Of a DNA stretch of 37,843 nt, positions 1-37,843 are shown in pieces. Source of the DNA: Nitrospirota bacterium (GTDB lineage: Bacteria > Nitrospirota > UBA9217); assembly GCA_029858565.1 (NCBI GenBank), contig JAOUEV010000034.1:1-37843 (forward strand). Direction: 5' to 3'. A program made the position numbers and the translations under genes. How positions within the stretch are numbered: position 1 is the first letter of the stretch; every line of letters begins with the position of its first letter. Under the pieces are notes generated by a model that was not told the origin of the DNA, did not search any database, and saw only the letters and a program-made list of their open reading frames with translations.

Positions 1-118
1 TTTCGTTGTCGATCAAATAATGGAGAGTGTGTTCGAAGGTGCCGGGAAGGATCTGTTTGTCGAAGCTGAGGGGGATGAATTTGCCCTGAGAATAGTCGTA
101 ATCCTTGTACTTCGCCAT
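1..118 (-). CDS. IS1182-type transposase, N-terminal part (runs off window)
   Basis: On the minus strand an ATG at 118-116 opens 39 codons that continue past the left edge. The product starts MAKYKDYDYSQGKF and contains PGTFEHTLHYLIDNE, which I recognise as the usual N-terminus of IS1182-family transposases (DUF772 region). An AGGGAGG ribosome site sits just before the ATG. The catalytic domain is outside the window, so whether the element is intact cannot be judged. It lies back to back with the IS at 258-1542, making this a small IS cluster. Family assignment is from memory of the N-terminal motif, not from a search. Confidence 0.7.
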   Translation of the reverse strand, partial: MAKYKDYDYSQGKFIPLSFDKQILPGTFEHTLHYLIDNE

Positions 119-204
119 ACGCCTCCCTTGGGTGAGGGGTTTTGGTGCTTCAGAAATGCGTTTCGATGGCGTCAGTATAGCATAGAATGACTTTTTCTAC
201 ACCT

Positions 205-253
205 TCAACGCTGGCTTGACACTTCAACGCCGGCGTCTGTCAACGCCGGCGTC
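205..253. repeat. Palindrome-containing direct repeats between the two IS elements
   Basis: TCAACGCCGGCGTC occurs at 224-237 and 240-253, and a decayed copy (TCAACGCTGGC) begins at 205. The core ACGCCGGCGT is a perfect palindrome at 227-236 and 243-252. TTGACA (216-221) and TGTCAA (238-243) form a further inverted pair. No ORF is credible between 119 and 353. The repeats could be an end of the left-hand IS, or a palindromic target into which the right-hand IS inserted. Confidence 0.5.
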
Positions 254-257
254 GAAT

Positions 258-1542
258 TGCCTCATAATAAATGTTACCCAACGGAATCCCCGCTGGATTC
301 GTTGACTCATAATTCATGTTACCGGAAGAATACCCCCATAAGGAGGGGCCGGTATGAGTCCACGATCCAAGCGAGAGTACCTGGATGCAATTGTAGTTCG
401 ATACCGAAGAGCAGCCAGGAAAGTCAAAACAGCGATCCTCAGTGAGTTCTGCACGACCTGTAACTATCACCGCAAGCACGCCCTGCGGCTGCTCAGCACC
501 GCCCAGCGGTTCCAGAAGCCCAAGAAGCAGCCGCGGGGCAGAAAGCCGGTCTATCGATCGTCAGAGCTGCTTGTACCGCTCACGCGCATCTGGAAGGCTG
601 CCTATATGCCCTGTTCCAAACGGCTTACATCCATTATCCCATTTTGGCTGCCAGGTTATGCCAAAACCTATGGTCCACTGCCGCTCCCGGTGGTAAAGGC
701 TCTGCTCCGGATATCCCCGACCACAATCGACCGGATGTTGAAGCCGGTCCGGGCAAAACATCAGTTTCATGGCCGGGCTACCACAAAACCGGGAACGCTG
801 CTTAAACAGCACATCCCGGTTAAGGTAAATCAGTGGGACGAGAAACGGCCGGGTTTCCTGGAAGCCGACTCCGTAGCTCATTGCGGGGCCTCTACAGAGG
901 GCGTTTATGCCTCTACCATCGATTGTGTGGACATTGCCACCGGCTGGACCGAGCAGCGGGCTGTCTGGGGCAAAGGCTATCAGCCGGTGATCGATCAGAT
1001 CCAGGACATCGAAAAAAGCCTGCCGTTTCCCATCCTGGGTTTCGATTCTGACAACGGCGGAGAGTTTCTCAATTATCATCTTCTTCGGTATCTTACCGAA
1101 GGGAGGAAACACCCTATCCAGTTCACGCGGAGCAGGGAGTACAAGAAGGACGATAACGCTCATGTAGAGCAGAAGAACTGGACTCATGTCCGCCAGTGGT
1201 TGGGGTATGACCGGCTGGACGATCCGAAGATCGTACCGCTTATGAACGCTCTCTACAAAACCGAGTGGCGGCTCTTTCACAACGTCTTCTGCCCTTCGGT
1301 AAAGCTTCTTTCGAAAGAACGCATTGCATCAAAGACTATCAAACGCTATGATAAGCCCAAGACTCCTTATCAGCGAATATCGGAATCGCCGGATATCCCC
1401 CAGGAAACCAAGGATCAGCTGACTGATAAGTTCAATACCTTGAATCCCTTTGAACTTAGAAAAGCCATGGAGGAAAAGCTGAAAAGAATCTTTCCCTGAT
1501 AATCCCATACTCCTTCTTTCGGTAACATTTTATTATGGTGCA
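258..1542 (+). mobile_element. Complete insertion sequence, DDE (rve-like) type, about 1.3 kb
   Basis: The left end reads TGCCTCATAATAAATGTTAC. The right end, on the opposite strand, reads TGCACCATAATAAAATGTTA and continues with CC, so the ends match apart from two substitutions and one inserted A. A second copy of the left-end sequence lies inside the element at 303-324, 45 bp in, so the left end is doubled. One transposase gene fills the interior. I could not see a clear target-site duplication. The right end is 9 bp from the stop codon of the radical SAM gene. Family is uncertain (IS481-like or unclassified). Confidence 0.75.
354..1499 (+). CDS. IS transposase, rve/DDE integrase-fold
   Basis: This 381-residue protein should cut and join the ends of the surrounding IS. 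The N-terminal 130 residues are basic and look helical (DNA binding, for example RYRRAARKVK). The catalytic domain begins near residue 160. Likely DDE residues are D172 in FLEADS, D233 in DSDNGGEF and E272 in DDNAHVEQKNW, the order and surroundings typical of integrase-core transposases. The start is supported by AGGAGG eight bases before the ATG. The reading frame is uninterrupted, so the element may still be active. It is the only gene of the IS. I cannot name the IS family firmly. Confidence 0.8.
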   Translation: MSPRSKREYLDAIVVRYRRAARKVKTAILSEFCTTCNYHRKHALRLLSTAQRFQKPKKQPRGRKPVYRSSELLVPLTRIWKAAYMPCSKRLTSIIPFWLPGYAKTYGPLPLPVVKALLRISPTTIDRMLKPVRAKHQFHGRATTKPGTLLKQHIPVKVNQWDEKRPGFLEADSVAHCGASTEGVYASTIDCVDIATGWTEQRAVWGKGYQPVIDQIQDIEKSLPFPILGFDSDNGGEFLNYHLLRYLTEGRKHPIQFTRSREYKKDDNAHVEQKNWTHVRQWLGYDRLDDPKIVPLMNALYKTEWRLFHNVFCPSVKLLSKERIASKTIKRYDKPKTPYQRISESPDIPQETKDQLTDKFNTLNPFELRKAMEEKLKRIFP

Positions 1543-1551
1543 TCAGAGGCG

Positions 1552-2952
1552 TTACTTCATCCGTCCTCGAACGATCATGCGGAGCATTCCGACGAACACC
1601 TTCCCGTACGATCCGAACTGGTACCCTGTTCGGATGGCCAGGATCCTGCCGAGAGCGTAGGAGAGCCGCAGATAGAACTCGCGATAGGCCCGGGCATAGA
1701 ATCGCTCCACCTCCGTCGCGGGGATGGTGGGAAGCTCCATCACGGCATGGGCCAGATCGTACTGATCCCAGTCCCTGTGCTTCAGGTAGCCGCGCGCCGC
1801 GACATCGTCGTAAAGTCTCGTGCCGGGAAAGGGCGTTGTGATGTTGTAGATGGCGAACTGGATACCGAGGCTTTTTGAATAATCGATCGTTTTCTGCAGG
1901 CTCGCTGTCGTCTCACCCAGACTCCCCAGCATGAATGCCCCCCGGATATCGATCCGTGCGTCCCGCGTCCATTTTACGATCTGATCATAGCTCGAGAACT
2001 TTACCCGTTTATTGATCCCCTCGAGGATCGAGTCATCGGCCGACTCGAATCCATACATGATCTGGTGGCACCCTGCAGCATGCATCAGCTTGAGCAGATC
2101 AGGAGAGACCGAATCAACCCGCGCGAAACAGGACCAGGAAATACGGATCCTTTCGCGGATCAGCGCGTTGCACAGTTCTTCGACACGGCGTTTATGGGCC
2201 GTAAAGGTATCGTCATAGAACGATATTTCCCTGATGCCGAAGGTCTTCTGCAGATTCCGGATCAGTTCAAGCACCCGGTCAGCGCTCATGAAGCGGATCC
2301 TGGTCCCGAACATTCCCGAGAAACAGAAGGTGCACGTTCCTGGACAGCCGCGCGACGTAATCACCCCTATGGAGGGGCTCTTCCGGGCTGCGCCCAGAGC
2401 GGAGCGATAGCGGTCCATGGGAAGCTTTTCAAAAGCAGGGAACGGCAGCGTGTTCAGGTCCACATAACGGTCCACAGCCTGATTGATGACCACCTCGCCT
2501 GTGGATGACCGCCAGGTAATATTGGGAACCTTATCCAGGGGCGATCCGTTCGCGATATCAAGCAGGGTCTGCTCCCCCTCTCCCCGCACCACGATATCAC
2601 AGGAACGATCCTCGACAAGCTCCTGGTGGCATACGGTCGGATGGACCCCTCCCATGATGATCCCCATGCGTGGATAGCGCTCCCTTACCGCGGCAGCCAG
2701 CCTTTGGGCGCTGCTGATCTCCGGAGTCGTTGCCGTTATGCCGACATGATCAGCAGCCGGATCGACCTTTTCCAGAACATCGGATACAGACATGTTCATG
2801 GCGGACATATCGATGATGTCCGCGTGATGCCCTGCCTGCTCCAGCACCGCTGCAAGGGTCGCCAGGCCCAGCGGCGGGGTGATCGCGTTTATGGTGTTCC
2901 AGATATTGCCTGTGTCGATCGTTCTGCTCGGATTGATAAAGACGAATTTCAC
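1552..2952 (-). CDS. B12-binding domain radical SAM protein
   Basis: The product is about 466 residues. Residues 1-135 resemble the cobalamin-binding domain of BchE/class B-type radical SAM proteins (PPLGLATLAAVLEQAGH, then IIMGGVHPT and VRGEGEQTL). The radical SAM core follows, with the 4Fe-4S cysteines C203, C207 and C210 in RGCPGTCTFC. I chose the GTG at 2952 because AGGAGG lies directly before it; the open frame extends upstream to 3036 but without a ribosome site. Such enzymes methylate unreactive carbons or rearrange lipids, tetrapyrroles or antibiotics; the substrate cannot be read here. The neighbours, a methyltransferase and a large membrane protein, suggest lipid or surface-polymer modification. 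An IS has landed just after the stop codon. Confidence 0.85.
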   Translation of the reverse strand: MKFVFINPSRTIDTGNIWNTINAITPPLGLATLAAVLEQAGHHADIIDMSAMNMSVSDVLEKVDPAADHVGITATTPEISSAQRLAAAVRERYPRMGIIMGGVHPTVCHQELVEDRSCDIVVRGEGEQTLLDIANGSPLDKVPNITWRSSTGEVVINQAVDRYVDLNTLPFPAFEKLPMDRYRSALGAARKSPSIGVITSRGCPGTCTFCFSGMFGTRIRFMSADRVLELIRNLQKTFGIREISFYDDTFTAHKRRVEELCNALIRERIRISWSCFARVDSVSPDLLKLMHAAGCHQIMYGFESADDSILEGINKRVKFSSYDQIVKWTRDARIDIRGAFMLGSLGETTASLQKTIDYSKSLGIQFAIYNITTPFPGTRLYDDVAARGYLKHRDWDQYDLAHAVMELPTIPATEVERFYARAYREFYLRLSYALGRILAIRTGYQFGSYGKVFVGMLRMIVRGRMK

Positions 2953-2996
2953 TGATTCCTCCTGAGCCTGCACCGCGTTCCTGCATATACTCGCAG

Positions 2997-3671
2997 TTAT
3001 TGCGCAGTTCCCGCTGGCTTCCTCGCAGTTGCCCAAAGGTTCAAGTAGAGTTCGAAATAGCCGGTTCGCACGCCTGCCGGGTGGAATCCGGCGCTTTTCA
3101 GGAGCTCCCGCAGCGATGCGGGAGTATATGCCGCCTTGTGTTCCTGAATCTCGATCGGGCTGACTAGTCTGAGGGACGCCAGCACGCGAAGAAGCCGGTC
3201 AGACCAGGCCGCGGGGGTTGTCAGTACGTAGGTCCCTCCCGGTTTCAGCACCCGCAGGATCTCCCGCGCAAGCGCCATGGCCTTTCGTTCCTCAAGATGC
3301 TCAACGACCGCCAGCATGGTGACCACCGAGAACCGCTCGTTCTCGAATGGCAACCACTCATCCCTGTGCAGATCGTGATTGATCAGGGTGAGGCCTGCCT
3401 GTTGAAACGGCTCTATTGCCCGGGGATCCACTATCTGATCGAGTCCGAACCGCTCCGAGAACTCTGTCGTCAGAAGGAACAGCGGGTGTTCTCCGCAGCC
3501 GATGTCAAGGAGTCGGCCTTTCCGCAGACCCGGCTCAATAAGCCGGTTCGCCATAGCGCACCGCTGACGAGCGAGGAAGTTTTCCAGCAAACCGTACCCC
3601 CTCGTGACGGAAGAAGATGACGGTCTGCATGCGGCAGATGTTGAATTGTCTTGTTTGTAATTATTTTCCAT
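2997..3671 (-). CDS. Class I SAM-dependent methyltransferase
   Basis: This 224-residue protein has the SAM-binding motif I LLDIGCGEHP at about residues 54-63, an acidic post-motif (FGLDQIVDP), and the later motifs NERFSVVTMLAVVEHLEE and LRVLKPGGTYVLTTP of the Methyltransf_11/25 type. Its substrate is unknown. It lies 44 bp upstream of the radical SAM gene on the same strand and is probably cotranscribed. The first about 25 residues are Ser/Thr-rich and not conserved-looking, and no ribosome site precedes the ATG at 3671, so the true start may be further in. Confidence 0.8.
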   Translation of the reverse strand: MENNYKQDNSTSAACRPSSSSVTRGYGLLENFLARQRCAMANRLIEPGLRKGRLLDIGCGEHPLFLLTTEFSERFGLDQIVDPRAIEPFQQAGLTLINHDLHRDEWLPFENERFSVVTMLAVVEHLEERKAMALAREILRVLKPGGTYVLTTPAAWSDRLLRVLASLRLVSPIEIQEHKAAYTPASLRELLKSAGFHPAGVRTGYFELYLNLWATARKPAGTAQ

Positions 3672-3776
3672 AGTGACATTACACTGATAAATGCAAGCTT
3701 ACCCCTATCCGGTTCATCCGCCCACGAACAGCATTAAACGGCACGTAACACGACCGGAGTTGCACGTTCAGATATG

Positions 3777-3800
3777 AGCCATCCGCTCTTGCGGATCGCT
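3777..3800 (-). other. Hairpin between the membrane protein and methyltransferase genes
   Basis: ATCCGC (3781-3786) and GCGGAT (3791-3796) pair around a four-base loop; AGC/GCT extends the stem past one mismatch. It lies about 70 bases after the stop of the membrane protein gene. No T-run follows, so it is not a standard intrinsic terminator. It could stabilise an mRNA end. Nothing else is visible in 3672-3870. Confidence 0.3.
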
Positions 3801-3870
3801 CAGTAAGCCTCCCGGTATGTTCACAACAACTTCACGGACGACCAGGCGCGTGATCGGTTGAACGTCGCGG

Positions 3871-5619
3871 TCATTTGACGGAAAAACCCGATCGAACCGT
3901 ACTCCCGCGCAGGTGAAGGTATTTATCGAAATAAGGCGTGCTCGGCAGTTCTGAATCCCAGCACTGATCCTCATGCACGGGAACCCATATCCGCAGACCG
4001 GAAAAGGTTGTCTGCACCTGCATGGGAATGACCGGAACAGGGCCATATCCCTGCTGTGGGGTTTTCACGATGATCGGAGCGTTCCCGACGATCCACAGCA
4101 GGATCGCTCCGTACGCTATCACCGTGAATACCATGACCGTGAAGAGACCACCGTTCCTTGCGGGACCGGGAGCAATGAACTTGAGCAAGGGGTAAAGTGC
4201 CGCAGGAGGGAGCAGGAAGAAGATCACACCGGCAAAGCGGGGGTCAGGAGCCGTAAAGAACCAGAATGCCAGCCCCGCAAGCATCGGAACAGGCAGGAGG
4301 AAAAGCATTTTATCCACTTTATTGGTAAACCGCATCGGTCGGATCACGATCAAGAGAATCCACCCCGCGACCGCCAGTGCAGATACACTGAGAGGATAGA
4401 CAATGGTCTCGGTATGGGCGAACAGATTCGTCATCCAGGGACCCAGCCAGTTCCAGGAACCCAGTACCCGATCAGGATTCAACCCCGGGAGCCGAGCCCA
4501 GCTGTAGATCCACCGCGTTTCTTCTATGGCCAGCGCCCGCGGAACCGACCAGTCAAAATCTATTCCACCGAACGTCGCCGGAAAAAGAGGGTATCCGCTC
4601 TGCAGATACGATTTGGCCATCCATACGATCCCGATCAGGGCCGGTGCTGCAAGAAGAACCGCTGCCTGCCGCAGGAAAACTGCATGGTCGCCTTTTCTGC
4701 CATGCCACAGGAGAATTGCTGCCAGGAGCACGATGGTCGCCGCGTACATCATGATGCTCATTTTGACCGTAATAGCTGTGGCAGCCAGGACAAGGATCAC
4801 AGCAACGCGGGAAATATACGAATCACGGTAATTCCGTTCTTCCATGTGGCGGGCAAAATGAAGGAAGAGGACAAGTTGCAGTACGCTCGTAGCGATATCC
4901 GGAGTAGGTGACGACAGACTGTTCGTAACGGAGATGACGATCGCAACGGGTATAAAGCAGAACGAGAGAAACGTTACGACGCCGATGTCTTTTTTCTCCG
5001 AACGCTTGCCCCCTCCGGAATGAACGACAGTGAAAAGCGATTCAGCGAACAGGAGCAGCACCAAATAACTGTTTGCCAGGTTATGTCCATGGGTGAAGAA
5101 CGGCTTGAGGTTCAATGACGCTGCATAGGTAAAGAACGATTGATTGAATGCGAGCCGTCGATGCAGATTGCCGATCCCGGTTACTATCGGATATTCATTG
5201 ATCCATCGGACCGAGTTGAAGTGATAGAGACCGCTATCATAGTTCGTGGGTGACAACGTCGACCACGATGCCGTCCAGATCGCGAATAACGCAAGCAATA
5301 TCCAGTACACAATGACGCCGGTGGAACGCGCATGACGCAGTATATCAATCTGCCGGACAGACAATGAAAGAAACAGCAGTATCCCTGTCGAATATACGGC
5401 AATGCTCACTAATGCCGTGATCGGAACGATGAAGTTGATAATCTGGAGCAGCAGCAGCGCACCGCACCAGCCCAGCCAGAGCTGTGAAAATACCCGCTCC
5501 CCTCCCTTGAGACCGAGCCGGAGAATCCTGCTGACCAATTCTCCCCAGCCATAATAGGCAGCGGCCATAATCGTATAGCCGGTCAGTGTCATCGCGATGC
5601 TCGAAGCGTAAGTTGTCAT
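3871..5619 (-). CDS. Large polytopic membrane protein (LIC_10190-like), possible GT-C-type enzyme
   Basis: This 582-residue protein has about a dozen hydrophobic segments spread over its whole length. A conserved-looking loop at about residues 123-160 contains NYDSGLYHFNSVRWINEY and then GNLHRRLAFNQSFF. I associate this with the LIC_10190/DUF8201 family of membrane proteins, in which an acidic residue in the first loop recalls GT-C glycosyltransferases. Function is not established and the glycosyltransferase idea is inference. The start has GGAGGTG about 11 bases upstream. It lies upstream of the methyltransferase and radical SAM genes on the same strand, though a 199-bp gap separates them. 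Confidence 0.7.
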   Translation of the reverse strand: MTTYASSIAMTLTGYTIMAAAYYGWGELVSRILRLGLKGGERVFSQLWLGWCGALLLLQIINFIVPITALVSIAVYSTGILLFLSLSVRQIDILRHARSTGVIVYWILLALFAIWTASWSTLSPTNYDSGLYHFNSVRWINEYPIVTGIGNLHRRLAFNQSFFTYAASLNLKPFFTHGHNLANSYLVLLLFAESLFTVVHSGGGKRSEKKDIGVVTFLSFCFIPVAIVISVTNSLSSPTPDIATSVLQLVLFLHFARHMEERNYRDSYISRVAVILVLAATAITVKMSIMMYAATIVLLAAILLWHGRKGDHAVFLRQAAVLLAAPALIGIVWMAKSYLQSGYPLFPATFGGIDFDWSVPRALAIEETRWIYSWARLPGLNPDRVLGSWNWLGPWMTNLFAHTETIVYPLSVSALAVAGWILLIVIRPMRFTNKVDKMLFLLPVPMLAGLAFWFFTAPDPRFAGVIFFLLPPAALYPLLKFIAPGPARNGGLFTVMVFTVIAYGAILLWIVGNAPIIVKTPQQGYGPVPVIPMQVQTTFSGLRIWVPVHEDQCWDSELPSTPYFDKYLHLRGSTVRSGFSVK

Positions 5620-5698
5620 ATCTGGAACACCTCCTCGCTATCCACGAGTTCCCTGGTATCCGTCCAATACGTATTCCGCTCGCCGGTACCTTTAACGA

Positions 5699-6181
5699 TC
5701 ACCTTGCTTTACGATCCTGTGCAGCATCGGCCCGGCACCGATCCAAATCCCGCCGGTATCTGCGCACGGCCCAATAGAACCCGCCATAGGACAGAATGGC
5801 CGCTACCACCCCGACCACCAGCGTGCCCGCGATATACGGCCACAGGAACGGCTTCAGGACCTGCACAAGTTCCCGGATCCCGATATCCTTCCAGGCGATC
5901 ACCGGCACAGCAGCATCGTTTCCGGTTATCTTCACGCCGAACCAGAGACAGAAGCCGTACATCGGCACGATCGTCCATGGATTGTTCACGAATGATGCGG
6001 TGAGCACAACGAACTTGCTCACCCGGAAAAGCCAGGCGAACAGGATGCAGGAAAGGATGTGCAGGCCCAGCCAGGGGCTGAATGCGATGAAGATGCCGAG
6101 AGAAAATGCGAACGCCAGTTTGTGCGGCGGATCATCGAGCTTCATGAGCTCCCGGATGCGATCGCGTACGTACTGTTTCAC
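5699..6181 (-). CDS. DUF2062 family membrane protein
   Basis: The product has 160 residues. It shows the DUF2062 pattern: an N-terminal PHKLAFAFSLGIFIAFSPWLGLH, then a hydrophobic segment followed by FVNNPWTIVPMYGF, and a long C-terminal membrane span with a basic tail. DUF2062 proteins are small inner-membrane proteins of unknown function, sometimes fused to glycosyltransferases. The GTG start at 6181 overlaps the thiL stop by four bases (GTGA), so the two are likely translationally coupled. Confidence 0.85.
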   Translation of the reverse strand: MKQYVRDRIRELMKLDDPPHKLAFAFSLGIFIAFSPWLGLHILSCILFAWLFRVSKFVVLTASFVNNPWTIVPMYGFCLWFGVKITGNDAAVPVIAWKDIGIRELVQVLKPFLWPYIAGTLVVGVVAAILSYGGFYWAVRRYRRDLDRCRADAAQDRKAR

Positions 6182-7197
6182 CGGGCGCGTCCTCTGCGTG
6201 AAACCTTGAAGTGATCATAGCCTGAAGCTTGCAGAAGGCGGACGCTGCCCATATCGTCAATGAACCGCAGGGAACGTCCTTTCGTGACAACACCGATATT
6301 TGTCGCGTCTATACCGAACCCCGGAATCGTCTTTTCCCGTCTTGGAGGGACGGTGAACAGCAGTTCATAGTCCTCGCCGCCGGACAATGCGTAGTCCAGA
6401 ATGTTCTGCCGGAGTCCTGTTGCACGCCGTAATGATCTCGACAGAGGTATGCGGTCCCCGGTGATCTCCGCTCCGACGCCGCTCTCTTCGCAGAGATGTC
6501 CCAGGTCTGACGATAGACCGTCGCTCACATCGATCATCGCTGATACGCTGCCCGATTCAGCGAGCATCCTTCCCCATGCCACGCGGGGTACCGGCCGCAG
6601 ATGGCGCTCGATGAGTTTCCGCACATCGGTCTTTTGACGCAGGTTGCCTGATTTGCTACTCCGCACTAACTCTAATCCAGCTCCCGAATCACCCAGCGTC
6701 CCGGTCACGTAGACAAGATCGCCGGGCCGCGCACCAGACCGCGTCACAATCTTCTTACGCCGAGCCTCGCCGAGCATCGCAATACTGATGACGAGGTCGC
6801 GTTTCGAGCTGCAGGTATCGCCTCCAACAAGAACCACACCGTGCTTTCGCGCGATCGCATGCAGGCCCCGGTAGAACGCGGCAATCCGCTCGACGGTGAT
6901 CCTACGCGGGATCGCGAGCGCTGTCATGCAGAACCTGGGTGTCCCGCCCATGGCAGCGATATCACTCAGGTTCACCGCTGCTGACTTCCATCCCAGGGAA
7001 TACAGATCGGTCGTGGCAAGATCAAAATGCACGCCTTCGACCAGCATATCGGTCGTGGCGAGCAGCGTATGCCCCGGAGAAACACAAAGCGCCGCGGCAT
7101 CATCTCCGATGCCGATCGGCGCTCTCTGTGAAGGTGCTGCAAATGACCTGCGGATCCGTTCGATCAGGCCGAACTCACCGATATCGTCTAATCTCAT
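6178..7197 (-). CDS. thiL: Thiamine-monophosphate kinase
   Basis: ThiL phosphorylates thiamine monophosphate to thiamine diphosphate, the active cofactor, using ATP. The 339-residue length is normal. Visible family motifs are IGIGDDAAAL near residues 28-37, ATTDMLVEGVHFDL at 47-60, LVGGDTCSS near the middle and MIDVSDGLSSDLGHL at about residue 215; the aspartates bind magnesium and phosphate. No other thiamine gene is nearby. It lies 18 bp after lon and overlaps the DUF2062 gene by four bases, so it is likely part of a lon-thiL-DUF2062 transcript. Confidence 0.93.
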   Translation of the reverse strand: MRLDDIGEFGLIERIRRSFAAPSQRAPIGIGDDAAALCVSPGHTLLATTDMLVEGVHFDLATTDLYSLGWKSAAVNLSDIAAMGGTPRFCMTALAIPRRITVERIAAFYRGLHAIARKHGVVLVGGDTCSSKRDLVISIAMLGEARRKKIVTRSGARPGDLVYVTGTLGDSGAGLELVRSSKSGNLRQKTDVRKLIERHLRPVPRVAWGRMLAESGSVSAMIDVSDGLSSDLGHLCEESGVGAEITGDRIPLSRSLRRATGLRQNILDYALSGGEDYELLFTVPPRREKTIPGFGIDATNIGVVTKGRSLRFIDDMGSVRLLQASGYDHFKVSRRGRAR

Positions 7198-7215
7198 GAA
7201 TATCTACCGACGTAT

Positions 7216-9627
<2,412 letters not shown>

Positions 9628-9670
9628 TCGGTTCTCCTTCCGGCCGCGCTCATGCCCGGCCGTTCATGCA

Positions 9671-10537
9671 TCATATCTTCAGTTTCCGGAGATAGTCCCG
9701 GAACTCACTGCCGAACTCGCGGTTCTTCAGGCCGAACTCCACCGTTGCCCTCAGGAAGCCGAGCTTGTCGCCGGCGTCGTACCGCTTGCCCTCGAACTCA
9801 TAAGCGTAGATCGGCTGCTTCGCCATAAGATGCTTCAGCCCATCGGTCAGCTGGATCTCCCCGCCCTTGCCCGGCCTGGTCTGTTCGAGGGCCGTGAAGA
9901 TCTCCGGGGTCAGTATATACCGTCCGATTATCGCGAGATTGGACGGCGCCTCATCGGGCGAGGGTTTTTCCACAAGGTCCTTGACGAGATACACCCCGTT
10001 ATCGATCTTCTTCCCGTCAATGATGCCGTAGTTCTGCGTCTGGGACCGCGGCACCTTCTGGATGGCCAGGATCGTCGCGGGATAGCGTCGATAGACGCTC
10101 ATCATCTGCCGTAAAGCCGGGATCTCGGCATCGATGATGTCGTCGCCGAGCAGGACGGCAAAGGGTTCGTTCCCCACGACCCGCTTGGTCGTGAGAACGG
10201 CATGGCCCAGCCCCATCGCCTTTTTCTGCCGGATATAGCAAAAGGTGACCAGATTGGCGATCCGCTGCACCTCGTTCAGTATCTTGTGCTTTCCCTTGGC
10301 CTTCAGTTCCTCTTCAAGCTCGAAAGCGACGTCAAAATGGTCCTCGATGGCCCGTTTGCCGCGGCCGGTGACCAGGACGATCTCCTCGATCCCCGAGGAC
10401 ACCGCCTCCTCGACAACGTACTGGATCAGCGGTTTATCCACGAGCGGCAGCATTTCCTTGGGTGAAGCCTTGGTCGCCGGCAGGAAGCGCGTCCCGAGAC
10501 CTGCAGCGGGGAAGACCGCCTTCGTGATCTCTCTCAT
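9671..10537 (-). CDS. galU: UTP-glucose-1-phosphate uridylyltransferase
   Basis: GalU makes UDP-glucose from UTP and glucose-1-phosphate, feeding LPS and polysaccharide synthesis. The 288-residue product begins MREITKAVFPAAGLGTRFLP, the nucleotide-binding signature of the family, followed by ATKASPKEMLP and later GLGHAVL and VEKPSPDEAPSNLAIIGRY. I chose the ATG at 10537 because AAAGGAG lies upstream and the family begins here; the open frame extends further without support. A strong promoter lies immediately upstream (10560-10588), so galU can be transcribed separately from mlaD. It is 43 bp before lon on the same strand. Confidence 0.95.
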   Translation of the reverse strand: MREITKAVFPAAGLGTRFLPATKASPKEMLPLVDKPLIQYVVEEAVSSGIEEIVLVTGRGKRAIEDHFDVAFELEEELKAKGKHKILNEVQRIANLVTFCYIRQKKAMGLGHAVLTTKRVVGNEPFAVLLGDDIIDAEIPALRQMMSVYRRYPATILAIQKVPRSQTQNYGIIDGKKIDNGVYLVKDLVEKPSPDEAPSNLAIIGRYILTPEIFTALEQTRPGKGGEIQLTDGLKHLMAKQPIYAYEFEGKRYDAGDKLGFLRATVEFGLKNREFGSEFRDYLRKLKI

Positions 10538-10559
10538 GTGTTCGCTCTCCTTTGCGCGT

Positions 10560-10588
10560 ATTCTAGGGATGCCGGGTTGAAATGTCAA
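10560..10588 (-). promoter_or_regulatory. Sigma-70 promoter for galU
   Basis: On the minus strand TTGACA (10588-10583), a 17-base spacer, then TAGAAT (10565-10560). Transcription would start near 10553, giving a short leader of about 16 bases that holds the galU ribosome site. It lies entirely in the mlaD-galU gap. Confidence 0.7.
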
Positions 10589-10609
10589 GGCGGAACCGGC
10601 CGCCCGCGA

Positions 10610-12013
10610 TCACTTCGGGATCGGCACACTTCCCAGCAGATACTTGAGATCGTCGTCGTCGAACCTGAGACCTGCGCCCACGAACCCCGAAGCACGGTCC
10701 GCGTTCAGGAAGTTGTCGTACCCTGCGTTCATGAACAGCACCTTGTTGATGTTCCAGGTCGCCGTCGCCTTCATATGGGCGTTCTCGTTCTTCGGCTCCT
10801 TGCTGTCGAAATTCCACGCGTCAACGCTGAACTTCACCCGGTCGGCAAAGAGGAACCAATCCGCGCCGATGCCGCCCTTGGATTCGATCAGACCCATGCG
10901 CAGGGCCAGGTTGCCCCACCGCTTGGCGAATTCCAGGCTGAACCGCAGCTTGTCCTCATAGGTCTCCGTCGTTATGGTGCCGCCCGGCGGACTGGTGACC
11001 GTGTCGACGCGCGTATACCGCGCGTAGGGATCGGACACCACCTCGGCGACATAGTACTTGTCCGGCGTCGGCCGGAGCTCAAGCGAGAAATAGCTCTTGG
11101 ACTTGGGGAACATATATTCCGACCGGAACGCGATGGTCGTCTTGAGCCGCTCGACGCGGGACACATAGTCCGTGAGCCCCTTGGCCGCGCTGTCGATGTT
11201 GTTGTACATGCTGTCGTCGGTCACGAGCTTGCCGAGCGTGCCTTCGCCGCGGTCGATCCGCTTGGTCACATTGTCGATCGAGGCGAGCGCCATCTCGGCG
11301 CTCTTGGACGCCTCCTTGATGTTCTCCAGCGTCACCTTGAGGTTGTCCCGGTTGTCGTCGACCACGCCGTTCAGGTTCTGCGCCAGCTCGTTCAGCCGCA
11401 TGACCAGCTCCCCGCCGTCGCTCCGCAGGGCATAGGAGAACTCCTTGATGTTCGCCGTTGTCTGGCGGAGGTCATGCAGGATGTCCTCCATGGACTGTTC
11501 ACCGCGCTGGGTCCCGAAGACCTGACTGAGCGAACCGGTCACCTTCTTGATATCGTCGGCGATCGAGGACAATTTGCTGATCAACTGGTCCGCGTCGCTG
11601 GGCGATGCCGTCGCCTCGATCCGTTCGCTGTCCTGGTAGATGCCCGAGCGTTCTCCCGATTTCCCGTTTGCATGAGGCGGAACGATGTCCACGTACTTGT
11701 CGCCCAGCAGTCCCATGGTCTTGACCGCCGCTTCCGAGCCGCGCAGGATCTTCACGCCAGGCAGGACCCGGAGCGTAAGTTTGGCCCTGCTGTCCTCAAG
11801 CTCCACCGCTTCCACGGTCCCGATCTGCACGCCGGCCATGCGCACTGCCGCCTTGGAATCGAGCCCGGACACGGAATCGAAGACCGCGGTCACGACATAT
11901 CCCTTTTTCGCGCCGAACTCGTATTTGCCCACGGCAACGGTCATGTAGAGCAGGATAAGGGACCCCACGATGACCAGCAGTCCGACCTTTGCTTCCGCGC
12001 TCAGTTTGGCCAT
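10610..12013 (-). CDS. mlaD: MCE-domain lipid-transport protein MlaD with C-terminal beta-rich domain
   Basis: MlaD binds lipids in the periplasm for the MlaFE ABC transporter, which moves phospholipids between the membranes. The 467-residue product has an N-terminal anchor helix (about 8-28), an MCE domain (about 38-115, with VRMAGVQIGTVEAVEL and MGLLGDKYVDI), a long helical stretch (about 145-300) and then about 165 residues of alternating polar/hydrophobic strands ending in a beta-rich region (VGAGLRFDDDDLKYLLG). E. coli MlaD is only 183 residues, so the C-terminal part is extra. Its strand pattern resembles an outer-membrane beta-barrel, which would allow one protein to span the periplasm; that is inference. 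It follows mlaF and mlaE. Confidence 0.88.
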   Translation of the reverse strand: MAKLSAEAKVGLLVIVGSLILLYMTVAVGKYEFGAKKGYVVTAVFDSVSGLDSKAAVRMAGVQIGTVEAVELEDSRAKLTLRVLPGVKILRGSEAAVKTMGLLGDKYVDIVPPHANGKSGERSGIYQDSERIEATASPSDADQLISKLSSIADDIKKVTGSLSQVFGTQRGEQSMEDILHDLRQTTANIKEFSYALRSDGGELVMRLNELAQNLNGVVDDNRDNLKVTLENIKEASKSAEMALASIDNVTKRIDRGEGTLGKLVTDDSMYNNIDSAAKGLTDYVSRVERLKTTIAFRSEYMFPKSKSYFSLELRPTPDKYYVAEVVSDPYARYTRVDTVTSPPGGTITTETYEDKLRFSLEFAKRWGNLALRMGLIESKGGIGADWFLFADRVKFSVDAWNFDSKEPKNENAHMKATATWNINKVLFMNAGYDNFLNADRASGFVGAGLRFDDDDLKYLLGSVPIPK

Positions 12014-12075
12014 GAAAACCCCTCTTCAGAAGTGCGGAATTAAGACAGCAACATATTCAACTGCATAGCTCTTTT

Positions 12076-12107
12076 CACTCCGCACTCCGCACTCGCCACT
12101 CCGCACT
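12076..12107. repeat. Heptamer tandem repeat array (CACTCCG units) between mlaF and mlaD
   Basis: Four 7-bp units and a partial one (CACTCCG, CACTCCG, CACTCGC, CACTCCG, CACT) lie just after the mlaF stop on the minus strand. A single inverted copy, AGTGCGG, is at 12031-12037, so the transcript can fold between them. Other arrays of 7-bp units lie at 13643-13684, 13727-13757 and 18312-18408. Confidence 0.7.
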
Positions 12108-12111
12108 GATG

Positions 12112-12869
12112 TTAGTCCGCCGTGATCGGCCCTACCGCGCTCCCGGTGATGAACTGTTTGACAATGGGATTCGTGGTGTTCCGGATCTCGTCGGGCGTTC
12201 CGATCTCCTGGATCTCGCCCTTGTACAGCATGGCGATCCGGTCCGATATCTTGTAGGCGCTGTGCATGTCGTGGGTATCGCCACGGACGTCACGCCGAGC
12301 TTCTTCCGGAGGTCAACGATCAGATCGTTGATCGCGTCAGCGGTGATCGGGTCGAGGCCCGTTGTCGGCTCGTCGTAGAGAATGATCTCGGCGTCCATGG
12401 CAATTGCCCGGGCAAGGCCGACGCGCTTCCGCATGCCGCCGGACAGGTCCACGGGCATCTTGTCCTCGACGTTCTTGAGGCCCACCAGCGCCAGCTTTTC
12501 CGTGGCAATGGCCCGGATCTCCTTGTCCGAAAGCTTGGTATGCTGCTTCAGGCCGAACCCCACGTTCTCCCAGACCGTGAGCGAATCGAAAAGCGCGGCC
12601 ATCTGGAACAGCATGCCGAACTTTTTTCTGAGCTCGTTGAGCTGGTGCTCGTCAAGGTTGTTCAGCGTCTGGCCGGCAACCTTCACCTCGCCCTTGTCCG
12701 GGAACAGCAGGCCGATGATATGCTTCATCAGCACACTCTTGCCGCTGCCGCTGCCGCCGATCACGGTCATGCTCTCGCCCTTGTTCACCGTGAGATTGAC
12801 GCCGCGCAGCACCTGAAAACTGCCGAAGCTCTTGTGAAGGTTGGTGATCTCGATCATCGTTTCGGTCAT
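12112..12869 (-). CDS. mlaF: MlaF ATPase of the phospholipid ABC transporter, frameshifted
   Basis: MlaF is the ATPase that drives MlaE. Seen are Walker A IGGSGSGKSVLMKH, signature LSGGMRKRVGLARA and Walker B EIILYDEPTTGLD. After LGVTSVA the frame changes: one base appears to be missing at about 12276/12277. Restoring it gives a THDMHSAYKISDRIAMLYKG sequence and ends at a TAA at 12112-12114, about 252 residues, the normal MlaF length. Without it the protein lacks the switch histidine and ends in nonsense at 12132. Either a sequencing error or a recent inactivating mutation; the intact mlaE and mlaD favour an error. Confidence 0.88.
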
Positions 12870-12873
12870 TGGA

Positions 12874-13644
12874 TCACCACAAGAGCGCGGACAAGAAGTA
12901 GTCCAGTATCAGGATCAGCATGCACGAAACCACCACGGCACCCGTCGTGGCCTTGCCCACGCCCTCGGCGCCGCCCTCGGTATTGAAGCCCTTGTAGCAT
13001 CCGATCAGGCCGACGACCGCGCCGAACACCAGGGATTTGATCAGGCCGTACCAGATGTCCTCGACCTGCGTGTTGTTGATGCTCTGGTTGATATAGGTGA
13101 CCGGATTGGTGCCCAGCACCTTGACGCCGACGAAATACCCTCCCAGGATGCCGATGTACATGCCCAGACCCGAGAGAAAGAACATCATGATCGTGCTTGC
13201 CAGGAACCGGGGCACGACCAGGTATTTCATGGGATTCGTGGCCATGGTGTAAAGCGCGTCGATCTGTTCGGTCACCCGCATGGTCCCGAGCTCGGCAGCC
13301 ATGGCCGCGCCCGCCCTGCCCGCCACCATCAGGCCCGTGAGCACCGGCCCCAGTTCCCGGGTCATGGAAAGCGATACGACCGCGCCGATGAGCGACTGCG
13401 CTCCGAAGCGTTTGAATCCCGTGTAGCTCTGAAGCGCCAGCACCATGCCCGTCGAGATGGCCGTGGTCAACACCACCGGCACGGAATTAACGCCGATCTG
13501 CTCCATCTGCTTCAGCAGGTTCTTGAGATAGAAGGGGCTGCTCACGGTCCAGCGCAGCGTCTGGCCGAGAAAGATGATGACCGCGCCCATCTCGCGTATA
13601 AAGGACGAGGTCTTTTTGCCTATCAGTTCGAGCCAGGTGATCAT
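12874..13644 (-). CDS. mlaE: MlaE permease of the phospholipid ABC transporter
   Basis: MlaE is the membrane subunit of the MlaFEDB complex, transporting phospholipid in the inner membrane. The product is about 256 residues from the ATG at 13644, the usual length. It has several membrane spans and the family motifs VVLTTAISTGMVLALQ, RELGPVLTGLMVAGRAGAAMAAELGTM and VTEQIDALYTMATNP. It is four bases before mlaF. The open frame extends to 13797, but that stretch is made of intergenic repeats and is unlikely to be coding. No clear ribosome site precedes the ATG, which itself borders a heptamer-like array. Confidence 0.92.
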   Translation of the reverse strand: MITWLELIGKKTSSFIREMGAVIIFLGQTLRWTVSSPFYLKNLLKQMEQIGVNSVPVVLTTAISTGMVLALQSYTGFKRFGAQSLIGAVVSLSMTRELGPVLTGLMVAGRAGAAMAAELGTMRVTEQIDALYTMATNPMKYLVVPRFLASTIMMFFLSGLGMYIGILGGYFVGVKVLGTNPVTYINQSINNTQVEDIWYGLIKSLVFGAVVGLIGCYKGFNTEGGAEGVGKATTGAVVVSCMLILILDYFLSALLW

Positions 13645-13684
13645 AAGTAACCAGTGATCAAGCAATAAGCGGTAAGCAACAAGT
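13643..13684. repeat. Degenerate heptamer array upstream of mlaE
   Basis: Six 7-bp units can be laid end to end (ATAAGTA, ACCAGTG, ATCAAGC, AATAAGC, GGTAAGC, AACAAGT). The consensus is about ANTAAGC. The array touches the proposed mlaE start codon. Confidence 0.5.
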
Positions 13685-13726
13685 TCCGAACAAAAACTGC
13701 GACTTGTCGGTAACTGCTGTTTTGTT

Positions 13727-13757
13727 AATCCGCAATCCGCAATCCGAGATCCGCAAT
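13727..13757. repeat. Heptamer array (AATCCGC units) between alr and mlaE
   Basis: AATCCGC, AATCCGC, AATCCGA and GATCCGC follow each other at 13727-13754 and abut the alr stop codon. The same unit in both orientations makes up the inverted repeat at 18312-18408. Confidence 0.7.
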
Positions 13758-14921
13758 TTAGACATAACTTCTCGGCACCCTGCTGCTGATGCCGCACAAC
13801 ACCTCATAGGAGATGGTGCCCGTCCTGGACGCGATCTCGTCCGCGGTGATGCGCTCCTTTTCCTGGGAACCGATCGCGACCACATCGTCGCCTTCGGCCA
13901 CCCCGGGAACATCGGTCACATCGAGCATGGTCATGTCCATACAGACCCTGCCCGCGACCGCCGCGCGTTGTCCGCGCACCAGCATCTCGCCCCGGTTCGA
14001 CAGACCCCGGCGGTAACCGTCAGCATAGCCGAGGGGAACTGTCGCGATGAGGCTCTCGCGCTTTGTCACAAAGGTCCGGCCGTAGCTCACCGGGGTTCCG
14101 GCGGGAAGTTTTTTGAGAAAAGCGATCCGCGTCCTGAGGGAGAGGACGGGTCTCAGGCCTGCATCGACGCCGCTCTCCAGGGGGTTGCATCCATAGAGCA
14201 TGATCCCCGGCCGCACCATTGTGAACAATGCCCGATCATACTCAAGCACGGCTGCGCTGTTCGCCGCATGGCGGAGAGGGACCGAGACGCCGCGCTCTTC
14301 AATGGCCCGGAGGAACTTTTCGAACCGGTCCATCTGCGCGGCCGCGAACTGTTTGTCCCGGAGGTCGGCATCGGCAAAGTGCGTCATGACGCCTTCCACG
14401 ACAATACCCGGAAGACCGGCTATCACAGGAACAAGGTCCGCGGCATCCTCGGGTGACATGCCGAGCCTGCCCATACCCGTATCCACCTTCACATGCACCG
14501 GCTGCGACACGCCGGCCTTGACCGCCGCTTCAGACAGAGCGCGCGCCAGGGGAGCGTTGAAGACGACCGGCGTCAGCCCTGCTTCGATGACCGCTTCCGC
14601 CTGCCCGGGAAAGACCGGGCTCATCACCAGGATGGGCTGCGAGATCCCCGCCCTGCGCAGTTCGATGCCTTCCTCCACCAGCGCAACACCGAACATGGCG
14701 ACGCCGAGATCGGCAAGTCTTCTGGACACGGCAACTGCGCCGTGACCGTAGGCCTGGGCCTTTACCATGGCCAGGACCTTCCGACCTCTGATCCGCGCAC
14801 AGACCTCGGCATAGTTGTGTGCCAGCGCGTCGAGATCGATCGTGGCCACCGTCGGCCTGCCGGCGCCGCCGCCCGGGACTTCTGCGAGTACGGCCTCCCG
14901 GTCAGTGGATGGTGCTCTCAT
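13758..14921 (-). CDS. alr: Alanine racemase
   Basis: Alr is a PLP enzyme that converts L-alanine to D-alanine for peptidoglycan. The product is about 387 residues from the ATG at 14921, preceded by GAGGAG. Residues TVATIDLDALAHNY begin the TIM barrel; the PLP lysine is in AMVKAQAYGHG (the usual Asn is Gln here). The opposing catalytic Tyr is in the C-terminal domain (VSYGRTF). Motifs LGYADGYRRGLSN and VCMDMTMLDVT are also typical. The start overlaps the end of the small zinc-ribbon gene by 20 bases, so they are likely coupled. Confidence 0.95.
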   Translation of the reverse strand: MRAPSTDREAVLAEVPGGGAGRPTVATIDLDALAHNYAEVCARIRGRKVLAMVKAQAYGHGAVAVSRRLADLGVAMFGVALVEEGIELRRAGISQPILVMSPVFPGQAEAVIEAGLTPVVFNAPLARALSEAAVKAGVSQPVHVKVDTGMGRLGMSPEDAADLVPVIAGLPGIVVEGVMTHFADADLRDKQFAAAQMDRFEKFLRAIEERGVSVPLRHAANSAAVLEYDRALFTMVRPGIMLYGCNPLESGVDAGLRPVLSLRTRIAFLKKLPAGTPVSYGRTFVTKRESLIATVPLGYADGYRRGLSNRGEMLVRGQRAAVAGRVCMDMTMLDVTDVPGVAEGDDVVAIGSQEKERITADEIASRTGTISYEVLCGISSRVPRSYV

Positions 14922-15096
14922 TGATCTCCTCGAAGGCGTTCGAAGCGGGCAGGACCTCGATCTTGTCAAAGGACTGAGCGCAATCCATGCACTCCCAGTG
15001 GTGGATGGTCCAGAACTCATTGTCCAGTTCCAGGCTGTAATCGTCCTCCTGGAACAGATTCGTCCCGCCGCAGAACGGACACATGATCGGTTCCAT
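14902..15096 (-). CDS. Small zinc-ribbon protein
   Basis: About 64 residues with two CxxC pairs, CPFCGG and CMDC, 34 residues apart, so one zinc ribbon. It is otherwise acidic (EDDYSLELDNEFW). Function is unknown. I prefer the ATG at 15096, which has GGAG seven bases upstream; an in-frame ATG at 15129 has none. It overlaps alr by 20 bases and probably shares its transcript. Confidence 0.7.
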   Translation of the reverse strand: MEPIMCPFCGGTNLFQEDDYSLELDNEFWTIHHWECMDCAQSFDKIEVLPASNAFEEINESTIH

Positions 15097-15178
15097 ATTC
15101 GGTCTCCGATGTTCTTCGCTCGTGCTCATAATACGGTGAAAAACACGCGAATTTCACTTTGGCCTGCGATTTTCCAGA

Positions 15179-15207
15179 ACTTTATCACAGCGCTATTCCT
15201 TTTGCAA
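15179..15207 (-). promoter_or_regulatory. Possible promoter for the zinc-ribbon and alr genes
   Basis: On the minus strand TTGCAA (15207-15202), a 17-base spacer, then TAAAGT (15184-15179). Each box matches four of six consensus bases. It sits in the gap after the cobD-like gene and about 80 bases before the zinc-ribbon start. Confidence 0.35.
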
Positions 15208-15237
15208 AATAATTCTGGCCGCATTGGTCCGCGTGAG

Positions 15238-16368
15238 TCACGGAGCAAGCAGGACCTTCCGCATCGCCTTGATGAGCCCTTTGTTCTCTCTCCTGGTGCG
15301 CACCGCGATCCGGATAAACCGTTCATTGAGACCGGGGAAGGAAGAGCAGTCCCGCACCAGAAAGCCCTGTTCGCCGAGCCGCTTGACCAGCGCAGCGGGC
15401 TCGCCCTTGACCATCTTGAAGAGAATGAAGTTCGCCGCCGCGGGAAAGGGCTCGATCCCGGGCAGCAGCCGGAGCTGGTCCCTGAGCCACTCCCGTTCAG
15501 TTTCTACCAGTTCCCTGGTCTTGCGGATATGCCCCCAATCCCCGAGCGCGGCAATGGCAGCTCCTTCGGCGGGAACACTGACGGTCCAGGGTTCCTGGTG
15601 CCGCCGCAGACCGGCGATGAGTTGATCCTCGGCAACAGCGTACCCTACCCGGAGGCCCGGCAGTCCGAAGAACTTGGTGAACGCCCGAAGACAGATAACG
15701 TTGGGAAAGCCGGTGATCTCCTTCAGCACAGACTCCCGCTCCTCAAAATCCATGAATGCCTCGTCCACGACCAGCAGCACCCCTTCTCTCGCGGCGTAAC
15801 CGGCGATCTCAAGCATATCGCCGCGGGTGACGAGCCCTCCGGTCGGGTTGTTCGGATTACAGAGGAATGCCATGTCCATGCCTTTGAGCGCAAAGGCCAT
15901 CTCCACGGGATCGATCCGGAATCCGGTCTTTTCGGTCAGCAGCAGGGGCACGACCTCACCGCCGGAGTCCTCGACCGCCGCCCCGTACTCCGTAAAGGTA
16001 GGCCGGGGGATCAGGACGCGCCGCGGCCGAAATGCACGGGGGATGAGATGTATGAGCCCGTTGGACCCGCCCCCGCACAGGACCTGACCGGTCCGTATGC
16101 CGAAGTAGCGGGCGATCGCCTTGCGGAGCTCCTCCGCATCGGGGTCCGGATACCGGTCCAGACGGTCCAGACAACGCTTCACCGCGCTCCTGGCAGCGCG
16201 CGACGGTCCCAGGGGATTCACATTGGAGCTGAAGTCCACCAGGTCCTTTTCCCGCAGATCGAAGCGCTGTGCTGCTTCCCGCAGGTTACCGCCGTGGATA
16301 CGCGGGGCTTTCTCTCCTACAATGGGTGCGTTTACGCACTCGTCAACGATCACTGCCGGATCTTGCAC
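15238..16368 (-). CDS. cobD: PLP aminotransferase, probable threonine-phosphate decarboxylase
   Basis: CobD decarboxylates L-threonine phosphate to the aminopropanol phosphate arm of cobalamin. This class I/II fold protein (about 376 residues from the GTG at 16368) has HGGNLREAAQRF and DFSSNVNPLGPS near its start, which distinguish CobD from HisC, then CNPNNPTGG, VVDEAFMDF and the PLP lysine in AFTKFFGLPGLRVGYA. Histidinol-phosphate aminotransferase is the alternative. The open frame reaches 16410, but upstream sequence looks like decayed intergenic repeat; a GTG at 16353 is also possible. No other corrin gene adjoins, but a cobalt transporter lies 14 kb away. Between 16369 and 16544 I see no gene. 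Confidence 0.8.
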   Translation of the reverse strand: MQDPAVIVDECVNAPIVGEKAPRIHGGNLREAAQRFDLREKDLVDFSSNVNPLGPSRAARSAVKRCLDRLDRYPDPDAEELRKAIARYFGIRTGQVLCGGGSNGLIHLIPRAFRPRRVLIPRPTFTEYGAAVEDSGGEVVPLLLTEKTGFRIDPVEMAFALKGMDMAFLCNPNNPTGGLVTRGDMLEIAGYAAREGVLLVVDEAFMDFEERESVLKEITGFPNVICLRAFTKFFGLPGLRVGYAVAEDQLIAGLRRHQEPWTVSVPAEGAAIAALGDWGHIRKTRELVETEREWLRDQLRLLPGIEPFPAAANFILFKMVKGEPAALVKRLGEQGFLVRDCSSFPGLNERFIRIAVRTRRENKGLIKAMRKVLLAP

Positions 16369-16544
16369 GATCTCATACCTTATGGCCTTTCCAGAAATCC
16401 AACCAACCACGAACTCACACGGAGACGAACGAGTGATACGGCAAATGCGTTATCCGATCGTGTGTCCTTTTCATCCGTGACCGTCCGCGGAAACTTGTTA
16501 TCGCCCTTCATGTTGCGATCTGCATTCCCCTTTCAGCATTTCCA

Positions 16545-18299
16545 TTACAGTTCCGCGACCAGATCCGGGAAACGGTCGCGCATGAACGCAGTCGCCGCGC
16601 TTCGTGCCAGTTCTGAGGTCGGCTGGCGCATGACCAGGTCCGCGAGCTCCACCGCATCCTCCATGCGCACCGAGCGGATGACCTTCTTCACCCAGGGGAT
16701 CGACGCGACGTTCATGCTGAGCGTTCGGAACCCGAGCCCCAGCAGGATCGCTGCATACTGGGGATCGCCGGCCATCTCTCCGCACATGGCAAGGGAGATC
16801 TTCGCCTCGTGGGCGGACAGCGATACCCGCTGCAGCAGCCGGAGGACCGCGGGTTCGAGCGGTTCATACATGAACGCGACATGTTCGTTGCCGCGGTCGA
16901 TGGCAAGGGTGTACTGGATCAGATCGTTGGTGCCGACGCTGAAGAAATCCGCTTCCTGTGCCAGCAGGTCAGACACCATGGCTGCCGAGGGGATCTCGAT
17001 CATCACGCCAACCTGGATATGGTCGTCAAACGGCGCGCCTTCTGAACGGAGTTCATGCTTCACTTCGCTGATCAAGGCCTTGGTCTCCCGCAGCTCCCGC
17101 AGTCCCGAGATCATGGGCACCAGGATCCTGATCTTGCCATGGGCCGACGCCCGCAACAGTCCCCGGAGCTGCGTCCGGAAGATGTCCTTCTGGTTCAGGC
17201 AGAAGCGAATTGCCCTGAGGCCGAGCGCTGGATTGGGCTCCTTCTCGTGGAACCCGGGCAGACCGACCTTGTCTCCTCCCACATCGAGCGTCCGTATCAC
17301 GACCTCGTGGGGCGCTGCGCGTTCCACGACGTGACGGTATGCCTGGTAGTGCTGGTCCTCGGTCGGCAGTGCATCCTTGTTCAGGAACAGGAACTCGGTC
17401 CGGTAGAGACCGATCCCGATGCCGCCATGGTCCGCGACCGTGGCGACCTCCTCGGGAAGCTCGATATTGCCCTGCAGGTGGACCTGGTGGCCGTCCAGCG
17501 TCTCGGCCGGCAGTTCCCGGAGTTTGAACAGCTCCTGTTCGAAATACTTGTACCGCCGCTGTTTCTTGAGGTAATCGAGGAACGTCTCCTCATCGGGATC
17601 CACAATGACGACGCCATGAATGCCGTCAAGGATGACAACGTCGCCGGTCTTGACCGCGCCGGTGATCTTCTCCAAACCGACGGCGGCAGGGATGCCGATG
17701 GAGCGCGCGATAATGGCGGTGTGGGACGTGCGGCTGCCCGCATCGGTGGCGAATCCCAGGATCTTGTCCTTGCGCATGACCAGGGTGTCGGTCGGAGCGA
17801 GGTCGTGGGCGATGATGACCGCGTCCTCGCTGATCTCGGAGAGACTTTCCTGTTTTTTCCCCGTGAGGTTCCTGAGGACGCGCTGGGCCACCTGCTCCAC
17901 ATCATGCTTCCGCTCCCGCAGGTATTCATCCTCGATGGCGTCGAACTTGCGGGCGATCGTGTCTATGGTCTCGCGCAGAGCTCCCTCGGCATTGATCTGG
18001 GCGTCCTTGATGCGCTTGATGGTCCCTTCCACCAGCATCTTGTCCTCAAGCAGCATAATGTGCGTGTCCAGGATGTAGCGGTGGGATTTGCCCACGTCCC
18101 GGGTGAACCGCTTCCGGATCTCGTCGATCTGCGCCTTGGAGACCTCGAGCGCCTTCTTGAACCGCGCGATCTCGTTCTTGACGTTCACGTCCTCGATCGG
18201 ACGGCCCGCGACAACAACCTTCCTGCGGTCCAGCAGGAAGACCCTGCCGATCACGATGCCCGGTGAAGCGCCTATGCCGTTGAATATTTTTTCGGTCAT
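16545..18299 (-). CDS. ptsI: Phosphoenolpyruvate-protein phosphotransferase (PTS enzyme I)
   Basis: Enzyme I takes phosphate from PEP and passes it to HPr. The 584-residue product has the N-terminal HPr-binding and phosphohistidine domains, with the active histidine H193 in DAGSRTSHTAIIARS, and the C-terminal PEP-binding TIM barrel (LYRTEFLFLN, IRTLDVGGDK, FFSVGTNDLIQYTLAIDRGNE and the CGEMAGD cysteine loop). It starts with MTEKIFNGIGASPGIVIG and has AGGAACC before the ATG. It is the last PTS gene of the run, separated from ptsH by a hairpin-forming repeat. Confidence 0.96.
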   Translation of the reverse strand: MTEKIFNGIGASPGIVIGRVFLLDRRKVVVAGRPIEDVNVKNEIARFKKALEVSKAQIDEIRKRFTRDVGKSHRYILDTHIMLLEDKMLVEGTIKRIKDAQINAEGALRETIDTIARKFDAIEDEYLRERKHDVEQVAQRVLRNLTGKKQESLSEISEDAVIIAHDLAPTDTLVMRKDKILGFATDAGSRTSHTAIIARSIGIPAAVGLEKITGAVKTGDVVILDGIHGVVIVDPDEETFLDYLKKQRRYKYFEQELFKLRELPAETLDGHQVHLQGNIELPEEVATVADHGGIGIGLYRTEFLFLNKDALPTEDQHYQAYRHVVERAAPHEVVIRTLDVGGDKVGLPGFHEKEPNPALGLRAIRFCLNQKDIFRTQLRGLLRASAHGKIRILVPMISGLRELRETKALISEVKHELRSEGAPFDDHIQVGVMIEIPSAAMVSDLLAQEADFFSVGTNDLIQYTLAIDRGNEHVAFMYEPLEPAVLRLLQRVSLSAHEAKISLAMCGEMAGDPQYAAILLGLGFRTLSMNVASIPWVKKVIRSVRMEDAVELADLVMRQPTSELARSAATAFMRDRFPDLVAEL

Positions 18300-18311
18300 G
18301 CCATGGTTCCT

Positions 18312-18408
18312 GATTTCGGATTTCGGATTGCGGATTGCGGATTAAAAACAATTCGCCCTGATACGTGGGTTGATGTCAATCCGCAATCCGCAATCGGCAA
18401 ATCCGCAG
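18312..18408. repeat. Inverted pair of heptamer arrays between ptsH and ptsI
   Basis: Array one (18312-18343) is GATTTCG twice, GATTGCG twice, then GATT. Array two (18377-18408) is CAATCCG twice, then CAATCGG and a stretched unit. GATTGCGGATTGCGGATT (18326-18343) pairs perfectly with 18378-18395: an 18-bp stem with a 34-base loop. It fills the gap between the two PTS genes and has no T-run, so it may stabilise or attenuate the mRNA. Confidence 0.75.
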
Positions 18409-18414
18409 TTGGGA

Positions 18415-18684
18415 TCATTCTTTTTCCCCGAACTTGTCCTTGAACAGCCGTTCCATCCCCGCAAGCGCCTGGTCCTCATCTGCCCCGTCCACCAGGACCA
18501 TCACCGTGCTGCCCTTGGCCGCCGCCAGCATCATGATGCCCATGATGCTCTTTCCGTCAACATCGATGCCGTCCTTGGACAGCGAAATGCTCGCGCCGAA
18601 CGCGCTGGCGGTCTTCACGATCTGCGCCGCCGCCCGTGCGTGCAGCCCCAGCTTGTTCTCGATCAGCAGTTCCTTTTTCTTCAT
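18415..18684 (-). CDS. ptsH: Phosphocarrier protein HPr
   Basis: HPr carries phosphate from enzyme I to the EIIA proteins. The product is 89 residues from the ATG at 18684: MKKKELLIENKLGLHARAAA. H15 and R17 form the active site (the usual Pro after Arg is Ala here). S46 in DGKSIMGIM is the regulatory site phosphorylated by HprK, which is encoded in this same run, so serine regulation is plausible. An upstream ATG at 18723 exists but lies inside the IID gene. It is four bases after the IID stop. Confidence 0.94.
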   Translation of the reverse strand: MKKKELLIENKLGLHARAAAQIVKTASAFGASISLSKDGIDVDGKSIMGIMMLAAAKGSTVMVLVDGADEDQALAGMERLFKDKFGEKE

Positions 18685-18688
18685 CCCT

Positions 18689-19459
18689 TCAGATCCCCCC
18701 AAGTGCGAGTAAAAGACAGACAATGCCCAGCCCCATCATGAGCTTCAACGGAGACCACCCCCGGCGGAACAGGGCTGCGAGCCCCAGTGCGATCGTGAGC
18801 GATGCAAGCGTGATCCCCGGGACCGGGACCGGCATGCGCAGCTCCGGACGCCAGAGTGTGATCGTTCCGACGATGCCGCCCAGGACCGCCAGGGAAAGCA
18901 CCTTGAACAACCGGGCCACCTGCGCGAAATTGAACCTTGCCATGAGCGCCACCACATCCCCGCGCAGAGCGTAGCCGGCAAAGACCAGACCGCCGCGAAA
19001 GCCGATATGAACGACGTTATACAGTGCCAGATAGAGCAGCGGCGCCCACCAGCTCCCGTCAAAGAGCGTCGCCACAGCGATGACCGCGGCAAGCGGTTTG
19101 AGCGAACCCCAAAAGAAGCTGTCTCCCAAGGCTCCCAGGGGAGCCATCAGGCTCCGCTTGACCTCCCCGGCATCAGCGCCCGGGTCACGTCCCGTCGCGC
19201 GGTCCTCTTCGATCCGCGCCGCGGCGCCGAGAATGAACGAGGCCATGTAGGGCTGGGTGTTGAAATAGTCCATGTGCGCCGCAAGCCGCGCCGAGAACTC
19301 CTGACGGTCGGGATAGAGCCGCCGGAGCACCGGGATGAGCGCGAAGGCGAATCCCAGGGACTGCATCCGGGCGTAGCTCCAGGACGCCTGGATGAAGAAG
19401 GACCTCCAGAACACGCCGAGCAGATCAACGGTGCGCACCCTGCGAAGTTCATCTGCCAT
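18689..19459 (-). CDS. PTS mannose-family IID component
   Basis: IID is one of two membrane subunits of mannose/sorbose-type PTS permeases. The product is about 256 residues from the ATG at 19459 (GGAG upstream). It shows the family's WSYARMQSLGFAFALIPVLRRLYP and LGDSFFWGSLKPLAAVIA. C-terminal membrane segments follow. The start overlaps the IIC stop by 11 bases, indicating coupling. The specific sugar cannot be told. Confidence 0.9.
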   Translation of the reverse strand: MADELRRVRTVDLLGVFWRSFFIQASWSYARMQSLGFAFALIPVLRRLYPDRQEFSARLAAHMDYFNTQPYMASFILGAAARIEEDRATGRDPGADAGEVKRSLMAPLGALGDSFFWGSLKPLAAVIAVATLFDGSWWAPLLYLALYNVVHIGFRGGLVFAGYALRGDVVALMARFNFAQVARLFKVLSLAVLGGIVGTITLWRPELRMPVPVPGITLASLTIALGLAALFRRGWSPLKLMMGLGIVCLLLALGGI

Positions 19460-20216
19460 CGATACGCTCCCCGAGCCATCCGCTGGCCACGGCCAGCAGG
19501 ATCGCGGCCAGAACGGGAATATGCAGCAGCTGTACCGCCACGGCCCCCACGCAAAAACCGATGACCAGCGTCCGGTCCACGGTGGTGAACGACAGCTTCC
19601 GGGAAACCGATGCCACACCCAACAGGGGCAAAAAAGTTATAAAGAGCATCATCGCCCGGTGCAGGAAGGGCGGCAGACCGATGAACCATTTCACGGCGAC
19701 CAGACCGCAGGTCACCAGGCCCAGGCAGAGCATGAAGGACTTAAGGAGGAACGCGATCAGTCCGGCCAGATGCCACCCGGTCGCGCTCGCCTCCGTGGGC
19801 AGCCCGGTACTGCCGAGCACCAGCTCGGGGATCTTCGCATTGCGCTGCCTCATCAGCTGGTCGGCGTACATGGTCGCCGGTGCCATGATCACGGTCAACA
19901 ACAGGCTGAAGCCCATGACCGGGACGTTCCCCGGCTCGCCGGCGCCCAGAACGGCGATCCCCGTGGCCGAGACCGCGAACACGGTCGAGTCCGCCGGAAC
20001 AAAGGTCCCGATCGGCATGTCGAGCACCCAGATCAGTTCGAGGATCCCGCCGATTATCAGGCCGGTCACCGCGTCTCCCAGGAACCACCCGGTCAGGGAG
20101 GCTGCCACGATCGGCTGTGAAATCATGAACTGTCCCAGGGCCGTTCGGTCAAGGCCGATCAGCCCGCCGAGAAGCGAGACCTGAAGAACATGGATGATCG
20201 TCTGCTGATCGAACAT
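19449..20216 (-). CDS. PTS mannose-family IIC component
   Basis: IIC forms the sugar channel with IID. The product is 255 residues from the ATG at 20216 (MFDQQTIIHVLQVSLLGG), strongly hydrophobic with about eight spans. Typical motifs are GLDRTALGQFMISQPIVAA, then GILELIWVLDMPIGTFVPAD. Upstream extension to 20375 is not family-like. It lies 25 bases after the IIB stop. Confidence 0.9.
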   Translation of the reverse strand: MFDQQTIIHVLQVSLLGGLIGLDRTALGQFMISQPIVAASLTGWFLGDAVTGLIIGGILELIWVLDMPIGTFVPADSTVFAVSATGIAVLGAGEPGNVPVMGFSLLLTVIMAPATMYADQLMRQRNAKIPELVLGSTGLPTEASATGWHLAGLIAFLLKSFMLCLGLVTCGLVAVKWFIGLPPFLHRAMMLFITFLPLLGVASVSRKLSFTTVDRTLVIGFCVGAVAVQLLHIPVLAAILLAVASGWLGERIDGR

Positions 20217-20241
20217 AAGCACCCGCGCCGGTCGTTCCGGC

Positions 20242-20730
20242 CTACGTCCCCAGGCAGAGCCGGAACACCCGGTCCAGCGGCTGGGGCTTTTCACTCGGAA
20301 CGGTCTGTATCTCGACCTTGATCCCCCGGTCCATGATCTCCTTGAGCGCCGCGAGATCCGTCTCGTCCACGGCAAGAACGTCCATGATCTTGCGCTTGCC
20401 GGGCACGAAATGCAGGCCGCCGACGTTCACACGGGAGCAGGACAGGCCTTCCTTGAGCGACCGCAGCACATCATCGGGATTCGAGAAGAGCAGGATCGTC
20501 CGCTCCTCCTCAGGGATCCCTTCCCGGAGCTTCGCGCAGATCTCCTTCACCGTGCCGATAACCACTTTAAGTCCCGGGGGCACCGAGATCTCCATGATGG
20601 AGCGCTGGAGCGGATTCGCGGCGATCTTGTCGTCTGCCACCATGATGCACGTGGCCTTCAGAAAGTTCACCCATCCCTCGACGACCTGTCCATGGATCAG
20701 CCGGTCGTCTATGCGCGCCAGGATGACCAT
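20242..20730 (-). CDS. PTS mannose-family IIB component
   Basis: IIB is the cytoplasmic phosphocarrier that hands phosphate to the incoming sugar. The 162-residue protein has the IIB active-site histidine H13 in ARIDDRLIHGQVVEGW, followed by VADDKIAANPLQRSIM, both typical. It is four bases after the IIA stop. With IIA, IIC and IID a complete permease is encoded. Confidence 0.92.
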   Translation of the reverse strand: MVILARIDDRLIHGQVVEGWVNFLKATCIMVADDKIAANPLQRSIMEISVPPGLKVVIGTVKEICAKLREGIPEEERTILLFSNPDDVLRSLKEGLSCSRVNVGGLHFVPGKRKIMDVLAVDETDLAALKEIMDRGIKVEIQTVPSEKPQPLDRVFRLCLGT

Positions 20731-20734
20731 CGGG

Positions 20735-21136
20735 CTATTTCTTTCCTTTCAGCATCTGACTTGCGATGACGATGCTTTTCTGCGCGGCTTCCTGCACAAG
20801 CTTTGCAAGCTCCGGCAAGGTCTTTTCCTCACGGTGGTTCGCGAACTTGATGAGCATCGAGAGATTCACGCCGCTCACGACCTCGACCGCGTCGCCCAGG
20901 AACGCGAGGGCGATGTTCGAGGGAGTGCCGCCGAACATGTCGGTCAGCAGCATGACCCCCTGTTTCCGGTCCGTCTTCTTGATGGCCTGTTCTATGCGGT
21001 CGCGGAGCATTTCCGGCGCGCTGTCCTGCTTTACGGACACGGTCTCCACCGCCTCGATCTTTCCCACGATCATCTCGGCGGCCTTGACCAGTTCAGCTCC
21101 CATATCCTCGTGACATACGATCACCAGACCTATCAT
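20735..21136 (-). CDS. PTS mannose-family IIA component
   Basis: IIA accepts phosphate from HPr. The 133-residue protein has the phospho-accepting histidine H9 in GLVIVCHEDMGAELV and the GVMLLTDMFGGTPSN signature of the EIIA-man fold. It lies 25 bases after rapZ. In relatives lacking IIC/IID the IIA serves only regulation; here the permease is complete. Confidence 0.93.
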   Translation of the reverse strand: MIGLVIVCHEDMGAELVKAAEMIVGKIEAVETVSVKQDSAPEMLRDRIEQAIKKTDRKQGVMLLTDMFGGTPSNIALAFLGDAVEVVSGVNLSMLIKFANHREEKTLPELAKLVQEAAQKSIVIASQMLKGKK

Positions 21137-21160
21137 ATGCTTCTCCTTTTCGCTGTCCCT

Positions 21161-22027
21161 TCAGGTCCGCATGATATCGCGGTGTTTCAGGTTCACCTCG
21201 TGGCCCGCCGCCCGGAGACGATCGGCCATGGCCAGGGCGACGGACACGGAACGGTGCCGCCCGCCGGTGCATCCGAAGCCGATGGTGAGGTAGCTCTTCC
21301 CTTCGCTCTTGTACCGCGGCAGCAGATAGCCCAGGAAGTCGGTCAGCCGTGACAAAAACTCCTCCGACGCCGGACGGGCAATTACGTAATCGCGCACCCG
21401 CTGGTCCTCGCCCGTGAGGGGTCGGAGCTCGGGAATAAAATGGGGGTTCGGCAGGAACCGCAGATCGAACAGGAGATCGAGTTCATAGGGCGCGCCGAAC
21501 TTGTACCCGAAGGTCACGAACGTGACCACGAGCGGCCTGCCGCCCGTCGCGTCGGCATAGTGCCGCTCCACCGACTGCCGCAGATCATGGACCGTGTAAT
21601 CGGTGGTGTCGACGATCCGGTCCGCCAGCGTGCGGACCTCGGCCAGGGCCGTACGCTCGGCCCGTATGGCGTCGAGCAGGCCGACGGTCCCTTTTGCCAG
21701 CGTATGGGGCCGCCGGGTCTCGCTGTAACGCCGCACCAGCGACTGGTCCGACGCTTCAAGGAACAGCATTTCGATCTCCATACCCGCGGCCTTGAGCGCG
21801 CCATACCGCACCGGGAACTCCTCGGCAAAGCCCCGCTCCCGGATGTCGATGCCGATCGCCGACCGGAACGCCTCCTCTGACGTGCGTGCATAGGTGATGA
21901 ACTCGGGCAGCAACGGCAACGGAAGGTTGTCGACGCAATAGTACCCGATATCCTCAAAGGCCTTGAGCGCGGCGCTCCTGCCTGAGCCCGACATTCCCGT
22001 CACCACGACGATCCGCCTTGTTTTCAT
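21161..22027 (-). CDS. rapZ: RapZ/YvcJ-family nucleotide-binding protein
   Basis: RapZ in E. coli is an RNA-binding adaptor controlling GlmS through small RNAs; other homologues bind nucleotides. The 288-residue product has the N-terminal P-loop GMSGSGRS at 11-18, where the usual Lys is Arg, then GYYCVDNLPLPLLPEF. The C-terminal domain carries FGYKFG and IGFGCTGGRHRSVSVA. It overlaps hprK by four bases. The Arg in the P-loop may weaken nucleotide hydrolysis (inference). Confidence 0.95.
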   Translation of the reverse strand: MKTRRIVVVTGMSGSGRSAALKAFEDIGYYCVDNLPLPLLPEFITYARTSEEAFRSAIGIDIRERGFAEEFPVRYGALKAAGMEIEMLFLEASDQSLVRRYSETRRPHTLAKGTVGLLDAIRAERTALAEVRTLADRIVDTTDYTVHDLRQSVERHYADATGGRPLVVTFVTFGYKFGAPYELDLLFDLRFLPNPHFIPELRPLTGEDQRVRDYVIARPASEEFLSRLTDFLGYLLPRYKSEGKSYLTIGFGCTGGRHRSVSVALAMADRLRAAGHEVNLKHRDIMRT

Positions 22028-22908
22028 CGCGAAAGCCTCTTCTTCAGTTTCCGTCCCAGTTCCCGGGCCGTATAGATCCCCCGCTGCTTGAGCGTCTGGT
22101 TCCGCGCCGCAACCTCGATGAGCGTGGCCATGTTCCTGCCCGGTTTGATCGGCAGCTTGAGGTAGGGCATATTCATTCCCAGCAGCCGGTGACGCCGCTC
22201 ACGCAACCCCAGCAGACTGTAATAGGCCCCCTCTTTCCATTCTTCCAGTTCGACCACGATACCGACAACAGAAGCTTCAATGGTTGCAGAATCGCCGTAG
22301 AGCGCCTTGACATTGATGATGCCCAGACCCCGGATCTCCAGCAGGTCCGCGCCGATATCCGTCGGCCTGCCCAGTATTCCCTCGTCGGTGCGCTCCAGCA
22401 TCACAACGTCATCGGCAACAAGTTTGTGGCCCCGGAGCACAAGGTCGAGCGCGGCCTCGCTCTTGCCGATGGCGCTCTCGCCGATGATCAGGACGCCGAC
22501 GCCGAAGACCTGGACCAGCACGCCGTGTATCCCTGTTCGCGGCGTCAGCCGCTCCCGGAGAACGCGTGCCAGCCGCGGGATGTTCCCGCACTTGACGACC
22601 GGGACCCGCGCTGATTCGGCGCAGGCCAGGAGATCACGGCATACTTTGCCGCCCGACAGGACCACCGCAGCCGGTTTCTTGCGCATGATCGCCCGGCAGA
22701 GCTTTTCGCGGGCCGCAGTTCCCATCCCGCTCAGCAGGGAGTTCTGCGCAGGTGTCAGCTGTACGATGCTCCCGGAGATGTCCCGGTAGCCCGCCCACCG
22801 GTCAAGGTCCGGCCTGATGATCTGGGGCGAGACGACCTCCCGCTCAATTCCTTTGCCGCCCGCCAGGACCGCGGCTTTGCTGATCACGTCTTTGACCGTT
22901 ACCTTCAT
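22024..22908 (-). CDS. hprK: HPr kinase/phosphorylase
   Basis: HprK phosphorylates or dephosphorylates S46 of HPr in response to energy state. The 294-residue product has the N-terminal HPrK domain, then TGIHGVLVQVFGVGVLIIGESAIGKSE, with the catalytic histidine at about 128 and Walker A at 143-150, and the capping motif EIRGLGIINV. It overlaps both rapZ and ptsN by four bases, so all three are likely coupled. Confidence 0.95.
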   Translation of the reverse strand: MKVTVKDVISKAAVLAGGKGIEREVVSPQIIRPDLDRWAGYRDISGSIVQLTPAQNSLLSGMGTAAREKLCRAIMRKKPAAVVLSGGKVCRDLLACAESARVPVVKCGNIPRLARVLRERLTPRTGIHGVLVQVFGVGVLIIGESAIGKSEAALDLVLRGHKLVADDVVMLERTDEGILGRPTDIGADLLEIRGLGIINVKALYGDSATIEASVVGIVVELEEWKEGAYYSLLGLRERRHRLLGMNMPYLKLPIKPGRNMATLIEVAARNQTLKQRGIYTARELGRKLKKRLSR

Positions 22909-23381
22909 CTGCTGTTCGGATACTTGCTGTCCTCGTCCAGGATGAGCTGCCGCATGTCCGTGCCGGCCGAGCTCTTTCGCAGCTCATCGCGGAGCGCCGG
23001 GTTCCGCATGACCCGCGAGATCCGGGCCAGGGTCTTCAGGTGTTCCGCGGGCCGGTCCTCGGGCGACACCAGCACGAAGAACAGGTACGCCGGTTTCCCG
23101 TCAAGCGAGTGGAAATCCACGCCGGTCGAGGACCTGCCGAAGGCAACTACCATCTCGCTGATGCTGCTCGATTTGGCGTGGGGGATCGCGATCCCCTCGC
23201 CGATGCCGGTGCTTCCCTGGGCCTCGCGTTCCCCGATCACGCGCACCAGCTCGTCGCGGTCGCGCACCTTGCCCTTCGCGGCAAGCAGCTCGGCGAATTC
23301 GGCGATCACGCCGGCCTTATCCCCCGCCTTCAGTTCCGCGATGATCAGTTCGTCGTCAAGGAGGTCCCGTATCCGCGCCAT
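22905..23381 (-). CDS. ptsN: PTS IIA-like nitrogen-regulatory protein PtsN
   Basis: A fructose-type EIIA domain of 158 residues with active-site histidine H68 in GIGEGIAIPHAKS. Placed next to rpoN and hpf it is most likely the regulatory EIIA-Ntr, not a sugar transporter. Downstream it overlaps hprK by four bases; upstream hpf ends eight bases before it. Confidence 0.92.
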   Translation of the reverse strand: MARIRDLLDDELIIAELKAGDKAGVIAEFAELLAAKGKVRDRDELVRVIGEREAQGSTGIGEGIAIPHAKSSSISEMVVAFGRSSTGVDFHSLDGKPAYLFFVLVSPEDRPAEHLKTLARISRVMRNPALRDELRKSSAGTDMRQLILDEDSKYPNSR

Positions 23382-23389
23382 CGCAATTC

Positions 23390-23926
23390 CTACTTAGACG
23401 GCTCAATAAGGCCCACGTTGCCGTCCTTCCGGCGATAGATGACGTTAATGTGACCGCTGCCGGAGTTGGTGAACAGGAAGAACGGCTTGTCCAGGAGTTC
23501 CATCTGCATCACCGCCTCCTCGGGCGTCATGGGCTTCAGATCGAACCGTTTGTTCTTGATGATCTGCGGGATCCGGTCCTCGGGATGCGGTGCAGCCTCG
23601 GCTGCGTTCGCAAGCTCCGACACGCCGGTCTGGTGCTTGTGGCTCGTGATCTTTTCCTTGTACTTCCGGACCCTGCGTTCGATCTTCTCGAACAGCAGAT
23701 CGATGGAAGAATACATCTCCTCGGTCTCCTCGGAGGCCTGGATCAGGACCCCGTCCACCTTGATCATTGCGTCCGCGATGTGATGCATCTTCTTGACGAC
23801 CGACAGCGTGATCGTGGCATTGCTGTTCCTGGGAAGATATTTTTCCAGCCGCTGGAACCGCTCCGTTGCGTACTTCTTAAGAGCGTCCGTCGCCTCAAGA
23901 TGCCTTCCAATGATCGTGATCTGCAT
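23390..23926 (-). CDS. hpf: Ribosome hibernation promoting factor, long form
   Basis: HPF joins ribosomes into inactive 100S dimers in stationary phase. The true start is the ATG at 23926, preceded by a very strong AAGGAGG, giving 178 residues. Residues 1-100 are the ribosome-binding S30AE domain (MQITIIGRHLEATDALKKYA). After a linker, residues of about 125-178 (FDLKPMTPEEAVMQMELL, then HINVIYRRKDGNVGLIEP) form the dimerisation domain of long HPF. It lies between rpoN and ptsN. Confidence 0.95.
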   Translation of the reverse strand: MQITIIGRHLEATDALKKYATERFQRLEKYLPRNSNATITLSVVKKMHHIADAMIKVDGVLIQASEETEEMYSSIDLLFEKIERRVRKYKEKITSHKHQTGVSELANAAEAAPHPEDRIPQIIKNKRFDLKPMTPEEAVMQMELLDKPFFLFTNSGSGHINVIYRRKDGNVGLIEPSK

Positions 23927-23946
23927 GATGACCTCCTTCAGTAATA

Positions 23947-25425
23947 TCAGCCCATCCGTTTCCTGACGCTCGTGGGCGGAATGCGAAGCTCCTCGCGGTA
24001 TTTGGCGACCGTGCGACGGGCAATATCGATCCCCTGGGCCTTCAGGGCGTCGACGATCTGCTGGTCCTTGAGCGGCGCCGCGGAATCCTCCTCCCGGACC
24101 ATCTTCTGGATCACGTCCTTCACCGTGAGCGACGAGATCTCCGTGCCCGTTCCGGCTGTCGTGAACCCGGTCGTGAAAAAGAACTTCAGGGGGAAGATCC
24201 CCTGGGGCGTATGCATATACTTGCTGGTCGTGACGCGGCTGATCGTCGACTCGTGCATGGAAATATCCTCGGCCACATCGCGCAGGACCAGCGGCCGGAG
24301 GCGTGCGATCCCGTGCTCGAGGAAGTCGGTCTGGAACTTCACGATGCTTTCCGCCACCTTGTAAATGGTCTTGTTCCGCTGCTCCATCCCCTTGATGAGC
24401 CACTGGGCAGAGCGGAGACGTTCCTCGATATACTCCCGCGTCGTTTTGTCCACTTCGTCCTTGCGGGCCAGGATCTTGCGGTAGTAGGGATTGATCCGCA
24501 CCCGCGGGAAACCTTCATCGTTCAGCTGGATGACATAACGGTCCTCGATCTTGACCACATAGACATCGGGGACCACGTACTGGGTGTCCGAGACGGCGTA
24601 GGGCCTGCCGGGCTTCGGCTCGAGCTCATGAATGATGATCTTGGAAGCTTCCATGACGTCCTGCTGGGTGACGTTCAGGACCTTGGCAATGTGCTGGTAC
24701 TTGCGCTTTTCCAGGTCCGGCAGATGGTCCCGGACGATCTTCTCGACCAGGGTGCCGGCAAGTTCCCGGCCGCGGATCTGGATCAGCAGGCATTCCGTGA
24801 GGTCCCGCGCGCCGACACCCAGGGGCTCGAAGTTGTGGATCAACCCCAGCGCCTTTTCCAGGACCGGCACGGCCACACCGATGTCGGCGGCCATTTCTTC
24901 AAGCGGGGTGCGGAGGTAACCGTCGTCATCGATATTGCCGATGATGGTCTCACCGGCCTTCAGGAGCTTGTCGTCGGAAGTCGACAGGTGAAGCTGCCAG
25001 GACAGGTGGTCGCCCAGGGACGGCATCCTGGTAAGCATCTGGTCATAGGAGGGCCGGTCGTTCTCATCGGGCTCGATGGTGCCGTAGTCCCGCCCGTCAT
25101 TCATCTCGTCAATGTATTCGTCCCAGCGCGAACCGACCTGATCGAACTCGGTCTTCAGCTCCGTTTCTCCCTCGACCTCGGCCTCGCGCACCGGCGCAAT
25201 CTCGTCCGGACTGCGCTCGGGAAGTTCGCCAGCCTCCGCCTCGGCCTCGGTGGGCTCGTCGGTCTGGTCAAGAGCGACCTCCTCCAGCACCGGGTTCTCC
25301 ACGAGTTCCTGGGCAAGCGACTGGGCAAGCTCGAGCCGGGACAGCTGCAGCAGCTTGATCGCCTGCTGCAGCTGGGGCGTCATGATAAGCTTTTGCGCAA
25401 GTTTTAGTTCTAATCGTGCTTCCAT
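23947..25425 (-). CDS. rpoN: RNA polymerase sigma-54 factor
   Basis: RpoN directs transcription from -12/-24 promoters with enhancer-binding activators. The 492-residue product has the Gln-rich activator region MTPQLQQAIKLLQLSRLEL, an acidic linker (about 45-120), the core-binding and HTH regions, and the RpoN box in ARRTVAKYRE near the C-terminus. Its ATG overlaps the lptB stop by one base. Confidence 0.97.
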   Translation of the reverse strand: MEARLELKLAQKLIMTPQLQQAIKLLQLSRLELAQSLAQELVENPVLEEVALDQTDEPTEAEAEAGELPERSPDEIAPVREAEVEGETELKTEFDQVGSRWDEYIDEMNDGRDYGTIEPDENDRPSYDQMLTRMPSLGDHLSWQLHLSTSDDKLLKAGETIIGNIDDDGYLRTPLEEMAADIGVAVPVLEKALGLIHNFEPLGVGARDLTECLLIQIRGRELAGTLVEKIVRDHLPDLEKRKYQHIAKVLNVTQQDVMEASKIIIHELEPKPGRPYAVSDTQYVVPDVYVVKIEDRYVIQLNDEGFPRVRINPYYRKILARKDEVDKTTREYIEERLRSAQWLIKGMEQRNKTIYKVAESIVKFQTDFLEHGIARLRPLVLRDVAEDISMHESTISRVTTSKYMHTPQGIFPLKFFFTTGFTTAGTGTEISSLTVKDVIQKMVREEDSAAPLKDQQIVDALKAQGIDIARRTVAKYREELRIPPTSVRKRMG

Positions 25426-26147
25426 TATAGTTTGAACGATTCGCCGAGATAGAGCTCCCGCACCCGGGGGCTTGCGGTGATCTCAGCCGGCGAACCGGCC
25501 TCGATGATCTTGCCGTCATTGATGATATAGGCCCTGTCGGTGATCGCCAGCGTCTCCCGAACATTGTGGTCCGTGATCAGGATGCCGATCCCCTTGTTCT
25601 TGAGGAGCGAGATGATCCCCTGGATGTCCTGCACCGCCAGCGGATCGATGCCGGCGAACGGTTCGTCCAGAAGAATGAACTTGGGCGACAGGGTCAGGGC
25701 GCGGGCGATCTCGACCCTGCGGCGTTCGCCCCCGGAGAGCGTGTAGGCTTTGCTGTCCGCAAGATGACCGACCCCCAGCTCCGCCATCAAGCTGTCGCGC
25801 CGGTCCCGCTGCTCCAGTTCGGAAAGGTCCATGGTCTCGAGCACCGCGGTCAGGTTCTCGGCGACCGTGAGCTTCCGGAAGACCGACGGTTCCTGGGCAA
25901 GGTAGCCGATGCCGTGGCGTGCCCTCTGGTACATGGGCATGTGCGTGATGTCGACACCGTCAAGCACGACCCGGCCCGCATCGGGCTTCACGAGTCCCAC
26001 GACCATATAGAACGAAGTGGTCTTCCCTGCGCCATTGGGGCCCAGAAGCCCGACCACCTCGCCGTGCTTCACCTGAAAACTGACCCCCTTCACGACCTTG
26101 CGGCCGCGATAGGTCTTTTCCAGTTTTTTCGCTTCAAGCGCTTCCAT
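25425..26147 (-). CDS. lptB: LPS export ABC transporter ATPase
   Basis: LptB powers extraction of LPS from the inner membrane. The 240-residue protein has Walker [12 protein letters not shown] at about 35-45, the Q-loop [13 protein letters not shown], signature [15 protein letters not shown], Walker [14 protein letters not shown] and switch [10 protein letters not shown]. These match LptB closely. It precedes rpoN, an arrangement common in Proteobacteria. Confidence 0.96.
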
Positions 26148-26182
26148 AATATTCTCAAATAGTTTCCGGGAACCGACGACGA

Positions 26183-26719
26183 TCAGTCCTTTTTGCCCTG
26201 CTTGCGCCTTGGCGTCGCAGGCTGCGTCTCGGTGCCATCACCGGCCTTCTGTTCCTGGTAGATCAGGACCTTTCCACCCTCAACGATGCTCCGATCGTCA
26301 CGGATATACAAGGTGATCCGCTCGCCGCCCAACTGGTTGTCGTTCTCGATGATACGTGCGTCCCCGGTCAGGACGATCTTTTCTTCATTGCTGTAATAGA
26401 CCGCCTTGTTCGCAAGGGCAACACGGCCTTCCTTGGTCACCACAACGCTCCCAAGCGCTTCAATGTCCCGGATCCCCTTGGCAGGCGTGTCGTAGTGCAC
26501 CGTCAGGTAATCACAGTTCAGTGTCATCGCTTCCTTCTTGAGGACCACCTGGCCGATGAACACTACCGTGTCGTCCAGTTTATCAGCTTCCATGCGCTCC
26601 GCGGTGATCACGATCGGTTCGCGGGGCCCCGCTTTCTGGTCTGCTGCAAATGCCGGAACGGCGGTCAGCAACAGCGCAAGCAGGACCTCGGGGCTATTCC
26701 TGAAGAACAGCCTTGACAT
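26183..26719 (-). CDS. lptA: LPS periplasmic transport protein LptA
   Basis: LptA forms the periplasmic bridge that carries LPS to the outer membrane. The product is about 178 residues from the ATG at 26719, with a signal peptide ending AVPAFA-ADQ and an OstA beta-jellyroll ([38 protein letters not shown]). An earlier in-frame start exists at 26758 but reads through the lptC end. The tail is Lys/Arg-rich. It overlaps lptC by 26 bases. Confidence 0.9.
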
Positions 26720-27263
26720 TGCTGTCCACCGCCACTTTCTGCATGTCAACATCAGCATCGAGGCCCGTTCCTTCGAAGTAGATCTCCTTGCCCAACACCT
26801 TGAACGGGTCCCTGGTCCTGACCGCCCGTTCGCCGGCCTTCCAGGACAGCGAGTCCGTGGTCATCAGGAATCCCTCGCTTGTCACGATCCGCACGTCATG
26901 GCTGCCCCGCCGGATCGACGCGTTCCCGCTGGCCGTGTCCATGGTGCCCAGATCCCCGATCAGCGCCGCGTTCTTCCCGTCTGCGGCGGTAAAAACGATC
27001 TCGATATCCTTGAGCCTGGCTTCCTTGTTCTCATACAGGTCGGCTTCCCTGGCGCTCATGCGCCAGGATACCCGTCCAGCCTCTGTCTGGGCAAAACGGT
27101 ACCCTTCCATCCTTATGAGAAGGCGTTTACTGGAAGCGGGACGGAACAGCGCAGGAATGGCGCTGTCGGCCTCGTGCAGCAGCGCGGCGCTGCCGTAGAG
27201 AAGGGCGGCGACGGTCCCGAGGACCAGGCAAAGGGTAAGGATCCGCCAGATGACAAGTTTCAT
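26694..27263 (-). CDS. lptC: LPS export system protein LptC
   Basis: LptC is the inner-membrane-anchored subunit that passes LPS from LptBFG to LptA. The 189-residue protein has an N-terminal membrane anchor (about 5-28) and a periplasmic LptC domain (MSAREADLYENKEARLKDIEIVF in the middle, written here as separate features of the family's beta-sheet). It is the first gene of the long minus-strand run and has its own promoter. Confidence 0.85.
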   Translation of the reverse strand: MKLVIWRILTLCLVLGTVAALLYGSAALLHEADSAIPALFRPASSKRLLIRMEGYRFAQTEAGRVSWRMSAREADLYENKEARLKDIEIVFTAADGKNAALIGDLGTMDTASGNASIRRGSHDVRIVTSEGFLMTTDSLSWKAGERAVRTRDPFKVLGKEIYFEGTGLDADVDMQKVAVDSNVKAVLQE

Positions 27264-27276
27264 GGCATAAAAGTTG

Positions 27277-27305
27277 ATAAGGCGACCACTGACGGCCGCC
27301 TTTAT
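27277..27305 (-). other. Hairpin in the lptC leader
   Basis: ATAAGGCGACC (27277-27287) pairs with GGCCGCCTTTAT (27294-27305) around a six-base loop, with one bulge and one mismatch. It starts almost exactly at the predicted transcription start near 27305, so the mRNA would carry a 5'-terminal stem-loop, a structure known to slow decay. This is inference. Confidence 0.45.
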
Positions 27306-27311
27306 GCATAT

Positions 27312-27340
27312 TTTATACCATAGGGGTCATGGGATGTAAA
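27312..27340 (-). promoter_or_regulatory. Sigma-70 promoter for the lptC-rpoN-PTS run
   Basis: On the minus strand TTTACA (27340-27335), a 17-base spacer, then TATAAA (27317-27312). The lptC ATG is about 45 bases downstream of the expected start. This could drive the run down to ptsI. Confidence 0.7.
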
Positions 27341-27696
27341 GGGAAAACCCGGAAACCATGATCTCAGGACCTGGCAAAAGAAACCGTTAGTAAGAGAACC
27401 AAAGCTCTTGCTTTTTTCATCCCTCATGGTACGTTTCGAGCATTCTGCCGCATGCCAGATTGCTACTTTTTGCAACTCAGGTTCATCATTGCTTCTTCTT
27501 TATATATATAATAGTGACGTTCATGCTCTGGATGACTACGTTCGGAAGAGCAGGAATTCCAGTCTGCCATCGGCTCCTGTCACTGCAACAACGGTTATAA
27601 GCGATAAGTATTCCCACGTTTACCGCGTCCTGTTTGCAACTCTCGTCCGTGAGCCTTTCTTTGCCTCTTGCCCCCTTCCCCATCTACGAACTTCTT
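27341..27696. other. Intergenic region without a visible gene
   Basis: No ORF with a credible ribosome site lies here. A short AT tract (TATATATATAAT) lies at about 27500-27512. A weak hairpin with T-run (AAGAG...CTCTTGCTTTTTT) near 27390-27418 could be a terminator or small RNA end, but I would not call it. Confidence 0.4.
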
Positions 27697-27729
27697 CCTA
27701 GGAACTATTACTCTCCGGCCTAGGAACTA
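27697..27729 (+). promoter_or_regulatory. Paired direct repeats, probable activator site
   Basis: CCTAGGAACTA occurs at 27697-27707 and 27719-27729, exactly 22 bp apart, two turns of the helix. The repeats lie about 48 and 70 bases before the expected transcription start of the downstream small membrane protein gene. This position suits a dimeric transcription activator. Confidence 0.6.
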
Positions 27730-27736
27730 ATCCCAC

Positions 27737-27765
27737 TTACCCTTTTCCCCTTCCGGGAGTATGCT
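27737..27765 (+). promoter_or_regulatory. Candidate promoter for the small membrane protein
   Basis: A weak -35 (TTACCC, 27737-27742), a 17-base spacer and a -10 like TATGCT (27760-27765). A poor -35 next to the direct repeats fits an activator-dependent promoter. Start would be near 27772. Confidence 0.4.
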
Positions 27766-27803
27766 CTAATCAACAAGAAGAGAAAACCACCCACAAGGAG
27801 GGA

Positions 27804-28178
27804 ATGAACATGTTGACCAACGGCGGAACCACAGTAAAGGCAGGAACCTACTGGAATCTGGCGAACGGGAACAGGGTGCAGATGGAGCAGGAAGGCAGCC
27901 TTCCCGGCGACAGCAAGACCCGGTACATCAAGGCATCGGCGGCAGTGATGCTCATGGCAGCCCCGGCGATCGGCCTGGTCTTCGCAATGTTCCTCCCCTT
28001 CATCGGGATCGCGATGTCCTTAAGCCTGGTCGCCAGGAAACTGGCGCAGGGCGTGGCATCGGCGGCTGCAGGCAGCATGTCCTTCGGGTGGCGGCCCATC
28101 GAGGCCTATCTTGCGGGCAGGAAGAACAGGAAGGCTTCGAGAGCGAAGAAGGAGACCAAGGACAGCGGGAAGCAGTAA
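27804..28178 (+). CDS. Small membrane protein of unknown function
   Basis: I do not recognise a named family. The product is 124 residues: an N-terminal soluble part (NGGTTVKAGTYWNLANGNRV, then EQEGSLPGDSKTRYIKA), one or two membrane segments at about 47-75 (ASAAVMLMAAPAIGLVFAMF, then LPFIGIAMSLSLVARKL) and a strongly basic tail (GRKNRKASRAKKETKD). A good AAGGAGGG precedes two nearby ATGs, 27804 and 27810; the second has the better spacing. The gene stands alone between a candidate activator site and a strong terminator, so it is probably transcribed alone and under specific control. I recall similar short proteins in Geobacter-like genomes, none characterised. Confidence 0.75.
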   Translation: MNMLTNGGTTVKAGTYWNLANGNRVQMEQEGSLPGDSKTRYIKASAAVMLMAAPAIGLVFAMFLPFIGIAMSLSLVARKLAQGVASAAAGSMSFGWRPIEAYLAGRKNRKASRAKKETKDSGKQ

Positions 28179-28203
28179 CCGCACTTTGGCGGGACATGAT
28201 GAA

Positions 28204-28237
28204 GCGGGACAGGTCAACGACCTGTCCCGCTTTTTTT
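28204..28237 (+). terminator. Rho-independent terminator
   Basis: GCGGGACAGGTC (28204-28215) and GACCTGTCCCGC (28219-28230) form a perfect 12-bp stem with loop AAC, followed by seven Ts. It ends the transcript of the small membrane protein. Confidence 0.93.
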
Positions 28238-28384
28238 CATGACTGGGGGGAGATCCGACCGGCCGTCTATTCATATGCAGGCACAGCCTCTGCTCCCATT
28301 ATTCCGGACGTGGTCTGGAATCCATGGAATATCTTTGAGCGGGAACGGCATCCACGTCTTGGCGGGTATGACGATCTTTCTGTT

Positions 28385-28603
28385 TCACATCATCCGGCAC
28401 GGTATCCCTGCCTTTTCAAAAGCTGCGCGAAGTTCCGCTCCTTTCTCCTCATAGAATCCTTCTGTCATCGCCTCCCGCATCCCATGCTTCTTGTACGCCC
28501 AGTCAGCGTAATGATAGTTGTATCTGTCCATCAGGACACTATCCACACATCCCTTAAGCATTTCCGGGAGTCTCTCAGCATGGGGTATTTGCTCCCCCTT
28601 GTT
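28385..28603 (-). pseudogene. Decayed coding remnant directly after the GAF-PAS gene
   Basis: In the same frame as the GAF-PAS protein, immediately after its TAG, 72 more codons stay open to TGA at 28387-28385. They read like real protein: LKGCVDSVLMDRYNYHYADW, then AYKKHGMREAMTEGFYEEKG and AFEKAGIPCR. This resembles the C-terminus of SPL-type radical SAM proteins (from memory, weak). It has no ribosome site and no upstream catalytic part, so it is most likely a gene fragment. The rest of the gap, 28238-28384, holds no gene. Confidence 0.45.
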
Positions 28604-29875
28604 CTATTTCTTTGACTTCAGGTCCGCGATCTCACGTTCTTTGTCCGCCAGCTTCTGCTCCAGCCGCGCGTAGGCCGACATGTCGCGGATCACGGCCTGG
28701 ATGAACTTCTTGCCGATGAGCGTAAGCCCCACACAGCTCACTTCGACCGGCACCGGAGCTCCTTCCACGCGCAGCAGCTCGGCGTTCTTGAGCGACTGAC
28801 CTCCCTGGACGGTCTCGGCGAGCATGGTCTTGCCAAGCTCCCGGTCCACGACAATGTCCAGCAGGCTCTTGTGCAGGAGATCGAACTTCGCGTTCCCGGT
28901 GAGGCGCGCAGAATGTTCGTTCGCGAACACGATGTCCCCTGCCTCGGAAAGCACCAGGATCGCCTCGTTCGCGTTCTCCACCAGGGTCCGGTAGCGCTCC
29001 TCCGAGGCCCTCAGCTCCTCGGTCTTCTCGGTCACCCACTGTTCCAGCTCCATATTCATCTTCCGGAGCTCGGTCTGGAGCAGTTCGTTCTGCATGGTGT
29101 TCGAAAGGATGCCGGCGAGAGAGGTGAAAAAGTTGACCTCTTCGTCGCTGAAGTTCTTTGCGCGGGAATAGAGCAGTTCGATGACGCCCATGAGCGCGCC
29201 GCTGGAATAGACATAGAGCGGCAGGCAGTAGACCGATGAATAGCTCGACAGGGCCAGGCCCGGCGCGTCCCTGAACCGGCTGTCCTTGGTGAAGTCCTTG
29301 AGGATCGCCGGCTCGACCTTGCGCGCCACCCAGCCCTCGATGCCCTGGCCTACGGGAATGCGCACCATGCCGATCGCCTCCTGGCGGTAGCCGTTGGTCG
29401 CGGTCAGGACCAGCTCCTCCTTCTTCTTCTCGTAGCGATAGATGAGGCACACATCGGCTTCCATGACCCGCGCCGTGATATCGGCAACATCCTTCATGCG
29501 GTCCGGGAAAAGACGGGGCGAGTTGGCAGCGTAGTTCACGTCATAGATGCCCAGGAACTTTATGAACAGGTCATCCTTCATATCATGGAGCTCTTCCTGC
29601 TTGATATGGAGCGACAGGTTCGCGTCCTCGAGCCGGCGGTAGTAGGGAGCGATCACGGTCCGGTAGAGCACATAGGCGAGAACAGGCACCACGAGGATGG
29701 AGAAAAAGGCCAGTACCATGGCTGCACGGTCCTCATGGGACAGCGAGTACCCTGCATAGGTCCCCACGGAAATGGCAGAGATCAGGATCAGAGCGACCAG
29801 GATCGTGATGAATCTTTTTCCCTGCAGGGTCTCTTCTGATGCTGTTTCCGCGAAATCTTGCTGCCTGTTAGGCAT
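28604..29875 (-). CDS. Membrane GAF-PAS sensor without an output domain
   Basis: The product has 423 residues: two membrane spans (about 22-44 and 50-72), a coiled linker, a GAF domain at about 115-270 (DVCLIYRYEKKKEELVLTAT, IPVGQGIEGWVARK), a helical linker (TELRKMNMELEQWVTEKTEEL) and a PAS domain at about 295-400 (YRTLVENANEAILVLSEAGD, VPVEVSCVGLTLIGK), then a coiled-coil end. No kinase, GGDEF, EAL or HD domain follows. It may act through a partner. The stop is followed in-frame by a remnant. It neighbours cbiO but by 37 bp; a shared transcript is unclear. Confidence 0.85.
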   Translation of the reverse strand: MPNRQQDFAETASEETLQGKRFITILVALILISAISVGTYAGYSLSHEDRAAMVLAFFSILVVPVLAYVLYRTVIAPYYRRLEDANLSLHIKQEELHDMKDDLFIKFLGIYDVNYAANSPRLFPDRMKDVADITARVMEADVCLIYRYEKKKEELVLTATNGYRQEAIGMVRIPVGQGIEGWVARKVEPAILKDFTKDSRFRDAPGLALSSYSSVYCLPLYVYSSGALMGVIELLYSRAKNFSDEEVNFFTSLAGILSNTMQNELLQTELRKMNMELEQWVTEKTEELRASEERYRTLVENANEAILVLSEAGDIVFANEHSARLTGNAKFDLLHKSLLDIVVDRELGKTMLAETVQGGQSLKNAELLRVEGAPVPVEVSCVGLTLIGKKFIQAVIRDMSAYARLEQKLADKEREIADLKSKK

Positions 29876-29912
29876 TGTTTCCCCTCCGTGCTCCAGAATG
29901 GTACGTATTATA

Positions 29913-30779
29913 TCATGGTTTCAGCATCCTGCCCAGGTCCTTGACCGCCTGGTCCACGCTGATCGGGATCTCCACGGTCACGCCGCTGTCCCGCAGCCGG
30001 GCGAACAATTCGGTCAGGACGGGCGGATCGATGTTCGACCGCTGCAAAGCTTCCGTCTGCGTCAGGATATCGAAGGGCGTCCCCGCGGTGACGACCCCCT
30101 CGCCCCTGGCAAGCACGTAGACCCGGTCTGCAAAGCCTCCGACCAGATTGAGGTCGTGGGTCGACATGATGATGCTCATGCCTTCGCTGTTGCGGCGGTT
30201 CAGGATCGCGACCAGTTCGTTGCGCGAGCGCGTATCCAGCCCCTCAAAGGGCTCATCCAGCACCAGCAGCTCCGGCCGCATCACCAGGGCTCCTGCCAGG
30301 GCGACCTTCCGCTTCTCCCCGCCCGACAGGTAATGGCAGATCCTGTCCCGCAGATGGACGATGCCCAGTTCCTGCATCACATCCTCGACCATCTTGGCGG
30401 TCTCTTCCTTCCCGTACCCGTAGTTCCGCGGCGAAAAAGCGATGTCTTCCCACACGGTCGGCGACAGGATCTGCTCCTCCACGTTCTGGAGCAGCACGCC
30501 GATCTTCTCGCGGATGTCGTCGTAGTCCGTGGCGGGATTCACGTTGAAGACCGAGACCTTGCCCTCGTCGGGCTTCAGGAGCCCGAGAATATGATAGATC
30601 AGCGTGGTCTTGCCCGAACCGTTCCCGCCGAGCACCACGACCCGCTCTCCCCGCTTCACCATGAAATCGAGGCCGCAGATATGGATCTCCGTGGTGTCCG
30701 GATAGATGTGTTTGAGGCAGCTCACCGCGACCACATGGTCGTCGGGCTCTCCGTGGAAATGAAGGTGTCCGATGTTCAT
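29913..30779 (-). CDS. cbiO: ECF-type cobalt/nickel transporter ATPase
   Basis: CbiO energises uptake of cobalt or nickel with CbiQ and CbiM. The 288-residue protein has Walker A VVVLGGNGSGKTTL, signature YLSGGEKRKVALAGAL, Walker B ELLVLDEPFEGLD and the switch STHDLNLV. The first 17 residues (MNIGHLHFHGEPDDHVV) are an unusual His-rich extension before the standard KHIYPD start and could bind metal. It is the third transporter gene after cbiM and cbiQ. Confidence 0.92.
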   Translation of the reverse strand: MNIGHLHFHGEPDDHVVAVSCLKHIYPDTTEIHICGLDFMVKRGERVVVLGGNGSGKTTLIYHILGLLKPDEGKVSVFNVNPATDYDDIREKIGVLLQNVEEQILSPTVWEDIAFSPRNYGYGKEETAKMVEDVMQELGIVHLRDRICHYLSGGEKRKVALAGALVMRPELLVLDEPFEGLDTRSRNELVAILNRRNSEGMSIIMSTHDLNLVGGFADRVYVLARGEGVVTAGTPFDILTQTEALQRSNIDPPVLTELFARLRDSGVTVEIPISVDQAVKDLGRMLKP

Positions 30780-30800
30780 AGATTCCCTTGTCTTATCATT

Positions 30801-31502
30801 CTACCACGCCAGAACGACCGCCAGCACCGCCGCCCCCGCGCCCAGGGGCAGCCAGTCCTGGGCCGTGAAAGCGCCCGCGCCGTGCTCCGCCATGCTGCCG
30901 TTGTAGCCCCGCACGGACATCACGGCATAGAGCCTCGACGACCGATCGACCGCCCTGACCAGCAGCGCGCCGATGCCTTTCGCGATGTTCGTCCCGTTCC
31001 GGATGATGTTGCCCGGAGAGAACCCGCCCCGGAGCCTGATGGACGTCCCGAAGCTGTCCATCATGTCCAGGAGGATGAAGAAGGAGCGGTAGGTCATGAA
31101 GAGCCCGCTCGCCACGATCTCGGGGAGAAAGCCGCTCAGGACCGAGAAAATCCGGGGGTACGGGGTCGTCACGATCAGCATGCCCACGGCAAAGGCCGGG
31201 GTCACGGACTTGAGCAGCACCAGGGCGTAGACCCAGGCCCCGCGGCGCAGGCTCACGGCGTAGAGCAGCGCGAAGAGCGCGGCGTAGAGGGACAGGAACC
31301 CGATGGCGCGCCAGGGCAGCCCGATGGTCATGGCAACGGCCAACAGCAGGCCGAAACCCAGCGCCAGAGGCACCGGGTCCCGCGCGATTACCGCTCCGCA
31401 GACCACGAGGCCCACGAACAGCAGCTTGGCCGCTACCGATGCCCGGTGCAGCGGGCTGTCGCCGTCGGACGCCCACTGGTCGATCCGCGCAACATCGATC
31501 AT
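30801..31502 (-). CDS. cbiQ: ECF-type cobalt/nickel transporter T component
   Basis: CbiQ couples the ATPase to the substrate-binding membrane protein. From the ATG at 31502 the product is 233 residues with about five membrane spans and the family pattern FFILLDMMDSFGTSIRLRGG, then DRSSRLYAVMSVRGYNG, the second coupling helix. The start overlaps the cbiM stop by four bases. Confidence 0.9.
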   Translation of the reverse strand: MIDVARIDQWASDGDSPLHRASVAAKLLFVGLVVCGAVIARDPVPLALGFGLLLAVAMTIGLPWRAIGFLSLYAALFALLYAVSLRRGAWVYALVLLKSVTPAFAVGMLIVTTPYPRIFSVLSGFLPEIVASGLFMTYRSFFILLDMMDSFGTSIRLRGGFSPGNIIRNGTNIAKGIGALLVRAVDRSSRLYAVMSVRGYNGSMAEHGAGAFTAQDWLPLGAGAAVLAVVLAW

Positions 31503-32209
31503 GGAGCATCCTTTCCAGCAGTGGAGCATCCCGCGACAGCGTGCAGCCGGTGAGCCAGCAGGTCCGGACGGACCTGGGAGAGGAACCGGATCACGGCGCC
31601 GGTAATGGCGGACTCGATGATCCACCCAAGAGCCCCGAGCCCGAGCACCATGAAGGCGAAAGCGGCAAGTGATGTGCCGCCCTCTTTATGCTCCGTGGTT
31701 TCCCCGCCATGTTCGTGCCCTGCAAAGACATCCACATCAACATGGGACGTGCCCACGATGGCGATAAGGAAAAGCGATACCAGGAACAGCGCTCCGGCAG
31801 TGGCAAGGGCGGCGCGCCAGAACACGGAAAGTCGCTTCGGAAGAAGGAAGAAGAGCGTATGCCCCAGGGCCGCTTCCGCGCCCAGGAGCAGCGTGTTCAG
31901 ACCCATGACCGTGATGCCTCCATGACCGATCAGGGCAAGCATGAGGTTCACCAGCAGCGCCGCGACAAAGCCCAGCGCCGGACCGAGCAGGATCCCCGCC
32001 GCGACGGACAGGTTCAGGTGATAGGCAAGAGGCAGGACCTCGAGGTTCATGGCAACGAGCATGGATGCGGCAAGCACGCCCAGGAGCGGGATCTTCTTTT
32101 TCCGGTCCATGCCCCGGAGGCGGTAGAGTGCGAAGGCCAGCGCCCACGCCATCAGCACGAAGCCGGTCAGCCAGAGCCAGACCGGCAGGATGCCGTCGGG
32201 TATATGCAT
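31499..32209 (-). CDS. cbiM: ECF-type cobalt/nickel transporter S component
   Basis: CbiM binds the metal through its N-terminus; MHIPDG is the required start and the second residue is the metal-binding His. I therefore use the ATG at 32209; a GTG at 32218 overlaps the preceding gene by four bases and is also possible. The 236-residue product has about six to seven spans and the ALGFVAALLVNLMLALIGHGG type core. A His/Glu-rich loop (GTSHVDVDVFAGHEHGG, then TTEHKEGG) between late spans is unusual. No separate cbiN is seen. Confidence 0.9.
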   Translation of the reverse strand: MHIPDGILPVWLWLTGFVLMAWALAFALYRLRGMDRKKKIPLLGVLAASMLVAMNLEVLPLAYHLNLSVAAGILLGPALGFVAALLVNLMLALIGHGGITVMGLNTLLLGAEAALGHTLFFLLPKRLSVFWRAALATAGALFLVSLFLIAIVGTSHVDVDVFAGHEHGGETTEHKEGGTSLAAFAFMVLGLGALGWIIESAITGAVIRFLSQVRPDLLAHRLHAVAGCSTAGKDAP

Positions 32210-32214
32210 GTGGG

Positions 32215-32607
32215 TCACTGCTTGCCCCCGTTCCTGTGCGAAGACTTGATGAACACGAACCTGCCGTTTCCGCCCACAAAGATGTTCAGGAGCCAGCTGA
32301 CCGCGCTGATCACGAAAGCGCCCCAGAAGGCCGCGCGGAAGGACTCTATCACGAGCCCCGGCACGATGTCCGCCACGATGCTCAGCATGAAGGCGTTGAT
32401 GACCAGGGTGAACAGCCCCAGGGTGAGCAGGTTGATCGGCAGGGTCAGGATCAGCACCAGCGGCCTGATAACGGCGTTCACGACGCTCAGGATGCCCGCG
32501 GCCAGGATCCCCATGGCCATGCTCTCGATCCTGATGCCCTTGATGAGCGACGCGGCGATCACCAGGGACAGCAGGTTCATGGACCAGCGAAGCAGAAAAC
32601 CGAACAT
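32215..32607 (-). CDS. Phage-holin-like (DUF360/YvlD-type) small membrane protein
   Basis: The 130-residue protein has four hydrophobic segments and motifs typical of this family (NAVIRPLVLILTLPINLLTLGLF, in part, and NAFMLSIVADIVPGLVI). Function is unknown. The ATG at 32607 has GGAGG upstream; the open frame to 32721 is not supported. It ends at the start of cbiM and may be translated with the transporter. Confidence 0.8.
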   Translation of the reverse strand: MFGFLLRWSMNLLSLVIAASLIKGIRIESMAMGILAAGILSVVNAVIRPLVLILTLPINLLTLGLFTLVINAFMLSIVADIVPGLVIESFRAAFWGAFVISAVSWLLNIFVGGNGRFVFIKSSHRNGGKQ

Positions 32608-32901
32608 GGAACCTCCGAAAAAGTTCTGCATAGTAGCACAGTTATCAGGGCATTGCAACGAGGAGACCGCAAAACAGTTCATTGACGGAATGCTTCTTTT
32701 ATCCTGCGTCCCTGGCCGCACCGGCCGCGCCTGCGCGGGCAGTCCCGTCTTTACAGATCATTAACGACGTTTAACAGCGAATTTACCGCCAAAAGAGGTA
32801 CAGTTCACGCGTGGAAGATCCCCTCCTTCGGCTCGCATTCACGCTCTATCGTGTCGCATAGAGATAGTATACAGGGAAAATACGCAGAGAACGACCAGCC
32901 C
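32608..32901. other. Divergent promoter region
   Basis: This 294-bp gap separates a minus-strand operon (DUF360-cbiMQO) from a plus-strand HD-GYP gene. Promoters for both directions must lie here. I found no confident boxes. An isolated AGGAGACC near 32668 lies on the plus strand and is not a cobalamin riboswitch. Confidence 0.4.
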
Positions 32902-34392
32902 ATGATAATGAAAAAGCTCCTGGGAAAAAGGATGACCCTGCGCGTCAAGTTCATACTGCTGGGCGGGAGCATCCTCGCAGCCGTGATGACCGTTCTGTTC
33001 TGCTGGATGCTCGTGCAATCCGAAGAGGCAGTGATGAACCAGGTCGACGCCCAGGCGCAATCGCTCCTGAACCAGATCGTCATCACCCGCCAGTGGATCG
33101 CTGACCAGGACGGCCTCTATGTCCGCAAGTCCGCCGCGCGCACCACCAACCCCTTCCTGCCGAACACCGATATCGTGGACCGGTCGGGCCTCCACTACGT
33201 GCTGCGGAACCCCGCCATGGTGACCCGGCAGCTTTCGGAACTGTCCGGGAACTCCAAGCACTACCGTTTCCGCATCACGAGCCGCCAGCTGCGAAACCCG
33301 GCAAACGCGCCGAACGCCTTCGAACAGGATGCGCTCGTACAGTTCGAACGCCGGGGATTCGACAAGACCCGGAACGGAATCGCACGGCGCGACATTGAGG
33401 ACGGCGTGCCGGTCTATCGCCGCATCATTCCTCTTCGGGTGGAGGAGGCATGCCTGGGGTGCCATCGCGACCAGGGATATCGCGTGGGAGATGTGCGCGG
33501 CGGGATCAGCGTGACCATCCCCCTGGACAGTGCCGTTGCCGCTATCGCCCGCACCAGGCTCAGGCTCATCAGCGCCGGCGCAGCGATCATCCTGCTCATT
33601 GCCGGAAGCCTCTATTTCATCGTGCACAGGCTCGTGCTCAGACCCGTGGACCATCTCCACCAGGTGGCCGAGGGGATCAACGCGGGACAGTTCGAAACCC
33701 TGGCAACGATCCGTTCGGGAGACGAGTTCGAGGACCTGGCCGAATCGGTCAACCGCATGACCCAGCGCGTGCGCACAGGATATGAAGGCGCGGTCAAATC
33801 GCTCGCAGCGGCCATCGACGCCCGCGACCCCTACACCCGCGGCCATATCGACCGTGTCGCGCGGTACACCTTCGCGATCGCCCGCGAACTGGGCTGGTCC
33901 CGCGAAGAGCGGCGGAAGTGGAAAATGGGCGTGGTGCTGCATGATGTGGGAAAGATCGGCATCCGCGATGCCGTGCTCCAGAAACAGAAATACCTGACCG
34001 ACGACGAGCGCGCGGAAATGCAGGCCCACCCCCGCATCGGAGCGGAGATCGCCATTGCCTCGGAATCGGACCTGCTGATTCGGGAGCTGCCCGCCATCCT
34101 CTATCATCATGAATGGTTCGACGGCAGGGGCTATCCCGCCGGGCTCAAGGGTGAGGACATTCCGCCGATCGCACGGGTGCTTGCTGTTGCCGATGTGTAC
34201 GACGCCCTGATCACCGACCGGCCCTACCGCAAGGCAATGACCGACGAGAACGCGCTCGCCGTGATCCTGGACGGATCAGGCACCCAGTTCGATCCCGAAG
34301 TCGTAAAAGCGTTCCTTGCGGCCTGGGCCAAGGGATTCGCCGACGACACGCTGGTCGAGGACGACAGCGACCTGGTGCTTGAACGGACCTGA
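32902..34392 (+). CDS. Haem-c sensor HAMP HD-GYP phosphodiesterase
   Basis: A probable redox or ligand sensor that degrades cyclic-di-GMP. From the ATG at 32902, 496 residues: an anchor (14-36), a periplasmic DUF3365/Tll0287-type domain with a c-type haem motif CLGCH (C184, C187, H188), a second span (about 221-242), a HAMP domain (242-295) and an HD-GYP domain with HDVGKIG (H347, D348) and DGRGYPAG (407-414). The HD-GYP residues look intact. Upstream codons to 32851 are not supported by a ribosome site. It is followed 53 bp later by the sugar kinase gene. Confidence 0.9.
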   Translation: MIMKKLLGKRMTLRVKFILLGGSILAAVMTVLFCWMLVQSEEAVMNQVDAQAQSLLNQIVITRQWIADQDGLYVRKSAARTTNPFLPNTDIVDRSGLHYVLRNPAMVTRQLSELSGNSKHYRFRITSRQLRNPANAPNAFEQDALVQFERRGFDKTRNGIARRDIEDGVPVYRRIIPLRVEEACLGCHRDQGYRVGDVRGGISVTIPLDSAVAAIARTRLRLISAGAAIILLIAGSLYFIVHRLVLRPVDHLHQVAEGINAGQFETLATIRSGDEFEDLAESVNRMTQRVRTGYEGAVKSLAAAIDARDPYTRGHIDRVARYTFAIARELGWSREERRKWKMGVVLHDVGKIGIRDAVLQKQKYLTDDERAEMQAHPRIGAEIAIASESDLLIRELPAILYHHEWFDGRGYPAGLKGEDIPPIARVLAVADVYDALITDRPYRKAMTDENALAVILDGSGTQFDPEVVKAFLAAWAKGFADDTLVEDDSDLVLERT

Positions 34393-34445
34393 CACGCGGC
34401 CCCCCCCTTCCCCCTCCCAATTTGATGTGCTAGGATAGTACCATC

Positions 34446-35903
34446 ATGCAGCGCGCCTGTTACATCGGCATCGACCAGGGGAGCAGTTCCACCAAGGCGA
34501 TCGTCGTCGCCAATGACGGGGCCATCCTCTTTCGGGGGAAGCAGGAGCTTTCCCCTGCTTTGCGGGAAGACCATCGGGTCGAGCAGGACCCTGATGAGAT
34601 CCTCGGATCTGTCAGGTCAGCGCTCGATGAAGCGATCGGTCAAGCAAAGAACGCGGGGATGACGGTGCGCGGAGCAGGCCTATCCTGCCAGCGGTCATCG
34701 TGCCTTGCCTGGCATAAAGCGTCAGGAAAACCTCTATCGCCGGTCCTGAGCTGGCGCGATACCCGGGGTGAAGAGCTGGTTAAAGGCCTCGCGCTTCATC
34801 GCGACTATATATGGAAGGCTACGGGCCTTCCGCTCACGCCATATTATTCCGCCTCCAAGATGCGGTGGCTGATTGAGAACCTGCCTGACGCGGACAGTCC
34901 CTCCACGGTCCTCGGAACTTTATCCAGCTTTCTCTGCCAGAAACTGACCAACTCGACCTCGCCCCTGATCGATCACACCAATGGGGCACGCACGCAGCTC
35001 ATGAACATCAGTTCACTGTCCTGGGACAGCGAACTGGCAAAGATCTTCGGGCTTGCTGCCGCGAACCTGCCTGAGATCGTTCCCACTGCTCACAATTTCG
35101 GGGTGATCGAGACCGATGCTGGTCCCATCCCCCTGCTCGCCTGTATGGGAGATCAGCAGGCTGCAATGCTCGGCCTTGGCGTGCTCGAAAGAGATCAAGG
35201 CGGCATCAACTATGGCACCGGCGGGTTCCTGATGGTGAACACCGGCCGGACATTGATCCCCGCCCCCGGGCTCATGGCCTCGGTCCATTACTCAACAGCA
35301 ACCGACAGGCGATATCTTCTGGAAGGAAGCGTGAACGCGGTCGGAGACGCGCTCGAATGGCTCAAGCACAAGTTTCGGATGTTCGACCGCTTTGAGGAGA
35401 TCGATGAACTTTGCAGGAAAGCGGCAAGCGATGTGGTGGCATTCATCGCTTTGAACGGTGTCGGCGCGCCCTACTGGGAACCTGACGCCAAGACCGTCAT
35501 GAACGGCATGACAGCGGAAAGCACGCCCGCAGACATCGTCCGCGCCGCGATCGAAGGGATCACCTTCTTCATGCGGGATATTGACGGGGTGATCAAGGCG
35601 GCAGGCGTCAGCGCGGAACAGTTCACTGTCTCCGGCGGCCTCGCCTCCATCGGATATCTGCTCCAGACCCAGGCTGACATGCTCGGCCAAGACCTTGCAG
35701 TTTCAACAGAGCAAGACGCTTCTGCCCTTGGCGCCGCGTACCTCGCAGGCATGCAGCAGGGAGCCTGGAAGCCCGAAGATATTCAGAAGTTCACGCAGGG
35801 GAAAAGGATCGTACAGGCTGGCCGGAATCCGGGAATCAAGAAGCGCTATCAAAAGTGGACAGAGCTGCACAGGATGGCACGGGAACTGGACAGGACGTTG
35901 TAG
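34446..35903 (+). CDS. FGGY-family carbohydrate kinase
   Basis: This 485-residue kinase phosphorylates a sugar or polyol with ATP. N-terminal CYIGIDQGSSSTKAIV is the FGGY P-loop; GLSCQRSSCLAW and VLSWRDTRG resemble glycerol kinase; the C-terminal ATP-domain motif is FTVSGGLASIGYLLQTQADML. The substrate cannot be assigned; glycerol or xylulose-type are possible. No clear ribosome site precedes the ATG at 34446. The stop codon TAG lies inside the REP that follows. Confidence 0.85.
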   Translation: MQRACYIGIDQGSSSTKAIVVANDGAILFRGKQELSPALREDHRVEQDPDEILGSVRSALDEAIGQAKNAGMTVRGAGLSCQRSSCLAWHKASGKPLSPVLSWRDTRGEELVKGLALHRDYIWKATGLPLTPYYSASKMRWLIENLPDADSPSTVLGTLSSFLCQKLTNSTSPLIDHTNGARTQLMNISSLSWDSELAKIFGLAAANLPEIVPTAHNFGVIETDAGPIPLLACMGDQQAAMLGLGVLERDQGGINYGTGGFLMVNTGRTLIPAPGLMASVHYSTATDRRYLLEGSVNAVGDALEWLKHKFRMFDRFEEIDELCRKAASDVVAFIALNGVGAPYWEPDAKTVMNGMTAESTPADIVRAAIEGITFFMRDIDGVIKAAGVSAEQFTVSGGLASIGYLLQTQADMLGQDLAVSTEQDASALGAAYLAGMQQGAWKPEDIQKFTQGKRIVQAGRNPGIKKRYQKWTELHRMARELDRTL

Positions 35904-35961
35904 GTCGGGTAAAGCACTGCGAAACCCGACAGCCGTTGGGTTCCGCTTCGTTCAACCCGAC
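35900..35961. repeat. REP pair (BIME-like) overlapping the kinase stop codon
   Basis: The first REP, 35900-35930, starts with GTAG and has stem GTCGGGT...ACCCGAC. The second, 35935-35961, is a related hairpin with GTTGGGTT and AACCCGAC arms. The same unit flanks the RayT gene at 36839 and 37457. The GTAG supplies the TAG stop of the kinase. The hairpins may also protect the mRNA end. Confidence 0.88.
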
Positions 35962-35989
35962 ACACCACGAACCCTGCCCTTCTCATTCC

Positions 35990-36023
35990 TTGACAATTAA
36001 CGTGATACCGAATATAGTATCAC
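35990..36023 (+). promoter_or_regulatory. Promoter and operator of the PIN/RHH toxin-antitoxin operon
   Basis: A consensus promoter: TTGACA (35990-35995), a 17-base spacer, TATAGT (36013-36018). GTGATAC (36002-36008) and GTATCAC (36017-36023) form an inverted repeat that overlaps the -10. This is the expected operator for the antitoxin. The start would be near 36024-36026, two to four bases before the ATG at 36028, so the mRNA is almost leaderless. Confidence 0.8.
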
Positions 36024-36027
36024 TATC

Positions 36028-36453
36028 ATGGCCGGCAAAAAACTACGGATCATCTTAGATACGAACGTATTATATGCGGGTCTTTACTCATCCAGGGGAG
36101 CTTCGTTCAAGGTCCTGCGAGCTATTGCGGACGGGAAAATGCGTGGCGTATTATCCACCGCGCTTCTCTTTGAATATGAAGATGTTTTGAAGAGAAACCA
36201 GGAGATACTCAACCTATCGAATCGGGCGATCGAGAAAGTCCTAGGCAATTTGTGCTTCCTGAGCGACCACCAAAAGATCTATTTCTTGTGGCGTCCACGG
36301 CTTTCCGATCCCAAAGATGACCATTTGCTGGAATTGGCTGTTGCCGCAGGAGTAAAATTCGTGGTGACCCACAACACATCGGACTTCAAGGGTTCCGATA
36401 AATTTGGCGTACGAGCGATAACACCCAAAGAGCTATTGGAGGAAATAGTATGA
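36028..36453 (+). CDS. PIN-domain toxin
   Basis: A predicted RNase toxin of the COG1569-type. The 141-residue protein has the acidic PIN residues D11 (IILDTNVLYAG), an acidic helix (FEYEDVL), DPKDDHLLELA and VTHNTSDF. It is the first gene of the pair, with the antitoxin overlapping its stop by four bases (ATGA). The pair is bracketed by REPs and looks more AT-rich than neighbours, suggesting transfer. Confidence 0.85.
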   Translation: MAGKKLRIILDTNVLYAGLYSSRGASFKVLRAIADGKMRGVLSTALLFEYEDVLKRNQEILNLSNRAIEKVLGNLCFLSDHQKIYFLWRPRLSDPKDDHLLELAVAAGVKFVVTHNTSDFKGSDKFGVRAITPKELLEEIV

Positions 36454-36686
36454 GCGCCTTGAGCCTGCGTTTACCCGGATCAATTCATCGTCACATCAGA
36501 GAGATCGCGAAAAAAGAAGGCGTATCCATCAACCAGTTCATTTCATCGGCGGTCGCCGAAAAAATATCCGCGCTGATGACGGAAGACTATCTGGAGAGCC
36601 GGGCAAAGAAAGCGAAAAAAGAAGATTTCAGGAAGATATTGGCAAAGGTCCCGGCTAGAAAGCCGCTGCCGGGGGATGAACTGTAG
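36450..36686 (+). CDS. Ribbon-helix-helix antitoxin
   Basis: The 78-residue protein has an N-terminal beta strand LSLRLPGSIH, then helices HREIAKKEGVS-like and NQFISSAVAEKIS, a HicB/CopG-type RHH fold. The basic tail (RAKKAKKEDF) would bind the PIN toxin. Toxin-first order occurs in this type. It should repress the promoter at 35990-36023. Confidence 0.82.
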   Translation: MSALSLRLPGSIHRHIREIAKKEGVSINQFISSAVAEKISALMTEDYLESRAKKAKKEDFRKILAKVPARKPLPGDEL

Positions 36687-36742
36687 AATTTGCATAGCGG
36701 AAGGCTGCCGATTTGCATAGTTCACTTACGTTTATAATGTAT

Positions 36743-36886
36743 ATGAAAGAACCTGTTATGAAATCTTCCGGCAACGTATTTCTAGATCTGGGTTTCCCCC
36801 CTGAGGAGGCCGCCATCCTCCAGATGCGTTCCGAGTCTGTAGGTCGGGTAGAGCACAGCGAAACCCGACAGATTTTGATACGATGA
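36743..36886 (+). pseudogene. Truncated XRE/HigA-type antitoxin cut by a REP
   Basis: ATG at 36743 opens MKEPVMKSSGNVFLDLGF, the usual N-terminus of HigA-like XRE antitoxins, and continues to RSE. Here codons enter the REP at 36839 and run to a TGA at 36884-36886 (47 residues). The HTH domain is missing and is not seen after the RayT unit. A TATAAT is at 36733-36738, and ATTTGCATAG is repeated at 36688 and 36711, 23 bp apart. No HigB toxin is visible upstream. Confidence 0.65.
36839..36869 (+). repeat. REP sequence upstream of RayT
   Basis: GTAG foot, then stem GTCGGGT...ACCCGAC around a middle part with GAGCACAGCG. It interrupts the XRE remnant. Confidence 0.88.
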
Positions 36887-36911
36887 GCAAGCACACCCTG
36901 AATAAAATACC

Positions 36912-37454
36912 ATGCACTATAAAAGATCACGAGCAAAAGGAGCAACCTTCTTTTTTACGATTGTGACGCATAAACGACAGTCGATCCTCTGTCACGACTG
37001 CAATGTTGCGTTGCTTCGCGAGTCATTTTCGCACGTAATGTCCCGGCATCCTTTTACGATTGATGCATTTGTTCTTCTGCCCGATCATCTACATTGCATT
37101 TGGACTTTGCCGGAAAACGACAATGACTTTTCAAATCGATGGAGGCAAATCAAAGGCCACTTTAGCAGGAATTGTTCTGGTGAGTTCAGGGGAGACGTAA
37201 CGGCCGGTCATAAAAACAGGGGTGAGCAGACTGTTTGGCAGCGCCGCTTTTGGGAACATCAGATCAGGGATGAGACTGACTTTATCAGGCATGTCGAGTA
37301 TACTCACTACAATCCGGTGAAGCACGGCTTGGTCAATTCTCCTGCTGCCTGGCCACATTCAACATTCCGCCGTTACGTTACACAAGGCCTTTATCATGCC
37401 GAATGGGGTGCGGATAAAGAGATAGCTCTCGACCAGAACATTGGGAACGAATAA
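36912..37454 (+). CDS. REP-associated tyrosine transposase (RayT/TnpA-REP)
   Basis: Proteins of this HUH (Y1) family cut and join REP sequences at the GTAG foot. The 180-residue product has the HUH motif H59-L-H61 in LLPDHLHCIW and the catalytic tyrosine region VEYTHYNPVKHGLV (Y130 or Y133). Both are intact. There is no obvious ribosome site, so expression may be low. It lies between the inverted REPs. Confidence 0.92.
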   Translation: MHYKRSRAKGATFFFTIVTHKRQSILCHDCNVALLRESFSHVMSRHPFTIDAFVLLPDHLHCIWTLPENDNDFSNRWRQIKGHFSRNCSGEFRGDVTAGHKNRGEQTVWQRRFWEHQIRDETDFIRHVEYTHYNPVKHGLVNSPAAWPHSTFRRYVTQGLYHAEWGADKEIALDQNIGNE

Positions 37455-37456
37455 GC

Positions 37457-37487
37457 GTCGGGTTTCACTATGCTCTACCCGACCTAC
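37457..37487 (-). repeat. Inverted REP downstream of RayT
   Basis: GTCGGGTTTC...CTACCCGACCTAC; on the minus strand it begins GTAG. It lies two bases after the RayT stop. Confidence 0.88.
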
Positions 37488-37546
37488 AACTGTGGATTAT
37501 GTAACGGTCACAAGCAACTAGCGCAGAAGCACTTGACCATAAGTCG

Positions 37547-37583
37547 GGGAGGTAGAATAAATCTTTCTGCCTCCCTCCTTTTT
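37547..37583 (+). terminator. Probable intrinsic terminator
   Basis: GGGAGGTAGAA (37547-37557) and TTCTGCCTCCC (37565-37575) form an 11-bp stem with one U-G pair and a seven-base loop, followed by TCC and five Ts. It would end transcripts from RayT. Confidence 0.6.
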
Positions 37584-37679
37584 AAACTATCAGCGCCCTG
37601 AAATGTTCCAACCTGCGCGTCCACAGCGTCGCGCCACAGGGCGGCGCGTGACGCGGGCGTTAATCTATAGAGGAACCCT

Positions 37680-37843
37680 ATGAAGCAGATCGTTTTGCCG
37701 GTAATTCTAGCGTTGTTTTTTTCCGCATATACCGCAGCAGCAGAGCACCTCCCTGGATGTCCCTCTTCAAGCCATGCACCCGAACAGTGCGCCTCCTTGA
37801 TAGAAAAAGATATTCTCAGTAAGCACAAGGATCTCTTCGATCG
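37680..37843 (+). CDS. Secreted protein, N-terminal part (runs off window)
   Basis: ATG at 37680 has GAGGA six bases upstream. The 54 visible residues start with a signal peptide (MKQIVLPVILALFFSAYTAA) likely cut before EH. The mature start holds two cysteines (C27, C37) and acidic/basic helix-like residues. No family recognised. The ORF on the other strand across this region is a shadow. Confidence 0.7.
   Translation, partial: MKQIVLPVILALFFSAYTAAAEHLPGCPSSSHAPEQCASLIEKDILSKHKDLFD

Follow-up and report, generated by a model that had tools for sequence, protein, structure and literature searches.

A small membrane-protein gene of a Nitrospirota bacterium and its probable place in a narrow respiratory regulon of the NarL type

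The small membrane-protein gene considered here probably (with a likelihood of about 60%) belongs to a narrow respiratory regulon under the two-component system encoded on contig C122 of its own genome, its product serving the corresponding complex as a subunit or assembly factor. The gene lies in the window, i.e. the whole stretch of 37,843 nucleotides analysed, which is contig C82 of a host genome of 3.9 Mb in 144 contigs. On this reading, an orphan small gene can be assigned to a defined regulon of uncultured bacteria, for which the operator, the probable regulator, the kinase, and the target complex can be named. For the regulation, comparative support is good; the role of the protein is inferred.

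The locus and its promoter

The elements of the locus are the following:

27685 to 27702, + strand: upstream dyad TACGAACTTCTTCCTAGG, degenerate (PWM score 17.7), overlapping repeat 1
27697 to 27707, + strand: repeat 1, CCTAGGAACTA, exact match, distal operator half-site
27719 to 27729, + strand: repeat 2, CCTAGGAACTA, exact match
27721 to 27738, + strand: proximal operator dyad TAGGAACTAATCCCACTT, with its centre at about -43.5 relative to the presumed transcription start
27760 to 27765, + strand: -10-like box TATGCT, 21 bp downstream of the proximal dyad
27795 to 27802, + strand: ribosome-binding site AAGGAGGG, assigned from the sequence
27804 to 28178, + strand: small membrane-protein gene (ORF), start probably at 27810 (122 aa)
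28201 to 28237, + strand: intrinsic terminator, stem 28201-28233 with 15 pairs, then a T run

A first-pass annotation had described a solitary gene for an unrecognised protein of 124 residues, equipped with a paired operator, a strong ribosome site, and a terminator. The two exact repeats, 22 bp apart upstream of the gene, as well as the ribosome site and the terminator were recovered as described. The ORF was confirmed on the + strand, but its length was probably overstated, since the spacing of the ribosome site suits the ATG at 27810 (122 aa) better than that at 27804 (124 aa) and a paralog (L003) has lost the first ATG and keeps only the equivalent of the second. The 22-bp pairing of the repeats also stands, but the repeats are only parts of a larger element: they represent half-sites of tandem dyads (TAGGAA-N4-TTCC) that are 22 or 23 bp apart. 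A third, degenerate dyad (27685) is found 14 bp further up, so that the true element extends beyond the two repeats; the same stretch also occurs in L002, L040, L041, L042, L043, and L044.

No TTGACA-type -35 box or other match to the -35 consensus is present at the window promoter. Two further promoter types were considered and rejected. For control by sigma-54 (rpoN is encoded within the window), no -24/-12 element was seen by eye; the conserved -10-like box argues against this type. For an ECF sigma factor with GGAAC serving as -35 box, no suitable -10 box was seen by eye about 16 bp downstream.

The exact 11-mer CCTAGGAACTA occurs four times in the 3.9-Mb genome, exclusively at the window gene and its 94%-identical paralog, and the reversed-pattern control occurs nine times. 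Since the 11-mer is thus no commoner than its control, one could regard the repeats as duplicated by chance or neutrally, next to a gene that is an ordinary orphan; it is, however, the placement and not the sequence alone that is rare. This explanation, which we regard as highly improbable, is refuted by the fact that families and even phyla share the position, the spacing, and the sequence of the sites.

Form and conservation of the operator

Aligned promoters share the arrangement TAGGAA-N4-TNCC, 22/23 bp, TAGGAACTTCTTCCAATT, 21 bp, TATNNT-NN-AATCA. The proximal site is present in 50 of the 52 promoters inspected, which comprise 46 of other genomes and six of the own genome. In 43 of the 50, a TAGGAA-like half-site with no more than one mismatch lies above it, at a distance of 22 bp (n=33) or 23 bp (n=10), and in 43 of the 50 a TANNNT box follows the proximal dyad at exactly 21 bp. 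The first promoter count left out 15 of the 61 loci obtained by profile search, namely five that begin at a contig edge and ten that were examined afterwards. Counting all 61, the site is present at 50 of the 56 loci remaining once the five contig-edge cases are set aside, and it was found at none of L080, L083, L088, L093, L097 (with just 181 bp of upstream sequence), and L100. A site thus accompanies the homologues at most testable loci, contrary to the absence of the repeat pair upstream of homologues by which the first-pass annotation would have been refuted; its view of a dedicated, carefully controlled promoter was right.

Comparison with shuffled sequences points in the same direction. 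With a PWM that included the own genome, 46 sites scoring at least 20 were detected in L040-L099 (about 1.5 million positions, both strands) versus one in Markov-shuffled copies. When the own genome was left out of the training of the PWM, the proximal dyad of the window scores 18.6, a value reached by none of 500 shuffles, and each of the six own promoters is equalled or outscored by at most one of 500 shuffles. The pattern TAGGAANNNNTTCCNAT, allowing one mismatch, occurs at 19 places versus 14 for reversed controls; it is therefore too loose, and a 78-position model was used instead.

The dyads may correspond to sites of NarL-type regulators. The site of L076, TAGGAAGTTCTTCCTA, perfectly fits a 7-2-7 inverted repeat with a 2-bp gap, and in the commonest form of the operator, TAGGAAC-TT-CTTCCAA, one symmetric pair is broken (39/41 rows). 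Half-sites of NarL itself follow the consensus TACYYMT, unlike the TAGGAA found here, and the regulon described below is very small by comparison. NarL sites are 7-2-7 inverted repeats, and NarL-activated Escherichia coli promoters (ogt, yeaR) show this architecture, ogt with tandem sites, the inner of which is centred at -44.5 (PMC7419079). The spacing of the tandem differs, with 22/23 bp here versus 33 bp for the ogt sites at -77.5 and -44.5.

The regulon within the genome and across genomes

A genome-wide search for the operator, as recommended at first pass, pointed to a narrow regulon. A sequence-only model (R1), built from 41 promoters, none of them from the own genome, places the window promoter first in that genome (E 1e-7), followed by those of C40 and C47 (ranks 1-3 spanning E 1e-7 to 8e-7), and on rank 4 the promoter of C74, whereas C122 (E 0.0094) and C85 (E 0.078) are weaker. 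Three partial matches lacking family genes, C40:7046, C109:1232, and C109:15678, outscore C122 and C85. The last of these (L151, G000:C109:15678; E 0.0086) follows the gene of a different NarL-type regulator at a distance of about 220 bp and is perhaps a related operator.

Across 99 genomes, an R1 match with E<=1e-4 is found in 16 and in none of the other 83, and the same 16 genomes encode an ortholog of the regulator c9 (E<=1e-86, the next genome reaching 4e-60). These are not independent events, as 13 of the 16 genomes belong to one family, and the co-occurrence follows partly from the place of the regulator gene inside the operon. One R1 match below 1e-4 (G010, C91) has no adjoining family gene; the site of the family operon in the same genome, near a run of N, reaches a PWM score of 27.8 and an R1 value of 6e-4. 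Weaker R1 matches (E 9e-4 to 0.004) were observed in G055, G038, and G089, with no family gene recognised alongside. Besides c0 genes, the operator is found at the promoters of the c1-c2 operons in G006 and G009, as well as at the fusion promoter of G001; on C104 of G006, a 13-haem cytochrome c gene lies divergent to the R1 match.

The candidate regulator and its kinase

The gene c9 is located in one of the operator-bearing operons. According to Pfam, the proteins of L046 comprise a receiver plus GerE DNA-binding domain protein and a HisKA_3 kinase, i.e. a NarL/FixJ-type two-component system, and the own-genome regulator on C122 (12060-12707) is 67% identical to that of L046. The residues of the predicted recognition helix, which we take to be the DNA-contacting ones by analogy with NarL, read AHQ in nearly all genomes with TAGGAA (or TAAGAA) operators, AHF in three Deltaproteobacterial genomes with symmetric TAGGGA-N4-TCCC, AHY in one genome with symmetric TAGGTA-N4-TACC, and AHH in two, G111 (with L056) and G049 (with TAGGAT). 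One-sided TAGGTA half-sites coincide with the AHQ helix (L046/G010 and L098/G117), so that only symmetric operator changes track the helix. Such matched natural variants of operator and regulator form a resource for studying DNA recognition by NarL-type proteins. Covariation within the dyad is thin, and its evidence is supporting, not decisive: double changes occur in five of 41 rows at one column pair, and the score is reached by 5/500 shuffles and exceeded by four of six slid controls. The Acidobacterial L080 and the Rokubacterial L083 encode related regulators, but no operator site was found there.

A single CXXCH motif precedes the HAMP domain in the kinases of L046 (10767-12608), L056, L061, and L080; the own-genome kinase (L144:12718-14529) carries CXXCH as well, and those of L051, L062, and L083 are devoid of it. 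Judged by this motif, a c-type haem might act as the sensor, and the kinase may respond to a haem-based or redox signal.

The Hmc-like operon

Gene maps were drawn for 53 loci (49 of the 61 profile-search loci plus four from the own genome), many of which are cut by contig ends. The genes recur in the following order, with the promoter between c4 and c0a; the counts refer to mapped loci:

c3: protease-like, Peptidase_M56/M48, 22/53
c4: about 176 aa, no family, 22/53
c0a: the small-protein family of the window
c0b: second family member with HmcD-like start
c5: 4-haem cytochrome c, 19/53
c6: HmcB-like, 17/53
c7: HmcC-like NrfD protein, 18/53
c1: 13-haem cytochrome c, 28/53
c2: cytochrome b, 25/53
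c8: Cache-HAMP-HisKA_3 kinase, 9/53
c9: receiver-GerE regulator, 8/53

In G071 the whole gene set is contiguous. In many genomes, the small-protein gene opens this Hmc-like redox operon, which is closed by the Cache sensor kinase and the NarL-type regulator, and at some mapped loci, the window among them, the small-protein gene stands without the genes of the complex. The operon of the own genome, on C122, has the order c3-c4-sites-c1-c2-c8-c9, contains no c0 gene, and shows TAGGAA and TAAGAA sites 22 bp apart; the promoter of a gene fusion on C74 has one exact site. In G089, which belongs to the same genus as G071, a decaying copy of the operon was noticed (L256:2333-5601), with c9 split into two ORFs and c1 and c8 truncated. 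No operator site was seen in the 16-kb stretch with the broken operon; the loss of both regulator and site is expected if regulator and operators decay together.

The general role in a membrane or stress response offered by the first-pass annotation finds no pointer here; operator signature and neighbours of the relatives lead instead to an Hmc-like multihaem complex and a NarL-type two-component system. As in the Hmc complex of Desulfovibrio vulgaris (HmcA-F), an HmcB-like Fe-S protein and an HmcC-like NrfD protein are combined with multihaem cytochrome c and cytochrome b; a small membrane protein that starts like HmcD and linked regulators are further common features. For the regulators there is a precedent in rrf1/rrf2, which regulate hmc expression in D. 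vulgaris (PMC10924467). Unlike in that complex, 13-haem and 4-haem cytochromes c take the place of the 16-haem HmcA, kinase and NarL-type regulator are encoded inside the operon, and there is an extra small-protein family able to stand alone. In the operon maps, made without an HmcF-specific model, no HmcF-like gene was recognised. The HmcB-like and HmcC-like proteins of L071 miss the curated NCBIfam cut-offs (411.8 vs 420 and 423.3 vs 550 bits, respectively) and are therefore relatives, and by the curators' rule no members. Likewise, c0b reaches 29.1 bits with the HmcD model (NF045712, cut-off 34), below the cut-off, with the HmcD-like stretch in its first 33 residues; the window protein does not match this model.

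In L144 (17121-18809), L071 (4259-5905), and others, a BlaR1/HtpX-like protease gene and the gene for the protein of about 176 aa precede the promoter. The recurrence of these two genes, each at 22 of the 53 mapped loci, would fit a different regulator that binds as a repressor and is tied to the M48/M56 protease in the manner of BlaR1-BlaI. We consider this quite unlikely: no BlaI-like gene was recognised in the gene maps (drawn without a BlaI-specific model), the absent -35 box and the dyad near -43 suit an activator, and no good site exists upstream of the own-genome protease gene, where the best two-mismatch match is TATGCAGCGTTTCCGAT; moreover, it is a NarL-type recognition helix that tracks the symmetric operator changes.

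The small protein

In Pfam, NCBIfam, and PHROGs, the window protein matches no family with a score at the cut-off and was in this sense rightly called unrecognised. A profile search against the PDB gave no convincing relative (best E 0.085), and Foldseek with the predicted model found no fold match at E<=0.001. Weak Pfam matches to ATP1G1_PLM_MAT8 and M50 were discarded as far below the cut-off. A viral origin was also considered and dropped, as none of 17 pattern candidates from viral_contigs is a relative and no PHROG matches the window protein. A literature search at title and abstract level, with partial journal coverage, yielded no description of the small-protein family or the operator.

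The gene is not solitary, as had been assumed: three further stand-alone paralogs, on C40 (94% identity), C85 (64%), and C47 (56%), bring the stand-alone copies to four, and a fusion is encoded on C74. The alignment of the C40 copy with the window spans 589 bases; it starts just upstream of the operator and extends as far as the terminator. In the fusion, the N-terminal domain and hydrophobic segment of the small protein precede a 13-haem cytochrome c.

The predicted model, based on a family alignment (A3), has a mean pLDDT of 85.9 and a pTM of 0.52. It shows an N-terminal beta domain (residues 4-43), for which a zinc-ribbon ancestry is conceivable, followed by a long helix (46-96) that holds the membrane segment, in which G57 and P65 are invariant. 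The C-terminal tail is basic and helical. The fusion requires the N-terminus to be inside, and the basic tail suggests that the C-terminus of the stand-alone form is inside as well; the membrane segment might therefore be re-entrant.

The place of the gene in the operons, its HmcD-like partner, and the gene fusion with a 13-haem cytochrome speak for a role in the Hmc-like complex, in which the protein probably acts as a small subunit in the inner membrane or helps in assembly. Small membrane proteins can also act on kinases, as MgrB does on PhoQ, and the occurrence of the operator at most loci and the stand-alone genes of the own genome would be in line with a protein that modulates its own sensor kinase by feedback and whose copy number sets the gain. 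Such a function seems unlikely, since in many operons the gene sits among structural genes, adjoining HmcD-like and cytochrome genes, and in C74 the N-terminal part of the protein forms a fusion with a 13-haem cytochrome.

Proposed mechanism

The Cache-HAMP-HisKA_3 kinase and the NarL-type regulator encoded at the end of the C122 cytochrome operon would most likely activate the window promoter. The regulator would bind tandem dyads of the 7-2-7 type (TAGGAAC-NN-STTCCNA), 22 bp apart with the inner one centred near -43, and would recruit RNA polymerase to a promoter without -35 box. Activation is the likelier mode because of the dyad near -43.5, a position that assumes a start 7 bp after the -10 box, together with the lack of a -35 match. 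The product would then join or assemble a quinone-cytochrome complex of the Hmc-like type with 13-haem cytochrome c and cytochrome b. In the own lineage, the small-protein gene appears to have left the operon and to have given rise to several stand-alone copies, all controlled by the same switch. A broader and tentative idea is that the small membrane subunits are interchangeable, that they escaped from the multihaem operon in one Nitrospirota lineage and multiplied as operator-gene-terminator units, and that a haem-bearing Cache sensor with its NarL-type regulator might retune one complex via several variant subunits at once. In practice, these results also supply a marker by which the Hmc-like complex could be located.

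Distribution of relatives and further observations

The profile search for homologues, also proposed at first pass, returned the 61 family loci from GTDB species genomes, mostly in Nitrospirota MAGs and a few in Deltaproteobacteria, with one locus each filed as Acidobacteria, Rokubacteria, Actinomycetota, and Deferribacterales; a Rhodospirillales locus is doubtful. At the protein level, 16 of 99 genomes, the own genome included, have a match with E<=0.001, the one in G027 being doubtful as it runs through several stop codons. A riboswitch was considered for the leader of the fusion operon, where no Rfam match was obtained. The fusion protein itself (L101:7155-8969) displays, by eye, a signal-peptidase-like site (VHA-SG) after the membrane segment. 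In G001, a genome of the same genus, two small-protein genes are arranged in tandem (L050:6980-7995), each with its own operator.

Follow-up and report, generated by a model that had tools for sequence, protein, structure and literature searches.

A RAYT unit joined to a truncated HigA-like antitoxin gene beside an integron attC site in a Nitrospirota genome

Chromosomal integrons carry toxin-antitoxin cassettes, as is generally known. RAYT genes with flanking inverted REPs have been described (Nunvar et al. 2010, PMC2817692), and GTAG-REPs located inside genes have also been reported (PMC3733652). Our literature searches found no relevant description linking RAYTs with integrons. The locus analysed here contains a RAYT unit, the 5' part of an antitoxin gene, and an attC site. 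It is located near the end of a 37,843-nt contig (C82), the whole of which is referred to as the window. The contig belongs to a Nitrospirota draft genome (G000) of 3.9 Mb in 144 contigs, with a completeness score of 100%. Proteins were compared across 396 genomes of the phylum, and the whole locus was searched at the DNA level in 99 relatives. The antitoxin DNA was compared with the full-length genes of G001, G002, G003, G006, G011, G032, and G053; G001 is the sole congener compared. No plasmid match to the window DNA was found in a distant DNA search.

The RAYT gene and its REPs

The RAYT (TnpA-REP) gene is located at 36912-37454 on the forward strand and encodes a protein of 180 amino acids. 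The ORF matched NF047646 (REP_Tyr_transpos) with 196 bits and E = 2e-58, against a cut-off of 80, and it also matched Pfam Y1_Tnp above the cut-off. Alignment to the TnpArep structure (PDB 4er8, E = 3e-41) placed H59-L60-H61 and Y130 on the HxH and tyrosine motifs, so the transposase does have the intact HUH and tyrosine motifs that had been read from its sequence. The gene is flanked by a left GTAG-REP (36839-36869, forward strand) and an inverted right GTAG-REP (37457-37487, reverse strand), located by REP scans and REP-REP comparison. The two are 94% complementary over 32 nt, in agreement with the inverted arrangement first proposed. Related RAYTs in the Planctomycetota, Desulfobacteraceae, and cyanobacteria likewise have inverted GTAG palindromes on both sides; therefore, the window RAYT locus is a canonical unit of the form REP-rayt-inverted REP. 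An intrinsic-terminator-like hairpin with a T run follows the unit (37546-37584, forward strand; z = -3.4 as DNA).

REP copies also occur elsewhere in the genome. Four REP-like sites were found in the window versus none in 100 shuffles, and 16 sites were found genome-wide at ≤3 mismatches, with none in the reversed control. The genome REPs differ among themselves, and several are 87-94% alike. The genome has a single complete RAYT of this type, and its remaining Y1_Tnp proteins are distant. The locus resembles the described RAYT/TnpA-REP units (PMC2817692) in having one IS200-like HUH transposase gene, two inverted GTAG-headed REPs, and more REPs dispersed in the genome. However, the REP number is lower (about 16 at ≤3 mismatches), and the left REP is fused to a gene fragment.

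The window REP scan also identified a second inverted REP pair, without a transposase, at about 35900-35965 (from 35897). It is located at the 3' end of an FGGY kinase gene, the TAG stop of which is the TAG of a REP GTAG. In most relatives examined, the kinase ends within one or two codons of the window stop, with TGA. Between this pair and the antitoxin fragment, a PIN toxin gene (36028-36453) and a HicB/RHH-type antitoxin gene (36450-36686) overlap at ATGA on the forward strand (36028-36686). The pair was identified by domain matches and by comparison with G009, where a homologous PIN-RHH pair (75% DNA identity) is followed within a few bases of its stop by an attC.

The truncated antitoxin and its missing toxin

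Upstream of the left REP are the 5' 31 codons (36743-36835, forward strand) of a HigA-like (HTH_37/XRE) antitoxin gene, which share 84-89% DNA identity with the full-length 94-aa genes. They form the first part of a chimeric ORF of 47 codons (36743-36886), which begins with the antitoxin codons (MKEPVMKSSGNVFLDLGFPPEEAAILQMRSE) from the ATG at 36743 and continues in REP sequence to the stop at 36886. The similarity to all seven relatives stops at about 36834-36836, where the REP foot begins, and the junction is within 0-3 nt of the foot (36835/36836). The left REP thus interrupts the XRE frame as predicted; the count of about 33 codons is corrected to 31 from the ATG at 36743. The tetranucleotide AGTC is found just before the left REP, and AGTY is frequent ahead of other REPs of the lineage. 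Because of this recurrence, the breakpoint and the edge of the mobile sequence may be one and the same position.

Full-length homologues of the antitoxin are common. HTH_37 homologues of 94 residues were found in 60 of the 396 phylum genomes at E ≤ 1e-18, and in 14 genomes at 80% identity or above. The full-length homologues tested match HTH_37 (PF13744), and one of them is immediately preceded by a gene with a Gp49 match, which supports the original identification as a HigA-like antitoxin. The doubt that relatives might have no intact homologue is therefore removed, and the cut in the window copy falls precisely at the REP. The HTH occupies residues 36-82 of the full-length protein (HTH_3) and is wholly missing from the window copy. 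The 47-codon ORF has no Pfam match, HTH_37 included, because the HTH_37 domain is truncated; it is a pseudogene fragment. Judged from its sequence, the 47-residue chimera without HTH should have neither DNA binding nor antitoxin action.

The rest of the gene was lost. The 3' 63 codons (32-94) do not resume after the right end of the RAYT unit, and profile and protein searches found no match to them anywhere in the window genome. An intact copy of the antitoxin was not found in this genome either (protein search at E ≤ 1e-18).

The toxin is also absent. Of the seven closest relatives inspected, six have HigB (Gp49) directly upstream of the XRE gene, the one in G032 having an internal gap, whereas higB is missing from this position in both the window and its congener G001. 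In the window, a promoter-like stretch, TTGCAT...TATAAT (36693-36742, forward strand), is located directly ahead of the XRE start, at the place of the relatives' higB. It was recognized by comparing it with the promoters ahead of higB in six relatives and with the higB-less XRE of G001, where a TATAAT-containing stretch resembling the higB promoter is also directly ahead of the antitoxin. We infer homology from this likeness; the stretch is probably the remainder after higB loss, and the antitoxin had probably become an orphan before its truncation. The window genome yielded no cognate higB; the best HigB matches are 31% and 40% identical and stand beside other HTH_37 genes. The search for a matching HigB therefore speaks against a functional toxin-antitoxin pair as the target of insertion. 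With no cognate toxin found in the genome, losing the antitoxin is expected to be harmless. In summary, at the DNA level the XRE part has 84-89% identity with the antitoxins of the relatives' intact HigBA (Gp49-HTH_37) type II modules, but the window copy has neither toxin nor HTH.

The integron context

About 120 bp beyond the RAYT unit is an integron attC (37606-37665, forward strand), with the cassette boundary G|TT at 37659/37660. This context had been overlooked in the original prediction. A repeat at 37602-37662 has many occurrences in the window genome and in relatives, and its anatomy is attC-like, with AAC...GTT ends and an imperfect palindrome. The site scored E = 6.7e-25 with an attC covariance model built from 17 copies, among them the window copy, so that this match exists by construction. 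The model identified about 30 attC-like sites in the genome, one of them in the window. The attC arrays are clustered on contigs C38 and C67; on C26 and C128 the sites are near integron integrase genes. The intI genes on C137 and C128 scored above the curated cut-off, whereas the C26 gene matched as two pieces and scored below it. The cassette from 37660 to the contig end has a 99% copy on C124, which begins exactly at the G|TT point. The C124 copy is preceded by A|TT and has no attC, as if it had been inserted at a secondary site.

Similar arrangements were found in relatives. In G002, higBA is located between two attCs and is a true integron cassette. The window, with its downstream attC, resembles the toxin-antitoxin cassettes of chromosomal integrons, as do the G002 higBA and the G009 PIN-RHH pair placed before an attC. 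However, no second attC was found on the window contig at E ≤ 5, and the searches gave neither an upstream attC or attI nor an upstream intI on this contig. No attC was found near the FGGY kinase of relatives within the flanks examined. As a separate observation, a second attC-like type (AACWAGTCG...CGACCGCTTCGCGGCG...GTT) is located after higBA in G032 and G053, and ahead of the PIN-RHH cassette in G009 (loci L207, L213, and L214).

Origin of the junction and its meaning

The original prediction was a RayT movement into a toxin-antitoxin gene, of a clarity seldom seen. The cut at the REP has been borne out, but a clean and readable insertion has not, since the 3' part is gone and no empty site was found. 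The whole-locus search in 99 relatives recovered XRE genes of full length, but none of these genomes had both flanks of the locus, and no closely related empty site was found. A simple insertion does not account for the locus, because codons 32-94 are absent to the right of the unit and undetected elsewhere in the genome. The locus is better described as an ordinary decayed mobile-gene locus beside an attC than as a clean insertion. Its rarity was also overstated, given the intragenic GTAG-REPs already in the literature (PMC3733652). Like those, the window REP belongs to the GTAG superfamily and is inside a coding frame; unlike those, it belongs to a complete RAYT unit, and the gene has lost its 3' part.

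We prefer the explanation that the unit entered an orphan antitoxin gene with loss of its 3' part (probability roughly 0.55). A higBA pair, which is an integron cassette in relatives, would have lost its toxin and left a promoter-antitoxin remnant. The RAYT unit might then have entered this dispensable gene by single-strand REP cleavage and transfer, and the 3' 63 codons would have been lost during or after the entry. Both the RAYT as the agent and the order of these events are deduced from the present arrangement. Entry is favoured by the position of the junction at the REP foot, the inverted-REP architecture, and the intact catalytic residues. It is also favoured by the homologues in 60 of 396 genomes with none here, the lack of a cognate higB, and the absence of higB from G001 as well. 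Against insertion alone stands the right flank of the unit, which does not continue the antitoxin.

The arrangement in G011 also counts against insertion, since it is compatible with a unit that had long stood next to the gene and a deletion that came later. There, the order is an intact higBA, two REPs, and then a RAYT that is 68% identical to the window RAYT and is cut by the contig end. The order and orientation are the same as in the window, and a degenerate REP begins at the antitoxin stop codon. The RAYT unit could thus have stood downstream of an intact antitoxin in the window lineage, and codons 32-94 could have been removed by a deletion of at least ~190 bp that stopped at the edge of the REP. 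REPs are also found downstream of the intact XRE in G001, and hairpin edges are plausible deletion endpoints. However, when G000 is compared with G011, the proportion of synonymous differences is larger for the RAYT (0.81, 0.68-0.94) than for the XRE (0.45, 0.19-0.68), although the latter covers 31 codons and the intervals touch. This excess speaks against a common history of the two neighbourhoods. Moreover, by eye the linkers between REP and RAYT in the two genomes have no evident similarity, and a deletion endpoint precisely at the REP foot would be required. This alternative is possible but rather unlikely. Entry is favoured, too, by the rejection of a general association of XRE genes with RAYTs: no XRE was found in 80 named RAYT loci, and among the phylum loci examined only G011 has one.

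A REP-REP recombination, homologous or by replication slippage, might instead have brought together an XRE fragment that already had a lone REP and an initially separate REP-rayt-REP-attC segment. The likeness of several genome REPs (87-94%), another REP pair 0.9 kb upstream, and the position of the contig beside rearranging integron DNA are consistent with such an event. Nevertheless, the REPs are only ~31 bp long and imperfect, and relatives show no solitary REP inside the XRE gene, which makes this explanation improbable. A draft assembly artefact at a repeat is most improbable: the contig does end 1 kb further on, within the cassette that has the 99% second copy on C124, but the junction flanks are unlike other REP contexts, the genome REP copies differ mutually, and the genome offers no second XRE copy for mis-joining.

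Entry of the unit into an orphan antitoxin gene, with loss of its 3' part, thus remains the preferred explanation. At this Nitrospirota locus, the junction of a REP with a coding gene is defined to the base. The locus also appears to be a case of antitoxin decay following toxin loss, beside an integron attC. It is conceivable, though doubtful, that the toxin-antitoxin cassettes of integrons are recurrent targets of REP/RAYT units, which would land inside them or directly after them, as in the window and G011, riding with the cassettes and pruning them. An attC-ended segment with an intact RAYT would then be movable by both the integrase and the RAYT. This link between RAYTs and integrons rests here on two loci. 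RAYTs are considered to be mostly vertically inherited; if the link proves to be more general, it would point to a way in which they might pass between genomes.
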